64,000 bases of DNA from Corallococcus sp. EGB (GTDB lineage: Bacteria; Myxococcota; Myxococcia; Myxococcales; Myxococcaceae). Shown here in pieces: positions 1-64,000 of the stretch. The DNA lies in assembly GCF_019968905.1 (NCBI RefSeq), contig NZ_CP079946.1, positions 682,001 through 746,000 on the forward strand, in the 5' to 3' direction. The notes below the pieces were generated by a model. That model saw only the letters and a list, made by a program, of their open reading frames with translations. It was not told the origin of the DNA and did no database searches. Made by a program: the position numbers and the translations under genes. The first letter of the stretch is position 1; every line of letters starts with the position of its first letter.

Positions 1-1
1 C

Positions 2-421
2 GTGGACGCGCGCTACGTGGAGCAGGTGCTGCCCCTGGCGCGGTCGCTCGGCGTGGGGGTGGTGTCCTTCAAGACGTTCGGTGCGGGCAAGCTGTTGGGG
101 GACACGGAGGGCTACGGCCGGCCGCTCCAGGCGCGTCCGCGCGGCAAGGTCGGCTCCGGCGGCGAGGCGCGTGACACGCCCGTGCTGCCGCATCTGTCGG
201 TGGCGGAGTGCGTGCGGTACACGCTGACGCTGGAGCCAGACGTGATGCTGATGGGGATGGGGTTCCCGAACGAACAGGACGCCGCGCTCCAGGCGGCCGC
301 GGCCTTCCAGCCCCTGGACGCGCCGGGGATGCAGGCGGTGAGGGAGCGGGCGCACGCCGCCATCCAGGGGAAGGGGGCGGTGTGGTGGAACCCGCCTTCA
401 CCCGAGGTCACGGCGCGCTGA
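2..421 (+). CDS. Aldo/keto reductase, C-terminal part (5' truncated by window edge)
   Basis: The reading frame is open to the left edge, so only about the last 139 residues are seen. The motif VVSFKTFGAGKLL and the later block SVAECVRYTLTLEPDVMLMGM followed by a count of asparagine/glutamate-rich residues match the last beta strands and the cofactor-binding helix of the aldo/keto reductase TIM barrel. The family reduces aldehydes and ketones with NADPH in the cytoplasm. The catalytic Asp/Tyr/Lys/His residues would lie in the missing N-terminal part, so activity and substrate cannot be judged. Confidence 0.7.
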   Translation: MDARYVEQVLPLARSLGVGVVSFKTFGAGKLLGDTEGYGRPLQARPRGKVGSGGEARDTPVLPHLSVAECVRYTLTLEPDVMLMGMGFPNEQDAALQAAAAFQPLDAPGMQAVRERAHAAIQGKGAVWWNPPSPEVTAR

Positions 422-565
422 GTCACCGTGGGGGCCGGCGGGTTGCCTGCCGGACACTCGCCGGGCGTCCGGTGGCCGCGGAGGCTTGTGGCAGGTCCTA
501 GAGCGTCATTATCGGAATGCCCCATTGGTGAGGCGTCATCCCCGTGACGCCCTGGCCCGCGCTCC

Positions 566-3385
566 ATGCCTGAACCGTCCCTCGAGCCCTCGACCGAGCC
601 CGTTGGCGCGCCACCGCCGCCGCCGTCCGCCGCGATGACGAATGGCGTCTCGACCGGGGAGGTCGCGGCGTCCGCTCCCCTGGCCGTCATGCGGGAGCCA
701 TCCTCGGCCCGGGAGGAGGGCCGCTTCGCCTTCCTGGCCCGCGCGGGCGAGGTGCTTGCGTCGTCGCTGGATGAGCCCACGGTGCTGCGCCAGCTGGCGG
801 AGCTGGTGGTGCCGGAGCTGGCGGACTGGTGCGCGGTGGATGTCGTCACGCCTTCGCACAAGGTGGTCCGAAGGGCCGCGACGCACCGGGACCCGGCGCT
901 CGTGCCAGTCGTGTATGCCATTGGCGAGCGCTGGGCCCTCCAGGAGAGCGGCTCCCGGAACATCACCCACGTGCTGCGCACCGGCGAGGCGCGCCTCATC
1001 CCGGAGGTGTCCGAGCAGGCGTTCCTGGAGGCGGCGCGGGGCAACGCGGCCCTGGAGGACACCTGGCGCCTGGGGTGCCGGTCCGTGATGGTGGTGCCGC
1101 TGGTGGCGCGCGGGCGGGTGCTGGGATGTATGTCATTGATGTCCGGCACGGCCGGCCGCTTTGGCGAACCCGACCTGGAGCTGGCGCGGGGGCTGGCCCG
1201 CAGCGCCGCGCTGTCGCTGGACAACGCGCGCCTGTATGGCGAGGCCCGTCAGGCCCAGGCGCGCACGGCGCGGCTGCAGGCGGTGACGGCGGCGCTGTCG
1301 CGAGCGGCCAGCGAGGACGCGGTGGCGCAGGTGCTGGCGCGCGAGGTGTGGGAGGCGAGCGGCGCCACGCGCGTCGCGGTGCTGGCGCTGGAGGAGGACG
1401 GCCTCGTGCGCCCGTTGCGCGTGCTGGGGGACTCCGAGGCCGCGCTGGACGTCTTCGACCGCCTGGCGAGCGGTGCCGCCCGGACGAGGACTGAGGACAT
1501 CCGGCGCGAGGCGGGGTGGTTCGGCTCGCTGGAGGAGTTCATCGCGCGCCATCCGGAGGGCGCGGACTGCGCGCGCCGCCAGGGGCCGGGGGCCCGCGCG
1601 GTGGTGCCGCTGTGGGGCGAGACGCGCGTGCGCGGCCTGCTGCTGCTCGGGTGGCCGGAGCCGCGTGTCTTCCCGGACGCGGAGCGCGCGTTCCTCGAAG
1701 CACTGGCGCACCAGTGCGCACAGGCGCTGGAGCGGGCCGCGCTCTACGAGGCGCTGCGCGAGCGCACGGAACGCCTGCGGCAGGCGCTGGTGACGGGCGA
1801 CATGGGGACGTGGCGCCTGGACCTGGTGCGTGGCAAGGAGCTGCGCGACGCGGCGCTCAACCACATGCTGGGCCTGCCGGCGGTGGACTCCTCGGTGCCG
1901 GTGGGGGACCTGCTGGGGCTGCTCCACCCGGAGGACCGGCCGCACGTGGAGGCGGAGTTCCACCGCTTCCAGCGCGAGGCGCCAGCCTTCTTCGAGTTGG
2001 AGTTCCGCGTGGTGCGCCGCGACGGAGGCGTGCGCTGGCTGCACAGCGTGGGGCAGTCCTTCGCCGGGCCGGACGGGAAGGTGGCGGAGCTCACCGGCGC
2101 CATGGCGGACATCACCCGGCGCAAGGAGGCCGAGGAGCGGCTGCAGCTGCTGCTGGACGCGAGCCGCGTGCTGGCGCTGCGCATGGACGACGTGGAGGAG
2201 GCGCTGCCGGAGGTGGCGCGGCTGGTGGTGGACCATGTGGCCACCGGCTGTCTGGTGGACCTGACCGCGCCGGACGGCGGCTTGCGGCGGGTGACGGCGG
2301 CCCACCGCGTGGCCACGCACGACGCGCGGCTCAAGGCGGCGCTGGAGGACATGGGCCGGGGGCCCGCGCACCCGGCGCTCCAGTGCTTCCGGACCGGCGA
2401 GCCCTGCTTCCTGTCGCGCGTGGACTTCAAGCGCTGCGACGACGTCTCCACGAGCGACGCGCACCGCGAGCTGGTGGACAGCCTGGCGCCCACGTCGGTG
2501 CTGTCGGTGCCGCTGCGCACGCGGGGCCGCATGCTGGGCGTCATCACGCTCTTCACCGCCGAGCCCCAGCGCACGCTGGTGGCCGCGGACGTGACCATGG
2601 CGGAGGAGCTGGCGCTGCGGGTGAGCGTGGCGCTGGAGAACGCGCGCCTCTTCCACGACGCCCAGTCCGCGGTGCGCCTGCGCGACGAGTTCCTCTCCGT
2701 GGCGAGCCACGAGCTGAAGACGCCGCTCACCAGCCTCATCCTCCAGCACAACCTCCTGGGCCGGGCGCTGGAGGCGGCGGGCACGCCAGGCCCCGTCACC
2801 GGGAGGCTGGGCACCGCGCAGCGGCAGGTGCTGCGGCTGACGGCCCTGGTGGACAACCTGCTGGACGTGAGCCGGCTGTCCCTGGGCAAGCTGTCGCTGG
2901 AGCGCGCGGAGGTGGACCTGTCGCAGCTCACGCGCGACGCGGTGGAGCGGCTGGAGAACGTGTTCGCGCAGGCGCGGTGTCCGGTGAAGCTGGACCTGCC
3001 GCGCACGCTGACGGGCCACTGGGACGCGCAGCGGTTGGACCAGGTGCTGGTGAACCTGCTCACCAACGCGGCGAAGTACGGCGCGGGCCACCCGGTGTCG
3101 GTGCGCGCGGGCGTGGACGCGCGCGGCGAGGCCTGGGTGGAGGTGCGCGACGAGGGCATCGGCATCGAGGCGGACGCGCTGCCGCGCCTCTTCGGCCGCT
3201 TCGAGCGCGCGGTGAGCGAGCGGCACTACGGCGGCATGGGGCTGGGGCTCTACATCAGCCGCCAGATTGTCGAGGCGCTGGGCGGCCGCATCGACGTGGA
3301 CAGCCAGCCGGGGCAGGGCGCCACCTTCACGCTGCGGCTGCCCCGGAGCCTGGCCGAGGCTCAGCCCCTGCCTCCCCGCGTGTGA
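566..3385 (+). CDS. Soluble multi-GAF/PAS sensor histidine kinase
   Basis: 939 residues with no membrane segment, so probably a cytoplasmic sensor kinase. Order seen: GAF-like domain (about 45-220), second GAF (240-395), PAS/PAC (405-520, ending ADITRRKEAEE), third GAF (525-700), dimerisation/phosphoacceptor helix with His715 in SHELKTPLTSL, then an ATPase domain with N box NLLTNAAKYG, DEGIGIE and GLGLYISRQI. All catalytic boxes look intact. No receiver domain and no adjacent response regulator, so it is an orphan kinase as is common in myxobacteria. ATG 566 is the first start; Met24 is an alternative because the first 40 residues are Pro/Ala-rich and low in complexity. Ligand unknown. Confidence 0.9.
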   Translation: MPEPSLEPSTEPVGAPPPPPSAAMTNGVSTGEVAASAPLAVMREPSSAREEGRFAFLARAGEVLASSLDEPTVLRQLAELVVPELADWCAVDVVTPSHKVVRRAATHRDPALVPVVYAIGERWALQESGSRNITHVLRTGEARLIPEVSEQAFLEAARGNAALEDTWRLGCRSVMVVPLVARGRVLGCMSLMSGTAGRFGEPDLELARGLARSAALSLDNARLYGEARQAQARTARLQAVTAALSRAASEDAVAQVLAREVWEASGATRVAVLALEEDGLVRPLRVLGDSEAALDVFDRLASGAARTRTEDIRREAGWFGSLEEFIARHPEGADCARRQGPGARAVVPLWGETRVRGLLLLGWPEPRVFPDAERAFLEALAHQCAQALERAALYEALRERTERLRQALVTGDMGTWRLDLVRGKELRDAALNHMLGLPAVDSSVPVGDLLGLLHPEDRPHVEAEFHRFQREAPAFFELEFRVVRRDGGVRWLHSVGQSFAGPDGKVAELTGAMADITRRKEAEERLQLLLDASRVLALRMDDVEEALPEVARLVVDHVATGCLVDLTAPDGGLRRVTAAHRVATHDARLKAALEDMGRGPAHPALQCFRTGEPCFLSRVDFKRCDDVSTSDAHRELVDSLAPTSVLSVPLRTRGRMLGVITLFTAEPQRTLVAADVTMAEELALRVSVALENARLFHDAQSAVRLRDEFLSVASHELKTPLTSLILQHNLLGRALEAAGTPGPVTGRLGTAQRQVLRLTALVDNLLDVSRLSLGKLSLERAEVDLSQLTRDAVERLENVFAQARCPVKLDLPRTLTGHWDAQRLDQVLVNLLTNAAKYGAGHPVSVRAGVDARGEAWVEVRDEGIGIEADALPRLFGRFERAVSERHYGGMGLGLYISRQIVEALGGRIDVDSQPGQGATFTLRLPRSLAEAQPLPPRV

Positions 3386-3409
3386 GGAAGGCAGGGACCC
3401 GGGCTGTCT

Positions 3410-3799
3410 TCAGTGCTGGGGCCCCTTGGGTGGAGGCCCTTCCTGTTCGAGCGCGCGGTACTCGTCGTCCGTGAACAGGCGTGAGCGGATGAGGAAGCGC
3501 ACGCCCTCCGGGGCCTCGACGGAGAAGCCGCTGCCGCGCCCGGGCACCACGTCCACGGTGAGGTGGGTGTGGCGCCAGAGCTGGAACTGCGGGCCGGAGA
3601 TGTAGAAGGGCGTGCCGACGATTTCACCCAGGTACACGTCCTCCTGTCCCACGCGGAAGTCCCCGCGCGGGAAGCACATGGGCGCGCTGCCGTCGCAGCA
3701 GCCGCCGGACTGGTGGAAGAGCAGCGGGCCGTGGAGGCCCTGCATCTTGCGAAGCAGGGCCTCGGCGGCCGGCGTGGCGTCGACGCGCGGCACGGGCAT
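3410..3799 (-). CDS. DUF779 protein, partner of the adjacent aldehyde dehydrogenase
   Basis: 129 residues. The block FHQSGGCCDGSAPMCFP with paired Cys, followed by FYISGPQFQLWRHTHL, is characteristic of DUF779, a small family regularly encoded next to acetaldehyde-type dehydrogenases. The Cys-Cys and His residues suggest a metal or redox role, but no biochemical function is established as far as I know. It lies 9 bp downstream of the dehydrogenase on the same strand, so the two are almost certainly co-transcribed. Its 3' end faces the sensor kinase gene with 24 bp between the stops. Confidence 0.85.
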   Translation of the reverse strand: MPVPRVDATPAAEALLRKMQGLHGPLLFHQSGGCCDGSAPMCFPRGDFRVGQEDVYLGEIVGTPFYISGPQFQLWRHTHLTVDVVPGRGSGFSVEAPEGVRFLIRSRLFTDDEYRALEQEGPPPKGPQH

Positions 3800-3808
3800 G
3801 GGCGTGGC

Positions 3809-5335
3809 CTAGAAGAAGCCCATGGGCTTGGGGTCGTAGCTGACGAGCATGTTCTTCGTCTGCTGGTAGTGATTGAGCATCATCTTGTGCGTCTCGCGCC
3901 CGATGCCGGACTGCTTGTAGCCGCCGAACGCCGCGTGCGCGGGGTACAGGTGGTAGCAGTTCACCCAGACGCGGCCCGCCTGGATGCCCCGGCCCATGCG
4001 GTACGCGGTGTTCGTGTCGCGCGTCCACACGCCGGCGCCCAGGCCGTAGAGCGAGTCATTGGCCAGCGCGAGCGCGTCCTCCGCGGTCTTGAACTTCGTC
4101 ACCGCGACGACGGGGCCGAAGATCTCCTCCTGGAAGATGCGCATCTTGTTGTGGCCTTCGAAGATGGTGGGCTCCACGTAGAAGCCCTCCGCCAGCGCGC
4201 CGGGCAGCGCCTTGCGCCCGCCGCCGGTGAGCACCTTCGCGCCCTCCTTCTTGCCGATGTCCAGGTAGCTGAGGATCTTCTCCAGCTGGTCGTTGGACGC
4301 CTGCGCACCAATCTGCGTGGCGGTGTCCAGCGGGTTGCCCTGCACGATGCGCTTCGTGCGCTCCACGGCCTTCGCGATGAACTCGTCGTAGAAGCGCTCG
4401 GCGACGAGCGAGCGCGACGGGCAGGTGCACACCTCGCCCTGGTTGAGGGCGAACATGGCGAAGCCCTCCAGCGCCTTCTGGGCGAAGTCGTCGTCCTTGG
4501 CGAAGACGTCCTCGAAGAAGATGTTGGGGGACTTGCCGCCCAGCTCCAGGGTGACCGGGATGATGTTCTCGGAGGCGTACTGCATGATGAGGCGGCCGGT
4601 GGTCGTCTCCCCCGTGAAGGCGATTTTCGCGATGCGCTTGTTGCTGGCGAGCGGCTTGCCGGCCTCGATGCCGAAGCCGTTCACGATGTTGAGCACGCCG
4701 GGGGGGAGCAGGTCGCCCACCAGCTCCGCGAACTTGAGGATGGTGACGGGGGTCTGCTCCGCGGGCTTGAGCACCACGCAGTTGCCGGCGGCGAGCGCGG
4801 GGGCCAGCTTCCACGCGGCCATCAGCAGCGGGAAGTTCCACGGGATGATCTGCCCCACGACGCCCAGCGGCTCATTGAAGTGGTAGGCGACGGTGTTGTC
4901 GTCCAGCTGGCTGAGCGTGCCTTCCTGTCCGCGGAGGCACCCCGCGAAGTAGCGGAAGTGGTCGATGGCCAGCGGCAGGTCCGCGGCGAGCGTCTCGCGC
5001 ACGGGCTTGCCGTTGTCCCACGTCTCGGAGACGGCGAGCATCTCCAGGTTCTGCTCCATGCGGTCGGCGATCTTCAGCAGGATGTTGGCCCGCTCGCCCG
5101 CGGCCGTCCGGCCCCACGCGTCCTTCGCCTTGTGCGCCGCGTCCAGCGCCTTCTCGATGTCCTCCGCCGTGGACCGCGGAATCTCGCAGAAGGGGCGGCC
5201 GGTGACGGGGCTGATGTTCTCGAAGTACTGGCCCTTCACGGGCGGGACGAACTCACCGCCGATGTAGTTGCCGTAGCGGCTCTTGTACTCGACCTTGCTG
5301 CCCTTCTGACCCGGAGCTTCATAGACCTTCGACAT
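3809..5335 (-). CDS. NAD-dependent aldehyde dehydrogenase (AldB/ExaC-like)
   Basis: 508 residues, full length for the family. Catalytic Cys303 sits in [12 protein letters not shown], the general base Glu264 in LELGGKSPN, and the cofactor loop in FTGETTTGR. The N-terminal [13 protein letters not shown] and the pairing with DUF779 place it with the acetaldehyde/chloroacetaldehyde dehydrogenases (AcoD, AldB, ExaC type), which oxidise short aldehydes to acids in the cytoplasm. The start ATG 5335 follows a region with two direct TTTGACGC copies that may be its operator. Substrate is inferred from family only. Confidence 0.9.
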
Positions 5336-5354
5336 GGGGACTCCCTGCGTTGGT

Positions 5355-5383
5355 TTTGACGCACTCGTGCGGGGGTTTGACGC
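5355..5383 (-). promoter_or_regulatory. Direct repeat upstream of the aldehyde dehydrogenase (candidate operator)
   Basis: TTTGACGC occurs at 5355-5362 and again at 5376-5383, 21 bp apart, which is two helical turns and would place both copies on one face of the DNA. They lie 20-48 bp upstream of the dehydrogenase ATG. The rest of the 307-bp gap to 5643 holds an AT-richer patch (5436-5462) but no clear promoter boxes or small gene. The operator role is inferred from spacing alone. Confidence 0.4.
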
Positions 5384-5642
5384 GGAACAGACGATAGGCA
5401 GGTGACGCTCCGCGTTATGTGCGCAGGGGAGGATGCAAATGTTTGTTAATGGTTGTTCGCTGAGTCAGGTGCCCTGAAGACATACACGGTGCGGGGGGCG
5501 CCCGTCAGCGAGTGGTTGGCTCCGGGCGAGCGAGCCATCACCCGGGCGCGATGCGGGCGGGCGTGCAGGGTGCCCTTGCTGCCGTCCTCCAGGTCTTCCA
5601 CCTCAAGAGGGAGGACGGCTCGCAGGGCCCGGGGGGCATGGC

Positions 5643-6311
5643 ATGCAATTGTTTCGAGACCGCTTCGACGCCGGGCGTGCGTTGGGCCAACGGCTTCACG
5701 TGCGGCTCGGGGGGAGGGGTGACCTGTTGGTGCTGGCGCTGCCGCGCGGCGGCGTGCCGGTGGGGTTCGAGGTCGCTCGGGCGCTGGGGGCGCCGCTGGA
5801 CGTGTTCGTGGTGCGCAAGCTCGGGACGCCGGGGCACGAGGAGCTGGCCATGGGGGCGATCGCCACGGGCGGTGTGCGGGTCCTCAACGAGAGCGTCGTG
5901 CGGGGGTTGGGGATTCCCGGGTCGGCCATCACGGCGGTCGCGGAGCGCGAGGCTCGGGAGCTGGTCCGGCGGGAGAAGCTCTTCCGCGACGGCAGGCCGC
6001 CGGCGCGTGTGGAGGGGCGGACGGCCATCCTGGTGGATGACGGGTTGGCCACGGGCTCCACCATGCGGGCGGCGCTCCGGGCGCTTCGCCAGCAGGGGCC
6101 CGCGAGCATCGTGGTGGCCGTGCCGGTGGCGGCGCCGGAGACGTGCGAGTCGTTCCAGGAGGAGGCGGACGCGGTCCTCTGCGTCCACACGCCGACGCCG
6201 TTCTACGCGGTGGGCCAGTGGTACGAGGACTTCACGCAGACCACCGACGACGAGGTGCGCGAGCTGCTGGCGCGAGCGGCGCATGAAGAAGGGGCGGCCC
6301 ATCATGGCTGA
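5643..6311 (+). CDS. Type I phosphoribosyltransferase-fold protein
   Basis: 222 residues. The PRPP-binding loop is seen as AILVDDGLATGSTMRAA (about residues 129-145), with two acidic residues and the Thr-Gly-Ser-Thr turn intact. The N-terminal FRDRFDAGRALGQRL and LALPRGGVPVGFEVA are typical of the orphan phosphoribosyltransferases that occur fused to, or beside, dienelactone-hydrolase-like proteins. The reaction (base or other acceptor plus PRPP) is not known for this subgroup. It overlaps the next gene by 8 bp, so they are translationally coupled. Confidence 0.85.
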   Translation: MQLFRDRFDAGRALGQRLHVRLGGRGDLLVLALPRGGVPVGFEVARALGAPLDVFVVRKLGTPGHEELAMGAIATGGVRVLNESVVRGLGIPGSAITAVAEREARELVRREKLFRDGRPPARVEGRTAILVDDGLATGSTMRAALRALRQQGPASIVVAVPVAAPETCESFQEEADAVLCVHTPTPFYAVGQWYEDFTQTTDDEVRELLARAAHEEGAAHHG

Positions 6312-7005
6312 GCAAGGAATCACGGAGCACACGGTGCGGCTGGAGGCGGAGCCTGGCGTGTGGCTGGACGGGACGCTGAGCGTGCCGGACGCGCCCTCGG
6401 GCGTGGTGTTGTTCGCGCACGGCAGCGGCAGCAGCCGCTTCAGTCCACGCAACCGGTACGTGGCGGGCGTGTTTCAACAGGCGGGGCTGGCGACGCTGCT
6501 CATGGACCTGCTCACGCAGGACGAGGAGGCGGCCGAGCGGTGGACGCGGCATCTGCGCTTCGACATCGAGCTGCTGGCGCGGAGGCTTCAGGGGGCCACG
6601 CGGTGGCTGGCGCGGGTGCCGGGGCTGGGAGGTCGGCCGCTCGGGCTGATCGGGTCGAGCACGGGGGCGGGGGCGGCATTGGTGGCCGCGGGGCGCGCGC
6701 CGGATGCCATCCAGGCGGTGGTGTCCCGGGGCGGCCGTCCGGACCTCGCGGGCACCGTGCTGCCAGCCGTGCGGGCGCCGACGCTGCTCATCGTGGGGGG
6801 GGATGACACGGAGGTGATTGAGCTCAACCGGCAGGCATTGGAGGCGATGCGCGCGCCCAGGCTGTTGGAGATTGTCCCCGGAGCGACCCACCTCTTCGAG
6901 GAGGCGGGGACGCTCGAGCAGGCGGCGAGGCTGGCCCGGGACTGGTTCCTCCAGCACCTTGCTCCGGCGGCACGGGAACGACCGTCCGGTGAGGCGCCGC
7001 CATGA
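6304..7005 (+). CDS. Alpha/beta hydrolase of the dienelactone hydrolase type
   Basis: 233 residues from ATG 6304, chosen because it overlaps the upstream stop and matches the family length. Oxyanion region FAHGSGSSRFSPRN, nucleophile elbow G-S-Ser119-T-G, acidic residue in GGDDTEVIELN and His196 in VPGATHLFEE give a complete Ser/Asp/His triad. Usual partners are phosphoribosyltransferases, as here. Substrate unknown. A paralogue at 29710-30501 shares most of these blocks but has lost the nucleophile. Its stop overlaps the next start (ATGA). Confidence 0.85.
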   Translation: MAEQGITEHTVRLEAEPGVWLDGTLSVPDAPSGVVLFAHGSGSSRFSPRNRYVAGVFQQAGLATLLMDLLTQDEEAAERWTRHLRFDIELLARRLQGATRWLARVPGLGGRPLGLIGSSTGAGAALVAAGRAPDAIQAVVSRGGRPDLAGTVLPAVRAPTLLIVGGDDTEVIELNRQALEAMRAPRLLEIVPGATHLFEEAGTLEQAARLARDWFLQHLAPAARERPSGEAPP

Positions 7006-7952
7006 GCCCGCGTCCTCGCATCGTGGTGGTGGGAGGCGTGGCCACGGACTATCTCGTGCGCGGCCCGTCGCTGCCGGAGCCGGGCGGGAGCGCGGAGGGA
7101 GGCATCTTCCAGGAGGCGCTCGGAGGGAAGGGGGCGAATGGGGCGGTGGCCGCGGTGAGGCTGGGCGCGGATGCCACGTTGGTGGCGCGGGTCGGGACGG
7201 ATCGCCGCGGCCTGGAGCAGTTGGCGTCCCTGGAGCGGGAAGGGGTGGCGCTGGAGTCGGTGGCGTCCGACACGGAGGCGCCTTCTGGCGCGGTGCTGGT
7301 GATGGTGGATGGAGGCGGGAGGAAGCAGACCTTCTCCGCGCCGGGCGCCAATCACAGACTTTCCATCCGGGACGTGCTGCGAAACGCGGAGCGGATCGCC
7401 GCCGCGAATGTATTGCTCGTGCAGTTGGAGGTGCCCCTGGACGTGGTCCAGGCGGCGGTGCGTCTGGCGCGAGCCGCCGGCATGCGGGTGGTGTTGGATC
7501 CCGCGCCGGCCCGGCCGTTGCCGGAGGTGTTGCTGGAGGATGTCCACGTCATCCGGCCCAACGCGAAAGAGGCCCGGGCGCTGACCGGCATTTCGGTGCG
7601 TGACCGTGCCTCCGCGAGGCGTGCCGCGCGGAACCTGCTGATGCGCGGCGTGGGGGCGGCCATCATCGCGGCGCCCGGAGGCAGCCTCCTGGTGTCAGGA
7701 GAGCAAGAGGCGTGGCTGCCCGAGCTGCCGGTGGACAGCGTGGATTCCACCGGAGCAGGGGATGCGTTCTCCGCGGCGCTCGCTGTGGCCCTGGCGGAGT
7801 CCCAGCCGCTGCTCGCCGCCGCGCGCTTCGCGCAGGCGGCAGCCGCCATCGCGACGACGCGAGTGGGAGCGCAGGCGGGATTGCCCTATCGGGATGAGGT
7901 GCTTGGATTGCTGTCGGATGTGGGGCTGGATGTCCGGCCTGCGCCGCCATAG
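7002..7952 (+). CDS. PfkB-family carbohydrate kinase, ribokinase-like
   Basis: 316 residues. N-terminal VVGGVATDYLVRGPSLPEPGG and GGKGANGAVAAVRLGA give the sugar-binding signature; the C-terminal DSTGAGDAFSAALAVAL holds the catalytic base Asp254 and anion hole. These match ribokinase more closely than fructokinase, so phosphorylation of ribose or a nucleoside is the likely reaction. ATG 7002 overlaps the hydrolase stop. Position in an operon with a phosphoribosyltransferase is consistent with supply or salvage of ribose phosphates, which is inference. Confidence 0.85.
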   Translation: MSPRPRIVVVGGVATDYLVRGPSLPEPGGSAEGGIFQEALGGKGANGAVAAVRLGADATLVARVGTDRRGLEQLASLEREGVALESVASDTEAPSGAVLVMVDGGGRKQTFSAPGANHRLSIRDVLRNAERIAAANVLLVQLEVPLDVVQAAVRLARAAGMRVVLDPAPARPLPEVLLEDVHVIRPNAKEARALTGISVRDRASARRAARNLLMRGVGAAIIAAPGGSLLVSGEQEAWLPELPVDSVDSTGAGDAFSAALAVALAESQPLLAAARFAQAAAAIATTRVGAQAGLPYRDEVLGLLSDVGLDVRPAPP

Positions 7953-8023
7953 CGAAGACGTCCAAGACACATCGTCTGCTGTCTCACCATGCCTCTTCCG
8001 GGGGATGTCGGCGCGCGTGGGCC

Positions 8024-10306
8024 GTGGTCCATGCTGACGCCATTCATTGCCTGGGAGGCACTCTGTCCAATGCACATGCGGCCTGGGCACACGTGGATGA
8101 ACAGGGACGGCCGCACCTGCTCGAGGAGCACCTGGAAGCCGTGGGCGAGCTGGCGGCGCGGTTCGCAAAGCGGTTCCAGTCCGAAGGCTGGGCTCGGCTG
8201 GCCGGCAGATGGCACGACCTGGGGAAGTACACGGTCGCGTTCCAGAACATCATCCGCCGCGAGAACGGCATCGAGGCCCACCTGGAGCAGGAAGGGCCGG
8301 TGGGCCCGCGAGACCACTCCACGGCGGGAGCGCTGCATGCACAGGCGATGCTGGGCGGTCAGGGATTGTTCCTGGCATTCATCATCGCGGGACATCACAG
8401 CGGCCTGGCGGACCAGGAGCAGCTCGAAGCGGACCGCCTCAACGCGCCAGACCGTCAGGCGCTGTACGCGCAGGCCCTGAAGTGGCCCATCCCGGAAGGG
8501 CTGCTGCGCCCCCATGCACGCCCGGCGATTCCGTCCTTTCTGGCTCCCAGGCCGGGTGGGCAGGAGTCGGCGCGCGAGCGGAGGCGGCGGTTGGAGATGT
8601 GGATCCGGATGACCTTCTCCGCGCTCTGTGACGCGGACTTCCTGGACACGGAGGCCTTCTTCGACGCCGGGAGGGCAGCTCTGCGTGGCGCTGGTCCTTC
8701 CATCGAAACGTTGCGAGAGCGATTGCGCGCGCACCTGGAGCGGCTGGAGGCGCGTGTGCGGGCGCGCGGACCCTTGTCGGAGGTGAACCGGGTGCGCTCC
8801 GAGGTGCTGGCCTCATGTCTGGCCAAGGCCGCGGAGCGCCCTGGAATCTTCAGCCTAACGGTCCCCACGGGGGGCGGCAAGACGCTGGCGTCCATGGCAT
8901 TCGCGCTGGAGCACGCGGTGCGCAACGGGCTGGAGCGGGTGGTGGTGGCCATCCCGTTCACCTCCATCATTGAACAGAACGCGGCTGTCTACGCGGAGGC
9001 ACTCGGCGAGGACGCGGTGCTGGAGCACCACTCCGGAGGGGATCCGCAGCGGGAGACGAACCGCAACCGCGTGGCGGCGGAGAACTGGGACCGCTCGGTC
9101 ATCGTGACGACGACCGTGCAGCTCTTCGAGAGCCTGTTCGCGAACCGGCCCGGGCCGTGCCGCAAGCTGCACCGGCTGGCGGGCAGCGTCATCGTGTTGG
9201 ACGAGGCGCAGACGCTGCCGCCCGACCTGCTCGCGCCCATCCTGGACGTGCTGCGCACGCTGGTGACGGACTATGGCGCGTCGGTGGTCATCTGCACGGC
9301 GACCCAGCCCGCGCTGGGACGACGGGCGGGCTTGCCGGAGGGCTTCGAGCAGGTGCGGGAGCTGGCGCCAGAGCCGCGCGAGGCTTTCGGGCGGCTGCGC
9401 CGGGTCCGGGTGCGCTGGCCTGCGTCGGAGGAGCCGCTGTCACACGAGCGCCTGGCGGAGGAGCTGGCGGCGGAGCGGAGCGTGCTCGCCATCGTGCACA
9501 AGCGAGCGGATGCGCGCGAGGTCTGCGAGGCGTTGGACCGGCGGCTGGGCGACACATCTACCTTCCATCTGTCCGCGCTCATGTGCGCGGCGCACCGGGG
9601 CGAGGTTCTGGGGCGGATCCGCGAGGCGGTGGTGAGAGGCGACTCCGTGCGCGTGGTGTCCACGCAGCTGGTGGAGGCGGGCGTGGACCTGGACTTCCCG
9701 GTGGTCTACCGCGCGTTGGGCGGGCTGGACGCGCTGGCTCAGGCCGCGGGCCGGTGCAACCGCGAGGGAAGGCTGGAAGAGGGCGGAGCGCTGCGCGTGT
9801 TCCTGTCGCCCACGAAGCCGCCGAAGGGCGTGGCGCGGACCGCGATGGCGGTGACGCAGGGGCTGCTCGAGGAGGCTCCGGACCTGGACCTCTTCGACCC
9901 CGCCCTGTACCAGCGCTACTTCCAGAGGCTCTACAGCGCGAAGTCCTTGGACGCGAAGGGCCTTTTGCCGCTCCGGGAGGCCCTGTGCTTCAGGACGACG
10001 GCGAAGCTGTTCCAGTTCATCGAGGACGACTGGTCCGCGCCGGTGGTCGTTCCGTATGGCGATGCGCGGGAGGCGGTCGCGGAGCTGGAGCGGCTGGGGC
10101 CCTCGCGTGAGCGCTTGCGGCGCCTGCAACGCTTCACGGTGAACGTGGAGAAGGGGAAGCGGGAGGTCTGGCTGAAGAGCCACTGCGCCCGCTGGGTGGC
10201 GGAGACGGTGGTGGTCCTGGATGCCGCGGACGGAGCCTACGGCAAGCGTCTGGGATTGGTGCCCGAGCGCGTGGGGACGTGGGCTCCCGAGAAGCTGGTC
10301 AGTTGA
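8024..10306 (+). CDS. cas3: Cas3 HD nuclease-helicase, type I-C
   Basis: 760 residues, normal for single-chain Cas3. The HD nuclease motif is His64-Asp65 in WHDLGKYTVAFQ, with further metal-ligand His residues in DHSTAGALHAQ and IAGHHSGLAD. The helicase has Walker A TVPTGGGKT (Lys286), motif II as Asp393-Glu-Ala-Gln (DEAQ), motif III CTATQPAL and motif VI QAAGRCNREGR. It is recruited by Cascade to R-looped DNA, which it nicks and degrades. GTG 8024 is the first in-frame start; no strong ribosome site precedes it. The next gene begins 31 bp downstream. Confidence 0.96.
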   Translation: MVHADAIHCLGGTLSNAHAAWAHVDEQGRPHLLEEHLEAVGELAARFAKRFQSEGWARLAGRWHDLGKYTVAFQNIIRRENGIEAHLEQEGPVGPRDHSTAGALHAQAMLGGQGLFLAFIIAGHHSGLADQEQLEADRLNAPDRQALYAQALKWPIPEGLLRPHARPAIPSFLAPRPGGQESARERRRRLEMWIRMTFSALCDADFLDTEAFFDAGRAALRGAGPSIETLRERLRAHLERLEARVRARGPLSEVNRVRSEVLASCLAKAAERPGIFSLTVPTGGGKTLASMAFALEHAVRNGLERVVVAIPFTSIIEQNAAVYAEALGEDAVLEHHSGGDPQRETNRNRVAAENWDRSVIVTTTVQLFESLFANRPGPCRKLHRLAGSVIVLDEAQTLPPDLLAPILDVLRTLVTDYGASVVICTATQPALGRRAGLPEGFEQVRELAPEPREAFGRLRRVRVRWPASEEPLSHERLAEELAAERSVLAIVHKRADAREVCEALDRRLGDTSTFHLSALMCAAHRGEVLGRIREAVVRGDSVRVVSTQLVEAGVDLDFPVVYRALGGLDALAQAAGRCNREGRLEEGGALRVFLSPTKPPKGVARTAMAVTQGLLEEAPDLDLFDPALYQRYFQRLYSAKSLDAKGLLPLREALCFRTTAKLFQFIEDDWSAPVVVPYGDAREAVAELERLGPSRERLRRLQRFTVNVEKGKREVWLKSHCARWVAETVVVLDAADGAYGKRLGLVPERVGTWAPEKLVS

Positions 10307-10337
10307 TGAACACGAGAACGACACGCGGGAGGGCGAC

Positions 10338-11006
10338 ATGAGTGCACAGGTGAGCCGGGTGTTTCGTCTCCGGGCCCGGGGGCCAGTGGCGTGTTTCAGC
10401 CGGCCGGAGATGAAGGTGGAGCGGGTGAGCTACGAGGTGATGACGCCCTCGGCGGCGCGGGGGCTGCTCGAATCCGTGCTGTGGAAGCCCGCCATCCGCT
10501 GGCAGGTGCACGAGGTGGCGGTGCTGGCGCCCATCCAGTGGGTGAGCTTCCGGCGCAACGAGGTGAAGCAGCGGATGTCACCGGGAACGGTGTTCTTCGC
10601 GGACCACCCGGACAGACGCACGCAACGCAACACGGTGGCGCTGAAGAACGTGGACTACGTCGTGTCCGCGTCCTTCCGCAGGACTGAGCACGCCGGGCCC
10701 GACGACAACGTGCGCAAGTTCGAGGAGATGTTCGAGCGCCGGTTGGAGAGGGGGCAGACGTTCCAGGCGCCCTACCTGGGCTGCCGCGAGTTCGCGGCTG
10801 CGGTGGAGCCCGCGCCACCACCCGAGGAGGTGAAGCCCATCACGACCGAACCGGAGCGGCGGCTGGGATGGATGTTCTACGACTTCGACTATCGCAATGA
10901 CGGCGTGGTGCCGTTGTTCTTCGACGCAACGCTGAGCGGGGGCCGCCTGCGGGTGCCTCCGCTGGAGGACGTGCTGCGCGAGCAGAAGAGAGGGGGCAAT
11001 CCATGA
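10338..11006 (+). CDS. cas5c: Cas5c (Cas5d), crRNA-processing subunit of type I-C Cascade
   Basis: 222 residues from ATG 10338, preceded by the purine-rich GGGAGGGCGAC. The frame is open further left but those residues fall in cas3 and are not family-like. RLRARGPVACFSRPEMKVERVSYEVMTPSAARGLLESV is the Cas5 RAMP N-terminus, here spanning two blocks, and WVSFRRNEVKQRM follows. In type I-C no Cas6 exists and Cas5c cuts the pre-crRNA at the base of the repeat hairpin, in line with the absence of cas6 in this locus. The stop overlaps the cas8c start (ATGA). Confidence 0.93.
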   Translation: MSAQVSRVFRLRARGPVACFSRPEMKVERVSYEVMTPSAARGLLESVLWKPAIRWQVHEVAVLAPIQWVSFRRNEVKQRMSPGTVFFADHPDRRTQRNTVALKNVDYVVSASFRRTEHAGPDDNVRKFEEMFERRLERGQTFQAPYLGCREFAAAVEPAPPPEEVKPITTEPERRLGWMFYDFDYRNDGVVPLFFDATLSGGRLRVPPLEDVLREQKRGGNP

Positions 11007-12760
11007 TTATCGGCGCGCTTTATGAGTATGCGCTTCGTGAAGGGTTGCTAGAGGACCCCGACGTCGAGCCGCTCGCGGTGGACTTCTTCCTGGAGGTCGC
11101 GGACGACGGTCGCTTCCTCGCGCTGGTGCCCACCTCGGATGAAGAGGGAAGAGTCCCTCGACGGGCAGTGCCTCGCAAGCCTCAGCGCTCCGGCACAGCC
11201 ATTGTGGCCGGCTTCTTCGTGGACAACGCGAAGTACGTGCTGGGGCACGGTGGGGACGAAGCCAAAGCACGCCTCCACCCTGAGCGCAACGCGGCGTTCC
11301 GCGCGCTGGTGGATGCGACGGCGAAGGAGACGCAGGACCCGGCTGCACGCGCTGTGGCCGCGTTCCTGGGACGGCTCGACTCCGAACTGCCGCGCATCCT
11401 GAACCAGCGCGCTGAATGGACCGGTGAGGAACGACTCGCTTTCCGGTGGTCGGGAGATGACGCGTTGCTCGTGCACGAGAGACTGGCACTGCGTGACGCC
11501 TGGCGCCGGAGGCGAAGCGCGAAGCAAGAGGATGAAGGGCCTCTGATGCAGTGTCTGGTGACTGGGCGATGGGAGCCCGTGGCGCGGTTGCATCCATTGA
11601 TCAAACGACTCCCGAATGCACAGCCACAGGGATCGCCACTGGTGTCCTTCAATGAGGACGCATTCTGCTCCCATGGCCTCGATCAAGGGTACAACGCGCC
11701 AGTCTCCCGGTCCGTGGCGGAGGGCTATGGCACAGCGCTCAATTACATGCTGTCGAGCGACGGGGAACGCCGGCACCGACGGGGGGTTGCACTCGGGAAG
11801 GATGCGGTGGCGGTCTTCTGGACGCGCGAGGCCGAGCAGGCGGTGGATGTGCTGCTGGCCTTGCTCGACGCGCCAGCCACGCAGCAGGAGGGCTCGAGCC
11901 CTCCGGGCGTACGACAGGCGCTCCACTTCGCGGAGGCTCCGCTGCGCGGCCTGGAGCCGGCGGTGTTCGATTACAAGCCCTTCTATGCGTTGGTGCTGGG
12001 AGGCAACACGGCGCGCGTGGTGGTGCGCGAGTGGTTCGAGTCCTCGGTCCGAGACCTGAAGCAAAGTTTGCGCGAATGGTTCGACGACCTGCGACTGGAC
12101 GGAGGCAAAGGCCGACCCCTCTCCCTGTGGGGACTGCTGCGATCCGTGGAACTCAGAGGCAGGGATGGCACCCCACCAGAGCTGGCCAGTCGGCTCTTGG
12201 CCGCGGTGATGATGAATCGCCCACTACCGCGTGAACTGCTTGCGGCGGCTCTGCGTCGCCTGCGCGTGCCTGACAAGGACGATGCGCCGGGCTTCCAGTT
12301 GTACGCGCGCTGCGCGCTCATCAAAGCCACGCTGTTGCGGCTGCGACGTCTTTCCCCTCAACTCCCGGAGGTATCCGTGGCGCTGGATCCAAACAGTCCC
12401 GAGGTGTCCTATCAGTTGGGTCGGCTGTTCGCCGTGCTGGAGCGGCTCCAGTTCGTCGCGCTGGGCGACGTGGATGCCAGCATCAAGGAGCGTTACTTCG
12501 GCGCGGCGATGGCGAACCCAGGCATCGTGATGCCTCGGCTGGTCCGCTTGTCGACGCACCACTTGGCCAAGGCTGGACGGGAGCGTGCCGGGCGGTTGGA
12601 TCGGGTCATTGGACAGATCATGAGCCAGTTCCCCGCCGAGGTCTGGCCGAACACGCTGACGCTGGAGTCTCAGGGGCTGTTCGCCGTGGGGTACTACCAC
12701 CAACGTGAGGACCTCTTCAAAAAGGCTGCACCCGCCGAACCCGCTACGGCTGAGTCCTGA
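11003..12760 (+). CDS. cas8c: Cas8c (Csd1), large subunit of type I-C Cascade
   Basis: 585 residues, typical for Csd1. N-terminal MIIGALYEYALREGLLEDPDV, central SFNEDAFCSHGLDQGYNAPVS and PVSRSVAEGYGTALNYMLSS, and the C-terminal region ending with helices QLGRLFAVLERLQ match Csd1. Cas8c recognises the PAM and contacts target DNA; in I-C systems an internal start often gives a separate small Cas11c subunit from the C-terminal end, but I cannot pick its start by eye. A small gap of 35 bp separates it from cas7, which has its own ribosome site. Confidence 0.94.
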   Translation: MIIGALYEYALREGLLEDPDVEPLAVDFFLEVADDGRFLALVPTSDEEGRVPRRAVPRKPQRSGTAIVAGFFVDNAKYVLGHGGDEAKARLHPERNAAFRALVDATAKETQDPAARAVAAFLGRLDSELPRILNQRAEWTGEERLAFRWSGDDALLVHERLALRDAWRRRRSAKQEDEGPLMQCLVTGRWEPVARLHPLIKRLPNAQPQGSPLVSFNEDAFCSHGLDQGYNAPVSRSVAEGYGTALNYMLSSDGERRHRRGVALGKDAVAVFWTREAEQAVDVLLALLDAPATQQEGSSPPGVRQALHFAEAPLRGLEPAVFDYKPFYALVLGGNTARVVVREWFESSVRDLKQSLREWFDDLRLDGGKGRPLSLWGLLRSVELRGRDGTPPELASRLLAAVMMNRPLPRELLAAALRRLRVPDKDDAPGFQLYARCALIKATLLRLRRLSPQLPEVSVALDPNSPEVSYQLGRLFAVLERLQFVALGDVDASIKERYFGAAMANPGIVMPRLVRLSTHHLAKAGRERAGRLDRVIGQIMSQFPAEVWPNTLTLESQGLFAVGYYHQREDLFKKAAPAEPATAES

Positions 12761-12795
12761 GTCTGTCTGTTCCTGTCCTGCTCCAGGAGTGAATC

Positions 12796-13737
12796 ATGTC
12801 CGAACTCAAGAACCGTTATGACTTCGTCCTGTTGTTCGATGTGAAGGATGGCAACCCGAATGGCGATCCCGACGCGGGCAACCTGCCCCGCATCGATCCG
12901 GAGACCGGCCACGGGCTTGTTACAGACGTGTGTCTCAAGCGCAAGGTGCGCAACTACGTGCAGCTCCTGAAGGGGAGCGAGGAACGTTACGACATCTACG
13001 TGAAGGAGCGAGGGGTGCTCTCGACGCTCCAGATCAAGGCCTATGAACGGTTGGGGTTGAGGACTCAGGCCGGTGCCGATGATGTCGGGCCACATGAGAA
13101 GCAGCCAGCCAAGGGGAAGGGGGAGAAGAAGTCGCGTAAGGCTTCGGAGGCCGAGGTAGTCGACAAGGTTCGCGACGAGATGTGCCGGTACTACTTCGAT
13201 GTTCGGGCCTTCGGGGCAGTGATGCCTGGAAAGGAGTCCAACTCCAACGCGGGACAGGTTCGAGGTCCGGTGCAGCTCACGTTCGGGCGTTCTTTGGATC
13301 CGGTGGCCGCAGTCGAGCACACCATCACGAGAATGGCGGTGACGACGCAGGCCGAGGCGGACAATCAGGGTGGAGGCAATCGCACGATGGGCCGCAAGAA
13401 CACGGTGCCCTACGGGCTGTACCGGGCGCACGGCTTCGTGTCGCCGGCTCTTGCGAAGCAGACGGGATTCGGCGAGGCGGACTTGGATCTGCTGTGGAAG
13501 GCATTGGTGGAGATGTTCGACCACGACCGGAGCGCGGCGCGCGGTCTGATGGCGACGCGGCGGCTGCTGGTGTTCCGGCACGCGAGCGCCCTTGGCAACG
13601 CGCCCGCGCACAAGCTGTTCGACGCCATGTCGGTGCGGCGAAAGGATGACTCGAAGCCGCCGCGTGACTTCGCGGACTACGCATTGAGCATGGGTAGCAT
13701 CCCGCAGGGCGTGGAGGTGATGGAGTTGGGTGGATGA
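12796..13737 (+). CDS. cas7c: Cas7c (Csd2), crRNA backbone subunit of type I-C Cascade
   Basis: 313 residues. The opening NRYDFVLLFDVKDGNPNGDP and the following TDVCLKRKVRNYVQL are diagnostic for Csd2/Cas7c; VRAFGAVMPGKESNSNAGQVR is the central RAMP strand region and EHTITRMAVTTQAEADNQGG a conserved loop. Several copies line the crRNA spacer. In Myxococcus xanthus a homologue is DevR of the dev locus, which acts in development; the complete adaptation genes here argue for an immune locus instead. Overlaps cas4 by ATGA. Confidence 0.95.
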   Translation: MSELKNRYDFVLLFDVKDGNPNGDPDAGNLPRIDPETGHGLVTDVCLKRKVRNYVQLLKGSEERYDIYVKERGVLSTLQIKAYERLGLRTQAGADDVGPHEKQPAKGKGEKKSRKASEAEVVDKVRDEMCRYYFDVRAFGAVMPGKESNSNAGQVRGPVQLTFGRSLDPVAAVEHTITRMAVTTQAEADNQGGGNRTMGRKNTVPYGLYRAHGFVSPALAKQTGFGEADLDLLWKALVEMFDHDRSAARGLMATRRLLVFRHASALGNAPAHKLFDAMSVRRKDDSKPPRDFADYALSMGSIPQGVEVMELGG

Positions 13738-14393
13738 GCGGAGGGCCCAGTGAGTCCGATGCCCTCGTGCCCATCTCTGGCTTGCAGCACCTCATGTACT
13801 GCGAGCGGCAGGCGGCGCTCATCCACGTCGAGCGAGTCTGGGAGGAGGACGCGGCGACCGTGGCGGGGAAGCTCTTCCATGAACGGGTGGACCGGGCGGG
13901 GACCGAGCGCCGCAGGTCTGGGAGGGTGGTGAGGGCGTTGCCGCTGCGCTCGGAGCGACTGGGCCTGGTGGGACAGGCGGATGCGGTGGAGTACCACGCG
14001 GACGCGTCGGTGCCGGGAGGGTGGCGCCCCTTCCCGGTGGAGTACAAGCGAGGGCGGCTGAAGTCGGAGCGCGCGGACCGGGTGCAGCTGTGCGCCCAGG
14101 CATTGTGCCTGGAGGAGATGCACGGCGTGGCGGTGCCGGAGGGCGCGCTCTTCTACGGCGCGAGCCACCGGCGAGTGAGCGTGCGGTTTGACGTGGCGCT
14201 GCGGCAGGAGACGGAGGCCGCGGCGCGCCGGCTGGCGGGCTTCATCCAGGAGCGGTGGGTGCCACGCGCTGTTTTCGACGCGCGGTGCCCGCCGTGCTCG
14301 TTGCGGGCCCGCTGCCTGCCGGAGCCGGTGTCTCAGCCGGGACGGGCGGCCCGGCATCTGGCGCGGATGCTGAACCTGGAGGAGGGGGAATGA
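13734..14393 (+). CDS. cas4: Cas4, RecB-like nuclease for PAM-selective spacer acquisition
   Basis: 219 residues. The first iron-sulphur Cys23 is in LMYCERQAAL and the other three in the C-terminal CPPCSLRARCLPE cluster. Nuclease residues are visible in LVGQADAVEYH and FPVEYKRGRLK. Cas4 trims prespacers and selects those with a PAM before Cas1-Cas2 integration, which is standard in type I-C. Not fused to Cas1, unlike some myxobacterial loci. Coupled to both neighbours by ATGA overlaps. Confidence 0.94.
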   Translation: MSGGPSESDALVPISGLQHLMYCERQAALIHVERVWEEDAATVAGKLFHERVDRAGTERRRSGRVVRALPLRSERLGLVGQADAVEYHADASVPGGWRPFPVEYKRGRLKSERADRVQLCAQALCLEEMHGVAVPEGALFYGASHRRVSVRFDVALRQETEAAARRLAGFIQERWVPRAVFDARCPPCSLRARCLPEPVSQPGRAARHLARMLNLEEGE

Positions 14394-15418
14394 GCCTTCA
14401 GCTCAACACGCTCTTCGTGACGACGGACGGGGCGTACCTGCGCAAGGATCATGAGACGGTGGTGGTCCGGGTGGAGGAGACGACGCGGGTCCAGGTGCCG
14501 TTGCAGCACCTGGCGTCGGTGGTGTGTTTTGGCCGGGTGGGTGTGTCGCCGGAGCTGATGTCCGCGCTGGCGGAGGCGGGCGTGCACGTGGCGTTCTTTT
14601 CTCCCACGGGGCGTTTCCTGGCGCGGGTGGAGGGCGTGCCTGGGGGGAACGTGGTGCTGCGCAGGGGGCAGTTCCGGTGCGCGGACGACGCGGCGCGCAC
14701 GTTGGAGTTGGCGCGGGCGATGGTGGCGGGCAAGGTCTACAACGCGCGGCAGTTCCTGCTGCACGCGAGGCGCGATGCGGCGGAGGTCCGGAGGCAGGGC
14801 CTGGCGGACGCGGCGGAGCATCTGGCGTCGAGCCTGCGAGCGTTGGGACGCGCCGGGACACTGGACGCGGTGCGGGGTGTGGAGGGGAATGCGGCGCGGG
14901 AGTACTTCGCGGCGTTTCCCCTGCTGGTGAAGCGGGAGGACGAGGCGTTCCGGTTCGGGGGACGGAGCCGGAGGCCGCCAAAGGATCGCATCAATGCCCT
15001 GCTGTCATTTGGGTATGCGTTGCTGGCGCAGGACTGTGCGGGAGCCGCCGCGGGGGTGGGGCTGGACGCGGCGGTGGGGTACCTGCACGAGGAGCGACCG
15101 GGACGGCTCTCGCTGGCCCTGGACCTGATGGAGGAACTGCGAGCGGCGGTGGTGGACCGGCTGGTGTTGTCGTTGGTGAACCGGGGGCAGGTGGGGCCGG
15201 GGGACTTCTTGGAGGATGCCGCGGGTGGGTGGAGGATGAGCGACGCGGCGAGGAAGACATTCCTGGTGGCGTACCAGGAGGCGAAGCAGGTGGAGGTCCA
15301 GCACGAGTTCCTCGGCCAGCAGGTGCCCTGGGGGCGGGTGCCGCACCTCCAGGCGCTGTTGCTGGCGCGGGTGATCCGGGGCGACCTGGAGGCGTATCCG
15401 CCCTTTCGGGTGAGGTGA
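14390..15418 (+). CDS. cas1: Cas1 integrase
   Basis: 342 residues from ATG 14390, which overlaps the cas4 stop; the longer open frame to 14255 lies within cas4. N-terminal LNTLFVTTDGAYLRKDHETV is typical of type I-C Cas1. Metal-binding residues are Glu165 in RGVEGNAAREYF, His233 in VGYLHEERPGRLSLALDLMEE and Asp245/Glu248 in the same block. It integrates new spacers at the leader end together with Cas2. The next gene starts 4 bp downstream. Confidence 0.96.
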   Translation: MSLQLNTLFVTTDGAYLRKDHETVVVRVEETTRVQVPLQHLASVVCFGRVGVSPELMSALAEAGVHVAFFSPTGRFLARVEGVPGGNVVLRRGQFRCADDAARTLELARAMVAGKVYNARQFLLHARRDAAEVRRQGLADAAEHLASSLRALGRAGTLDAVRGVEGNAAREYFAAFPLLVKREDEAFRFGGRSRRPPKDRINALLSFGYALLAQDCAGAAAGVGLDAAVGYLHEERPGRLSLALDLMEELRAAVVDRLVLSLVNRGQVGPGDFLEDAAGGWRMSDAARKTFLVAYQEAKQVEVQHEFLGQQVPWGRVPHLQALLLARVIRGDLEAYPPFRVR

Positions 15419-15422
15419 GGGG

Positions 15423-15713
15423 ATGCTCGTGCTGGTCTGCTACGACGTGGCGAACGATGACGCGGCGGGGGCGCGGCGGCTGCGGCGCATCGCGGAGGCG
15501 TGCAAGGATCGCGGGGTCCGGGTGCAGTATTCGTTGTTTGAGTGTCGGGTGGGGAAGCGCGAATGGGTGGCCTTGCGCCAACGGTTGTTGGATGAGGCGG
15601 AGCTGACGAAAGACAGCCTGCGCTTCTATTTCCTGCACGCGGACGAGGAGACCCGGTGCGAGCACCACGGAGTGAGGCCGCCCTTGGATCCCACGGGGCC
15701 GCTCATCGTGTGA
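15423..15713 (+). CDS. cas2: Cas2, adaptation complex subunit
   Basis: 96 residues, standard size. Ferredoxin-like fold opening MLVLVCYDVANDD with Asp8, then RRIAEACKDRGVRVQYSLFE, and SLRFYFLHADEET near the end. It forms the central dimer between two Cas1 dimers. It is the last cas gene and ends 183 bp before the first repeat, so the operon reads straight into the leader. Confidence 0.95.
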   Translation: MLVLVCYDVANDDAAGARRLRRIAEACKDRGVRVQYSLFECRVGKREWVALRQRLLDEAELTKDSLRFYFLHADEETRCEHHGVRPPLDPTGPLIV

Positions 15714-15896
15714 TGCGCGCCGCGAACCTGGATGGACGGAGGGGCCGCCCGAGGTTCGCGCTCGGAAAATCCCGAGCGGGTCCGCAGGGTTGCGAGGAGG
15801 ACGTCGCCCGATTGTCGAGGATGGACAGTGGGGACGTAGATGTTCGCGGAAATGGGCGGATTTTCTTTGGAAACTTCATAGGTTGTGACCAGTAGG
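15714..15896 (+). promoter_or_regulatory. CRISPR leader
   Basis: 183 bp between cas2 and the first repeat, on the conserved (undegraded) side of the array, so this is the leader where Cas1-Cas2 insert and where pre-crRNA transcription should start. It contains an inverted repeat CGCGAACCT (15721-15729) / AGGTTCGCG (15752-15760), a second small stem CTCGG/CCGAG (15761-15765 / 15772-15776), and an AT-richer last 40 bases before the repeat. No confident promoter boxes seen. Confidence 0.8.
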
Positions 15897-18800
15897 GTCG
15901 CTCCGCTCTTCGGGGCGGAGCGTGGGTTGAAACCTTCGCCGCTCGTCAGCCAACACCCAGCGCAGGTGTCGCTCCGCTCTTCGGGGCGGAGCGTGGGTTG
16001 AAACCCAGGAGTGCCATTGTCACTTGAGAGGTAGACAGTCGCTCCGCTCTTCGGGGCGGAGCGTGGGTTGAAACTTTTCGTCCTGGGTACCTGTCACGCC
16101 GCTGTCGTCGCTCCGCTCTTCGGGGCGGAGCGTGGGTTGAAACACCAAGGTGAAAGTGCAGCCCGGGGACGCCCTTTGGTCGCTCCGCTCTTCGGGGCGG
16201 AGCGTGGGTTGAAACATCGGCCGCGCCCTGGCCACCTTCGTTGCGCGCCAGTCGCTCCGCTCTTCGGGGCGGAGCGTGGGTTGAAACTTCACCTGCCAGC
16301 AGAACGGCTGTGTCATCGAGCAGTCGCTCCGCTCTTCGGGGCGGAGCGTGGGTTGAAACTCATGCACCTGCGCGTAGTCCTCGCCGGGGCCCGTCGCTCC
16401 GCTCTTCGGGGCGGAGCGTGGGTTGAAACTCTCTCCACGTAGCAGACGGTGCGAGCGTCTGGAAGTCGCTCCGCTCTTCGGGGCGGAGCGTGGGTTGAAA
16501 CATCGAAGCGATCCAGCCTCTGACCGATGCCATGCGGTCGCTCCGCTCTTCGGGGCGGAGCGTGGGTTGAAACCCTCGTGTTGGCTCACGAGCTCTACGG
16601 TGCGCTGGTCGCTCCGCTCTTCGGGGCGGAGCGTGGGTTGAAACCTGGAGGCGCCGTGACGACAACGACCGAGGCGTTCGGTCGCTCCGCTCTTCGGGGC
16701 GGAGCGTGGGTTGAAACGTCCTCTCGTACAACCAGGCCCACGTGGCCGTCCCGGGTCGCTCCGCTCTTCGGGGCGGAGCGTGGGTTGAAACCTGGGCTGG
16801 CGCGGCCTCCTCCGGCCAGCGGGCCTGTCGCTCCGCTCTTCGGGGCGGAGCGTGGGTTGAAACCCAGACCGACACGCGGAAATCCCTTCGGAAGCCGGTC
16901 GCTCCGCTCTTCGGGGCGGAGCGTGGGTTGAAACAAGGTGTACACGGTGGAGACCCTCGCCGCGCTCAGTCGCTCCGCTCTTCGGGGCGGAGCGTGGGTT
17001 GAAACTCTACACGGTCGTCCCACGCAATCGCTCCGGAATGTCGCTCCGCTCTTCGGGGCGGAGCGTGGGTTGAAACGCTTCGCTGTTTCCGTTGACGGTC
17101 GTCGTCGCGGTCAGTCGCTCCGCTCTTCGGGGCGGAGCGTGGGTTGAAACAAGGAGAAACGCTTGAACCTGACCCCCGAAGAGGTCGCTCCGCTCTTCGG
17201 GGCGGAGCGTGGGTTGAAACAGGGAGGGGAAGGGGAAGCACATCGGCTGCCCTGGTCGCTCCGCTCTTCGGGGCGGAGCGTGGGTTGAAACAACTGCGCC
17301 GTGGACATCCGCAACCGCGTCTACGTCGCTCCGCTCTTCGGGGCGGAGCGTGGGTTGAAACCTCTCGAAGATGCTTGGGCACGGGAGCGTCCAGTGTCGC
17401 TCCGCTCTTCGGGGCGGAGCGTGGGTTGAAACACCATGAAGGACAAGCGTCGGGCGACCGCGTTCGTCGCTCCGCTCTTCGGGGCGGAGCGTGGGTTGAA
17501 ACATGAAGGCCTCCGCCGCAGCGCGGACGGCCGGAGTCGCTCCGCTCTTCGGGGCGGAGCGTGGGTTGAAACAGACTGGCACGAGCACGCGCCCGGTGTA
17601 CGTTGGTCGCTCCGCTCTTCGGGGCGGAGCGTGGGTTGAAACAGTGCTCAGCGAGTGCACGACGCGGGGCAGCCAGCGTCGCTCCGCTCTTCGGGGCGGA
17701 GCGTGGGTTGAAACATCCGCGCCACGCGGTGTCCATGCTTCTCTTTCAGTCGCTCCGCTCTTCGGGGCGGAGCGTGGGTTGAAACCCACGACACACCCCG
17801 CCGACGCCGTTGGGTCCAGTCGCTCCGCTCTTCGGGGCGGAGCGTGGGTTGAAACACCGCCACGCCGACCGCCACCCTCGTGAACCTGGTCGCGTCGCTC
17901 CGCTCTTCGGGGCGGAGCGTGGGTTGAAACCAAGAGCAGTGCCGACGAGTCGTTGTGCGGTGCCAAGTCGCTCCGCTCTTCGGGGCGGAGCGTGGGTTGA
18001 AACTCATGCATCCTCGGCAATGCATGTCAGACCCCCTTGTCGCTCCGCTCTTCGGGGCGGAGCGTGGGTTGAAACTTGTCCGATTCAGATCCAGATTCAA
18101 TTGGGAAACGTCGCTCCGCTCTTCGGGGCGGAGCGTGGGTTGAAACACCACCGCCACCTGGACGTCTCGTCGATCCGGATGTCGCTCCGCTCTTCGGGGC
18201 GGAGCGTGGGTTGAAACTCGATGACCGCCGACATCTCACGGAAGGCCACGACGGTCGCTCCGCTCTTCGGGGCGGAGCGTGGGTTGAAACACGAAGGCGC
18301 AGGAAGCGCTCGTGGCCGAGTACATGTCGCTCCGCTCTTCGGGGCGGAGCGTGGGTTGAAACCAGTTCGGGGCGGGACCGGGCTACCCGACCTAGTCGCT
18401 CCGCTCTTCGGGGCGGAGCGTGGGTTGAAACACGCGCAACGGCCAGAACCTGGTCTTCATCACCGCCGAGTCGCTCCGCTCTTCGGGGCGGAGCGTGGGT
18501 TGAAACCGCGTCAGGCCGCGCCCCTCGTCGCCGGAGGAGTCGCTCCGCTCTTCGGGGCGGAGCGTGGGTTGAAACGTACCCGGTGCGGATCTTATAGAGG
18601 CCCCGAATGTCGCTCCGCTCTTCGGGGCGGAGCGTGGGTTGAAACCTCGTTTCGTGGCGCAAAGGGGACCGGCGTCTCGTTGTCGCTCCGCTCTTCGGGG
18701 CGGAGCGTGGGTTGAAACATCTGCATGGTGCCCCCAGGTGCAACGCGGCGGAGTCGCTCCGCTCTTCGGGGCGGAGCGTGGGTTGAAACTACCCGCGCCT

Positions 18801-19723
18801 GGAGAAGTCGCGGCGCCGGTTGGTGTCGCTCCGCTCTTCGGGGCGGAGCGTGGGTTGAAACTCCTCGAAGCGGCGGAGGGCTTCACAGGTGACGCAAGGT
18901 GTCGCTCCGCTCTTCGGGGCGGAGCGTGGGTTGAAACGGCTGGGCCCTCCAGCAGATGCGCGCGGGCCGGACGTCGCTCCGCTCTTCGGGGCGGAGCGTG
19001 GGTTGAAACATCGTGGCATCGCCCGACGCGCGCAGATCCTTCGTCGCTCCGCTCTTCGGGGCGGAGCGTGGGTTGAAACATGTGCCGCTTGCGCTGTGTC
19101 ATCCGCGGCGGTTCGTCGCTCCGCTCTTCGGGGCGGAGCGTGGGTTGAAACCGCGAGATGCTCAGCGACCGCGACGGGCTGGTGCGTCGCTCCGCTCTTC
19201 GGGGCGGAGCGTGGGTTGAAACAACCTCGCCAACCCGGATGCCCCGCCGAGCGCGGTCGCTCCGCTCTTCGGGGCGGAGCGTGGGTTGAAACCATCACGT
19301 CCACCACGCGCTGAAAGGCCCGGTCCGGAGTCGCTCCGCTCTTCGGGGCGGAGCGTGGGTTGAAACCGGCGCGTCCAGGCGGAGCGTGATGCGGCCCGCG
19401 TCGCTCCGCTCTTCGGGGCGGAGCGTGGGTTGAAACAAGGACGTCAGGAAGTGACAGGTCGTGCGCGGTTGTCGCTCCGCTCTTCGGGGCGGAGCGTGGG
19501 TTGAAACCAGCGCCTGCCGGAGGTAGACGGCGAGGTCGAGCGTCGCTCCGCTCTTCGGGGCGGAGCGTGGGTTGAAACACGTGCACCAGGTGGTTGACGC
19601 CCGGCGCAGGGAGGTCGCTCCGCTGTTCGGGGCGGAGCGTGGGTTGAAACACGAGCCCCGCACCCTTGTTCGCGCCTCCCGGGGGCGTCGCTCCGCTCTT
19701 CGGGGCGGAGCATGGGTTGAAAC
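15897..19723 (+). CRISPR. Type I-C CRISPR array, 54 repeats and 53 spacers
   Basis: I counted 54 copies of a 37-bp repeat that begins GTCGCTCCGC and ends GTGGGTTGAAAC. The inner palindrome GCTCCGC/GCGGAGC around TCTTCGGG gives the hairpin cut by Cas5c, and the GTTGAAAC end is usual for type I-C. Spacers are about 32-38 nt and the period is about 69-75 bp. All repeats appear identical except the last two: the copy at 19614 has G for C in the loop, and the copy at 19687 has CATGGG for CGTGGG. Drift at the end distant from cas2 confirms the leader side. The many repeated peptides read from this stretch are artefacts. Spacer targets cannot be found without a search. Confidence 0.98.
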
Positions 19724-20406
19724 CACGACAGCGCGTCCCGGACCTCAACCCGCACCACGGCGGCCGCTACCCACCGCGCGAAGGCTCCCCGGATCCATCC
19801 CAGTGCCCGATCATCGCCGAGTTCCAGGTGGGCGCTCCGCTCCAACGGACGCGGGTCCTGGCGGAAGAAGCTGATGCCGGACGGGTGACGGACCCCGCGT
19901 CCCCACCGCACGCACCCGCGTCCCGCCAGAAGCCCGGAAACCCCCGTCATCCGCGCAGGACTCTTCATCCCGGGCCGATTTGTCGGCGGCTCAACACCGT
20001 CGGATCCGCACGTTCCTCTCGCGCCACAGGGCCTTCCCGGCTCCCTCGGCCAGACTGGCAATCACGGCTTACTTCGAGAGTGAATGGGATGTTTTCCAGC
20101 GTGGCCGTTCATGTTGGTGCGCACTGGAAACCCGCGCCGCGTGCTGTCATCTTCTTGGAGGGACTTTCGCTGCGGGGAAGCAAGGTTGAAGGGGAGTCGG
20201 GACGGAAGTTGCCCAAGGTCCTGCGGGCCAAACGTATTGGGATGTGCTGGACGGAAAACTGTTCCGTCCCGGGGCTGTAAAAAATCCCCGGAACCGAGGG
20301 GTGTCTGCTGATGAGCTGGGACCCACGCCGCACCCAAGTGTCGCAAAAGCGAAGCGGATCAACCGGTTGGCGCGCCCGTCCGCGTGAACCCGAAAATCCT
20401 GGCTCC
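19724..20406. other. Non-coding stretch after the array, with two strong hairpins
   Basis: No convincing gene. A minus-strand stretch about 19724-19860 reads like a short coding remnant (RALGWIRGAFARWVAAAVV) that runs into the last repeat, but it has no family match I recognise. Two adjacent perfect inverted repeats occur: GGACGGAA/TTCCGTCC (20249-20256 / 20262-20269) and CCGGGG/CCCCGG (20269-20274 / 20286-20291) with a TAAAAAAT loop. They could end array transcription or form a small structured RNA; neither has a trailing T run on the plus strand. Confidence 0.5.
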
Positions 20407-20422
20407 TGGCACACGCCTCGCA
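20407..20422 (+). promoter_or_regulatory. Candidate sigma-54 promoter of the Ser/Thr kinase gene
   Basis: TGGCAC then five bases then TCGCA gives the GG-N10-GC spacing of sigma-54 (-24/-12) promoters, with one mismatch in the -12 box. It lies 57 bp upstream of the GTG at 20479, which would give a leader of about 45 nt. Sigma-54 promoters are frequent in myxobacteria; no enhancer site was identified. Confidence 0.45.
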
Positions 20423-20478
20423 TCGGCCGCTGACGCTGTCCTGACCCCTGCATCGCCTTCCCTGCTCCCGAAACCCTC

Positions 20479-22410
20479 GTGCTCGCTTCTTCGCCACACA
20501 TCTGTTCCTGCGGTCAGCCCCACTCGGACGCGGAGGCGTGTCCCACGCTGATGCGCGGGCTGGACCTCCATGGTGGCACGATGCTCTACGCCGGCACGCC
20601 GCCGCCGGGACCCGCGGTGGCGCAGCCTGAAACGCCCTCGCCCATGTCGTCTCCCACGCCCGTGGTGCCCTCGCTGGTGGGACAGGAGTTCGGCCGCTTC
20701 CGCATCGTGCGCGAGCTGGGGCGCGGCGGCATGGGCACCGTGTTCCTCGCGGAGCACGCGCTCATCCAGAAGCGCGTGGCCATCAAGGTGCTCCACGCGC
20801 ACCTCGCCCAGGCGCCGGAGCTCGTCGCGCGCTTCCTCTCCGAGGCCCGCACGCTCACGCTCGTGCAGCACGAGAACGTCGTCACCCTCTACGACCTGGA
20901 CTCGCGCGACGGGCGCCCGTACCTCGTCATGGAGTACCTGGAGGGGGACAGCCTGGCCAACTTCGCCCGCGGCCCCATGGCCCCGGCGCTGGTGGTGGAC
21001 CTGATGACGCAGGTGTGTGACGCCCTGGGCGCCGCGCACGCGCACGGCATCGTCCACCGCGACCTGAAGCCCGCCAACGTCTTCCTCGTCCCCAGCCCCA
21101 GCGGCAAGCAGCGCGTGAAGCTGCTCGACTTCGGCATCGCCAAGCTCCTGTCGCGCCCCGCCGGGGAGATGACCACCGAAGTGGGCGTCCTCCTGGGCAC
21201 GCCGGAGTTCATGGCCCCCGAGCAGTGCGGCGACGGCGTCGTGGACGCGCGCAGCGACCTCTACGCCGCCGGCGTGCTCGCGTACCTGCTGCTCACCGGC
21301 CAGGTGCCCTTCTACGGCCGCACCGCCGCCGAAATCCTGGTGGGCCACCTGCAGAAGGACCCCGTCCCGCCGCACGAGCTGAACCCCGCCGTGCCGGAGG
21401 CCCTGTCGCGGGTGCTCCTGCGCGCGCTGGCCAAGCGGCCCGAACACCGCTTCGCCTCCGCCGCGGAGCTGCGCACGGCCCTGGAGGCGTCGCTCGCACC
21501 GCCGCCCGCGGCCGCCGCCCCGCCGCTCACCGCGCTCCTGCGCGGCACGGGCACGCAGGCCCCCGTGGAGCTCAAGGGCGAGTGGGTGGGCCGCTCCGGC
21601 CTCTTCTTCCAGTCCTCCGCCCCGCCTCCCGCGCTCCTGTCGGACGTGTCGCTGGTGCTGCGGCTGCCCGGCGGCGACCTGCCGTGCGTCGCGCAGGTGG
21701 TGCGCCACGTCACCGCCGAGCAGGCCCAGGCGTGGAACATGGCCCCGGGCTTCGGCGTGCAGCTGCGCGACGCCAGCCCCGCCTTCCAGGCCCAGCTGGC
21801 CCAGTTGCGCAACGGCGCGCGCCCCACGCCCTCTCAGGCCCCGGCCACCGCCGCCATCCCCACGCCCGAGGACCCGCAGGCGGAGGTCGTGTTGCAGGGC
21901 TTCCGCCGCCGGCTCGCCGGGGACCCGTACGCCGTGCTGGAGCTGCCGCGCGACGCCACGCTGGAGGCGGTGCGCACCGCGGCCCAGCGCGCTCGCGGGG
22001 CGCTGGAGCTGCTCAAGGCCCGCCCGCTGTCGGAGAGCCAGCGCACCCAGGTGGACCGCGCGCTGGAGCGCGTGGCCGGGGCGCTCCACACGCTGGGCCA
22101 CGTGGAGCGGCGCGTGGAATACGACGCCACCCTGGGAAACGTGGAGGGCATCGAGCGGTGCCTCGCCGCGGGCCTCACCGCCACCATGCTGGAGCAGTGC
22201 CGCCGCCGCTTCCTCGCCGGCAACACCGGCCGCGAGGGCCGCGCCGCCGTGCACCGGCTGTCCGGCGACGCGCTGGCGTCCGTGGGCCGGCTGGAGGAGG
22301 CGCTCGCCGCCTATGAGCTGGCGGTCCGCGCGGACCCCTTGGACCTGGAGGGGCTCAAGCGCTGGCGCTTCCTCCGGGCCCGGGTGCGGGGCTCGGCCGT
22401 CTCCAGGTAG
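20479..22410 (+). CDS. Ser/Thr protein kinase with zinc-ribbon-like N-terminus and PilZ-, J- and TPR-like C-terminal modules
   Basis: 643 residues. The N-terminus has Cys9-x-Cys11-x3-His15-x5-Cys21, a possible zinc site. The kinase domain (about 72-335) is complete: GRGGMGTVF, Lys103 in VAIKVLH, HRDLKPANVFL (Asp195), DFGIAK (Asp217) and GTPEFMAPEQ. After it come a PilZ-like beta domain (about 360-455), a J-domain-like helix pair DPYAVLELPRDATLEAV without the HPD motif (about 480-555), and a TPR-like C-terminus. No transmembrane helix, so cytoplasmic. Expected to phosphorylate regulators in a signalling cascade; partners unknown. GTG start is the first in frame; the ribosome site is weak. Confidence 0.88.
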   Translation: MLASSPHICSCGQPHSDAEACPTLMRGLDLHGGTMLYAGTPPPGPAVAQPETPSPMSSPTPVVPSLVGQEFGRFRIVRELGRGGMGTVFLAEHALIQKRVAIKVLHAHLAQAPELVARFLSEARTLTLVQHENVVTLYDLDSRDGRPYLVMEYLEGDSLANFARGPMAPALVVDLMTQVCDALGAAHAHGIVHRDLKPANVFLVPSPSGKQRVKLLDFGIAKLLSRPAGEMTTEVGVLLGTPEFMAPEQCGDGVVDARSDLYAAGVLAYLLLTGQVPFYGRTAAEILVGHLQKDPVPPHELNPAVPEALSRVLLRALAKRPEHRFASAAELRTALEASLAPPPAAAAPPLTALLRGTGTQAPVELKGEWVGRSGLFFQSSAPPPALLSDVSLVLRLPGGDLPCVAQVVRHVTAEQAQAWNMAPGFGVQLRDASPAFQAQLAQLRNGARPTPSQAPATAAIPTPEDPQAEVVLQGFRRRLAGDPYAVLELPRDATLEAVRTAAQRARGALELLKARPLSESQRTQVDRALERVAGALHTLGHVERRVEYDATLGNVEGIERCLAAGLTATMLEQCRRRFLAGNTGREGRAAVHRLSGDALASVGRLEEALAAYELAVRADPLDLEGLKRWRFLRARVRGSAVSR

Positions 22411-22449
22411 GGGGGGCGGGCTCGCATCCATCTCCAGGTCGTCTTGCGT

Positions 22450-22487
22450 ATGGAAGAGGAGTCCCCGTTAACTCTCTCCTCTTCCAT
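22450..22487 (+). promoter_or_regulatory. 12-bp perfect inverted repeat covering the start codon of the UbiB-like gene
   Basis: ATGGAAGAGGAG (22450-22461) is repeated in inverse as CTCCTCTTCCAT (22476-22487) around a 14-nt loop. The right arm includes the first two bases of the ATG at 22486 and the left arm includes the only AGGAG-like ribosome-binding sequence. In RNA it would form a stem that hides both; in DNA it would be a palindromic operator. See the finding. Confidence 0.55.
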
Positions 22488-23796
22488 GGCTTCCGACCCC
22501 GACGACAAGCTGCCGCCCCAGGGGCGCTTCAACCGCCTGCGCAAGCTGGCGGGCCTCTCCATGCACGTGGGCTCGGAGGTGCTCAAGACGGGCGCCCGGA
22601 AGCTCTCCGGCACCAGCCCCACGGAGCTGCTCAGCCTGGGCACCGCGGAGAAGCTGGTGGCCACGCTGGGGGAGATGAAGGGCGCGGCCATGAAGCTGGG
22701 CCAGGCCCTCTCCATGGACCCGGATCTGCTCACGCCCGAGGTGCGGCAGATGATGGCCCGGCTGCAGAACCAGGCCCCCGCCATGTCCTACGCGCAGGTG
22801 TCCCGCGTGGTGCAGGAGGAGCTGGGCGCGCCGCCGGAGGCGCTGTTCAAGGCGTTCTCCCCGGACGCGCTCGCCGCCGCGTCGCTCGGGCAGGTGCACC
22901 GCGCGGTGCTGCACGACGGCCGCCCCGTCGCGGTGAAGGTGCAGTACCCCGGCATCGACGTGTCCATGGGCCACGACATGGACAACCTGGGCCTCGTCGT
23001 GAAGACGGTGTCCAAGACGTCGCGGATGATGGACGGCACCGCCTACTTCCAGGAGTTCCGCGACGAGCTCATGCTGGAGCTGGACTACCAGCGCGAGGCG
23101 AAGCTCGCGCGGGGCTTCGCCAGGAGCGTGGCGCGGCTGCCGGACCTGTACGTGCCCCAGGTCATCGAGGAGCGCAGCGCCCGCCGCGTGCTCACGCTGG
23201 AGCTGTTGGAAGGCCAGACGCTCAAGGACTGGGTGACGACGTCGCCGGACCCCGCCGAGCGCTTCCGCGTCGCGCGCCAGCTCATCCGCGCCACCTACGG
23301 GCCGTTCCTGGACGCGGGTGAAATCCACGCCGACCCGCACCCCGGCAACTTCATGGTGATGCCGGACGGGCGCATGGGCCTGTTGGACTTCGGCTCCATC
23401 AAGCGCTTCAGCCCGGGCTTCGTCGAGGCCAACCGCCGCATGTTCCAGCAGGCGCTGCGGCTGGAGACGCTGGACGTGCTGGGCCTGTGCCGCGAGGTGG
23501 GCTTCTCCGTGGAGCTGCCGGAGGAGGAAGCGGAGGGGCTCCTGCGCGAGGTGCTCCACATCGCCGGACGGCCCATGCGCACGGCGCCGTACGACTACGC
23601 CGCCTGCGACATCAACCGCGACATGCGCAACCACTTCACGCGCAACGCCGCGCGCATCATGCGCATCCGGCCGCCGCCGGAGGCGATGATGTTCTTCCGC
23701 GCCACCGGCGGGCTCGCGCAGAACCTGCGGCTCGTGGGCGCCCAGGGCGACTTCCGGCAGGTGTACCTGGAGGTCGGTGAGCTCGTGGGCGGGTGA
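22486..23796 (+). CDS. ABC1/UbiB-family atypical protein kinase-like protein
   Basis: 436 residues from ATG 22486; ATG 22450 in the same frame would add 12. Family marks: KGAAMKLGQALSMD (the KxGQ motif), AAASLGQVHRAVL (Ala-rich loop), VAVKVQYPGI with the ATP Lys, HADPHPGNF and LLDFGSIKRF. UbiB/COQ8 proteins bind or hydrolyse ATP and support quinone or lipid pathways; some act in other lipid processes, so ubiquinone or menaquinone function is inference. No C-terminal membrane anchor is obvious, in contrast with E. coli UbiB. It starts 75 bp after the Ser/Thr kinase and may share its transcript. Confidence 0.88.
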   Translation: MASDPDDKLPPQGRFNRLRKLAGLSMHVGSEVLKTGARKLSGTSPTELLSLGTAEKLVATLGEMKGAAMKLGQALSMDPDLLTPEVRQMMARLQNQAPAMSYAQVSRVVQEELGAPPEALFKAFSPDALAAASLGQVHRAVLHDGRPVAVKVQYPGIDVSMGHDMDNLGLVVKTVSKTSRMMDGTAYFQEFRDELMLELDYQREAKLARGFARSVARLPDLYVPQVIEERSARRVLTLELLEGQTLKDWVTTSPDPAERFRVARQLIRATYGPFLDAGEIHADPHPGNFMVMPDGRMGLLDFGSIKRFSPGFVEANRRMFQQALRLETLDVLGLCREVGFSVELPEEEAEGLLREVLHIAGRPMRTAPYDYAACDINRDMRNHFTRNAARIMRIRPPPEAMMFFRATGGLAQNLRLVGAQGDFRQVYLEVGELVGG

Positions 23797-23805
23797 GCCC
23801 CGCCC
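23787..23805. terminator. GC hairpin between convergent genes
   Basis: GGGCGGG (23787-23793) and CCCGCCC (23799-23805) form a 7-bp stem with a 5-nt loop across the UbiB-like stop codon, where two genes converge. No T tract follows, so its activity as a terminator is uncertain. Confidence 0.4.
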
Positions 23806-23815
23806 GGCCCCGGCA

Positions 23816-24211
23816 TCAGGTGCCGGCGGCGACGCGCGAGCGCTTGTGCAGCCGCTCCAGCTTGCGGGCCAGGTCCGCGCCCTGCGTGCTCTTGGACATG
23901 TAGCCGTCCGCGCCCACCGCCAGCGCCAGCGCGCGCAGCTTCGACTCGTCGGAGGCGGAGTAGAGGACGAAGCGCGTGTTCTCCGGGGCCTGCTGCCTGG
24001 CCAGTGCCAGCACCTTGTCGCCGCTCAGCGCGGGGATGTTCACGTCCAGGAGCACCAGGTCCGGCGCCGTGGTGCGCACCAGGTTGGAGACCCCCAGGGA
24101 CGAGCGGTGGGTGCGCACCTCGAAGTTGTACGAGGACAACGAACGCTCCGTCAGCGCGAGCTGGTCCGGGTCATCGTCCACGATGAGGACGCGAATCTTG
24201 GGATCCGACAT
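23816..24211 (-). CDS. Single-domain response regulator (receiver only)
   Basis: 131 residues, one receiver domain and nothing else. Acidic pocket VDDDPDQL, phosphoacceptor Asp in LVLLDVNIPALSG, Ser/Thr position in FVLYSASDESKL and Lys in GYMSKSTQG. It lacks any output domain, so it acts by protein contact like CheY or as a phosphate sink. It is a clear paralogue of the receiver at 34721-35140: SNLVRTTAPDLVLLDVNIPAL resembles SNIVRASEPDFVLIDVNFPAL. ATG 24211 follows a GGGGAG ribosome site. Divergent from cheB, 291 bp apart. Confidence 0.92.
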   Translation of the reverse strand: MSDPKIRVLIVDDDPDQLALTERSLSSYNFEVRTHRSSLGVSNLVRTTAPDLVLLDVNIPALSGDKVLALARQQAPENTRFVLYSASDESKLRALALAVGADGYMSKSTQGADLARKLERLHKRSRVAAGT

Positions 24212-24502
24212 GGATGGCTCCCCCTGGAACCGACAGTTGGGTGCCCCGGCCGGCAGGATGCCGTCCCCGAAAACAGTGACCCGGGCACTCCCTGAGTATC
24301 GCCCACCCCTCCCCATCCTGGCCAGTCTCCCTGGAATTTTCTGGAGATATCCGGTGGAGACCACTCGCCTCACCCCGCCGGGTGGGCAGCGTCCCCAGCC
24401 TTGGTGGAGACGTGCACCTCGTGGCAGGGGGGCCTCCCGCCATGGCGGGGCCCGATGCTGCGCGCGAGCGTGCGCCCTGCCTAGCTTGGGACAGGGGGAC
24501 AC

Positions 24503-25561
24503 GTGCAACGCCACGACATCATCGTCATCGGCGCGTCCATGGGCGGCGTGGAGGCGCTGCGCCAGCTGGTGGGTCAGCTGCCCGGGGACCTGGCCGCCAG
24601 CATCCTGCTGGTGCTCCACATTCCGGCGCGGCCCCGCAGCTACCTGCCGGAGATCCTCTCGCGCTCCGGTCCGCTGCCGGCCCACCATCCCCGGGACGGG
24701 GAGCCCCTGGAGCCGGGCCGCATCTACGTGGCGCCCAATGACAGACACCTGCTGGTGGAGCCGGGCCGCGTGCAGGTGTTGAACGGGCCCAGGGAGAACG
24801 GGCACCGGCCGGCGGTGGACCCCTTGTTCCGCTCGGCCGCGAGCACCTATGGCCCCCGCGTGGTGGGCGTGGTGCTGACCGGCGCGCTGGACTGCGGCAC
24901 CAGCGGCCTGATGGCGGTGAAGAAGCAGGGCGGGCTGGCGGTGGTGCAGGACCCGCGCGACGCGCTCTGCCCGGACATGCCCCGGAGCGCGCTGGAGCTC
25001 GTGGCGGTGGACCACTGCGTGCCCCTGGCGGAGATGGGCGCGCTGCTGACGCGGCTGGTGGAGGCGCCCGTCGCGCCGCGCTCGCGCAAGCGGTCGGGGC
25101 GGTTGGAGACGGAGGTGAAGGCCGTGGGGGTGGACATTCCTTCCATGGAGGACCCGCCCTCCCCGCTGGAGTACGCGAAGCCGTCCGCTTACGGCTGCCC
25201 CGACTGCGGCGGTGTCCTCTTCGAACTGGAGGAGGGCGGCCTCCTGCGCTTCCGCTGCCGCACGGGCCACGCGTACACGGCGGAGGCGCTGTCCGGCTCG
25301 CAGCAGGACCACCTGGACGGCGCGCTGTGGGCGGCGCTGCGGGCGCTGGAGGAGCGCGCGTCCCTGTCGCGCCGGATGGCCGCGCAGGCCCGGCGGCGCA
25401 ACCACGCCCGCTCCGCGGTGCGCTTCGAGGAGCGCGCCCGCACGGCCGAGGCCCAGGTGAAGCTCTTGCGCCAGGTGGTGCTCGTGGCGCCCCCGCCCGG
25501 AGAGGCGGCCGCGGAGCCTCGGGTGCCCCAGGCCCCCGAAGGGTCGAAGCAGGCGAACTGA
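24503..25561 (+). CDS. cheB: CheB-type methylesterase without receiver, with C-terminal zinc ribbon
   Basis: 352 residues. Triad Ser12 in VIGASMGGVEA, His39 in LVLHIPA and Asp130 in LTGALDCGTSG match the CheB catalytic domain, which removes methyl or amide groups from chemoreceptor glutamates. No receiver domain precedes it. The C-terminal part has Cys232, Cys235, Cys252 and His256 (YGCPDCGG, RFRCRTGHAY), as in the CheB proteins that partner CheR-PAS sensors. Starts at GTG 24503. It converges with the histidine kinase gene, 11 bp between the stops. No chemoreceptor gene is in the window. Confidence 0.9.
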   Translation: MQRHDIIVIGASMGGVEALRQLVGQLPGDLAASILLVLHIPARPRSYLPEILSRSGPLPAHHPRDGEPLEPGRIYVAPNDRHLLVEPGRVQVLNGPRENGHRPAVDPLFRSAASTYGPRVVGVVLTGALDCGTSGLMAVKKQGGLAVVQDPRDALCPDMPRSALELVAVDHCVPLAEMGALLTRLVEAPVAPRSRKRSGRLETEVKAVGVDIPSMEDPPSPLEYAKPSAYGCPDCGGVLFELEEGGLLRFRCRTGHAYTAEALSGSQQDHLDGALWAALRALEERASLSRRMAAQARRRNHARSAVRFEERARTAEAQVKLLRQVVLVAPPPGEAAAEPRVPQAPEGSKQAN

Positions 25562-25574
25562 GGCGTCCTGCTTC
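25546..25574. terminator. Inverted repeat spanning both stop codons of convergent genes
   Basis: GAAGCAGG (25546-25553) and CCTGCTTC (25567-25574) are perfect inverted repeats with a 13-nt loop. The stops of cheB and of the facing kinase gene lie in or beside it, so the stem could end transcription in both directions. No T tract. Confidence 0.4.
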
Positions 25575-26829
25575 AGCGCGCTCCGGCGCGCTCCGGGTCG
25601 GGTGCGGGCTTCAGCGCGGGGAAGGAGAGGAGGAACACCGCGCCGCCTTCCGGGCGGTTGGCCGCGGTGAGCGTGCCGCCCGCTTGCGTCACCACGTCGT
25701 GGGCCATGGACAGCCCCAGGCCGGTGCCCTTGTCGCCCTTGGTGGAGAAGAAGGGCTTGAAGATGCTCGACAGGTGCTCCTCGGGGATGCCGGTGCCCTC
25801 GTCCTCCACGGTGAGCCGCACGGCCTTGCCGGCCTTGAAGGCCCGCACGCGGATGGTGCCGCCCCGGGGCATGGCGTCGCGCGCGTTGATGAGCAGGTTG
25901 ATGACGACGTAGCGCAGCTCCATGGCGGACCCGGAGATGCCGGGGAGCCCTTCGGGAAGCGCCACGTCCAGGCGCACCGGGTGGCCGCCCTGGCGCGCCT
26001 GGTGCTCGATGCCGCCCCGGATGATGTCCACCGCGTCGCGGACCACGTCCGCCAGCTGGACGCGCTCCCGGGCGGTGCCGGGCTTGCGGCGGGAGAAGTC
26101 CTGGAGCCGGCCCACGCGCGCCTCCGCGTCGGACACGATGCGGACGAGCGCGTCCAGGTGCTGCGGTCCCTGACCCGTGGGGACCACGTCGTGCTGGAGC
26201 AGCTCCAGCCGCAACCGCATGGCGTTGAGCGTGGAGCGCAGATCGTGCGCGATGCCCGCCGCCAGCTCGCCCAGGGCGCGCACCTTCTCGCGCTCCAGCA
26301 GGGTGGAGCGCGCGATGACCAGCTCCTCCTCCGCGCGCACCTGTTCGGTGATGTCTCGCGCGAGCACCAGCACCTGCCCCTGCATCTGACCGGTGACGCG
26401 CTCGGTGCGCACCTCCAGCACCCGGGGCTGGGGCTCGCGCGCCTGCCGGTAGCGGGCGACGCGCGCCGTGCCTTCGGTGAACGCGAGCACCGCCGCGGCC
26501 TCCGCCTGGCCCACGTCGCGCAGGGCCATCCGCTCCGCGCCATCCTCGTCGCGCCGCCAGGGGCCGCGCAGCCGCCCCAGCGCGTGCCAGCGGCCATTGG
26601 CCACCACCACGGTGGTGGCGTTCATCACCGCGAGCGCGCTGTCGCTGGTCTCCAGCGCCCAACGCGACAGCTGGAAGGTGATGACCTGCCGCCGGGTGTG
26701 CTCGCCCAGCTTGCGCACCAGGGCGGCGTGCTTCTTCATGAGCTCGCGGTACTTGCGCAGCAGCCCCGGGGGTTCCTGGACGCCGGGCTCCGGGACGGAG
26801 GGGGGCGGGGATGCGCGGCGCGGGCTCAT
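25573..26829 (-). CDS. PAS sensor histidine kinase
   Basis: 418 residues from ATG 26829, which overlaps the cheR stop by ATGA. A longer open frame exists upstream but lies within cheR. Short coiled coil (20-50), PAS-like domain (about 55-165, ending DITEQVRAEEEL), phosphoacceptor His195 in GELAAGIAHDLRSTLNAM, then NLLINARDAMP, DEGTGIPEEH and GTGLGLSMAHDVV. The IAHDLRS motif is of the NtrB/HisKA-like subgroup. Cytoplasmic. In many genomes the same PAS-kinase part is the C-terminus of a CheB-CheR-PAS-kinase fusion; here it is separate but coupled to cheR. Confidence 0.9.
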   Translation of the reverse strand: MSPRRASPPPSVPEPGVQEPPGLLRKYRELMKKHAALVRKLGEHTRRQVITFQLSRWALETSDSALAVMNATTVVVANGRWHALGRLRGPWRRDEDGAERMALRDVGQAEAAAVLAFTEGTARVARYRQAREPQPRVLEVRTERVTGQMQGQVLVLARDITEQVRAEEELVIARSTLLEREKVRALGELAAGIAHDLRSTLNAMRLRLELLQHDVVPTGQGPQHLDALVRIVSDAEARVGRLQDFSRRKPGTARERVQLADVVRDAVDIIRGGIEHQARQGGHPVRLDVALPEGLPGISGSAMELRYVVINLLINARDAMPRGGTIRVRAFKAGKAVRLTVEDEGTGIPEEHLSSIFKPFFSTKGDKGTGLGLSMAHDVVTQAGGTLTAANRPEGGAVFLLSFPALKPAPDPERAGAR

Positions 26830-28760
26830 GCCTTGAGCCTCTCTTGCAGGCGCCGGTTCTCCTCCAGCAGGGCGGTGGCACGGGTGGTGTCCTCGAAGAG
26901 GATGATGGAGCCCAGCGCCTGCGTGTCGGTGATGAGCGGCGTGGCCACCACCGTGGCGCTGCCCTTCCCCCCGTGCGGCAGCTGGTAGGGGATGTTCTCC
27001 AGGCGCAGCGAGCGGTTCTCCTGGAGGTGGCGGCGCAGCTTGAGCAGCAGCGCGCGCTTGAGCGCGGGCACGTGCAGGGTCCACAGCAGCTGGCCCACCG
27101 TCTCGCGCTCGGTGAGCCCCAGAAGCCGCTCCGCGGCCAGGTTCCAGGTGGTGATGCGGCCTTCGCCGTCCAGCACCAGCACCGCGGCGGAGAGGGTGCG
27201 GATGATGGTGTGCTGGCAGAAGGTGAGCGCGTCCATCTCCAGCGTGCGGTGCGCCAGCTCGCGGTTGGTGGCGTCCAGCTCCGAGTTGGCGGACTGGAGC
27301 TCCTCGTTCGTCGTCTCCAGCTCCTCGTTGGTGGACTGGAGCTCCTCGTTCGTCGTCTGCAGCTCCTCGTTCGCGGACTGGAGCTCCTCGTTGGTCGTCT
27401 CCAGCTCCTCGTTGGACGCGCGCAGCTCCTCCGTGGAGGACTGCATCCGCAGTTGGAGGGCCTTCAGCTCATCCTGCGCCGCGCGCAGGTCCTGCTCCAC
27501 GTCGCGCAGGTGGCTGATGTCGTGGGTGATGTAGAGCAGGCCCTGCCGCTCCCCGGACGCGTCGCGCAGGGGCACCACCTGGGTGCGCACGGCGAGGGGC
27601 TCTCCGGTGGCGACCTCGATGAGGCCGTCCGCCGTCTCCCGCTCGGAGCTGCCGGAGCGCACGCGCTGGCTCTGCTCGACGAGCAGGTCGCCGCTGAGGC
27701 CCGGCAGGCCCAGCGTGGCCAGCTTCCTGCCCAGCAGCTCGCCCTCGTTGCGGCTCCACAGCCGGGCCGCCGCGCGGCTCCACAGCGTCACCGTGCCGTC
27801 GTTGTCCGTGGCGATGTGCGGACACGGGTGCGAGTCCAGCAGGTTGCGCAGGAAGGAGCGCTCGGAGTCCTGGCTGGGTTCGAGCAGGCGCGGCAGGCTC
27901 GTGGGCTCCGGGGGCAGCCGGTCCTGCGTCGTGCTGGTGACCTCCGCCTGCCCGTCCTTGCGGTAGATGCGCCGGGTCAGGTCGATGGGCCGGAAGAGCC
28001 GCGCCGCGAAGGGGATGAGCTCCGAGCGGCCCAGCACCATCAGCCCGTTGCGCCGCAGCGCGAACTGGAAGCGCGCCAGCACCCGCTTCTGCAGCTCGGA
28101 GTCCAGGTAGATGAAGACGTTGCGGCACAGGATGATGTCGATGCGCGACACCGGCGCGTCCGACACCAGGTTGTTCACCCCGAACACCACCGCGCGGCGG
28201 ATCTCCTTGCGCACCGTGTAGCTGTTGCCGGTGCGCACGAAGAAGCGCGCCAGCCGCTCCGCGGAGACATTCTCCAGCTGCTCCGGCGAATAGATGCCCC
28301 GGCGCGCGGTGGCGATGGCGTCCTCGTCCACGTCGGTGCCGAACACCTTCAGCTCCGGACCCGGGTAGCCCGGCCCCATCGCCTCCGCCGCGATGATGGC
28401 CAGCGAGTACGCCTCCTCACCGGTGGCGCAGCCCGCGCTCCAGATGCGCAGCTCCGCGTCCGGCCGCTGGCGCACGAGCTCCGTCATGCTCTGCTCCAGC
28501 GCCTGCCAGACCTCGCGGTCCCGGAAGAAGCTGGTCAGCTTGATGAGCATGGAGGAGACCAACGTGCTCACCTCGGTGGGGTCCCGCTCCAACAACGCCA
28601 GGTAGGCCGCCCGGCTGCGACAGCGCGTCGCCTGCATCCGTCGCTCGATGCGACGCTGAAGCGTAGCCCGCTTGTAGTTGCGGAAGTCGAAGTTCCTCAC
28701 CTGACGGACCTTCTCCAGGATGGCTTCGAGCTCGCTGTCGCGGGGAGGCTTGGTCGCCAT
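26826..28760 (-). CDS. cheR: CheR-type methyltransferase fused to PAS domains
   Basis: 644 residues. CheR N-terminal helices (FDFRNYKRATLQRRIERRM) and SAM-binding domain with WSAGCATGEEAYSLA, FGTDVDEDAI and DIILCRNVFIYLD, about residues 20-275. Then a PAS region (320-410), a coiled coil of about nine heptads based on T-N-E-E-L-Q/E-S (410-475), and a second PAS (475-600). It methylates glutamates of chemoreceptors or related sensors; the PAS parts suggest signal-dependent control. No chemoreceptor is seen nearby, so the target is unknown. Overlaps the kinase gene downstream. Confidence 0.92.
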   Translation of the reverse strand: MATKPPRDSELEAILEKVRQVRNFDFRNYKRATLQRRIERRMQATRCRSRAAYLALLERDPTEVSTLVSSMLIKLTSFFRDREVWQALEQSMTELVRQRPDAELRIWSAGCATGEEAYSLAIIAAEAMGPGYPGPELKVFGTDVDEDAIATARRGIYSPEQLENVSAERLARFFVRTGNSYTVRKEIRRAVVFGVNNLVSDAPVSRIDIILCRNVFIYLDSELQKRVLARFQFALRRNGLMVLGRSELIPFAARLFRPIDLTRRIYRKDGQAEVTSTTQDRLPPEPTSLPRLLEPSQDSERSFLRNLLDSHPCPHIATDNDGTVTLWSRAAARLWSRNEGELLGRKLATLGLPGLSGDLLVEQSQRVRSGSSERETADGLIEVATGEPLAVRTQVVPLRDASGERQGLLYITHDISHLRDVEQDLRAAQDELKALQLRMQSSTEELRASNEELETTNEELQSANEELQTTNEELQSTNEELETTNEELQSANSELDATNRELAHRTLEMDALTFCQHTIIRTLSAAVLVLDGEGRITTWNLAAERLLGLTERETVGQLLWTLHVPALKRALLLKLRRHLQENRSLRLENIPYQLPHGGKGSATVVATPLITDTQALGSIILFEDTTRATALLEENRRLQERLKA

Positions 28761-28943
28761 GCGACGGACCTAACCCAAGGGTTTTGACCGGGCAAGACCG
28801 GCAACTCCCCTCTTCCGAGAGCATCACCGGCCGCACTCCTCGTCTGGGTCTCCGACGACAAAACGTTCGCTGGCCCTCTTCCCTGGCCGGTGGAGACAGG
28901 TGTCACTTCAAAGGGGCCGTGCGGATGGCGTACCGTGGATCAT

Positions 28944-28978
28944 CCTTCCCAGGGGGTGATGGCCAGCTGTTGGGAAGG
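28944..28978 (+). promoter_or_regulatory. Inverted repeat enclosing the ribosome site of the LuxR-type regulator
   Basis: CCTTCCCA (28944-28951) and TGGGAAGG (28971-28978) pair perfectly around a 19-nt loop. The right arm is the purine-rich ribosome-binding sequence just before GTG 28984. Might limit translation or be an operator; inference only. Confidence 0.4.
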
Positions 28979-28983
28979 CAAGG

Positions 28984-29700
28984 GTGTCATCCATGGAGCT
29001 GAACTCAACGGGGCGGGAGATCCGCGTGGCGCTGCTGGAGGATCAGCAGGTGTTCCGCGAGAGCCTGGTGGCCCTGCTCGAACACGCGGGGATGAAGGTG
29101 GTGGCCCGGTGCGCGGAAGCGAGCTCGTTCCTGTCCAACATGCGCGCGGCCGCGCCCGACGTCGCCGTGGTGGACCTGCAGCTGGAGAACTTGAGCCGCG
29201 ATGCCCCCATGGGCAGCGAAGGACCGGAGGCCGGACTCAACGCGCTGAAGTACCTGCATGACTTCCACCCGCAGGTGCGCGCGCTGGTGCTGTCCGGGCA
29301 CCACGAGCCGGAGGTGGTGGAGCGCTGCTTCCAGGCGGGAGCGGCGGGCTACCTGTGCAAGCTCAACGTGGGGTGTGACGACGTGGTGCGCGCGGTGGGG
29401 CGCGTGGCCCGGGGCGAGCGGCTCTTGCCCGTGGACATGCTCCACGCCAACGTCATGCACCTGGAGGACCTCCAGGTGCCGGCCTCCGCGCTGTCGCGGC
29501 TGACCCTTCGTGAGCGGGAGGTGCTGGGCTACGTGGCGGCCGGCGCGGACAACCTGAAGATCGCCGCGCACCTGGGCATCACCGAGCGCACGGTGAAGGC
29601 CCACCTCACGAGCATCTACCGCAAGCTGGGGCCGGAGAACCGCGCCCAGCTCGCGGTGATGGCGTGCGAGCTGGGCGTACCCCGCCCCGTGCTGGCCTGA
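28984..29700 (+). CDS. NarL/LuxR-type response regulator
   Basis: 238 residues from GTG 28984 (ATG 28993 is possible). Receiver domain with acidic LLEDQQ, phosphoacceptor Asp in VAVVDLQLE, Lys in GYLCKLN, then a LuxR-type helix-turn-helix LTLREREVLGYVAAGADNLK and GITERTVKAHLTSIYRKLG. The receiver has an insert after the phosphoacceptor (NLSRDAPMGSEGPEAG). It is read divergently from cheR and is the natural DNA-binding output for the kinase at 25573, which is inference from position. Confidence 0.92.
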   Translation: MSSMELNSTGREIRVALLEDQQVFRESLVALLEHAGMKVVARCAEASSFLSNMRAAAPDVAVVDLQLENLSRDAPMGSEGPEAGLNALKYLHDFHPQVRALVLSGHHEPEVVERCFQAGAAGYLCKLNVGCDDVVRAVGRVARGERLLPVDMLHANVMHLEDLQVPASALSRLTLREREVLGYVAAGADNLKIAAHLGITERTVKAHLTSIYRKLGPENRAQLAVMACELGVPRPVLA

Positions 29701-29709
29701 CGCGCCTGC

Positions 29710-30501
29710 TCAGGGCGACGCGGTTGCTTCCGCGTCGTCCCGGGGGGCGCCCAGGTGCTGGAGGAACCACTCCCCGGCGAGCGCGGCCACCTGCTCCAGC
29801 TCCGACTCCTCCTCGAAGTGGTGGGTGGCGCCCGGGATGATGGCCATGCGCTTGTCGGCGCGGAGCGCTTCATGGGCCCGGTGGTTGATGTCCAGGCCCA
29901 GCGTGTCCGCGCCGCCCACCAGGAGCAGGGTGGGGGCCTGCACCTTCGGCAGCACCGCGCCTGCCAGGTCCGGGCGTCCGCCGCGCGACACGACGGCCTC
30001 CACCTGGTCGGGCCGGAAGGCCGCGGCCGCCAGCGCCGCGCCCGCGCCGGTGTGCGCGCCGAAGTAGCCCACGCGCAGGCCCGAGGTGAGGGGCTCGCGC
30101 TGGAGCCACCGCGCCGCGCCCGCCATGCGCATGCCCAACAGGCCCACGTTGAAGCGCAGCTGCCGCGTGCGGCGCTCCTCCATCTCCTCGCGGGTCAGCA
30201 GGTCCATCAGCAGGGTGCCCAGCCCCATCGCCTGGAACAGGCTCGCGGTCTGCGCGAGCCGTGGACTCTGGAGGCTGCTGTCGCTGCCGCGCGCCAGCAC
30301 CACCACGCCCCGGGCCCCCGCGGGCACCGCCAGCCGCCCTCGGACGAGGACGGAATCATCGACCGGCACCTGCACCTCGCGCTCCAGATGCGTGCGCGAC
30401 GCCGGTCTGACACCACGTTGCGCCTGCGACTCCCGCGCCTCCTCCCACTCGTGGTCCTGCCCCACCGCCTTCAACCCCGTTCGTGACCGGGGACCTGGCA
30501 T
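29710..30501 (-). CDS. Degenerate dienelactone-hydrolase-like alpha/beta protein (nucleophile lost)
   Basis: 263 residues from ATG 30501, chosen for its GGAGGAG ribosome site 5 bp upstream. It shares most blocks with the intact hydrolase at 6304: LLMDLLTREE, VVSRGGRPDLAGAVLP, PTLLLVGGADT, IPGATHHFEEE (His227). But the nucleophile elbow reads Gly-Ala-His150-Thr-Gly where the paralogue has Gly-Ser-Ser-Thr-Gly, and the oxyanion His-Gly is changed to Arg-Gly (LARGSDSS). It is therefore probably not a Ser hydrolase; it may be a binding protein. An N-terminal extension of about 40 charged residues is unique to it. Confidence 0.75.
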   Translation of the reverse strand: MPGPRSRTGLKAVGQDHEWEEARESQAQRGVRPASRTHLEREVQVPVDDSVLVRGRLAVPAGARGVVVLARGSDSSLQSPRLAQTASLFQAMGLGTLLMDLLTREEMEERRTRQLRFNVGLLGMRMAGAARWLQREPLTSGLRVGYFGAHTGAGAALAAAAFRPDQVEAVVSRGGRPDLAGAVLPKVQAPTLLLVGGADTLGLDINHRAHEALRADKRMAIIPGATHHFEEESELEQVAALAGEWFLQHLGAPRDDAEATASP

Positions 30502-30666
30502 ACAGGCTCCTCCCGTCTGCGTTTGGCTGATTACAGCGTCCGGCTGAGTCACAGTCTGGCCACGGCCCCTTCCGGTGTGACCTGCCGCAAGGTGCCGGGT
30601 GTCCAGCGTAGGACAGGCCCGCGGGACAGGGGAGGACGCCTGGGGTGGGGGCCGGCCGCCGGGACG

Positions 30667-31713
30667 TCAGGGCTTCGTGGCGACCACCAACTCGAAGGGG
30701 CCGGGGAGCACGTGCGCGTGCGTGAAGCCCGCGGCGGTGAGCGCCTCCAGGTAGAACTCCACCTCGCGCAGCCGGCTCACGCACGTGTCCACGCCGATGA
30801 GGAAGTAGGACCAGAAGAACTGGGCCGCCAGCCGCTCCGGGGTGCGGAACTCCTCGCAGATGAGCACGCGTCCGCCGGAGGGCAGGGCGGTGAAGGCCGC
30901 CTGCATCAGCGACCGCGCCACCTCCGCGGGCCAGTCATGCAGCACGCGCACGAAGGACAGCGCGTCGTAGCCCCGGGGCAGCGGCTCCTTCAGGAAGTCG
31001 CCGCCCACGAAGCCCAGCCGTCCGGCGGAGAGGCCCGCGCGCTCGCGCGTGCGCGCGACGAGGGCTTCCGTGGCGGGCAGGTTGTAGACGTCCACGGAGA
31101 GCGACGGGTGCTGGCGCAGCAGGGCTTCCGCGAGCGTGCCGTCCCCGCCGCCCACGTCGAGCAGCCGGGCCTCGGAAGGCCACAGGGCGCCCGCGTGCGC
31201 GCGGAACGTCTCCAGGATGGGGCCCAGGCCCGCGGCCATGCTGGCCTCGAAGCCCTCCACCTGTTCGGGCGTGCGCGGAGGCCAGTCGAACGACGCGGCG
31301 GACATGGAGTGCTGGCCGTGCAGCGTCTCCGGCAGCCGGCCATGCAGGGCCCTCCAGTCGTACTTCTCGCGGTCGCGCTCCAGCGACCCCGGGCCGAGCA
31401 CGGCTTCCGCCGCCGCGCGCAGGCCGGGCGCGCCGCGGTAGCGCGCCGCCTCCAGCGCGTCGCAGGTCTGCTCGCGCTGCACCAGTCCCAGGCTCTCCAG
31501 GCAGTCGAGGAACTTGTAGAGCCGCTTGGGGACCAGGCCGTGCTTCGTGGCCAGTTCTCCCAGCGTCACGGGGCCGGGCTCCAGCGCGTCCAGCAGGCCC
31601 AGCTTCAGCGCCGTCTCCACGACGTCCATCGCGCGGGCGCCGTTGAACAGCAGGTGCAGGAGGGCGCGGGGCGACGGCGCCTCACGCGTGAAGGGAGGCA
31701 TCGGGCTGCTCAT
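30667..31713 (-). CDS. SAM-dependent methyltransferase of the O-methyltransferase (Methyltransf_2) type
   Basis: 348 residues from ATG 31713, overlapping the kynureninase stop. N-terminal winged-helix dimerisation domain (ALKLGLLDALEPGPVTLGEL) and a SAM site LLDVGGGDGTLAEALLR (about residues 185-200), then FVGGDFLKEPLP and VLHDWP with the catalytic His position of the family, and GRVLICEEF. These enzymes methylate small aromatic or polyketide products; the hydroxykynurenine C-methyltransferase of actinomycin precursor pathways is of similar size. Operon position after kynureninase and dioxygenase suggests a kynurenine, anthranilate or hydroxyanthranilate substrate. Confidence 0.85.
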   Translation of the reverse strand: MSSPMPPFTREAPSPRALLHLLFNGARAMDVVETALKLGLLDALEPGPVTLGELATKHGLVPKRLYKFLDCLESLGLVQREQTCDALEAARYRGAPGLRAAAEAVLGPGSLERDREKYDWRALHGRLPETLHGQHSMSAASFDWPPRTPEQVEGFEASMAAGLGPILETFRAHAGALWPSEARLLDVGGGDGTLAEALLRQHPSLSVDVYNLPATEALVARTRERAGLSAGRLGFVGGDFLKEPLPRGYDALSFVRVLHDWPAEVARSLMQAAFTALPSGGRVLICEEFRTPERLAAQFFWSYFLIGVDTCVSRLREVEFYLEALTAAGFTHAHVLPGPFELVVATKP

Positions 31714-32855
31714 GCGACCTCCTTGCGCTGCTCTTCGAGGAGCGCGTCCATGAAGGCGTCCACTTCCTCGGGCGTATTGTAGAAGTGCGGCGCGGCGCGC
31801 AGGTAGCCGCGGTGGCTGCAGATGAAGCCGCGCGCCACCAGCCGCTGGGTCACCTGCGCGTCGCCGGGGAAGCCCAGCGCCACCACGCCGCCGCGCTGGT
31901 GCGGCTCGCGCGGGGTCACCACGCGGAGGCCCGCCGCGTCCGCGCGCGCCATCAGCCGGTCGGTGAGCTTCAGCGAGTGCTCGCGCACGGCCTGGATGCC
32001 CACGCCCTTGAGCAGCTCCAGCCCGGGCCGGGACAGCAGCACCATGAGCGGCGCGGGCGTGCCGCCCATCATCCGCCGCGCATCCGGCGCGTAGTCCGTC
32101 GTCTGCTGGAAGCCGAGCGGCGAAGCTCCGGCCAGCCACCCGGTGACGGCGGGACGGAGCGCGGGCAGGAGCCCCGGGCGCACGTACAGGAACGCGGCCT
32201 CGGAGCCGCCCAGCCACTTGTGCGCGCCGCCCATGAGGAAGTCCACGTCGAGCGCGCGCACGTCGATGGGGACGGTGCCCACGGTCTGGTACGCGTCCGT
32301 GGCGATGAGGGCCCCGGCCGCGTGCGCCGCCTTCGCGATGCGCGCCAGGTCCAGCACGGCGCCGGTGGCGAAGGCGCCGTGGGCGACGCAGACGATGAGG
32401 GTGCGCGCGTCGATGGCCGCCTCCAGCGCGGCCTCGTCCACGCGGCCGTCCTTCGACGGGACGACGACCAGCTCCGCCCCGTAGCGCGCGAAGCCCTTCC
32501 AGATGAAGGGCACCGTGGGGAACTCCAGGTCGGTGATGACGACGCGGCGGCGCTCTCCGGTGAAGTCCAGGCACGAGGCCAGGCGCGACAGGTGCGCGCT
32601 CAGGTTGGTGTCCAGCGCCACGGAGCCGGCCGGCGCGCCGATGAGGTCCGCCACGCCGTCCGCGTACGCCTGCATCTGGGACAGCCAAGAGTCCCAGGTG
32701 TCATCGCGCCACGCGCGCATCGTCCCCCAGTACTGCGCCAGCACGCCCTCCACGGCCCGGGGCAGCGCCCCGGTGGAGTTGCTGTTGAGGTACGTGCAGG
32801 TCTGGAGCAGCGGGTACTCCGCGCGCAGGGCTCCCGGGAGTGCCGCGTCGCTCAC
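31710..32855 (-). CDS. kynU: Kynureninase-like PLP enzyme (aminotransferase class V fold)
   Basis: 381 residues. YLNSNSTGALPRAV at the N-terminus, PLP-binding Asp187 in IATDAYQTVGTVPIDV and Schiff-base Lys213 in GGAHKWLGGSEAAFLYVRP fit the kynureninase branch of fold-type I enzymes. Kynureninase splits kynurenine into anthranilate and alanine. At 381 residues it is somewhat shorter than classical enzymes (about 415). The start overlaps the dioxygenase stop by ATGA, so both are translated together, which supports the role. Other class V lyases cannot be excluded by sequence alone. Confidence 0.8.
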   Translation of the reverse strand: MSDAALPGALRAEYPLLQTCTYLNSNSTGALPRAVEGVLAQYWGTMRAWRDDTWDSWLSQMQAYADGVADLIGAPAGSVALDTNLSAHLSRLASCLDFTGERRRVVITDLEFPTVPFIWKGFARYGAELVVVPSKDGRVDEAALEAAIDARTLIVCVAHGAFATGAVLDLARIAKAAHAAGALIATDAYQTVGTVPIDVRALDVDFLMGGAHKWLGGSEAAFLYVRPGLLPALRPAVTGWLAGASPLGFQQTTDYAPDARRMMGGTPAPLMVLLSRPGLELLKGVGIQAVREHSLKLTDRLMARADAAGLRVVTPREPHQRGGVVALGFPGDAQVTQRLVARGFICSHRGYLRAAPHFYNTPEEVDAFMDALLEEQRKEVA

Positions 32856-34507
32856 GACTGGCTCCGCAGCTCCTGGGCGTGGGCGTATGCCAGCGCGTGC
32901 GCGGCGTGCGGATGCGTGTGCGGCCCATGCGGCGCCGGAGCATGGGCCGCGTGCGCCACCGGCGCGGGAGCCGCCGCCGCATGCGGTGCCGGAGCGTGAG
33001 GCACCGGAGCGTGGGCCGCGTGCGCCGTCGGAGCATGGAGCGCCGCATGCGGTGCCGGAGCGTGAGGCACCGGAGCGTGGGCCGCGTGCGCCGTCGGAGC
33101 ATGGGGCGCCGCGTGCGGGGCGTGGATCACCGGAGCCGGCTGTGCGTGCGCCACCAGGGCATGCGGTGCGTGCACCGTGGCCGCATGGGCCGCCGGGGCA
33201 TGCTGCGCGTGCATCGGGCAGCCGCCGGCGCGAGCCTCATGCGCGTGAGCCGTGGCCGCATGGGCCGCCGGGGCGTGCACCGTCGCCGCATGCGCGTCCG
33301 AAGCATGGGCCGGGGCCGCGTGGGCCGCAGCGGAGTGCGCGTGGGGCGCGGGCGAGTGCGCCGCCGAAGCGTGCACCGCCGCCGCGTGGGGCGCGGGCGA
33401 GTGCGCCGCCGCCGCGTGGGCCACCGGAGCGTGCGCCATGGGCGCATGCGCCGCCGGGGCGTGCTGTCCGTTCATCGCGTGCATCGGGCAGCCGCCGCCG
33501 GTGCGCGCCTCTTGCGCCTGGGCCGGGGCCGCGTGCGCCACCGCCGCGGCATGCTGCGCGTACGCCGCCACGGGCACGTGATGCGCCTGGGCCACGGCCG
33601 CGTTCGCCGCCTGCGCCTGGGCCACGGCCGCGTGGGCCATGGGCGCCGCCTGCGCCACGGGCGCGTTCATCGCCGCGTCGTTCATCGCGTTGATGGCGGC
33701 CATCGGGCAGCCGCCGCCGGTGCGCGACTCACCCGGCGCGTAGCCACCCTCGCGCTTCCAGCCCGCGGTCAGCTCCACGCGCACGTCCCACAGCGCGCGG
33801 AACAGCGGCAGGTTCATCCGCGCCTGCAGCACCTGGGACGGCAGCCCGTCCAGCGCCTTCACCGTCCGGTCGATGCCAATCGTCCGGCGCACCAGCTGGT
33901 AGTGCGCGTACAGCCACCCCTGGAAGCACTCATCCACCGTCACCAGCTGCTCGCAGACGTGCTGCAGGTCCTTCGGCCCCCCAGCCGAATAGACCTGGAA
34001 CAGCGTCAGCCCGCGGCGCGCCAGCATCCGCTCCATCGCGGACTCCAACCCGTCCGCCGCGTGGCGAAGCGTGTTGTAGCCCGGCGACTCCTGCCCGCTG
34101 CCGTTGCCCAGGCTGCGGCGGATGACCTGGTACTCGGCCGGGGTCATCGTCTCCAGGATGGACATCTCCGCGCTGATGCTGGAGAGGATCTTCTGCACCC
34201 GCACCAGGCGCGCGGACACCGCCCACAGCGCGTCGCGGTCCAGCTCCGCCACCACCTCCACCATCTCCCGCGACGCCAGCTTCAGGTACAGCTCCTGCGA
34301 CTGGTGGACGATCTGGAACATCAGCTCGTCATGGGACACCAGCTCCCCTTCCGGCGACTGCAGCGACAGCAGGGTGCCCGTGTGCAGGTACCGCTCGTAA
34401 TCCAGCTCCCCCTTGCCCACCCACTTCTTCAACATCACGTTGAACAGCGGTTGAGTCAGCTCCTGCTTAAGCTTTTCCGCGTGACTGTAATCAGTGGACG
34501 TGTGCAA
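32852..34507 (-). CDS. Tryptophan 2,3-dioxygenase with a long His/Ala/Pro-rich tail
   Basis: 551 residues, against about 280 for ordinary bacterial enzymes. Residues 1-262 are the dioxygenase: LDYERYLHTGTLLSLQ, FQIVHQSQELYLKL (distal His68), and WLYAHYQLVRRTIG with His202 as the likely proximal haem ligand. The usual Thr-Gly-Gly-Ser substrate loop after that His is not seen; DRTVKALDGLPSQ stands there. Residues 262-551 are about half Ala, with about 49 His and many Pro, and carry three GGCPM motifs (Cys267, Cys340, Cys430). Cys-Pro pairs resemble haem regulatory motifs, so haem or metal binding is possible. Start is TTG 34507 with a GGAGG site 5 bp before. It opens the tryptophan degradation operon. 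Confidence 0.85.
   Translation of the reverse strand: MHTSTDYSHAEKLKQELTQPLFNVMLKKWVGKGELDYERYLHTGTLLSLQSPEGELVSHDELMFQIVHQSQELYLKLASREMVEVVAELDRDALWAVSARLVRVQKILSSISAEMSILETMTPAEYQVIRRSLGNGSGQESPGYNTLRHAADGLESAMERMLARRGLTLFQVYSAGGPKDLQHVCEQLVTVDECFQGWLYAHYQLVRRTIGIDRTVKALDGLPSQVLQARMNLPLFRALWDVRVELTAGWKREGGYAPGESRTGGGCPMAAINAMNDAAMNAPVAQAAPMAHAAVAQAQAANAAVAQAHHVPVAAYAQHAAAVAHAAPAQAQEARTGGGCPMHAMNGQHAPAAHAPMAHAPVAHAAAAHSPAPHAAAVHASAAHSPAPHAHSAAAHAAPAHASDAHAATVHAPAAHAATAHAHEARAGGCPMHAQHAPAAHAATVHAPHALVAHAQPAPVIHAPHAAPHAPTAHAAHAPVPHAPAPHAALHAPTAHAAHAPVPHAPAPHAAAAPAPVAHAAHAPAPHGPHTHPHAAHALAYAHAQELRSQS
32981..33112. repeat. 66-bp tandem duplication inside the dioxygenase tail
   Basis: 32981-33046 and 33047-33112 are two head-to-tail 66-bp copies with one base difference, encoding 22 residues each that differ only by Leu/Pro. 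The rest of the tail is built from looser His-Ala-Pro units. The near identity of the two copies shows recent expansion in frame. Confidence 0.85.
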
Positions 34508-34599
34508 GGTGCCTCCGGGGGGACGCAGGCAGTTCGTGGTGGGTGAAGCGCGCCCCAGTCCCGAAAGAACAGTGAGCGCGTAAATCTCTAGAAGCGACT

Positions 34600-34627
34600 A
34601 CCTTACAGCCCTTTTGGTGAACTTCAA
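34600..34627 (-). promoter_or_regulatory. Candidate housekeeping promoter of the tryptophan operon
   Basis: On the minus strand TTGAAG (34627-34622) and TAAGGT (34605-34600) are 16 bp apart, about 95 bp upstream of the TTG start, in the AT-richest part of this gap. Only partial matches to the consensus. No transcription attenuator or tryptophan leader peptide was found. Confidence 0.35.
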
Positions 34628-34720
34628 GTCATACCGGGCTTGCGGGTTATCGATTTTTGAGATTCCCATCCGACCGGAGGGTGGGGGAGTCCGAGGGGTC
34701 GGACTCACCCCCAGGAGGGG

Positions 34721-35140
34721 TCAGCTCTCAACCGGCGAGGGATTCCGGTTGGGCGACGCCGGGCGCGGCTTCAGCCGCATGGCGTTGAGCTTCTGGGCCA
34801 GGTCCGCGCCCTGGACGCTCTTGGAGATGTAGCCGTCCGCGCCGGAGGCGATGGCCAGCGAGCGCAGCTTGGCCTCGTCCGAGGCGGAGTAGAGGATGAA
34901 GCGGGTGCCCGGGGGGGCGTACTGGCGCGCCAGGCCCACGACCTTGTCCCCCTTGAGGGCGGGGAAGTTCACGTCGATGAGCACGAAGTCCGGCTCGGAG
35001 GCGCGCACGATGTTGGACACGCCCAGCGCGGACGTATGGGTCTGCACGTCGAACCCGTACGCGCTCAGCGAACGCTGCACGAGGTCGAGCAGGTCCGGAT
35101 CGTCGTCCACCACCAGGACGCGCGGTTTTGCTTCAGCCAT
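34721..35140 (-). CDS. Single-domain response regulator, paralogue of 23816-24211
   Basis: 139 residues: a receiver domain with VVDDDPDLLD, phosphoacceptor Asp in FVLIDVNFPALKG, FILYSASDEAKL and Lys in GYISKSVQG, plus a short basic/Pro tail. No output domain. ATG 35140 lies inside the end of the hybrid kinase gene (8-bp overlap), so its production is coupled to the kinase, which should phosphorylate it. Strong resemblance to the receiver beside cheB suggests the two came from one duplication and may share partners. Confidence 0.92.
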   Translation of the reverse strand: MAEAKPRVLVVDDDPDLLDLVQRSLSAYGFDVQTHTSALGVSNIVRASEPDFVLIDVNFPALKGDKVVGLARQYAPPGTRFILYSASDEAKLRSLAIASGADGYISKSVQGADLAQKLNAMRLKPRPASPNRNPSPVES

Positions 35141-38096
35141 GGCTTCTCCCTAGGTACTGACGAATCGTCTCGATGAGCTGATCGCGGTCCAGGGGCTTGG
35201 TCATGTAGGCCGTGCAGCCGGCCGCATGCGCCTTGTCCTGGTACTCGCGACCCGCGTGCGCCGTGACGGCGATGACGGGCACATTCTGCCCATCCGGCAA
35301 CGCGCGGAGCCTGCGGGTGACTTCCCAGCCGTCGAGCCGCGGCAGGGACAGGTCCATGAGGATGAGGTCCGGCGCGTCGTTGCGGGCGCGCTCCAGCCCC
35401 TGCTCGCCGTCCTCCGCCTCGATGAGGTCATACAGCCCGCCCAGGTAGCGGCGGACGATGTCGCGGTTCTGCTCGCTGTCCTCCACGTACAGCACGCGGG
35501 GCAGCTTGCCCGCGCTGGCAGCCCGCTGGGACATGAGCAGCCCCTTGGCCTGCGAGATGACGTCCTCCAGCGCGGTGCCGCCCTTGCGCACGAAGCCGGC
35601 GAAGCCGTCGCGCAGGAGCGCCTCTTCGTCTGGAGACAGCGTCTTGCCGGTGAGCACCACCACCGGCACGGAGAGCTTCTCCGCGCGCAGCCGGCGCAGG
35701 ACCTCGAAGCCGTCCAGGTTCGGCATCATCAGGTCCAGCACCACCAGCGACGGCGGCGACACGCGCGCCTTGAGCAGCGCGTCCTCGCCGTTGCGCGCCT
35801 CGTTGGTGGAGAAGCCCGCGCGGCGCAGGTTGCGGCTGACCAGCTCGCGCGTGGCCGCGTCGTCGTCCACCACCAGCACGTCGCCCGTGGCGGCCGTGCC
35901 CGCGGAGGCCAGGCTCTTCTGCACCACCTCCACCAGCCGCTCCGGCTCCACCGGCTTCACCAGGTACTCGCACGCGCCCAGGCTGAAGCCGCGCGCGCGC
36001 TGCTCCTCCACCGACACCAGGATGACCGGGATGGGCGCCAGCGCGGGGTCGCTCTTCAGCTGGCTCAAGACGGACCAGCCGTCCATGCGCGGCAGGTGGA
36101 TGTCCAGCAGGATGGCCTGCGGCTTCACCTCGCGGGCCAGCTTCAGCGCGGCGATGCCATCATTCGCCGCCACCACCTTGAAGCCCGCGGGCTCCAGCTG
36201 GCCGGTGACGAGCTGCTGGATGAGCACGTCGTCGTCCACCACCAGCACCGTGCTGCCCGGCCGCGCCATGGGCGCCAGCCGCTGGGCCACGTCGTGGAAG
36301 GGCACCAGGCGCTCCGTGGCGTGCGGGCTGTCCGCGCCCACCGTCTTCGCCAGCACGTCCGGCAGCCGCACCGTGAAGGTGGAGCCGCGGCCCAGCGTGC
36401 TCTTCACGTCCACCGTGCCGCCCAGCACGCGCGTCAGCTCGCGCACGATGGCCAGGCCCAGTCCCGTGCCGCCCACCTTGCGCGTGGTGGTGCCGTCCAC
36501 CTGGCGGAACTTCTCGAAGATGAAGGGGAGCTGATCCGACGGGATGCCCACGCCGGTGTCCTCCACCGTCATCAAGAGCTCGCCGCCGCCCGCGGGCACC
36601 ACCGTGAGCGCGACCTCACCCGTGTCCGTGAACTTGGCCGCGTTGCTCAGGAGGTTGAGCATGATCTGCCGCAGCTTCAGCGCGTCGGTGCGGATCTCCT
36701 TCGCCTCGCTGTCCACGTTCACCGTGAGGGCCACGTCCTTGCCCTTCAGGTACTCCTTCACGGTGGCCATGCACTCGTCGGCCAGCTCCTGCACGTCCAC
36801 CGGCTCGGTGACGACCTCCACGCGGCCCGCTTCAATCTTGGACAGGTCCAGGATGTCGTTGATGAGCGCCAGCAGCGTCTTGGCGTTCGTCTTCACCACG
36901 TTGAGGTCGCGCCGGCCGTGCGGCGTCAGGCGGCCGCCCTCCTCGCGCATGAGCAGGTCGCAGTAGCCGATGATGCCGTTGAGCGGCGTGCGGATTTCGT
37001 GGCTGAAGTTCGCCAGGAACTCGCTCTTGAGCCGCACGGCGCCCTCCGCCTCGCGGGCGCGCTCCTCCTCGTTGCGCTTGGCGACGGAGAGCTCCTGGGC
37101 CAGCCGGTCCAGGTCCTCGTTCTGCTGGCGGATGATCTCCATCTGGAGCGCGCGCTGCTGATAGCTCGCCAGGGAGCGGGCGGACACCGCGCGCGTCTTC
37201 TTGATCTCCTCCAGGCTGGCGGCCAGCTGCTTGTTGGCGGCCTCCAGCTCATCCTTGGAGGCGCGCAGGGCCGCCTCGTTGTTCTTGCGCTCGGTGATGT
37301 CCTCCGTGACGCCCATCACGAAGCGCGCGACGCCCTGGTCATCCAGCAGCGGAATCTTGCGCGTGGCGAAGATGCGGTCCACGCCGTCCGCGCGGGCCAC
37401 CTCCTCGAACGTCTTCATCCGGCGCGTCTCGAGGATTTCGGTGTCGATGGCGATGAACGAGTCCGCCTGCTCCGGCGGGAAGTAGTCGTGGTCCAGCTTC
37501 CCCAGCAACCACTCCTTGGTGACCTTGAAGGCGTCCGCGAACGTCTTGTTCACCACCACCAGCCGGCGCGTCTCCGCGTCCTTCACGAACAGCACGAAGG
37601 GCAGCGCGTCGATGATGTTGCTGAGCAGGTAGTTGGTGCGCTTGAGCTCCACGCCCGTCATCTGGTGCTGGGCGCGCTCGGCGTGCAGGCGCAGCTCGCG
37701 CGCCACCACGAAGGGCAGGTGGCCGTAGCGGTCTTCCGTGACGTAGTCGCGCGCGCCGGCGCGCATCACCGCGCCCAGCGTGTCCTCGCTCCAGGAGGGC
37801 GCGCTCACCACGAAGGCCGTCTCGCGGCCGCGCTTCACCCAGGCGGCCTGCACCGCCTCCCAGCCCATGCCCGGCAGCTCGGAGCCCACCAGCACCAGCG
37901 CCCAGGGGCGCTCCAGCGCCGCCTCCAGGGCCTCGGCCGTGGTGACGGGCTCCAGCGTGAGCATGGAGAGGATGTCCTCCTTCTCCAGCGCGTCGCGCAT
38001 GGCGCGCGTCTCACGCTCGCTTCCCACCAGGAGCAGGGACAGGGTGTAACCAAGAGGCGCTTCGGCGTGGGCCACGTCGAACGGATGCTGGGCCAT
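35133..38096 (-). CDS. Hybrid histidine kinase with N-terminal pseudo-receiver and three C-terminal receivers
   Basis: 987 residues from ATG 38096. Order: receiver-like domain 18-140 in which Gly71 replaces the phosphoacceptor Asp (ALVLVGSELPGMG); PAS/PAC 165-305; coiled coil 305-355; phosphoacceptor His366 in FLANFSHEIRTPLNGII; ATPase with NLLSNAAKF, DTGVGIPSDQ and GGTGLGLAIV to about 590; then three receivers, with Asp in ILLDIHLPRMDG, VVLDLMMPNLDG and LILMDLSLPRLDG. No membrane span. It is preceded by a FIST protein and followed by a single receiver, 11 bp and -8 bp away, so all three form one operon. Confidence 0.93.
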   Translation of the reverse strand: MAQHPFDVAHAEAPLGYTLSLLLVGSERETRAMRDALEKEDILSMLTLEPVTTAEALEAALERPWALVLVGSELPGMGWEAVQAAWVKRGRETAFVVSAPSWSEDTLGAVMRAGARDYVTEDRYGHLPFVVARELRLHAERAQHQMTGVELKRTNYLLSNIIDALPFVLFVKDAETRRLVVVNKTFADAFKVTKEWLLGKLDHDYFPPEQADSFIAIDTEILETRRMKTFEEVARADGVDRIFATRKIPLLDDQGVARFVMGVTEDITERKNNEAALRASKDELEAANKQLAASLEEIKKTRAVSARSLASYQQRALQMEIIRQQNEDLDRLAQELSVAKRNEEERAREAEGAVRLKSEFLANFSHEIRTPLNGIIGYCDLLMREEGGRLTPHGRRDLNVVKTNAKTLLALINDILDLSKIEAGRVEVVTEPVDVQELADECMATVKEYLKGKDVALTVNVDSEAKEIRTDALKLRQIMLNLLSNAAKFTDTGEVALTVVPAGGGELLMTVEDTGVGIPSDQLPFIFEKFRQVDGTTTRKVGGTGLGLAIVRELTRVLGGTVDVKSTLGRGSTFTVRLPDVLAKTVGADSPHATERLVPFHDVAQRLAPMARPGSTVLVVDDDVLIQQLVTGQLEPAGFKVVAANDGIAALKLAREVKPQAILLDIHLPRMDGWSVLSQLKSDPALAPIPVILVSVEEQRARGFSLGACEYLVKPVEPERLVEVVQKSLASAGTAATGDVLVVDDDAATRELVSRNLRRAGFSTNEARNGEDALLKARVSPPSLVVLDLMMPNLDGFEVLRRLRAEKLSVPVVVLTGKTLSPDEEALLRDGFAGFVRKGGTALEDVISQAKGLLMSQRAASAGKLPRVLYVEDSEQNRDIVRRYLGGLYDLIEAEDGEQGLERARNDAPDLILMDLSLPRLDGWEVTRRLRALPDGQNVPVIAVTAHAGREYQDKAHAAGCTAYMTKPLDRDQLIETIRQYLGRSHG

Positions 38097-38107
38097 GGTC
38101 TGGTGAC

Positions 38108-39271
38108 TTAGTTGGAGCCGAACGCGAGCACGGTCAGCGTGGTGTTGATGTGGAAGCCCGAGTAGATCTCGAATTGCACATTCATCCCAGCCGCGGAGGG
38201 TGCAAGTTTCAAGGATTCCGAGAGCTTCGGGATCTGACCCTGGGCCTGCGCGTACCACATGCGTCCGCTGCAGTGGAACAGGAGGGCGGCCTGGGGGTTC
38301 TGCACCCGCCTGGGCAGCTCCTCCTGGAAGAAGTCCCGCGTCATGCCCGCCAGGTCGCCGGCCTTCATCAGGTCCAGCTCGCTGCCCTCCTCCAGGAGGT
38401 TGGCGAACAGGATGGAGCCGTCCTCCAGGGGGCGCCACGCGGCGCGGATGAAGTACTCGCGGCCCACCTTGAGCGCGGTGGGGCGCAGCGCGAAGCCGCC
38501 CGGCCGGCCGAACTCCAGGTCCGCGATGTTCTCCACGCCCAGGATGTCCGCGTAGCGGCGGGCGGCGGGCTTGCCGTCGATCTCCAGGGCGCGCGTGTGC
38601 GTCTCGTCCACCTTGGTGATGGTGAGCCGCTCGCCGGTGGGCACGTACCAGTGCGAGCGCAGCGCGGCCCAGGGGGCGTTCGTCTTGAACAGGGCCACCA
38701 GCACGCCGTCGCCGGCGACCTCACCATCCACGTGGATGAGCGCGGACTGGCGCGCGGGGTCCGTCTCTGAATCGCTGGCGCCGCCGCCCACGAGCACCAG
38801 GGTCTGGTTCTTCTCCAGGATGCCCAGCAGCAGCTCTTCCTTCTTGTAGCGGAAGCCGTCGTCAATCACGAGGCCCACGTACCGGCGCGCGTCCAGGTCC
38901 TGCTGGCGCACGCCCAGCTCCTCGCACGCGCGCTTGATGGCCATGGCGCCCGCGGCGATGGCGTCCCCGGTCAGGCCTGAGCCCAGGCCCAGGCCCACCT
39001 CGAAGTCACCGGAGAGCGCGCCCAGCACCACGCTGTTCTCGTGGATGCCGTTGTTGTCCAGCTCGCCGGCGGTGGTGGCGCCCACCAGCCGGGTGTCCTT
39101 GGGCAGCCGCTCGCGCACCGCGCGGTTGAGCGCGCGCTGGTCGCGCTGCCGCGACGCGAACAGCGTGACCAGCTTCGGCGCGGGGCCGTGCAACTGGCGC
39201 AGGAGGTCCTCCGCGACGGCGACCGGATCCGTAAGGGTGGAGCGAGCCGTCTGCATCTTCACATGCGCCAT
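38108..39271 (-). CDS. FIST-domain sensory protein
   Basis: 387 residues. FIST_N part: LVTLFASRQRDQRALNRAV and LVGATTAGELDNNGI, followed by VVLGALSGDFEVGLGLG. FIST_C part: YADILGVENI, RAAWRPLEDGSILFANLLEEG, LLFHCSGRMWYAQ. FIST proteins are cytoplasmic small-ligand sensors, thought to bind amino acids, that pair with signalling kinases or chemoreceptors. It lies 11 bp upstream of the hybrid kinase, so it probably presents the signal to it. Confidence 0.88.
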   Translation of the reverse strand: MAHVKMQTARSTLTDPVAVAEDLLRQLHGPAPKLVTLFASRQRDQRALNRAVRERLPKDTRLVGATTAGELDNNGIHENSVVLGALSGDFEVGLGLGSGLTGDAIAAGAMAIKRACEELGVRQQDLDARRYVGLVIDDGFRYKKEELLLGILEKNQTLVLVGGGASDSETDPARQSALIHVDGEVAGDGVLVALFKTNAPWAALRSHWYVPTGERLTITKVDETHTRALEIDGKPAARRYADILGVENIADLEFGRPGGFALRPTALKVGREYFIRAAWRPLEDGSILFANLLEEGSELDLMKAGDLAGMTRDFFQEELPRRVQNPQAALLFHCSGRMWYAQAQGQIPKLSESLKLAPSAAGMNVQFEIYSGFHINTTLTVLAFGSN

Positions 39272-39299
39272 GGAGGACCTCCGTGCGAACTGGCGGCGG

Positions 39300-41168
39300 C
39301 TAGAAGCCGCTGCCGGGGTGTGTCTTGTGGCAGCTGCCGGTGCACTGCTGGAACGACTCGCGGCCCCCGCCGACGTACATGCTCTCGATGGGGCCGAACT
39401 TCGCCACGTGGCTGTCCGGGTAGCTCTTGTGGCACGACAGGCAGGCGGCCTTGCTGGTGCGCTGCGTGGTCTCCTGCTTCAGGTGGCAGGAAGTGCACTT
39501 CTCCAGGGGCGCGTCGAAGCGGTTGGAGCGCGAGTGGATGAAGTGCGTGCGCACGAAGATGGGACCTTCCAGTTCGAAGCCCAGCGGAGCATGGCACGAC
39601 GCGCACGCGGCGCGGTTGTCGTTCGCATGCAGGACCTCGCTCAGCTCGCCGCCCTTGCTGTGGCAGGTGTTGCACGGACCCGTGGTCAGCACCGCGTCCG
39701 TGTGGGTCTTCGTCCCCACCTGGATTTCGATGGTGCGCGACGCCGGCCGGTCCTCGCCCATGTACGCGCGGCGCGCCTTGGCGGTCACCAGGTAGGTGCC
39801 GGGCTTCGCGTCCGCGGGCAGGTGGTAGGTCCAGGTGTCGCTCACGGGGGCGTCCCAGCGGCCCTCGGTGGGGAAGAAGGCGCCGCCGAAGAGCTTGTTG
39901 GCGGGGGGGAAGGTCATGAACTGCGCATAGACGCCGTCGCGCGCCGGAGTGGCGATGGTCTGCACGTCCTGCGAGTCATCCAGGAAGGCCTCCAGGTCGA
40001 CGATGCTCCGGATGGGCTGGATGTCCTGCGCCGGCCCGATGAGCTGCGTCATCATCATCCGTTCCTGGTGCTTGCGGCGATAGTAGGTCGTCGTGGGGTT
40101 GAAGAAGGCCTGATAGTACTGGATCCCCGCCGGGCTGCCGGGAGCGCCCGGAGGTGCGACCTCATTGTAGGTTGGGAGGCGCCCGGGCTTGTGCAGGGCC
40201 TTGCCCTTGCCGTCCTTCAGGGTCATCTGGAAGGTGACGTCCGACCCGGGGGCGTACGTGCCGTCCTTGCGGGGCGCCGTCAGGGGCTTGATGTCGATGG
40301 CGAAGCCGTAGTCGTACTCCGGCTTGGAGACCTGGGTGACCGGGATGTAGTACGGGGCGAACGGGCGCAGGCTCCAGCGCAGGCGCAGCCCCACCGTGCG
40401 GGAGTTGAAGGTGAGGGTCTGCTTCTTCGCGTGGGCGTACGCGTTGCGCAGCTCCACCAGGGCCTCTTCCTCGTAGGCCCGGGCGCCGTCGCAGTCCGTG
40501 AGCGAGCGGCAGTCGCGCGTCCACTGGATGGCGCGCATGCGGCGGATGAAGAAGTCGTCCGTCTCCGTGCGGCGGGTGTCGTCCGTGCCGATGTTCAACA
40601 GCACCGGCGCGCCCGTCAGCAGGCCGAGCGCGTCCACCGGCTCCACCGTGAAGAGGCTGGGCGCCTTCATCCATGCCGCGTCCCGGTAGAAGCGGCGGCG
40701 GGTGAAGGTGCCGTCCGCGTTGGCCAGGCCCACGAACTCCTGGTCCGCCAGGCGCACGCCGTTCCAGCCAATGACCAGGAAGTCGCTGTTCTGGCGCAGG
40801 CCGTCCACGCCCTCGTCCTTGGACGCGGTGATGGAGGCGCGCAGGTCAATCTGGTTCACCCAGAAGGTCTGCCCCGCCTTCACCTTGATGGGCACGCCCT
40901 TGCCGTTGTCCACCTCCAGCGCCAGGCCCACCGGCGCGGAGGACGACCCGCCGTTGCCGCCGCCCAGGAGGTCTCCCAGCGACAGCGCCTCGCCCTGGAC
41001 CGCCAGCTCCGGCTCCTGGACGGAGGGGGCCACCGCCTCCGCGGACTCCGGACCACCGCACGCCACCGTCAGGCTGGCCAGCGTTGCCACCAGGCTCGCG
41101 CGGCCCGCCATGAACAGGCGGGGGGAAGTACGAGAACACCGCTCCCGAATCGTGAAAGTTCCACCCAT
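39300..41168 (-). CDS. Multihaem c-type cytochrome lipoprotein
   Basis: 622 residues from ATG 41168, chosen for the GGAGGAG ribosome site 7 bp upstream. Signal with lipobox LTVAC, so exported and lipid-anchored. The middle 400 residues are beta-rich without a family I recognise; FNPTTTYYRRKHQERMMM and TYLVTAKARRAYMGED are notable. The last 120 residues have CNTCH, CASCH, CTSCH and CLSCH haem sites and a fifth CTGSCH with one extra residue (CxxxCH). With extra His as sixth ligands, it resembles decahaem-type surface or periplasmic electron carriers. Mass and location fit an electron-transfer lipoprotein; partner unknown. Confidence 0.82.
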   Translation of the reverse strand: MGGTFTIRERCSRTSPRLFMAGRASLVATLASLTVACGGPESAEAVAPSVQEPELAVQGEALSLGDLLGGGNGGSSSAPVGLALEVDNGKGVPIKVKAGQTFWVNQIDLRASITASKDEGVDGLRQNSDFLVIGWNGVRLADQEFVGLANADGTFTRRRFYRDAAWMKAPSLFTVEPVDALGLLTGAPVLLNIGTDDTRRTETDDFFIRRMRAIQWTRDCRSLTDCDGARAYEEEALVELRNAYAHAKKQTLTFNSRTVGLRLRWSLRPFAPYYIPVTQVSKPEYDYGFAIDIKPLTAPRKDGTYAPGSDVTFQMTLKDGKGKALHKPGRLPTYNEVAPPGAPGSPAGIQYYQAFFNPTTTYYRRKHQERMMMTQLIGPAQDIQPIRSIVDLEAFLDDSQDVQTIATPARDGVYAQFMTFPPANKLFGGAFFPTEGRWDAPVSDTWTYHLPADAKPGTYLVTAKARRAYMGEDRPASRTIEIQVGTKTHTDAVLTTGPCNTCHSKGGELSEVLHANDNRAACASCHAPLGFELEGPIFVRTHFIHSRSNRFDAPLEKCTSCHLKQETTQRTSKAACLSCHKSYPDSHVAKFGPIESMYVGGGRESFQQCTGSCHKTHPGSGF

Positions 41169-41321
41169 GAGGGGACTCCTCCGAACGCGTATGTGCGGAC
41201 GGCTGCCGGAGCAGCGTCGCGGCCAAAGAACCCCGGGGTGCCCTGGCGTCGGGGGGACGCTGGCGGAGGGGTCATGTCCAAATCCGGCATTCACCGGAAA
41301 TGAACAGTTCTAGCCGTACGG

Positions 41322-41351
41322 AGAATATCCATAATCAACAGACCGATTCAA
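41322..41351 (-). promoter_or_regulatory. Candidate promoter of the multihaem lipoprotein gene
   Basis: On the minus strand TTGAAT (41351-41346) and TATTCT (41327-41322), 18 bp apart, lie in a conspicuous AT-rich island between the lipoprotein gene and the sensor kinase gene. This would give a leader of about 150 nt. Spacing is acceptable for the housekeeping sigma factor. Confidence 0.4.
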
Positions 41352-41439
41352 CTTCTGAGAATAATTCCACTCAGAGGCGAACCCGGTTTGTTGGTGACTG
41401 AATGGGAAGGGGGCGTGGGGCGCAACCCACCCTGGAGGG

Positions 41440-43296
41440 TCAGGCTCGAATCATGTTTTGGACCTCCTTCTGTGCTTCCGGGGTGAACGGGAGTTCGACG
41501 GTGAACTCCGAGCCCTCTCCGGGCCGCGAGTGGACGCGGATGGTGCCGCCGTGGGCCTCCACGAGCTGCCGGACGATGTAGAGGCCCAGTCCGAAGCCCG
41601 GCGCGCGGCTGTCCGTCGTGACCCGCTCGAAGCGGGTGAACAGGCGCTGCTGGGCGTCCGGGGGAATGCCGACCCCGTGGTCCCGCACCGACATGCGGAC
41701 CCGGTGTGTGCCCTCATCCACATCCACCCGCACCTCCACGGGCTGGCCCCGGCCGAACTTGAGGGCGTTGCTGAGCAGGTTGGTGAGGACGCGGTCCAGG
41801 CGCTGGCGGTCCCAGCGGCCGGTGGAGCCGGTGTGGGCGTGGACGGTGAGGGCGCAGCCGGCGGCGGCGGCCTGGTCCTCGTGGCGGGTGGCCACCTCGT
41901 GCGCCAGCTCCGCCAGGTCCATGGACTGCGACTGGAGCACCAGCCGGCCGCCGGACAGCCGCGACAGGTCCAGCAGGTTGTGCACCAGCTGGCCCAGGCG
42001 CTTCGTCTCGTCCTCGGCCAGGAGCAGGCCCTCGCGCAGGCGCGAGTCCTCGCCGTGCGCGGGCGCGCACTGCAGGCGCATGCGGCGCAGGCGCAGCTGC
42101 AGCGAGCTCAGCGGGGTGCCCAGGTCGTGCGCCGCCACGCCGATGAGCTCCAGCGCGTTCTGCGTCGCCGCCATCAGGCGGGCGTTGTCCAGCGCCAGCG
42201 CGGCGCGCGCGGACAGCTCCTCCAGGAAGGCCTGGTCCACCGCGCCGTAGTGGCGGTGCGGTCGGGTGGACAGCAGACACAGCGCGCCCAGCACGCGGTC
42301 ATCCACCACGAGCGGCACGCTCAGCGCGGAGCGCACGCCCAGGGCGCGCCACAGCTCCGCGCAGGTGCTGCCGCTCACGGAGGACGGCAGCCGGTCCGCG
42401 TCCACCTCCGCGAAGCGCTCGGCGCGGCCGGTGTGGACGACGCGCGCGGGGCCGGGCTCCTCCGGCGACGGCCGGCGCATCAGCGGCTCCCACAGCCGCG
42501 CCTGGGTGGCCGCGTCCGCGCACGCCACCGCGCCGGGGCGCACGTCGCCGCTGCCGTCCGGCAGGTAGAGCACGCACGCGTCGGCGATCTCCGGCACGCA
42601 CAGGCGGGTGAGCGCGGCGGCCAGCTCCTTGGCGCCGGCCTGCGGCTGGAGCACGCGGCCGGCCTCCGCGAGCAGCGCCTGCATGCGCTCGGTGCGCTTG
42701 CGCTCGGTGATGTCGCGCGTCACCTCCGCGAAGCCCTGCAGCGTGCCGCACTCCGCGTACAGCGCGGTGAGCAGCGTCTCCGCCCAGAAGCGCGAGCCGT
42801 CCTTGCGCAGCCGCCAGCCCTCGGACTGGAGGCGCCGCTCGCGCGCGGCCCGCTCGCGGTGGGACGCGGGCATCCCGCGCGCCACCACGTCCGGCACGTG
42901 CAGCACCTCCACGTGCTGGCCCACGATGTCGGAGGACGTCCAGCCGGTGAGCCGCTCCGCGCCCGTGCTCCAGCAGGACACCTTTCCGTCCGGCTCCAGG
43001 AAGCACAGCGCGTAGTCGCTCACGCCATCCATGAACAGGTGCAGCCGCTGTTCGCTCTGCAGCCGCTCCGCGTGCATGGGGCCCAGCGCGTTGCGCAGCA
43101 CCATCACCAGCGCGACCAGGGCGCCCAGGCCCAAGAGGCCGGAGAGGATGTCGGAGGCGTGATGGAAGAAGGCCCCGTCCTCCACCGTCAGCGTGTGGGC
43201 CGTGGACACCAGGGTGGCAAGCAGGATGAGTCCGGCCAGAAGGCATACGGACCGACCCGCCCCGACCCGCTGAGCGAAGGTCCAACGTCGCAGCAT
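41440..43296 (-). CDS. Membrane sensor histidine kinase with PAS and GAF
   Basis: 618 residues. Two N-terminal membrane helices (about 16-33 and 48-68) with a short outer loop, then PAS/PAC (85-205, ending TRDITERKRTERM), GAF (220-385), phosphoacceptor His in GVAAHDLGTPLSSLQL, and ATPase boxes NLLSNALKFG, DHGVGIPPDAQ and GLGLYIVRQLVE. The small outer loop suggests sensing in the membrane or by the cytoplasmic PAS/GAF part. No response regulator adjacent. The gene is divergent from the RapA-like gene. Confidence 0.92.
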   Translation of the reverse strand: MLRRWTFAQRVGAGRSVCLLAGLILLATLVSTAHTLTVEDGAFFHHASDILSGLLGLGALVALVMVLRNALGPMHAERLQSEQRLHLFMDGVSDYALCFLEPDGKVSCWSTGAERLTGWTSSDIVGQHVEVLHVPDVVARGMPASHRERAARERRLQSEGWRLRKDGSRFWAETLLTALYAECGTLQGFAEVTRDITERKRTERMQALLAEAGRVLQPQAGAKELAAALTRLCVPEIADACVLYLPDGSGDVRPGAVACADAATQARLWEPLMRRPSPEEPGPARVVHTGRAERFAEVDADRLPSSVSGSTCAELWRALGVRSALSVPLVVDDRVLGALCLLSTRPHRHYGAVDQAFLEELSARAALALDNARLMAATQNALELIGVAAHDLGTPLSSLQLRLRRMRLQCAPAHGEDSRLREGLLLAEDETKRLGQLVHNLLDLSRLSGGRLVLQSQSMDLAELAHEVATRHEDQAAAAGCALTVHAHTGSTGRWDRQRLDRVLTNLLSNALKFGRGQPVEVRVDVDEGTHRVRMSVRDHGVGIPPDAQQRLFTRFERVTTDSRAPGFGLGLYIVRQLVEAHGGTIRVHSRPGEGSEFTVELPFTPEAQKEVQNMIRA

Positions 43297-43638
43297 GTGG
43301 CACTCCCCCCCGACGGCACCGAGCGCTTCTGTGCAGAAGGACGCTCAACATCACCGAAAAGGTGGGGTGAGCGACATCGCACTGTCGGGCAGGGTATCCT
43401 ATAACCCTGTTTTTACCTGTTTGTCACGAAATGTTGGACCCTACCCAGGGGGATGGGAAGTTCTTGGCGGGCCAGATGCGGCGGGGCTGTCGGATGATGG
43501 ACGTTGGCCCGGCGCTCTCTGGGAACGGGGCCTGGAATCAAGGGGTTGGAAGGAGGGGTGGTGCCCGTGAAATGGCCTTCCGGGCGCTGGAGCGTTATGG
43601 AGCGCCCCCCTCCTCGTCACCAGGGTGTTGCACGGCAT
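43297..43638. other. Divergent intergenic region
   Basis: 342 bp between the sensor kinase and the SNF2 ATPase gene. A less GC-rich core at 43390-43435 (CCTATAACCC, TTTTTACC, TTGTCACG) probably holds promoters in one or both directions, but I could not place boxes with correct spacing. The open frame running through it from 43504 lacks family similarity. No small gene or RNA recognised. Confidence 0.4.
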
Positions 43639-46600
43639 ATGGCGTCTCTCGTCGAAGGTCTGAAGGTCCGCTACCTCCCGCAGCCCGAATGGGGCGTGGG
43701 ACATCTGGTGTCGCTGCAGGAGCAGGGGGCCAAGGCCCTCATCGCCTTCCCGTCCCGCGAGGATGCGCCAGTGCTGGTGTCCACGCGCGGTGGCGCGCTG
43801 GTGCCGTACCCGCTGCCCAGGGGCGAGCCCATCCAGACGCCCAGGGGGCGCAAGGCCACCATCCTGGGCGAGGAGCCGGGCGCTCGCGGGCTGCGCCGCT
43901 ACGTGGTGCGCTTCGACGACACGGGGGAGGAGGACGAGCTGCCGGAGTCGGAGGTCCGCGCGCTGGCGCCGCGCTCCGACCTCATGTCCACGCTGCGCGA
44001 CGGGCGGGTGGGGGACGCGAAGGCGTTCATGCTGCGCAAGCAGGCGCTGGTGCTGGACGACGAGCGCCGGGGCGACGCGCTGGGCGCGCTGCTGGCCAGC
44101 CGGGTGATGGTGAAGCCGCACCAGGTGGGCGTGGTGCAGCGCGTGCTGTCCGCGCGCCGTCCGCGCTTCGTGCTCGCGGACGAAGTGGGCCTGGGCAAGA
44201 CGATTGAAGCGGGCATGGTGTTCAGCGCGCTCCGGCTGGTGGGCCTGGCGCGGCGGTGCCTGGTGGTGGCGCCCAGCCACCTCACCGTGCAGTGGCTGGT
44301 GGAGCTGTTCCACAAGTTCAACCAGCTCTTCACGCTGATGGACTCGGACCGCTACGAGCAGTCCCTCAAGGAGGCGCCGGACGTCTCCCCGTGGGCGCGC
44401 TTCCCGCTGGTGGTGACGAGCCTGGAGCTGCTCAGCCGCACCCGCGAGCACCGCGAAGAGGTGGCCGCCGAGGACGCCTTCTGGGACCTGGTCATCATCG
44501 ACGAGGCGCACCACCTGAAGGGCGAGAAGGCCTTCGCCGCCGCGAAGGGGCTGGCCGCGAACTCGTGGGGCCTGCTGCTGCTCACCGCCACGCCCATGCA
44601 GTTGGATCCGGCGGAGTACCACGGCCTGCTCACCCTCATCGACGCGGCGACGGCGCCGTCGGTGAAGGGCTTCGAGGCGCGGCTCCAGCGCCAGGAGGAG
44701 CTGTCCACCGCGGTGCGCGCGCTGCTGGAGGGCCAGGACGCGAAGGCCGCCGTGGCCGCGCTGGCGAAGCGCTTCCCGGAGGACGCGAAGCTCCAGACGC
44801 TGAAGGAGAAGGAGGCGCTGCTCGCGCACCTGGCGGAGACGTACAGCCTGTCCGACCGGCTGGTGCGCAACCGGCGCGCGGTGGTGGGCGGCTTCTCCAC
44901 GCGAAGGCTCCACCGGCACCCGGTGCGGCTGTCGCCGGAGGAGCTGAAGGCGCGCGATGCCGCGCTCGCCACGCTGGCGAAGGGCAGCTTGCGCGGCGCG
45001 CCCCTGGCCAACGTGCTGCGCCGCCTGGAGTCCAGCCCCGCGGCGTTCGCGGGCGCGGTGAGGTCCAACCCGGCGCTGAAGGGCGCGGACCTCAAGCTGA
45101 CGGGCCGTGACGCGAAGCTCCTCGCGTTCGTGGGCGTGCTGCGCGGCATCTGGAAGGCGGAGCCGCGCGCGAAGGTGCTCGTGTTCACGGAGAGCCGCGA
45201 CACGCTGGAGTCGCTCCAGTCGGAGCTGTCGCGCGAGGGCGTGGAGGCGCTGGGCTACCACGGCGACCTGCCGCTCGTGGAGCGCGACCGGCAGGTGGCG
45301 CGCTTCCGCGACCCGGAGGGGCCCCGGGTGCTCCTGTGCACGGAGGTGGGCGGCGAGGGCCGCAACTTCCAGTTCGCGCACCACCTGGTGCACTACGACC
45401 TGCCGTGGAGCCCCTCCACGGTGGAGCAGCGCATTGGCCGCCTGGACCGCATCGGGCAGACGCACCCGGTGGAGATCCACGTCTTCGACCCCGCGGGCAC
45501 GCTCGCGTCGGACGTGCTGATGCTGCTGGCGGACGCCGTGGGCGTCTTCGGTGAGACGGTGGGCGGCCTGGACGCGGTGCTGGAGGAGGTGGAGGACCGC
45601 ATCGCGGACCTGGCCCTGCTGCCCCGCGAGGCGCGCGTGGAGTACGCCGCGGAGCTGAAGGCCCGCGTGGAGGCGGCGCGCGAGCAGGTGAAGCGCGCGT
45701 ACGACCCGCTGCTGGACGTGCGCAGCTTCGACAAGCCCGCCGTGGCCCGGCTGGTGGCCCGCGCGCAGGAGCGCATGGGGGACGAGCCCGAGGACGAGGA
45801 CTCCGACGAGGAGGCGCCGCCGCTGGAGGACGGGCTGTGGAGCGTGGCCCGCGACCTGGACGAGCGCCTGGAGGAGACCGTCACGGAGCTGGCGCGCCGC
45901 GTGGGCATCGGCGTGGACACCGACGAACAGGTGGAGGCCTTCCAGGTGGCCTTCCAGTTCGGCCACGCGCTCAACGTCGAGGGCCTGCCCGGCATCGACG
46001 TGATGCAGGACCGCACCGTGCTGGGCACCTTCTGGCGCGACACCGCGGTGGAGGCGGAGGAGCTGGAGTACTTCGCCACCGGCCACCCGCTGGTGGAGGC
46101 GCTGTTCGGCTTCCTCAAGGACGGCCCCTATGGCCGCAGCGGCTTCCGCCACATCGAGAAGCGCGGCGTGAAGAAGCCCGCGCGCGGCCTGGAGCTGCTC
46201 TTCCACGTCCAGCTGCCGGAGCCCCAGGACACCTCGCCCGGCGCCCGCGTGCCCAGCCGCCAGCTGGCCCGCTTCCTCACGCGCACCCTGCTGCCCGTCG
46301 CCGTGGTGGACGGCCCCCGGGGCCCCGTGGCCGACCCTTCCGTATCGTCCGCACTGGAAGCGGACGGGAAGGCCCTGAAGGGGGACGAGGTCCACCAGGC
46401 CTTCCCCGGCTTCGGCGCCTTCGTGGAGGCCGCGCTGCCCGTGGCCCAGGGCGCCGCGGAGGCGGAGCTCGGCCGGGCCGCGCAGAAGGCCCGGGCCGCC
46501 ATCGAGGCGGAGCGCGACGCGGCCGCCGCCCGCCTGCGCCTGTCCCTCTCCCACCAGGGGCTCGCCCCGGAGGCGGTGGAGGCCCAGGTTGATGCGGAGC

Positions 46601-46686
46601 GTCATCACTATGAGCGTCTGCTCCAGGCGCTCTCGGGGGCGAAGGTGGTGCTGGACTCGGCCTGCGGGTTCACCCTCAACCGCTGA
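43639..46686 (+). CDS. RapA-like SNF2-family ATPase
   Basis: 1015 residues from ATG 43639. N-terminal beta-rich region (1-115; VRYLPQPEWGVGHLVSL, RYVVRFDDTGEEDELP) resembles the Tudor-like domains of RapA. ATPase lobe 1: LADEVGLGKTIEAGM, IIDEAHHLKG (DEAH), LTATPMQ. Lobe 2: VLVFTESRDTLESL, GEGRNFQFAHHLVHYDLPWSPS and EQRIGRLDRIGQ. The C-terminal 350 residues match RapA length, with an acidic run (PEDEDSDEE). RapA recycles stalled RNA polymerase using ATP. The resemblance is good, but other SNF2 roles are possible, so no gene symbol is given. Confidence 0.85.
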   Translation: MASLVEGLKVRYLPQPEWGVGHLVSLQEQGAKALIAFPSREDAPVLVSTRGGALVPYPLPRGEPIQTPRGRKATILGEEPGARGLRRYVVRFDDTGEEDELPESEVRALAPRSDLMSTLRDGRVGDAKAFMLRKQALVLDDERRGDALGALLASRVMVKPHQVGVVQRVLSARRPRFVLADEVGLGKTIEAGMVFSALRLVGLARRCLVVAPSHLTVQWLVELFHKFNQLFTLMDSDRYEQSLKEAPDVSPWARFPLVVTSLELLSRTREHREEVAAEDAFWDLVIIDEAHHLKGEKAFAAAKGLAANSWGLLLLTATPMQLDPAEYHGLLTLIDAATAPSVKGFEARLQRQEELSTAVRALLEGQDAKAAVAALAKRFPEDAKLQTLKEKEALLAHLAETYSLSDRLVRNRRAVVGGFSTRRLHRHPVRLSPEELKARDAALATLAKGSLRGAPLANVLRRLESSPAAFAGAVRSNPALKGADLKLTGRDAKLLAFVGVLRGIWKAEPRAKVLVFTESRDTLESLQSELSREGVEALGYHGDLPLVERDRQVARFRDPEGPRVLLCTEVGGEGRNFQFAHHLVHYDLPWSPSTVEQRIGRLDRIGQTHPVEIHVFDPAGTLASDVLMLLADAVGVFGETVGGLDAVLEEVEDRIADLALLPREARVEYAAELKARVEAAREQVKRAYDPLLDVRSFDKPAVARLVARAQERMGDEPEDEDSDEEAPPLEDGLWSVARDLDERLEETVTELARRVGIGVDTDEQVEAFQVAFQFGHALNVEGLPGIDVMQDRTVLGTFWRDTAVEAEELEYFATGHPLVEALFGFLKDGPYGRSGFRHIEKRGVKKPARGLELLFHVQLPEPQDTSPGARVPSRQLARFLTRTLLPVAVVDGPRGPVADPSVSSALEADGKALKGDEVHQAFPGFGAFVEAALPVAQGAAEAELGRAAQKARAAIEAERDAAAARLRLSLSHQGLAPEAVEAQVDAERHHYERLLQALSGAKVVLDSACGFTLNR

Positions 46687-46787
46687 GGCAAACAGTCGTG
46701 TAACAATGGAATCGGTCCTGTCGGGACTTCGGCCATTTGACCGATTCCCCAATCATCGAGAATCTAGGAGGAAGGCAGCCTCCCCCC

Positions 46788-47582
46788 ATGGCCCTTCCCC
46801 ATCCCCAACGTCGGCAGCACCAGTCCGGTCAGGCCGCGGTGGAGGCGGCGCTGTGCATGCCGCTCGTGGTGTTCATGGTGCTGGGCACGCTGCAGCTCTT
46901 CATGCTGCTGCAGGGCCGCATCCTGGCGCAGGTGGCGGTGTACCGCGCGGTGCGCGCGGGCAGCCTCAATCACGGCAGCTGCGAGGCGATGACGCACGCG
47001 GCGCTGGTGACGATGCTGCCCACGGTGGAGCACACGCGCACACCCGCGCAGCTGGCCAAGGCCTTTGAAGACCGCAAGCGCAACTACCTGCGCGTGCGCG
47101 GCTCTCGGGGGGCGCTCTTCACCGAAGGGCCCATGGTGGAAATCGTCCGCGAGTCCCCGGACACCAGCTGGGTGCGCAGCCTCGGCGAGGAGGACCTGAT
47201 GTTCGACGCGCCCACGGACTCCGCGGTGGAGCTGCAGCGGCGCACGCTCGAGATCCGCATGGTGGCCTGGTACTACATGCGCATCCCGTTCGCGGACTGG
47301 GTGATGAGCCGCATGTTCCTGGCGCAGTTCCACCTGCGCAACTACACGGACGCGAACCCGCTCAACCCGGCGCAGAAGAAGTCCGACTGGTGGGCGGACA
47401 CCGACGTGGAGCTGGGGCCGGATGACTGGCCCGGCGGGGACCTGGGGGCCCGGATGGTGCGCTGGAACGCGCAGGGCCACTACCTGTTCCCCATCCAGGT
47501 CCACGCGGCCATGCGGATGATGACCCCGGTGAAGGCATCGAACTTCAATGGAGGTGCCGGATGCAGCCTGCACGGCTTCTGA
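46788..47582 (+). CDS. TadE-like pseudopilin, first of a set
   Basis: 264 residues from ATG 46788, with an AGGAGGAA site upstream. The N-terminus QSGQAAVEAALCMPLVVFMVLGTLQL is the TadE signal: short basic leader, Gly-Gln-x-x-Val-Glu, then a membrane helix. Such proteins are cut by a prepilin peptidase and join a Tad/Flp pilus or secretion machine. The rest is an outer domain without clear family. It overlaps the next gene by 22 bp. No TadA ATPase or secretin is in the window. Confidence 0.8.
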   Translation: MALPHPQRRQHQSGQAAVEAALCMPLVVFMVLGTLQLFMLLQGRILAQVAVYRAVRAGSLNHGSCEAMTHAALVTMLPTVEHTRTPAQLAKAFEDRKRNYLRVRGSRGALFTEGPMVEIVRESPDTSWVRSLGEEDLMFDAPTDSAVELQRRTLEIRMVAWYYMRIPFADWVMSRMFLAQFHLRNYTDANPLNPAQKKSDWWADTDVELGPDDWPGGDLGARMVRWNAQGHYLFPIQVHAAMRMMTPVKASNFNGGAGCSLHGF

Positions 47583-49102
47583 AGGCCCGCGCGCGCGGCC
47601 AGGCGCTGGTGCTCTTCTGCCTGACGTTCCTCCTGTTGACGCTGATGGTGCTGGGCACGCTGGGCTTCGGCATGCGCGCCAAGGAGCGCGTCGAGATCCA
47701 GATGGCCGCGGACGCGGCGGCCTACAGCCAGGCGGTCTCCACGGCGCGCACGTTCAACGCCATCGCGGTGATGAACCGCGCCCAGATCGCCCACATGGTG
47801 GCGATGGCGGGCACGCAGTCGATGATCAGCTACGGCAGCCAGCAGTACGCCGCGCGGCAGATGTCCCCGTGCCCCGTGCCCGCGACCGCGTGGTCCGCCC
47901 TGGACCAGGCGGCGGCCACGCAGGTGCAGCAGCTGCAGGGGCGCGCGGGCGACATGTTCCGCGCGGAGCTGGTCATGTACAACCAGCTCATCGGCACGCA
48001 CCTGGCGAACCAGGGGCTCACGAACCTCATCGCCAAGGAGGTCAACCCGGAGCTCAGCGCCCCGCCCGAGGGCGCGAACAAGTCGCTGGCGGAGGTGTCC
48101 GGGGGCGCGTCCTCCGGCACCAGCTACGACGACCTGATGCAGCAGGAGAAGACCGGCACCGTGCCGGACACCTCCGGCGCGGTGATGCCCACGGGCGGTG
48201 GCCAGGGCACCGTCACGTTGAATGCCACCATGGGCAGCCTGGGCTGGACCTGGGTGCACAACCGGGCGAGCGGCAGCGCGGGTTTCGGCTCGGGCGCCGC
48301 CGCGCACAACCCCGGCTTCCATCACTACCCCAGCGCGTCCTCGATGGACTCGTCCACCTACCAGACCATCTCCGGCCGCAACTCGTGGGCGCACGACCAC
48401 GGCCGCGCGGTGACGGGCACCTGCCCGGATGGCACCCCCTATGCCGCCGGGGCGACGGACGCGTGGGTGATGTCCGACGAGCGCCAGTCCCACGAGGACC
48501 AGCACGTCTACGGCGCGAACAAGCCGCCGCCCGGCCAGGGCGCGGAGAACAACACCACCGTGGATGAGCGCCACACGCTGGGCGCCTGCGTGGTGTGCCC
48601 CGGCATCTGGCCCTACTCCGTGGGCTTCAACGCGGGGCTCCTGCACGGCAACGCCGACGAGAACGACTACGGCCAGCCCAAGCTGTACGCGATGCTCCGG
48701 CGCGACTACGCCAGCGACCAGCGCCGCGCCCGGCCGGATCCGTGGAACCTGCTGTTCACCTTCAAGTTCGCCAACCAGGAGACGCAGTTCGACAACTCCG
48801 CGCCGCTGGGCCGCATCCTGCCCACCGGCCGCGAGGACGTGCAGCGCAACCAGGTGGCGCTGGCCGCGGGCATCGCCTACTACCACCGGCCCCGGCCGGC
48901 GGCGGTGGGCGGCGGCTGGGAGGAGCCGCCCAACTTCCTCAACCCCTTCTGGCGCGCCACGCTGGTGAGCACCGAGGGCGCCCGCGACGACAAGCCCGCG
49001 CGCAGCCTGGAGCAGGCGGGCTTCACCGAGCACGCGGACGCGCTGCGCCGGCTGGACAACGCCGGCTACCGGGGCGGCAGCAGCACGGGCGGGAGGTACT
49101 GA
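47561..49102 (+). CDS. TadG-like pseudopilin with long extracytoplasmic domain
   Basis: 513 residues. N-terminal RARGQALVLFCLTFLLLTLMVLG is the Tad-type signal/anchor, followed by AKERVEIQMAADAAAYSQAVSTARTFNAIAVMNRA, here broken over two blocks, which is the TadG N-terminal helix (the ADAAA run is typical). The outer part is Gly/Asn-rich with a few Cys (CPVP, CVVCPG). ATG 47561 has a GGAGGTG site, inside the previous gene's 3' end. Function: minor pilin or assembly factor of a Tad-like machine; inferred. Confidence 0.8.
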   Translation: MQPARLLKARARGQALVLFCLTFLLLTLMVLGTLGFGMRAKERVEIQMAADAAAYSQAVSTARTFNAIAVMNRAQIAHMVAMAGTQSMISYGSQQYAARQMSPCPVPATAWSALDQAAATQVQQLQGRAGDMFRAELVMYNQLIGTHLANQGLTNLIAKEVNPELSAPPEGANKSLAEVSGGASSGTSYDDLMQQEKTGTVPDTSGAVMPTGGGQGTVTLNATMGSLGWTWVHNRASGSAGFGSGAAAHNPGFHHYPSASSMDSSTYQTISGRNSWAHDHGRAVTGTCPDGTPYAAGATDAWVMSDERQSHEDQHVYGANKPPPGQGAENNTTVDERHTLGACVVCPGIWPYSVGFNAGLLHGNADENDYGQPKLYAMLRRDYASDQRRARPDPWNLLFTFKFANQETQFDNSAPLGRILPTGREDVQRNQVALAAGIAYYHRPRPAAVGGGWEEPPNFLNPFWRATLVSTEGARDDKPARSLEQAGFTEHADALRRLDNAGYRGGSSTGGRY

Positions 49103-49103
49103 C

Positions 49104-50093
49104 GTGGCCAGGGGCTCACGCACTTCCACCGCGCGCCGGGGACAGGCGCTCGTCGAGACGGCCCTCGGGTCCATGGTGTTCGTCACCATCCTCCTCTTCG
49201 GCATCTACTTCGCGGAGGTGGGCGCGCTGTCGCTCAAGGTGCAGGAGGCCGCCAACTTCGCGCTGTGGGAGGCCACCGGGCACGTGATGCACAACCCGCA
49301 GGCCGGCGTCTTCCAGCGCCCCCACGCGGAGGCCCTCGCGTCGTCGGAGGCCGCCGGGCGCTACCAGGACTTCGACGGCCGCTCCAGCCAGCAAAGCGGC
49401 GCGATGACCTTCCAGCAGGCGCTCGCGCGCGCCACGCGCATCCAGGTGGACTGCGAGCCGACGCGGCCCGCGGGCAGCCCCGTCGGAATCCTGGGCACCC
49501 GCCCGCAGGACGCGGACCCCGGCTCGGCGGCGCTGGGGCAGTCCATGAAGCTCGAGTCCGACGGCATCTCCTGCACGGCGTTCACCACGCTGCGCGCGGA
49601 GCGGATCGGCAAGTTCATGGAGCCGGAGTTCTTCAAGGTGTCGCACCGGAATGCCACCGACCCGTTCCGCGTGTGCGCCGCCGGGCGCGCGTCCGGCGGG
49701 CGCTGCACCGGGCGCTTCTTCATGCTGCTGGACGACTGGGGCCTGGCCGGCGTGGCGGAGGGCCGCGAGTGCCCGCTCAGCATCAACTCCGGCGCCACCT
49801 GCGCGAACGCGGACTACTACGAGTGGGCCAAGAGCGTGTACCAGAAGAACGGCGGTGGCGGCAGCGCCGGCAGCGCGCTGATGGCGGGCGTGGACGCGCA
49901 GGGCGGCGTGGACGAGGACCAGTTCTTCATGAGCTTCCGCGGCGCGGAGAGCCACTACGAGCAGAACATCGGCGGCTCGCACGCGGCCAACCAGACCGTC
50001 TGGGAGACGACCCCCTTCGAGGCGGAGAACATCTCCCCCAACTACCGGAACGACGGCCGGCGCAACAAATGGCTGGGAGGCGTGCCGCATTGA
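49104..50093 (+). CDS. TadE-like pseudopilin, third of a set
   Basis: 329 residues from GTG 49104, one base after the previous stop codon. The N-terminus RRGQALVETALGSMVFVTILLFGIYFAEV has the Gly-Gln-x-x-Val-Glu-Thr signal and anchor, split here over two blocks. Outer domain has four to six Cys (VDCEPT, GISCTA, RECPLS, ATCANAD), likely disulphide-linked. Likely partner of the two genes before it. Stop overlaps the next start (TTGA). Confidence 0.78.
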   Translation: MARGSRTSTARRGQALVETALGSMVFVTILLFGIYFAEVGALSLKVQEAANFALWEATGHVMHNPQAGVFQRPHAEALASSEAAGRYQDFDGRSSQQSGAMTFQQALARATRIQVDCEPTRPAGSPVGILGTRPQDADPGSAALGQSMKLESDGISCTAFTTLRAERIGKFMEPEFFKVSHRNATDPFRVCAAGRASGGRCTGRFFMLLDDWGLAGVAEGRECPLSINSGATCANADYYEWAKSVYQKNGGGGSAGSALMAGVDAQGGVDEDQFFMSFRGAESHYEQNIGGSHAANQTVWETTPFEAENISPNYRNDGRRNKWLGGVPH

Positions 50094-50806
50094 CGCGGGC
50101 CGGGCGCGTGGCGGGCGCGGCGCTGGTGTTGCTCCTGGGCCTGGCCGCCCGGGCCCAGGCCCCGGGCGCGGGCGTGCCGGACGCGGGCGCGCAGCCGGAC
50201 GCGCCGCGCTTCGCGTGGCCCCGGCTCCAGGTCATCGCCCACGTGGAGTCCAGCGACATCGTGGAGGCGGGGGGCATCCCGGTGGCGCTGCGCGCGGTGC
50301 ACGTGAAGGAGAACATCCGCGACCTGGTGCAGCGCTTCGCGGACGCGTTCCGCGACGGTGGCCTCTACGTGCCGCCCGGCAAGGAGCAGGCGCAGTACGC
50401 GAACAACGCCGTGATGCTCACCGCGTTGGATCCGCGCCGCCGCATCACCTACACCGTGGTGATGATGCCGCAGCAGGACGGCACCACCACGCTGTACCTG
50501 GGGGAGGCCAACCACGCGCTCGCGCGTCCGCCGGAGGCCGCGGGGGACTTCGCGCCGCTGCCGCCGCAGGCCCACGGCGTGCTGCGCGTGAACGCGGAAG
50601 GGTCGCGCACGCTCACCTTCGAGGCCCCGCTCACGGGCCCGCAGGTGGACGCCTTCTACGACGACGCCCTGGCGAAGGCCGGGTGGAAGCGCGGCGACGA
50701 GGCCGGCCTGTACTCGCGGGCCGGCGCGGAGCTGCGGCTCACGCACCAGCCCTCCAAGGACGGCCAGCGCGGCGTGGTGCTCATCTATCAGCAGCGCGCG
50801 CGCTGA
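50090..50806 (+). CDS. Exported protein of unknown function at the end of the Tad-like set
   Basis: 238 residues from TTG 50090 (overlaps the previous stop); GTG 50108 is an alternative. Signal peptide VAGAALVLLLGLAARAQA. The mature part has a Pro/Ala spacer and two alpha/beta segments (HVESSDIVEAGGIPVALRAV; LTGPQVDAFYDDALAKAGW) that I do not recognise. By position it may serve the same envelope machine. Confidence 0.65.
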   Translation: MTRAGRVAGAALVLLLGLAARAQAPGAGVPDAGAQPDAPRFAWPRLQVIAHVESSDIVEAGGIPVALRAVHVKENIRDLVQRFADAFRDGGLYVPPGKEQAQYANNAVMLTALDPRRRITYTVVMMPQQDGTTTLYLGEANHALARPPEAAGDFAPLPPQAHGVLRVNAEGSRTLTFEAPLTGPQVDAFYDDALAKAGWKRGDEAGLYSRAGAELRLTHQPSKDGQRGVVLIYQQRAR

Positions 50807-50820
50807 CCGCGGCGCGCGCG
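50794..50820. terminator. GC stem between convergent genes
   Basis: GCGCGCGC at 50796-50803 pairs with GCGCGCGC at 50812-50819 around an 8-nt loop between two convergent genes. It may act for both directions, but the simple alternating sequence and lack of T residues make this weak. Confidence 0.3.
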
Positions 50821-50824
50821 TTGA

Positions 50825-51379
50825 TCAGGTGCGCAGCTTCTCGCGCAGCGCCTTCGCGCGGCCCTGCATGTCAGGGTCCAGGCCGGTGAGCTCGATGGAC
50901 TTCAGCCGCTGGTCCAGGCTCTTGGGCAGCTTCTTCTGGAGCGTGCCCGCCTCCTGGAGCGCCTCCAGCTTCGCCAGCGCCTTGTCCACGATGCGCTCGC
51001 GCGGGTGGTCCAGGAGGCTGTCGAGGAAGTACGCGTCCTCGGGCATGTCCGGGTACTTCTCCAGGTAGTCCACCACGCCCTTCACCCAGTCCGCGCGCGT
51101 CTCCGACTCCTGCACCTTGCGCAGGGCGTCCTTCTGGGCCTTGCGCTTGCCTTCGGGGTCGAACGTCTTGGCCAGGCCTTCGGGCAGCTCGCCGCCGGTG
51201 AAGAGGGCGTCCGCGGCGGACTTGTATTTCTGGTAGCTGGCGCTGCGCTCCAGCTTCTGCTGCGCCGGGTCGTCCTGGCGCGAGTGGTACTTGCTCTTGC
51301 CGCGCTGCGCGTCCAGCTCGCGGTAGGTCTTGTTGCGCTTGCCGGTGAAGCCGCCACCGTCGTTGTCGTCTCGGGCCAT
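50825..51379 (-). CDS. Conserved hypothetical cytoplasmic protein, charged
   Basis: 184 residues from ATG 51379; ATG 51385 two codons earlier overlaps the upstream stop (ATGA) and is equally possible by coupling. No domain recognised. Highly charged and helical, with NKTYRELDAQRGKSKYHSR and KKLPKSLDQRLKSIELTGLD. No signal or membrane span. Pairs with the gene upstream as a two-gene operon. Confidence 0.7.
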   Translation of the reverse strand: MARDDNDGGGFTGKRNKTYRELDAQRGKSKYHSRQDDPAQQKLERSASYQKYKSAADALFTGGELPEGLAKTFDPEGKRKAQKDALRKVQESETRADWVKGVVDYLEKYPDMPEDAYFLDSLLDHPRERIVDKALAKLEALQEAGTLQKKLPKSLDQRLKSIELTGLDPDMQGRAKALREKLRT

Positions 51380-51381
51380 CC

Positions 51382-52143
51382 TCATCTCCCCTTGCGCGCG
51401 CTCCACAGCGCCGCCAGTCCCCGCCGGACGAGGGTGCGCACCTGCGCCAGCTCCTCGGGGGCGAGGGGGTGCTCCTCGTCCTGCTCCGCCTCGAACAAGC
51501 TTTCCGTCACGTATTCCTGGAGGGCGGCCGGGGCGGGCGGCGCATCCGGTTCCCTGTCCAGGGCCCTGGCATCCACGGCCGCGAGCCCCGGCGGCCAGCC
51601 CAGCTCCAGCATGGCGTGCAGCTCGAAGAGCAGGTGGCGGGCGACCCCATAACCTTCATCCGTGAGGCCAGCGGCGTCAAGCGCACCCAGCAGGCTGTCC
51701 TGCCGGTTCTCATACGCGTGCATCAGCCGCGTGCGCGCCTTGTCGTCGTCTTCCAGATAACGCCAGGCGGCCTCCACGAATTCGGCGCCGGGCTCGTCCG
51801 GATGGAAGGGCGCGGGCGGCTGGAGCCGCTCCTTCTTCGGGCGCGGCGGGCGGGGGCCGTCCTCCAGCCGCACCCCCTTGCCCTCCAGCACCAGGTCCCA
51901 GAGGCCCAGCAGGTTCTGGTACAGGCGGCGCGCCAGGTCCGGATCCGGGAAGCGGGGCTCCCCGTCGAAGAGGGTGGGAATCACCTGGGCGGCGTCGGCG
52001 CCGTCCGCGCGCGCCTCGCGCATGCGCTCGAGCACGTCGGCGGTGTCGCAGGGACTGCCGGCCAGCTCCAGCAGTCCGTCGAGCGTCTGTGCACCCTCGA
52101 ACTGGCGGACGAAGTCGGGGGCTCGGTTCTTGGAGCGGCTCAT
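51382..52143 (-). CDS. Conserved hypothetical acidic protein
   Basis: 253 residues from ATG 52143; the frame is open to 52194, but the added residues look unlike a protein start. Rich in Glu, Asp and Leu, helical; PDLARRLYQNLLGLWDLVLEG and GVARHLLFELHAMLELGWP are likely helices. No domain recognised. Its stop overlaps the next start, so it is coupled to the smaller charged protein. Confidence 0.7.
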   Translation of the reverse strand: MSRSKNRAPDFVRQFEGAQTLDGLLELAGSPCDTADVLERMREARADGADAAQVIPTLFDGEPRFPDPDLARRLYQNLLGLWDLVLEGKGVRLEDGPRPPRPKKERLQPPAPFHPDEPGAEFVEAAWRYLEDDDKARTRLMHAYENRQDSLLGALDAAGLTDEGYGVARHLLFELHAMLELGWPPGLAAVDARALDREPDAPPAPAALQEYVTESLFEAEQDEEHPLAPEELAQVRTLVRRGLAALWSARKGR

Positions 52144-52247
52144 CGTGGGATGGACGGTAGGCACAAGGCGGGCATCCGCGCACGGGGCATTCACCCAGAA
52201 GGGCGTCGCTTCCGTTTCGGGCGCGGCGCCCCTACTCTGCGGCAGTC

Positions 52248-52973
52248 ATGGCCGTGGAATCCTCGTCCGACCCCTTGAAGTCCGCGATGCAGGAACTCTA
52301 CCGCGCGCGCGCGGTGGAGGGCCCCATGGGGGAGAACGGCCTGCGCACCGTCTGGCACCTGTCTCCCCAGGGAGCGGAGCTGATGTCGCTGGTGGACGAG
52401 GATGGCCGGGTGCGCCGCCAGGAGCTCACGCTGCTGGATGAACACTGCATCTGGGCCAGCGGCCAGGGCGTTCGCACCGGCCGGGTGGAGGGCGGCCCGT
52501 CCCGTCCCGTGTCCACGGAGGTGCGCGCGGACCCGGAGCTGGTGCCCCAGCGGCTGGTGCGCGCCGCGCAGGCGCTCGCCACCTACGAGGGCCAGGACCG
52601 TTACATCCTGCACATGCAGCGCGTGCTGGCGCTGGCGCGCGAGGGGTTGGAGATGTCCAGCGTCACGTCGCCGGAGCCCCTGGGAGAGCGGCCGGGCCGG
52701 GGGGCGGGCGCCCGCGACACCGTCCCCATCCGGACCGTGACCTTCACGCCGGTGGCCCCGTCTCCAGAAGCCGTCCCGGCCGTGGCGCCGGCGCCCCTGG
52801 TGGAGGTGGCCCCGGAGCCGGAGCCGGTGGTGCTGCGCTACGGTCAGCCGCTGCCCAATGAGGTCATCCCCCCGGTGGTGCGCAAGTCGGAGGGGCTGGT
52901 GATGGTGGCCGTCTTCGGCTTCGCCGTCGTGGTGGGGCTCATCATGCTGTTCGTGCTGATGCGGGGAAGCTGA
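52248..52973 (+). CDS. Hypothetical tail-anchored protein
   Basis: 241 residues. A folded N-terminal part (about 1-140, LKSAMQELYRARAVEGPMGE) is followed by a Pro/Val/Glu-rich linker and a C-terminal hydrophobic helix (VMVAVFGFAVVVGLIMLFVLM), then Arg-Gly-Ser. This is a tail-anchored membrane topology with the bulk in the cytoplasm. No family recognised. Its last 32 bp overlap the convergent gene. Confidence 0.7.
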   Translation: MAVESSSDPLKSAMQELYRARAVEGPMGENGLRTVWHLSPQGAELMSLVDEDGRVRRQELTLLDEHCIWASGQGVRTGRVEGGPSRPVSTEVRADPELVPQRLVRAAQALATYEGQDRYILHMQRVLALAREGLEMSSVTSPEPLGERPGRGAGARDTVPIRTVTFTPVAPSPEAVPAVAPAPLVEVAPEPEPVVLRYGQPLPNEVIPPVVRKSEGLVMVAVFGFAVVVGLIMLFVLMRGS

Positions 52974-53919
52974 GCCGCAGCGGCGAGCGCTCGCCCATCA
53001 GGTGCGTCACGTCCGCGTCGGTGGGGACGCTGCCGGACGTCCGGTGGCCGGCGGTGACGCGCTCCGGCCCCAGCGTGGTGTGCAGCGGGTGCGCGTCCAG
53101 CACCAGCAGGACGGCCACCACGACGGTGAGCACCAGGCCCCCCACCCACTCCAGCGCGCGCGTGCGCCGGGCCTCCCTCGCGCGGTACGTCATCAGCCAG
53201 GTGAAGCCCAGCACCAGCAGGCAGGAGAAGCAGCCCCAGCGCACCGTGCGCAGCCGCGCCGCCTGCGCCATGCCCTCCGCCATCAGGTCCGGGCGGAGCT
53301 CGCCGGGGGCCCGCGCCAGCCGCGTCAGCAGCGTGAAGAGCTGGTGCGCCTCCAGCGTGCCCACCACCGCCATGCTCGCCAGCGCCGCGGACACCAGGCT
53401 GGCCAACAGCAGGCTGCGGCGCGTCTGCTCCTGCCCCACGCGCGCGGTGTTGTAGCGCGCCATGCCCAGCGCCACCGACAGCGCGCCCAGCAGCACCGCG
53501 CTCGTCCAGGCCCCCAGCAGGCGAGGCGCCATGGCCCTGCCCAGCCCGGCCGTCAACGCGATGCCCGCGTCCGACGCGGACACCAGCGGCAGCGCCGCCT
53601 GCAGCCGCTCCAGCAGCACCTCCGTGCCCAGCAGGCCCAGCGTCCACGGCACCGTGGCCATGCCCAACATCACCGCCAGCGGCACCGTGCGCCCCAGCAG
53701 CGTGGAGCCGGCCGCCAGGCTGAGCAGCGGCACCTCCACCACCAGCGTCACGACCAGCAGCAGCGAGAACGGCCCCGCGGAGGTCACCACGCTCAACAGC
53801 CCGGCGGGACTGCCCAGCAGCGCGGGCAGCGTGCCCCCCAGCACGCACACCGTGGTGGGAACGGCCAGCGCCACCGCGAAAAGCCCGGGCGCGACGTGAG
53901 GTCTGACTGGAACAAGCAT
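52942..53919 (-). CDS. Polytopic membrane protein of unknown function
   Basis: 325 residues with about seven hydrophobic segments (for example FSLLLVVTLVVEVPLLSLAA, AVMLGMATVPWTLGLLG, VLLGALSVALGMA, GLVLTVVVAVLLVLDA). Two Leu/Ala-rich blocks resemble MotA/TolQ/ExbB proteins in general, but I see no diagnostic motif, so no function is given. ATG 53919 has a weak ribosome site. It converges with the gene to the left and overlaps it by 32 bp. Confidence 0.7.
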   Translation of the reverse strand: MLVPVRPHVAPGLFAVALAVPTTVCVLGGTLPALLGSPAGLLSVVTSAGPFSLLLVVTLVVEVPLLSLAAGSTLLGRTVPLAVMLGMATVPWTLGLLGTEVLLERLQAALPLVSASDAGIALTAGLGRAMAPRLLGAWTSAVLLGALSVALGMARYNTARVGQEQTRRSLLLASLVSAALASMAVVGTLEAHQLFTLLTRLARAPGELRPDLMAEGMAQAARLRTVRWGCFSCLLVLGFTWLMTYRAREARRTRALEWVGGLVLTVVVAVLLVLDAHPLHTTLGPERVTAGHRTSGSVPTDADVTHLMGERSPLRLSFPASARTA

Positions 53920-53956
53920 TTCCAGTGAGAATAGGGGGACTGTGATTCCTTGTAAT

Positions 53957-54436
53957 TCAGACGGGGGGACGTCCCACGAGCCAGTACACGACAGTGCAGA
54001 CGGCGCCGGCCACGGGAGCGAGCACGATGCCCCAGAGGAGCGTGTGTCCGCAGTCCGCGCCCTCGCAGCCGATGCGCCCGTAGGCGAGCACGCCGCTGGT
54101 GAGCATGGGCAGGTGCATGCCCGCGATGAACAGGCCCAGGCCGCGCAGCACGAGCCCCCGGTACCAGGGCCGCGTCCACAGCCGGAAGACGAGCGGGACG
54201 AGGACGAGCGTGCCGGTGAAGGCCGCGGCCAGCGCGAGGTGCCGGGCGGCCACCGCGACGCACGCGCCCGCGGCCAGGAGCAGGGCGGGCACCAGCAGGA
54301 GCGCGTTGAGCGACAGTGGCTCTCGTTCGCGGGGCGGCGTCGGACGCATGGGCCAGGGCGGAAGGCTCGCAGGGCGTGCCCGGTCGCGCAAGGACGGGAA
54401 TGGAGCAGGGAGGTCGGGCACGGGCCGCAGGTACAC
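53957..54436 (-). CDS. Small membrane protein of unknown function
   Basis: 159 residues from GTG 54436; ATG 54349 would give 130 residues and start just before the membrane helices. Four hydrophobic helices (LNALLLVPALLLAAGA, LAAAFTGTLVLVPLVF, LVLRGLGLFIAGMHLP, GIVLAPVAGAVCTVVYWLVG), with Cys pair IGCEGADCGH between the third and fourth. No family recognised. Confidence 0.6.
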   Translation of the reverse strand: MYLRPVPDLPAPFPSLRDRARPASLPPWPMRPTPPREREPLSLNALLLVPALLLAAGACVAVAARHLALAAAFTGTLVLVPLVFRLWTRPWYRGLVLRGLGLFIAGMHLPMLTSGVLAYGRIGCEGADCGHTLLWGIVLAPVAGAVCTVVYWLVGRPPV

Positions 54437-54451
54437 GCACTCCGCGAGCGG

Positions 54452-54476
54452 ACGCCATGGCCCCGCGGGGTGGCGT
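54452..54476. terminator. Hairpin after the ABC exporter gene
   Basis: ACGCCA (54452-54457) and TGGCGT (54471-54476) enclose the palindrome CCCCGCGGGG (54461-54470). It directly abuts the exporter stop and precedes the small membrane gene, so it may separate the two. No T run. Confidence 0.35.
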
Positions 54477-56345
54477 TCAGGCGGCGACGGCGCCCTCGCC
54501 CAACAGCCGCGCGTAGCGGCCCCGCAGCGCGAGCAGCTGTTCGTGCGTGCCCGCCTCCACCACCTGGCCGCCCTCCACCACGGCGATGAGGTCCGCGTCG
54601 CGCACGGTGCTGAGCCGGTGCGCGATGACCAGCACCGTGCGGCCCTTCATCAGCGCCTGGAGCCCCGCGCCCACCGCCGCCTCGCTGGTGGCGTCCAGGG
54701 CGCTGGTCGGCTCATCCAGCAGCAGCAGGGACGGGCGGCGCAGGAAGGCGCGCGCCAGGGCCAGGCGCTGGCGTTGTCCGCCGGACAGGCGGCTGCCCCG
54801 CTCGCCCACGGGTTCATCCAGGCCGCCGGGCAGCGCGCGCACGAAGTCCTCCGCGTGCGCCAGCCGCAGCGCCTCCCACAGCGCGTCGTCCGTCGCGTCC
54901 GGCTGGCCCAGGCGCAGGTTGTGGCGCACGGTGCCGGAGAAGAGCACCGGCTCCTGCGGCACCCACGCCAGCTGCGCGCGCACGCTGGAGGACTTGAGGG
55001 ACGACAGCGGCACGCCGTCCCACTTCACCTCGCCGCCGCTGGACGGAAGGAAGCCCAGGAGCACGGAGAACAGCGTCGTCTTGCCCGCGCCGGACGGCCC
55101 CACCAGCGCCACGCGCGCGCCCGCGGGAATGGTGAGGTCCACGCCGCGCAGGGCCTCGCGCCCGTCCGCGTAGGTGGCGCGCACGCCGGACAGCTCCAGC
55201 GCGCGCGTCAGGGGCTGCGCCTCCGCTCCTTCATCCGGAGGCACCGGCGCGTCCGCGAGCGCGAACAGCCGCTCCGCCGCCGCCAGCCCCGTGAGCACCT
55301 GCGACAGCGTGCCGCTCAGCGACTTCACCGGCTGATAGAGCAGGAGCGCCGCCGCCATGAAGGACAGGAGGCGCCCGGCGAGCGACGGATCCATGGACAC
55401 CGCGCGGGCGCCCCACGCCACCGCCACCGCCACGCCGACGATGCCCAGCAGTTCAACGGTGGGGCTGAACGCGCCGCGGATGAAGAGCGAGCGGCGCATC
55501 TCCGCCAGGTACGCCTCCGCTTCCGCGTCGAACGTCTCCAGCGCGCGCGGCACCGTGCCGTACGCCTGCACCACCGGGAGGTTCTGCAGCTGTTCGGCGG
55601 TGATGGCGCTGAGCGCGCCCAGGTTCGCCTGTGAGCGGGTGGCCACCTTCTTGAGCGACCGCGCGAAGCGGTTCACCGGCACCACCGTCACGGGAACGAC
55701 GACGAACGTGAAGAGAAAGAGTTTCGCGTCGATGAGGAAGCAGGTCGCCAGCAGTGCGACAATCTGCAGCCCATCCCTCACGTACGATGACAGCGCCTGG
55801 GTGACAGAGAACTCCACCAGGGGTACGTCGGAGGTGAACCGGGAGAGGATTTCTCCGGAGTGCCGCTGCTCGAAGAACGCCGGTGGCTGGGCGAGCAGGC
55901 GGCCGTAGAGAAAGCCCCTCAGGTCCGCCATCACCCGCTGGCCCAACCGCTGCATCAGGCCGCCCTGAAGGAACTGGGCGGTGGCCTTGACCAGCGCCAC
56001 CGCGACCACCAGGAGGGGCAGCCGGGACAGGAGGGCCTCCGGCGCCAGGGTCATCCCCGCGACGGTGACGGGGGCGCCGGTGAGGACGGCGCGCAGGAGC
56101 GGCCCGACGATCCACGCGTACGCGGCGGTGGCCGCCGCGGCGGTGAGCGAGGCCAGCGTGCCCGCCAGCAGCAACCGGCGGTACGGGCTCAGGTAGCCCA
56201 GGAGCCGGCGATAGACGTGCGCGGAGGGACGGGGGGCCACGGAGGGGGCGCACTCTGTCACCGAGGCGACGGTGGCGTCCAAGCGAAAGGGAAGCGGGGG
56301 AGCGGGTGTGCATGGCCGCCCGCCCCACGGCCGGCCAGGGAGCAC
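54477..56345 (-). CDS. ABC exporter, fused permease and ATPase (MsbA-like)
   Basis: 622 residues from the first GTG 56345. GTG 56261 is also possible because the first 40 residues are Pro/Gly-rich and do not resemble the family. Six membrane helices (about 55-330) are followed by the ATPase: Walker A GPSGAGKTT, Q loop WVPQEPVLFSGTV, signature LSGGQRQRLALARAF, Walker B LLLLDEPTSALD, switch His in IAHRLST. Half-transporter that works as a dimer, exporting lipids, peptides or drugs. Substrate not deducible. Confidence 0.9.
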   Translation of the reverse strand: MLPGRPWGGRPCTPAPPLPFRLDATVASVTECAPSVAPRPSAHVYRRLLGYLSPYRRLLLAGTLASLTAAAATAAYAWIVGPLLRAVLTGAPVTVAGMTLAPEALLSRLPLLVVAVALVKATAQFLQGGLMQRLGQRVMADLRGFLYGRLLAQPPAFFEQRHSGEILSRFTSDVPLVEFSVTQALSSYVRDGLQIVALLATCFLIDAKLFLFTFVVVPVTVVPVNRFARSLKKVATRSQANLGALSAITAEQLQNLPVVQAYGTVPRALETFDAEAEAYLAEMRRSLFIRGAFSPTVELLGIVGVAVAVAWGARAVSMDPSLAGRLLSFMAAALLLYQPVKSLSGTLSQVLTGLAAAERLFALADAPVPPDEGAEAQPLTRALELSGVRATYADGREALRGVDLTIPAGARVALVGPSGAGKTTLFSVLLGFLPSSGGEVKWDGVPLSSLKSSSVRAQLAWVPQEPVLFSGTVRHNLRLGQPDATDDALWEALRLAHAEDFVRALPGGLDEPVGERGSRLSGGQRQRLALARAFLRRPSLLLLDEPTSALDATSEAAVGAGLQALMKGRTVLVIAHRLSTVRDADLIAVVEGGQVVEAGTHEQLLALRGRYARLLGEGAVAA

Positions 56346-56399
56346 TCACGCCCGCCTGCGTTGCCGCATCCCACACATGCGGACAGCTTGAGATGCGCC

Positions 56400-56840
56400 A
56401 TGGAAACCAACTCCGAGAAAGAAGTCCAATTCAATCCCGGCTGCGAGTCGGTCGTGGAGGACGAAGAGCGCCGCCGTCTGCTCTGGCTGATGGCCGAGTA
56501 CTTCCGCACCATTGGTTACTCGGACATCAAGGCCCGCCTCCCTGGCTTCATGCCGCCGCCCGTGTTGTCCGGCACCATCGAGGACCACCGGCCGGACTTC
56601 ACCTGCCGTCAGTCCGACTCCGCCCGCACGCCCATCATCCTGGAGATCGTCACTCCCGGCATGGTGGATGATCCAACCGCGGAGAACCGCTGGAGCCTGC
56701 TGGCCAGCGCCGCGAAGCTCTACAACGCCGAGCTGCACTTCGTGGTCCCCAAGTGGTCCACCGGCGGCCCCGTGGACCCGGCCCTCAAGCGCCGGCTCGC
56801 CCGCATGGAGCTGACGGCCAACCGCGTCTGGACCGTGTAG
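56400..56840 (+). CDS. Conserved hypothetical protein, possibly nuclease-fold
   Basis: 146 residues from ATG 56400. HRPDFTCRQSDSARTPIILEIV shows an Asp strand followed by a Glu strand, as in PD-(D/E)xK folds, but Val takes the place of the usual Lys, so the likeness is weak. GYSDIKARLPGFMPPPVLSG precedes it. No signal or membrane segment. The gene is isolated between a divergent exporter and dnaJ. Confidence 0.6.
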   Translation: METNSEKEVQFNPGCESVVEDEERRRLLWLMAEYFRTIGYSDIKARLPGFMPPPVLSGTIEDHRPDFTCRQSDSARTPIILEIVTPGMVDDPTAENRWSLLASAAKLYNAELHFVVPKWSTGGPVDPALKRRLARMELTANRVWTV

Positions 56841-56878
56841 CCGGAGCCTCGCGTCACACGGGTTGGGCCCGGGCCCGG

Positions 56879-56945
56879 ATTGCTGGCGTGTTTCGCTGCG
56901 TTATAGTGACTCCGATTCTCTACGCAGCTTGAAAACGCCAGCAAT
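56879..56945 (+). promoter_or_regulatory. Promoter within a 22-bp interrupted palindrome upstream of dnaJ
   Basis: ATTGCTGGCGT (56879-56889) and ACGCCAGCAAT (56935-56945) are perfect inverted repeats; inside them TTTC/GAAA and GCTGCGT (56895-56901) / ACGCAGC (56922-56928) extend the stem to 22 pairs with only small bulges. The 20-nt loop begins with the -10-like TATAGT (56902-56907), which with TTGCTG (56880-56885) gives a 16-bp spaced promoter. The right arm falls in the 5' leader of dnaJ, 18 bp upstream of its ATG. The CTTGAAA at 56928 recalls a heat-shock -35 box but has no matching -10. Confidence 0.5.
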
Positions 56946-56963
56946 TTCCAGGGGTTTGATTCA

Positions 56964-58082
56964 ATGGCAGGGGCCGCAGGGCAGAAGCGCGACTACTACG
57001 AGGTCCTGGGCGTCCAGAAGACTGTCTCGGCGCAGGACCTGAAGAGCGCGTTCCGCAAGGTCGCGTTGCAGTACCACCCGGACCGGAACCCCGGGAACCA
57101 CGAGGCCGAGGAGAAGTTCAAGGAGGCCTCGGAGGCCTATGAGGTCCTGAGTGATCCGGACCGGCGCTCGAAGTACGACCGCTTCGGCCACGCGGGCAAC
57201 CCCTTCGGGGACGTGGGCGGCGGTTTCCAGGGCGTCAACATCAACGACATCTTCGGGGAGATCTTCGGCGACATCTTCGGAGGTGGCGGCCGCGGCCGGC
57301 AGCGCCAGAGCCGGGGCGCGGACCTGCGCTACAACCTCGAAATCTCCTTCGAGGAGGCGGCGTTCGGCTGCCGCCCGAAGGTGACCATCCCCCGCCCGAA
57401 GAAGTGCGAGACCTGCTCCGGCTCCGGCAGCAAGAGCGGCGCGGCGCCCCGGCCGTGCGCGGCGTGCGGCGGCAGCGGTGAGCTGCGTTACTCGCAGGGC
57501 TTCTTCGCGGTGTCCCGGCCGTGCGGCGACTGCGGCGGCACGGGCGCCACCATTCCGGATCCGTGCAACAAGTGCCGGGGCTCCGGGAAGGTCGCGTCGG
57601 AAGAGGTCATCGAGGTCGCCATCCCGGGCGGCGTGGACAACGGCACGCGCGTGCGGCTGGCCGGCATGGGCGAGCCCGGCGACCGGGGCGCTCCCGCGGG
57701 CGACCTGTACGTGACGGTCATCGTGCGCGAGCACCCGCTGTTCCAGCGCGAGGAGTACGAGGTCTTCTGCGAGGTGCCGGTGTCCTTCACGCAGGCGGCG
57801 CTGGGCGCGAAGATCGACGTGCCCACGCTGGACGGCAAGGTGAAGATGACCATCCCGGCGGGGACCCAGTCCGGCAAGGTGTTCCGCCTGCGCGGCAAGG
57901 GCATCCCGCACCTGCACAGCCAGCAGCGCGGAGATCAGCACGTGCGCGTCATCATCGAAACGCCCACGGAGCTGTCCTCCAAGCAGCGCGAGCTGCTGGA
58001 GCGCTTCGCGGAGGTGTCCGGCGAGGAGACCCATCCGCAGTCGAAGTCCTTCTTCGACAAGGTGAAGGAGCTCTTCGGCTAG
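56964..58082 (+). CDS. dnaJ: Chaperone DnaJ (Hsp40)
   Basis: 372 residues, full length. J domain [20 protein letters not shown] with HPD in [12 protein letters not shown], Gly/Phe region [21 protein letters not shown] (broken over two), four zinc motifs ([32 protein letters not shown]), and the C-terminal substrate domains. It delivers unfolded proteins to DnaK and stimulates its ATPase. No dnaK or grpE adjacent, so this is a stand-alone copy, one of several expected in a myxobacterium. Ribosome site AGGGG lies 9 bp before the ATG. Upstream palindrome described separately. Confidence 0.96.
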
Positions 58083-58258
58083 CAGGCCGGGCGTGCGTCC
58101 GGGGCCGCGCGCGAGCGTGGCTCCGGGGCCGCACGAAGGGGGAGGGGACGGGGCTCTCCCCTCGGTGACGCAAGCGGGCACGCGCGGTGCACTGAAGCGG
58201 ACGTTCCGGGGGAATCTTCCCTCCGCTCAAGTGTCGACGGAGCCTCACCCGCGCTGCT

Positions 58259-60412
58259 ATGCACCTCGCCATGGAAGTCCTCTCCGCATCGCGCCGCGCG
58301 CTCGTCGCCGCGCTGGCCCTGACCCTGACCGCCTGCCCCAAGACGCCCTCCCGCACCGACAGCCGGGACGGCACCGGGGATGAGACTGCCCAGAACAACC
58401 GCCCGCGCGTGGAGGTGAAGCAGGACGCCACCGCGAACGCCGCGCTCGCCCAGGCCCGCACCCAGGCGCAGTCGAACCCGGACAAGAAGCAGGCCGCGGA
58501 GGCCTACCTGTCCGTGCGCAAGGCGTACCCCGCCACCACGGCCGGCCAGGACGCGCTCTACAACGCGGGCGTCCTCTTCTTCGAGGCGAAGGACTACGCG
58601 AACGCGCGCCGGACCTTCAACGAGCTGCTCTTCGAGAACCCCCTCCACGCCCAGGCCGAGGACGCCAAGCACAAGCTGGCCGTCTCCGCCATGGAGGTGG
58701 GCGCCTACCGCGACGCGTACCAGACGCTCACCAGCCTGGCCGAGCGCGCGGAGGGCGCGGAGAAGGAGCAGCTCCTGAGGGAGGCCGCGCGCGCGGCGGA
58801 GGGCGCGGGCCTGTACTCGCAGGCGCTGTCGTCCGCGGTGAAGGAAGCGGGCGACGCCCGGACGCCCGAGGAGAAGGCGGCCGCGGTGCAGAAGGTGGAG
58901 CAGCTGGTGGAGGGCCGCGCCAGCTTCCTCGACATCGCCCGCGTGCAGGAGGGGCTGTCCCCGTCCAACCCGGCGTGGCCGGTGCTCCAGTTCAAGCTGG
59001 CGCGCATCTACTACCACCTGCGTGACTGGACCCGCCTGGAGGAGGCGCTCCAGACGTACCTGCGCGAGGCGCCCAACAGCGCGTTCGCGCCGCAGGCGAA
59101 GGAGCTGCTCGCGCGCGCCACCCGCCGCGTGGAGGTGCGTCCGCGCACGGTGGCGGTGCTGTTGCCCATGACGGGCCGCTACCAGCCCATCGGTGAGGCG
59201 GTGCTGCGCGGCGTGAAGCTGGCCCTGCAGGGCAGTGACATCGAGCTGGTGGTGAAGGACACGCAGGGCGACGTCAACAAGACGGGCCAGGCGATGGAGC
59301 AGCTCGCGTTCGACGACGGCGCCATCGCGGCCATGGGCCCCCTGCTGGTGGACGACACCAAGCGCGCGGCGCTGCTGGCGGAGGAGCTGCAGGTGCCGCT
59401 TTTGACGCTGAGCCGTCAGGAGGGCATCACGGACATTGGCCCGTACGTCTTCCGCAACATGCTGACGAACTCCGCGCAGGCGCGCGCCATCGCGGACTAC
59501 GCGATGAACGTGAAGGGCTACAAGCGCTTCGCGGTGCTCTACCCGAACATCCCCTACGGCGTGGAGCTGGCGAACGAGTTCTGGGACGACGTGGTGTCGC
59601 GCGGCGGCGCGGTGCGCGGCGCGGAGTCCTACTCCTACGACCAGACGACGTTCACCGGCGAGGCCAAGCGCCTGGTGGGCCGCTACTACCTGGAGGACCG
59701 CGGCGACTACGCGGAGGCCGTGCGCGACGTGCAGGGTGAGAACATCACGGACGCGTTCCGCCGCCGCAAGGCCATGGAGAAGGCGAAGAGCGGCGTGGAG
59801 CCCATCATCGACTTCGAGGGCCTCTTCATCCCGGACGACTGGCGCCGGGTGAGCCTGGTGACGCCGGCGCTGGCGGTGGAGGACATCGTCACCAACGCGT
59901 GCGACCCGCGCGACCTGGAGCGCATCCGCAAGACGACGGGCAAGAAGGACCTGAAGACCGTCACGCTCTTCGGCACCAACCAGTGGTCCAGCCCCAAGGG
60001 CCGCTCGGGCCTGCCGGAGCTGCTGGAGCGCGGCGGCAAGTTCGTCACCTGCTCGGTGTACGTGGACGGCTTCTTCGTGGACTCGCAGCGGCCGGCGACG
60101 CAGAAGTTCGTGAAGGCCTACCGCGACGCGTACCGCGACACGGGCCGCGACCCGGGCCTGCTGGAGGCCATCGGCTTCGACTCGGCGCGCATGGTGCGGC
60201 AGGTGATTGACAAGCAGCGGCCCAACACGCGCGCGGCCATGCGCGAGGCGCTGGCGGGGCTGAAGGACTTCGACGGCGCCACCGGCAAGACCTCGTTCAA
60301 CGACAAGCGGGAGGCGGACAAGCAGCTGTTCCTGCTGTCCGTGGACAGCAAGGGCGTGAACGAGATCAACGTGGAGAAGGAGAAGGCCGCCGCGCGCGGC
60401 TCGGGTTCATGA
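58259..60412 (+). CDS. LppC/LpoA-like lipoprotein with TPR and periplasmic-binding domains
   Basis: 717 residues from ATG 58259. Lipobox LTLTAC gives Cys26, so it is a lipoprotein. TPR helices about 60-290 (AEAYLSVRKAYPATTAGQDAL, YANARRTFNELLFENPLHA), then a type I periplasmic-binding-like domain to the end (TVAVLLPMTGRYQPIGEAVLR, AAMGPLLVDDTKRAALLA, GYKRFAVLYPNIPYGVELA). This is the layout of LpoA, an outer-membrane activator of penicillin-binding protein 1A. Amino-acid-binding receptors of ABC systems are related; no such ABC genes are here. Overlaps the next gene by ATGA. Confidence 0.85.
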   Translation: MHLAMEVLSASRRALVAALALTLTACPKTPSRTDSRDGTGDETAQNNRPRVEVKQDATANAALAQARTQAQSNPDKKQAAEAYLSVRKAYPATTAGQDALYNAGVLFFEAKDYANARRTFNELLFENPLHAQAEDAKHKLAVSAMEVGAYRDAYQTLTSLAERAEGAEKEQLLREAARAAEGAGLYSQALSSAVKEAGDARTPEEKAAAVQKVEQLVEGRASFLDIARVQEGLSPSNPAWPVLQFKLARIYYHLRDWTRLEEALQTYLREAPNSAFAPQAKELLARATRRVEVRPRTVAVLLPMTGRYQPIGEAVLRGVKLALQGSDIELVVKDTQGDVNKTGQAMEQLAFDDGAIAAMGPLLVDDTKRAALLAEELQVPLLTLSRQEGITDIGPYVFRNMLTNSAQARAIADYAMNVKGYKRFAVLYPNIPYGVELANEFWDDVVSRGGAVRGAESYSYDQTTFTGEAKRLVGRYYLEDRGDYAEAVRDVQGENITDAFRRRKAMEKAKSGVEPIIDFEGLFIPDDWRRVSLVTPALAVEDIVTNACDPRDLERIRKTTGKKDLKTVTLFGTNQWSSPKGRSGLPELLERGGKFVTCSVYVDGFFVDSQRPATQKFVKAYRDAYRDTGRDPGLLEAIGFDSARMVRQVIDKQRPNTRAAMREALAGLKDFDGATGKTSFNDKREADKQLFLLSVDSKGVNEINVEKEKAAARGSGS

Positions 60413-62064
60413 GCGTTCGCGCAGGGGGCTTCTTCCTCGCGGGCGTGCTGGCGCTCACGGGCTGCGCGCACACGGCCGTGGGCGTGGGCCTGTCAGCGGA
60501 CACGCTGGGCCGGCTGGAGTCCACGCCCGGAGGCTTCCTCTCCGGCGCGGTGGAGGGCTTCGACGGCGAGCCCACGGTCCTCAACCTCAAGGACTTCATC
60601 TACGCGTTGGACTTCGCCCCGACGGGCTCGCGCGTGGCGTACACGCGCCTGGGGCTCGACGCGTACCACGCCTCCGTCTGGGACCTGGCGCCGGCCTCGG
60701 CTCGGCCCGGGGGCAGCACCGCGCCGGTGATGCGCGCGGATCCGTCCGTCAACGCGCAGCAGTACGACGTGGAGGGCGTGGCCTTCTCGCCGGACGGCGC
60801 GCGCGTGGCCACGGTGAGCCGCAGCGGCGCGGTGCAGCTCTTCGACGCGGCGACGGGCGCGCAGGTGGCGGCGCTGGCCACGGAGGAGCCGCTGGTGTCG
60901 GTGGCCTTCCATCCGGACGGCCGGTGGCTGGCGGTGGGCAGCGCGGCGGGCCTGGTGTCCCTGCTGTCCGTGACGGACCTGGCGTTCGGCGCGGAGGCGC
61001 GGCTGCACACGGGGCCGGTGAGCGCGCTGGCCTTCGCGGCGGACGGGACGCTGTACTCGGGCGGCTGGGACGGGCACGTGCGCGCGTCGGACACGCCGGA
61101 GCAGACGCAGACGCCGGGGGTGGCGCGCACGCACTTCGAGCGGCGCGGCGGGGCCACGGCGGTGCAGGGGCGCGTGGACAGCGGGCCGCCGGTGGTGCTG
61201 GTGCTGGACTCGCGCACGCCGGTGGTGGTGCTCACGGCTGCCGCGGCGGCGGCTGCCGGCATCGACGTGGCGCTGCTGAAGGACACCGTCACCGTGCCGG
61301 GCGCGCTGGGCAACACCGTGGCGCGGCTGGCGCGCGGACGCACGCTGCGCTTCAAGGCGCTGACGCTGCCGGGCGTGGACGTGGCGGTGTGCGACGCGTG
61401 CGTGCCGCAGGGCAGCCAGGGCGTGCTGGGCGCGCCCTTCAGCGAGCGCGTGGACGCGGCCTTCGACGAGGCGACGGCGGAGGCCGTGCTCACGTTGAGG
61501 GGCGCTGCTCCGCAAGGGGCGCTCCCGGTGGCGTCACGGGCGCTGTCGCCCCGGCGGGACTTCACCTTCCCGGCGCACGTCAACGACGTCACCGTGGACG
61601 CGCGCGGAAGGCGCCTGGGCGTGGCCTTCAGCCAGGAGAAGGCGGAGCGCACGCTCGCGGTGTACCAGCGCGAACGCAAGGGCGTGGAGGCGCCCCAGGG
61701 CCCGTGGAACGCGAGCGCCCTGGTGGACGCGGCCTCCGGTCAGGTGCTGCGCAAGTGGGAGCTGCACCACGGCGTGGTGTCCACCGCGGCCATCGCGCCG
61801 GATGGGCGCTCGCTGGCGTCGGGGGGATGGGACCGGCGCGTGTACCTCTTCACGGAAGGCGCGCCGGAGCCGAAGGGCGCGCTGGAGTTCGGCTGGACCG
61901 TGCGGCGCGTGCGCTTCTCACCGGAGGGGCGTCAGCTGGGAGTGGCCGCGTGGACGCCGCAGAAGATCACCGGCAACCAGGAGAGCGACCCGGCGGCGGT
62001 GGTGGTGGACGTGCGCTACGCGTCCCCCACGGTGGAGCCGCGCGAGGCCCCGGCGGCTCAGTAG
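60409..62064 (+). CDS. WD40-repeat lipoprotein with an embedded pepsin/retropepsin-like domain
   Basis: 551 residues. Lipobox LALTGC, Cys19. WD40-type blades (GVAFSPDGARVATVSRSGAV, SVAFHPDGRWLAVGSAAGLV, ALAFAADGTLYSGGWDG) occupy about 60-240, and two more blades close the protein (TAAIAPDGRSLASGGWDRRV, VRFSPEGRQLGVA). Between them, about 255-360, is a unit with VVLVLDSRTPVVVLTAAAA, VTVPGALGNTVARLARG and GVLGAPFSERVDAAFDEATAEA, which resembles one lobe of a retropepsin-like protease. The expected Asp-Ser/Thr-Gly is Asp-Ser-Arg, so it may be inactive. Co-transcribed with the LpoA-like gene. Confidence 0.75.
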   Translation: MSVRAGGFFLAGVLALTGCAHTAVGVGLSADTLGRLESTPGGFLSGAVEGFDGEPTVLNLKDFIYALDFAPTGSRVAYTRLGLDAYHASVWDLAPASARPGGSTAPVMRADPSVNAQQYDVEGVAFSPDGARVATVSRSGAVQLFDAATGAQVAALATEEPLVSVAFHPDGRWLAVGSAAGLVSLLSVTDLAFGAEARLHTGPVSALAFAADGTLYSGGWDGHVRASDTPEQTQTPGVARTHFERRGGATAVQGRVDSGPPVVLVLDSRTPVVVLTAAAAAAAGIDVALLKDTVTVPGALGNTVARLARGRTLRFKALTLPGVDVAVCDACVPQGSQGVLGAPFSERVDAAFDEATAEAVLTLRGAAPQGALPVASRALSPRRDFTFPAHVNDVTVDARGRRLGVAFSQEKAERTLAVYQRERKGVEAPQGPWNASALVDAASGQVLRKWELHHGVVSTAAIAPDGRSLASGGWDRRVYLFTEGAPEPKGALEFGWTVRRVRFSPEGRQLGVAAWTPQKITGNQESDPAAVVVDVRYASPTVEPREAPAAQ

Positions 62065-62750
62065 TTGAGGAACACGGCGCTGCGCGGAACGCCGCGCTGG
62101 GCCAGCTGGACCATCACGTCCTGCACCATGTCCGAGGGGCCGCACACGAAGGCGATGGCGTGCTCCAGCCGCTCCTCGCCCAGGTGGGCCTGCACGTAGC
62201 CGGTGAGCCCCTGCCAGCCGCTGGCGCCGGGGCGGCTCACGGTGCACAGCACCCTCACGCCGTCCGCCTGCCACTGCTTCAGCTCGTGCTGGTACGCGAA
62301 GCCCCCCGCCGTGCGCGCGCCGAAGTACAGCGTCACCTGGCCATACGCGCCGCGGTCCTGGCGCACGGCGGCGATGACGGGACGGATGGCGGAGATGCCG
62401 GAGCCGCTGGCGAACAGCAGCAGGTCGCGGCCGCGCGCCCTCTCCATGGGGAAGCCGGGCCCCTCCGGCCGCGTCACCTCCACGCGCGCGCCCACGGGCA
62501 GTTGCAGGAGCGCGGAGGGCAGCCCGCCCTCGGCCTTGAGGAGGAACTCCCACCGCGTGCCGGCGGGGGCGGGCGGCGAGGCGATGGCGAACATGCCCGG
62601 CTGCCCACCGGGAAGGCGCAGCTGGACGTACTGGCCCGGGTGGACGTGCGCGCCCACGAGCGGCGTCCCGCCAATGTCGAGCACCCAGTCGGTGAGGCCA
62701 TCCGCCGCGGGGGTGCTGGCGGTGACGGTGGCGGTGTGCCAGTCGCTCAT
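62058..62750 (-). CDS. Flavin-dependent NAD(P)H oxidoreductase (ferredoxin reductase-like)
   Basis: 230 residues. FAD part with VHPGQYVQLRLPGGQPGMFAIASPP, a linker LPVGARVEVTRPEGPGFP, and NAD(P)-binding part LLLFASGSGISAIRPVIAAV and FVCGPSDMVQDVMVQL. No [2Fe-2S] or globin domain. Belongs to the ferredoxin-NADP reductase superfamily; the electron acceptor is unknown. It is convergent with the WD40 gene (7 bp overlap). Confidence 0.82.
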   Translation of the reverse strand: MSDWHTATVTASTPAADGLTDWVLDIGGTPLVGAHVHPGQYVQLRLPGGQPGMFAIASPPAPAGTRWEFLLKAEGGLPSALLQLPVGARVEVTRPEGPGFPMERARGRDLLLFASGSGISAIRPVIAAVRQDRGAYGQVTLYFGARTAGGFAYQHELKQWQADGVRVLCTVSRPGASGWQGLTGYVQAHLGEERLEHAIAFVCGPSDMVQDVMVQLAQRGVPRSAVFLNY

Positions 62751-62805
62751 GGGGACTTTCTAACCCGTCCTCCTGGCGCGTGCCTCCCCTGCTAGAGTCA
62801 GGCCC

Positions 62806-63591
62806 GTGAAGACCGTGTTCTGGCTGTTCATGTTCCTCGTCGGCCTGGCCGGCGTGGTGATTCCGCTCACGTACCTGTACACGGCCAGCAAGCTGCCGCG
62901 GCTGGAGAGCGAGTTCGACGTCGAGAGCCAGCTGCGCCACCGCATCGAGGGCGACCGGATGAGCATCCTGGCCGGCCGGATGGACCAGGGCGGCCGGGAG
63001 CGCACGCCGGTGACGTTCACGCGGCCGGACTTCTCGCGGATGCCCAAGGACCTGGTGGCGCTCTACATCCGCCAGATGGACTGCCCCACGTACTTCCAGA
63101 CGCCGCGCGAGGACGGGCGCGCGTGGGCGTGGCGCCTGTTCGCCGGCGTGACGCTGGGCAAGGCGCCCCCGGGCGACGGCGCCTGCGAGCGCCGGCTGGC
63201 GGTTCGCATCGCGCGCGAGATGGGCATCGAAGGCGACCTGCAGCTGGCCGTGGCGGCGCACCGGCTGCACGCGTTCTTCCAGAAGGACCAGCTCGTCGCC
63301 TACGACCTGGCCACCATCCGCTTCGAGCGCGGCGTCATCGGCGTGGAGGACGCGGCCCGCAAGCTCTTCGGCCGGGAGCTGGGCGACCTCCAGCTGTCGG
63401 AGCTGGCGGAGCTGCAGCTCGCGCTGCCGCCATACGGGTATTACGGCGACATCAAGGCGTGCAAGAACGCGAGCCTCATCCGGCAGAACCGCGACATGCT
63501 GTTGCAGGACCTGGCGGGCTACACGCTGGTGAGCGAGGAGCGCGCGCGCAACGCCATCGCGCAGCCGGTGGCGTGCCTGTCGGTGAAGTAG
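62806..63591 (+). CDS. Membrane-anchored, degenerate glycosyltransferase-51-like protein
   Basis: 261 residues from GTG 62806, with an N-terminal membrane anchor (FWLFMFLVGLAGVVIPLTYLY). The C-terminal half resembles the transglycosylase domain of class A penicillin-binding proteins (AARKLFGRELGDLQLSELAEL, then ALPPYGYYGDI, ASLIRQNRDMLLQDLAGYTLV and SEERARNAI). The catalytic Glu block of the family (Glu-Asp-x2-Phe-x2-His-x-Gly) is not seen. Likely an inactive relative, possibly a regulator or scaffold for wall synthesis. The LpoA-like lipoprotein nearby acts on the same class of enzyme in other bacteria. Confidence 0.6.
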   Translation: MKTVFWLFMFLVGLAGVVIPLTYLYTASKLPRLESEFDVESQLRHRIEGDRMSILAGRMDQGGRERTPVTFTRPDFSRMPKDLVALYIRQMDCPTYFQTPREDGRAWAWRLFAGVTLGKAPPGDGACERRLAVRIAREMGIEGDLQLAVAAHRLHAFFQKDQLVAYDLATIRFERGVIGVEDAARKLFGRELGDLQLSELAELQLALPPYGYYGDIKACKNASLIRQNRDMLLQDLAGYTLVSEERARNAIAQPVACLSVK

Positions 63592-63598
63592 CGGGCGC

Positions 63599-64000
63599 TC
63601 AGCGCCGCACCTCCGCGGGCACCTGCGGAAGCCAGCCCACCTCGAGCGCGCCCCACAGGCCCAGCAGGATGGCCTCCGCGGCGTCGTGCCGCAGCGAGGT
63701 GGGGCGCGGCGCGTGGGACCACCCGATGACCCGCCGCGCGAGCGTGTCCGCGGCGTCCTTCGCTTGAGCGCCACTGCGCTGCTCGCGCGCGTAGAGCAGC
63801 CGGTGGCGCCAGTCCTCCGCGGCCACGCGCAGCACGGGCAGGGCGCGGCGCAGGGCCTCGCGCTCCCAGACGTCCGCGACGGGGCCTCCGCCCTCCAGCA
63901 CGAGCCACGCGAGCGGGGACGCGTCCTGGAGCACGGAGGGCACCGCGCGCTTGAGCCGCGCGTGCGTGCCGAAGTTCTGCGAGCGGTACCACTGCAGCCG
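63599..64000 (-). CDS. C-terminal part of a gene continuing beyond the window
   Basis: 134 codons are open to the right edge, so only the C-terminus is seen. YAREQRSGAQAKDAADTLARRVIGWSHAP, in two blocks, and HDAAEAILLGLWGALEVGW recall the last helix of RuvC/RNase H-like nucleases, where an Asp-Ala motif closes the active site. The likeness is short and the name stays open. Confidence 0.45.
   Translation of the reverse strand, partial: RLQWYRSQNFGTHARLKRAVPSVLQDASPLAWLVLEGGGPVADVWEREALRRALPVLRVAAEDWRHRLLYAREQRSGAQAKDAADTLARRVIGWSHAPRPTSLRHDAAEAILLGLWGALEVGWLPQVPAEVRR

Follow-up and report, generated by a model that had tools for sequence, protein, structure and literature searches.

In Corallococcus sp. 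EGB, a soil predator bacterium, we found a divergent heme-dependent aromatic oxygenase (TDO2) that heads a three-gene operon and has a C-terminal tail of 290 residues. Judging from its homologs, what is constrained in the tail is a short (G)CP-x-H motif; the His-rich bulk varies. Our best guess, and a tentative one, is that the Cys-Pro-His motif is a putative heme-binding site, by analogy with known heme motifs. The gene lies in a 64,000-nucleotide stretch of contig NZ_CP079946.1 (positions 682,001 to 746,000), which we call the window. (Papers are cited by their PMC identifiers.)

The tail is part of TDO2 and is rich in His, Ala, and Pro

TDO2 begins with a TTG codon and continues for 551 codons (551 amino acids) to a stop codon at 32852-32854 of the window (Table 1). 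The open frame alone is weak support for the tail, because the opposite strand is likewise open (a 568-residue shadow ORF). In nine Corallococcus genomes, including the window's own, the frame stays open through 195-328 residues after the domain, whose end we set at LF..LW..R. Just the two ends of the tails could be aligned; there, pN/pS was 0.33 and 0.31, versus 0.14 in the domain. An earlier note on this DNA had named a frameshift, together with absence from relatives, as grounds for dismissing the tail. We rejected a frameshift or artefact as the origin of the tail: in the nine related genomes the tail stays open and its two ends are alike, and these ends are under selection (pN/pS of about 0.3).

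Table 1. Features of the TDO2 locus, in window positions.
Feature	Position	Strand	Basis
OMT: Methyltransf_2 family SAM methyltransferase	30670..31713	-	PF00891, PF08100
KYNU: kynureninase-like PLP enzyme, 381 aa	31713..32855	-	PF00266, PF22580
TDO2: divergent heme-dependent aromatic oxygenase with C-terminal tail	32855..34507	-	ORF and translation
TDO2 tail: low-complexity, His/Ala/Pro, residues 262-551	32855..33724	-	
In-frame DNA repeats encoding xHAxx-like pentads	32931..33664	-	Tandem Repeats Finder
GGCPM copy 3 (Cys430), then HAQH	33212..33226 (contig 715212-715226)	-	genome pattern search
GGCPM copy 2 (Cys340), then HAMN	33482..33496 (contig 715482-715496)	-	genome pattern search
GGCPM copy 1 (Cys267), then AAINAM	33701..33715 (contig 715701-715715)	-	genome pattern search, window offset 682000
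TDO2 catalytic domain, residues 1-260	33728..34507	-	alignments, AlphaFold models, Foldseek with model of homolog L101
Response regulator directly upstream of TDO2	34724..35140	-	PF00072
Hybrid histidine kinase, PAS and three receiver domains	35136..38438	-	domain scan

The earlier note placed the tail correctly (the strand is minus), and its description of a His/Ala/Pro tail with three GGCPM motifs, behind a catalytic part that ends near residue 262, was accurate. The last 288 residues of TDO2, which begin with the first GGGCPM, include 118 Ala, 49 His, 38 Pro, 3 Cys, and just 8 charged residues (3 Glu, 3 Arg, and 2 Asp). The protein's cysteines are at 185, 194, 267, 340, and 430, and the last three are within GGCPM. 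The spacing between successive histidines is exactly five in 24 of the 48 intervals. In the DNA, Tandem Repeats Finder identified periods of 15, 18, 21, 24, 30, 39, 45, and 66.

Across the 9.43-Mb genome, the GGCPM pattern (with Met as ATG) has 6 matches, and 3 of these are in the tail, more than chance would give. The others are in a 42-codon frame (L180), in an ORF with HPLGGCPMG (L181), which we take to be typical of GMC oxidoreductases, and in a third ORF (L182). With these as the only other matches, we rejected the idea that GGCPM is common to other proteins of the genome. A narrower His pattern had two matches elsewhere in the genome and none in the tail itself. When we compared a 204-residue piece of the tail to the genome, we found only the self-match at E ≤ 1 (150 of the 214 first-look candidates were scored), so a genome-wide habit of low complexity was rejected as well. 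The tail has no Pfam match at E ≤ 0.001.

AlphaFold's pLDDT is below 50 across most of residues 286-537, from which we infer that the tail is largely disordered (the models are single chains without heme). Residues 268-280, right behind Cys267, are modeled as a helix (pLDDT of about 80 for 271-280), so the first copy of the motif may not be free.

TDO2 diverges from canonical tryptophan dioxygenase and is probably MarE-like

TDO2 matches PF03301 with 77.5 bits (the gathering score is 34.9). Its score for TIGR03036, the equivalog for tryptophan 2,3-dioxygenase, is 113.2 bits, which is under the cut-off of 390.7. The genome holds a separate, canonical gene for this enzyme, which scores 385.1 if read with the residues before its start, just below the cut-off. 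TDO2 is a divergent paralog of the canonical enzyme. "Tryptophan 2,3-dioxygenase," as the earlier note called it, is thus right for the family but not for the equivalog. Because TDO2 is not the genome's canonical enzyme, the suggestion that its tail tunes tryptophan breakdown is doubtful.

In a structural alignment made with the model of homolog L101, identity to the dioxygenase of Xanthomonas campestris (XcTDO) is about 29%. The pocket and heme-ligand residues are kept: TDO2 has the equivalents of Y24, Y27, F51, H55, Y113, R117, S124, G125, and H240 of XcTDO. Across 21 aligned rows, H202 (XcTDO H240), H68 (H55), F64 (F51), R130 (R117), Y37, and Y40 are invariant. In contrast to XcTDO, TDO2 has about 51 fewer residues between XcTDO positions 136 and 221 and no GTGGS loop, which is described as the active-site loop that binds the amino group of tryptophan (PMC11904535, PMC12312684). 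All 21 rows have ALDG in this region, and 10 aligned members of a distant short clade have SLKGR at the loop. In other words, a gene that is named by its family as a tryptophan dioxygenase is without the loop that steers dioxygenation.

The best explanation is that TDO2 is an aromatic oxygenase with a His-ligated heme and a MarE-like build. MarE forms 2-oxindole during maremycin biosynthesis (PDB 9ca3, 8vyy). Given the model of the Myxococcus homolog L101, Foldseek ranked MarE chains 1 to 5, with E = 8e-12 and TM of 0.73/0.81 for the best. Like TDO2, MarE has no GTGGS loop, a shorter middle region, and a Cys in its C-terminal end. The identity is 26%, and the loop is ALDG in TDO2 versus SLGGR in MarE. 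The nearest fold and the simplified middle helices thus agree with MarE, and the loop does not. The gene neighborhood of MarE presumably differs from that of TDO2. The simplification in MarE involves alpha-6, and MarE's Cys280 lies in a short stretch at the C-terminus (270-284). MarE is less efficient, but still active, when this stretch is deleted; no function of the stretch itself is reported (PMC11904535). The claim that no described dioxygenase has such a tail needs to be softened, given that MarE's Cys280 is reactive (PMC11904535). Among the open-licence PMC papers listed in our searches, none appears to describe a tailed tryptophan dioxygenase.

The motif is conserved while the tail turns over

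As the earlier note had proposed, we looked for the tail in myxobacterial relatives. All 44 of the homologs that we found in Corallococcus, Citreicoccus, and Myxococcus/Pyxidicoccus have Cys-Pro in the tail (40 of 40 distinct tails), and in 40 of the 44, His follows within four residues. The exceptions are L038, L039, L041, and L063; the tail of L063 has no His at all. If the residues of each tail are shuffled, which ignores the kinship among the 44 homologs, then Cys-Pro appears on average in 7.9 of them and at most in 17, and Cys-Pro with His within the next four residues appears on average in 2.3 and at most in 8. In a quickly built tree, the clade forms a single branch (SH-aLRT 91). Because a single gain of Cys-Pro in this clade is likely, and because the shuffles ignore kinship, 44 of 44 should be viewed as conservation and not as 44 events. 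Of the 76 cysteines in these tails, 57 stand before Pro and the other 19 before Met, and Gly comes just ahead of 68. The sequence around these residues varies.

None of the 12 remaining homologs in the family has the tail motif. Members without a long tail or Cys-Pro include all 10 actinomycete loci, Sorangium, and g3/g6, and this persistence of the family elsewhere counts against the heme reading.

The rest of the tail is quite variable. Among the Corallococcus relatives, 49-328 residues follow the domain, and long and short forms coexist within the genus at 82-97% domain identity. The nine long Corallococcus tails have 29-62 His, while 27 relatives from Myxococcus/Pyxidicoccus have 39-70 post-domain residues with one CP and 0-4 His, so the 49 His and three motif copies of the earlier note are not a conserved feature. 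Other long tails in the family differ chemically: those of g7/g8 are Pro- or Gly/Ser-rich with DPWS[KR]PEPP units, and the long tail of Citreicoccus is charged. On the tree, the long or short state switches at least 5 times. Across this range of lengths, none of the 44 homologs has lost Cys-Pro, and therefore the short motif appears to be what is constrained; the 290-residue form is, by its sequence, a recent in-frame repeat expansion.

The lability raises another possibility: the tail might be mainly weakly selected low complexity that grew as in-frame DNA repeats expanded at a disordered C-terminus tolerant of change, with the CP-H as a minor relic or a patch of little effect. The range of lengths inside one genus, the chemically unlike long tails, the repeated changes on the tree, and the DNA repeats of 15-66 bp all fit. 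But it does not account for the conservation of CP, for why each tail Cys sits in a CP or CM pair, for the pN/pS at both tail ends, or for the lack of a similar tail among the candidates scored from the genome. We consider this explanation possible but somewhat doubtful.

Putative heme binding and its alternatives

To our knowledge, the delivery of heme to bacterial heme enzymes is poorly understood. The reading that we prefer, putative heme binding, draws on Cys-Pro with a nearby His, which matches published descriptions of heme regulatory motifs (PMC6356037, PMC11442138). (In such motifs, Cys-Pro has a nearby His or Tyr and is exposed; we expect exposure in TDO2 from the low model confidence.) For example, Irr from Bradyrhizobium has a similar Gly-Cys-Pro-x-His, in the form Gly-Cys-Pro-Trp-His-Asp, along with a His cluster (PMC11442138), but Irr is a transcription regulator, while the TDO2 motif is in the tail of an enzyme and its heme binding is putative. 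Prior to reconstitution, the heme content of MarE was only about 20% (PMC11904535), and heme content governs the activity of human TDO/IDO (PMC10220489). Published heme motifs are aided by net positive charge (PMC6356037); unlike them, the TDO2 tail is very low in charge.

The motif (G)-C-P-x(0-1)-H near the protein's end probably arose in an ancestor shared by Corallococcus, Citreicoccus, and Myxococcus/Pyxidicoccus. Within one subclade of Corallococcus, repeat expansion then multiplied the His/Ala/Pro pentads around the motif and raised the number of motif copies to two or three. In the scenario for heme binding, the Cys-Pro-His site would bind heme reversibly and would catch heme for the enzyme, whose relatives seem to include heme-poor members, or buffer heme beside it. 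The His-rich expansions would supply weak ligands and length. A stronger version, a self-loading heme enzyme, seems rather improbable to us. Here a disordered arm would capture heme and either pass it on to the enzyme's own active site or meter it, and in Corallococcus repeat expansion would have enlarged this arm into a heme/metal sponge with multiple sites. The catalytic domains of tail-less, short-tailed, and long-tailed members are 58-97% identical to that of TDO2, and these natural variants are ready-made constructs for studying how a tethered Cys-Pro-His affects heme loading.

Alternatively, the motif could be a soft site for a transition metal (Cu, Zn, or Ni), formed by Cys and His, with both the oligomer and the His repeats adding to the number of sites, which would store metal or guard the heme enzyme against it. 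Heavy-metal-binding domains (HMBD, PF19335) have CPMH at their core, as in the YTCPMHPEV of L186 from the same genome, and this resemblance to the CPMHP core counts against the heme reading. The His content of the nine long Corallococcus tails would also suit a metal site. However, the TDO2 tail does not have the second half-site (CPxCG) or a Pfam match, most relatives do not have the His-rich part, and we found no metal gene among the five neighbors that we scanned. (PF19335 matches three places in the genome, none of them in the window.) We think that a metal site is unlikely.

It is less likely still that the tail Cys is a thiol switch or a cross-link, by which the oligomer would be joined or regulated, like Cys280 of MarE, which has the nearest solved fold. 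Cys280 cross-links in vitro, and the loss of 270-284 lowers efficiency, but the cross-linking is reported as a cause of heterogeneity during purification and not as a function (PMC11904535). The MarE tail is known to us by description, not by sequence, and a thiol switch leaves the Pro and His behind the Cys unexplained. Finally, we give very little credence to the long tail being a flexible tether that keeps KYNU near for hand-over of substrate: KYNU adjoins in 20 of 20 family members with over 85 post-domain residues, and none of the 32 members without KYNU has such a tail, but these suggestive counts have no statistical weight because the tree gives only 1-2 independent contrasts, and both 4 KYNU-bearing Corallococcus and the actinomycete loci with KYNU have short post-domain regions.

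The operon is shared with actinomycetes

The start of KYNU overlaps the stop of TDO2 (GTGA), and the start of OMT overlaps the stop of KYNU (ATGA). An operon for an oxygenase, a kynureninase-like protein, and a methyltransferase, with the TDO2 homolog at its head, is also present in actinomycetes, without the tail: only 5-10 residues follow the domain in the 10 actinomycete loci that have KYNU. KYNU is similar to a solved kynureninase (PDB 1qz9; 117.7 bits) and scores under the cut-off for TIGR01814. The three-gene module probably makes a small molecule derived from tryptophan or indole. This module spans myxobacteria and actinomycetes, and we found no description of it among the open-licence PMC papers listed in our searches.

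The modules that convert tryptophan to methylanthranilate for sibiromycin (SibP/SibL) or mycemycin (mymC/mymQ/mymB) are similar in that an oxygenase (mymC has 269 amino acids), a kynureninase, and a 351-residue methyltransferase are in one cluster (PMC5867642). We compared SibP and mymC to TDO2 by description, not by sequence. Among proteins in the PDB, RedM matches OMT with 85.5 bits, while SibL ranks lower (17th, 57.3 bits), so we rejected a sibiromycin-type 3-hydroxykynurenine methyltransferase. Also unlike these modules, none of the 10 flanking ORFs that we scanned (from five actinomycete and myxobacterial neighborhoods and one more) matches formamidase. A parallel to auxin degradation (iad) was rejected as well, as the iad oxygenase is described as Rieske-type, not heme (PMC12633357).

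Upstream of TDO2, a response regulator is present in 48 of 56 family loci and a hybrid histidine kinase in 55 of 56 (the other locus is at a contig end); neither is in the actinomycete loci. The response regulator is probably a neighbor and not a member of the module.

TDO2 is predicted to be a heme-dependent aromatic oxygenase

The catalytic part of TDO2, the tailed oxygenase gene, had been described as a tryptophan 2,3-dioxygenase. The superfamily is right: a profile search matches PF03301 (tryptophan dioxygenase family) within residues 1-260 (77.5 bits). The specific name fits less well. This 9.43 Mb, single-contig genome encodes a second, canonical tryptophan dioxygenase, which scores 385.1 bits against TIGR03036 (cut-off 390.7; the protein was read with some pre-start residues), while TDO2 scores just 113.2 bits. 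When TDO2 is aligned with the tryptophan dioxygenase of Xanthomonas campestris (XcTDO), Y24, Y27, F51, H55, Y113, R117, S124, G125, and H240 are all kept (as Y37, Y40, F64, H68, Y126, R130, S137, G138, and H202). H240 is the heme ligand of XcTDO. One stretch has ~35 residues in TDO2 versus ~86 in XcTDO, and the GTGGS loop is absent from TDO2 in alignments with XcTDO and homologues. According to two papers, this loop holds the substrate's amino group in TDO, and exchanging the loops of TDO and MarE (the 2-oxindole-forming heme-dependent aromatic oxygenase of maremycin biosynthesis) shifts the balance of mono- and dioxygenation products (PMC11904535, PMC12312684). MarE is also the best structural match to a Myxococcus homologue, L101, in its AlphaFold model (pLDDT 86). 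We call TDO2 a predicted heme-dependent aromatic oxygenase; its catalytic domain belongs to an already known superfamily.

Short TDO-like proteins of a distant clade (L129-L170; for example, from Shewanella, L130; Acidobacteria, L135; Mesorhizobium, L150; and Endozoicomonas, L159) are ~40% identical and also lack GTGGS. SLKGR lies at the position of MarE's SLGGR in all 10 aligned proteins of the 42. A gene 24-39% identical to KYNU (the kynureninase-like PLP enzyme gene downstream of TDO2) is near 17 of the 42 loci, some of which are on short contigs. The dioxygenase annotation of these proteins deserves testing.

Features of the TDO2 region and the canonical gene
Feature	Position	Strand	Remarks
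TDO2	34507-32855	-	551 codons; TTG start a few bases after CGGAGG
Dienelactone-hydrolase-like protein	29710-30552	-	after the operon
Arg-rich open frame, 568 aa	32840-34546	+	antisense to all of TDO2
Canonical tryptophan dioxygenase	C1:9318213-9318998		elsewhere in the genome

A conserved operon

TDO2 is followed by KYNU and then by OMT (a Methyltransf_2 methyltransferase by profile search), with 4-base overlaps (GTGA and ATGA, respectively). KYNU matches kynureninase 1qz9 (117.7 bits) and scores under the TIGR01814 cut-off; another gene elsewhere in the genome is over it. Corallococcus, and some Myxococcus with a less similar copy, carry the dienelactone-hydrolase-like gene after the operon.

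Among the best 80 of 347 relatives, the oxygenase-KYNU-OMT order is found in 10/10 actinomycete loci (L116-L122, L125-L127), 2/2 Nannocystis, and 1/1 Sorangium; a Labilithrix MAG locus (L128) has KYNU and no OMT on a short contig. TDO2 at an identity of at least 59% is found in 56 of the 96 genomes of the window's family. In the stretches covered, all 56 loci have an OMT match (two at distances of 6.5 and 8 kb) and 24 have KYNU, which is missing from 27 Myxococcus/Pyxidicoccus genomes (g19) and 5 of genera g3/g6. A genome-wide search (E ≤ 1e-50) found no KYNU in the 27 g19 or four g6 genomes, and one distant KYNU (42% identical) in the g3 genome. Upstream of TDO2, a histidine kinase (55/56 loci) and a response regulator (48/56) are usual in this family; neither was found at the actinomycete, Nannocystis, or Sorangium loci among those best 80 relatives. 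A record titled Comamonas sp. KCTC 72670 (BNCN01000008.1, L104) has a Myxococcus-type TDO2 in the same position as in one genome of the window's family (G066), and its title looks wrong.

A conserved Cys-Pro motif in a variable tail

Translation and residue counting confirmed the His-rich, charge-poor tail (residues 262-551): the 288 residues from the first GGGCPM include 118 Ala, 49 His, 38 Pro, 3 Cys, and 8 charged residues, and GGCPM holds Cys267, Cys340, and Cys430. A spacing of exactly five residues, seen in 24 of 48 His-His intervals, matches tandem DNA repeats with periods of 15 to 66 bp, every one a multiple of three. The antisense frame is apparently a shadow cast by GC-rich codons.

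Among the best 80 of 347 relatives, 5-10 residues follow the domain in actinomycetes, 27 in Sorangium, and 27-32 in Nannocystis. Within the window's family, the residues after the LF..L[WY]..R block number 27-40 in five g3/g6 homologues, 39-70 in 27 from Myxococcus/Pyxidicoccus, 49-328 in 15 from Corallococcus, and 351-367 in two Citreicoccus-type genomes (L048, L049), whose tails have charged His-rich repeats (such as HAEPHRRDEAPR) in place of Ala/Pro pentads and retain two Cys-Pro motifs. Seven homologues from two other genera, g7/g8 (L077-L082, L084), have independent tails of 141-226 residues, which are Pro- or Gly/Ser-rich with DPWS[KR]PEPP units and no Cys. The earlier note had proposed looking for the tail in other myxobacteria, and its reading frame is open in nine long-tailed Corallococcus, the window's genome among them.

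Cys-Pro is present in 44/44 homologues from Corallococcus, Citreicoccus-type, and Myxococcus/Pyxidicoccus genomes, with His at most four residues later in 40 of them; Cys-Pro occurs in 0/12 other family homologues (g3/g6, g7/g8). All 76 Cys in the 44 tails are in Cys-Pro (57) or Cys-Met (19). If the residues of each tail are shuffled (2000 rounds), Cys-Pro appears in a mean of 7.9 and a maximum of 17 of the 44 tails, with kinship still in this control. The 44 form one branch (SH-aLRT 91) of a quick tree, for which the program warned of long outgroup branches, and the long/short state (threshold 85) changes at least 5 times on this tree. In 31 short tails, a (G)CP-x-H motif begins 8-20 residues from the C-terminus. 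Only three parts of the nine long Corallococcus tails align well: GGGCPMAA at the start, another GGGCPM block, and HAQELR at the end. At the two tail ends, which the scoring covered, pN/pS was 0.33 and 0.31, compared with 0.14 in the domain, although the alignment of repeats is uncertain. Read together, these comparisons mark the three motifs and 49 His of the window's tail, which the earlier note had described, as local additions to an older, single (G)CP-x-H motif. Outside the 44, the Nannocystis homologue L123 has one further Cys-Pro (DERCPVAL, versus DERRPVAL at the C-terminus of the closely similar L124), which is a separate appearance.

Possible functions of the tail

In AlphaFold models, confidence is low for residues 265-282 of L101's tail and for most of the window's tail (286-537), which suggests disorder; a helix modelled at residues 268-280, directly after Cys267 (pLDDT near 80), would count against full disorder.

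The classic heme regulatory motif is Cys-Pro with a nearby His. Irr has a similar Gly-Cys-Pro-x-His motif (G-C-P-W-H-D) plus a His cluster (PMC11442138), and extra His or Tyr by Cys motifs generally tighten heme binding (PMC6356037). MarE was heme-poor as isolated (PMC11904535), and mammalian TDO/IDO depend on heme content for their activity (PMC10220489). By analogy, the tail's Cys-Pro-His would capture or buffer heme, and for these reasons we tentatively rank this function first.

For the bulk of the tail, weakly selected low complexity is a serious rival, if a somewhat doubtful one, because the tail turns over rapidly and the long tails of other genera are chemically different. Metal binding by the motif is unlikely but is kept because CPMH is the core of the heavy-metal-binding domain, which is present in this genome as YTCPMHPEV. 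A thiol cross-link by the tail's Cys is possible but improbable; the analogy is to the reactive Cys280 near MarE's C-terminus (PMC11904535). Finally, a tether to KYNU would fit the counts, as KYNU adjoins 20/20 long-tailed TDO2 and 0/32 loci without KYNU have a long tail, but these rest on 1-2 independent contrasts on the tree, and we consider it very improbable.

Searches of open-licence papers yielded no description of the Cys-Pro-His tail, its repeat expansion, or the conserved operon; the superfamily itself is known. The tail's function is a proposal, and because natural tail variants exist, the question of heme loading is directly testable.
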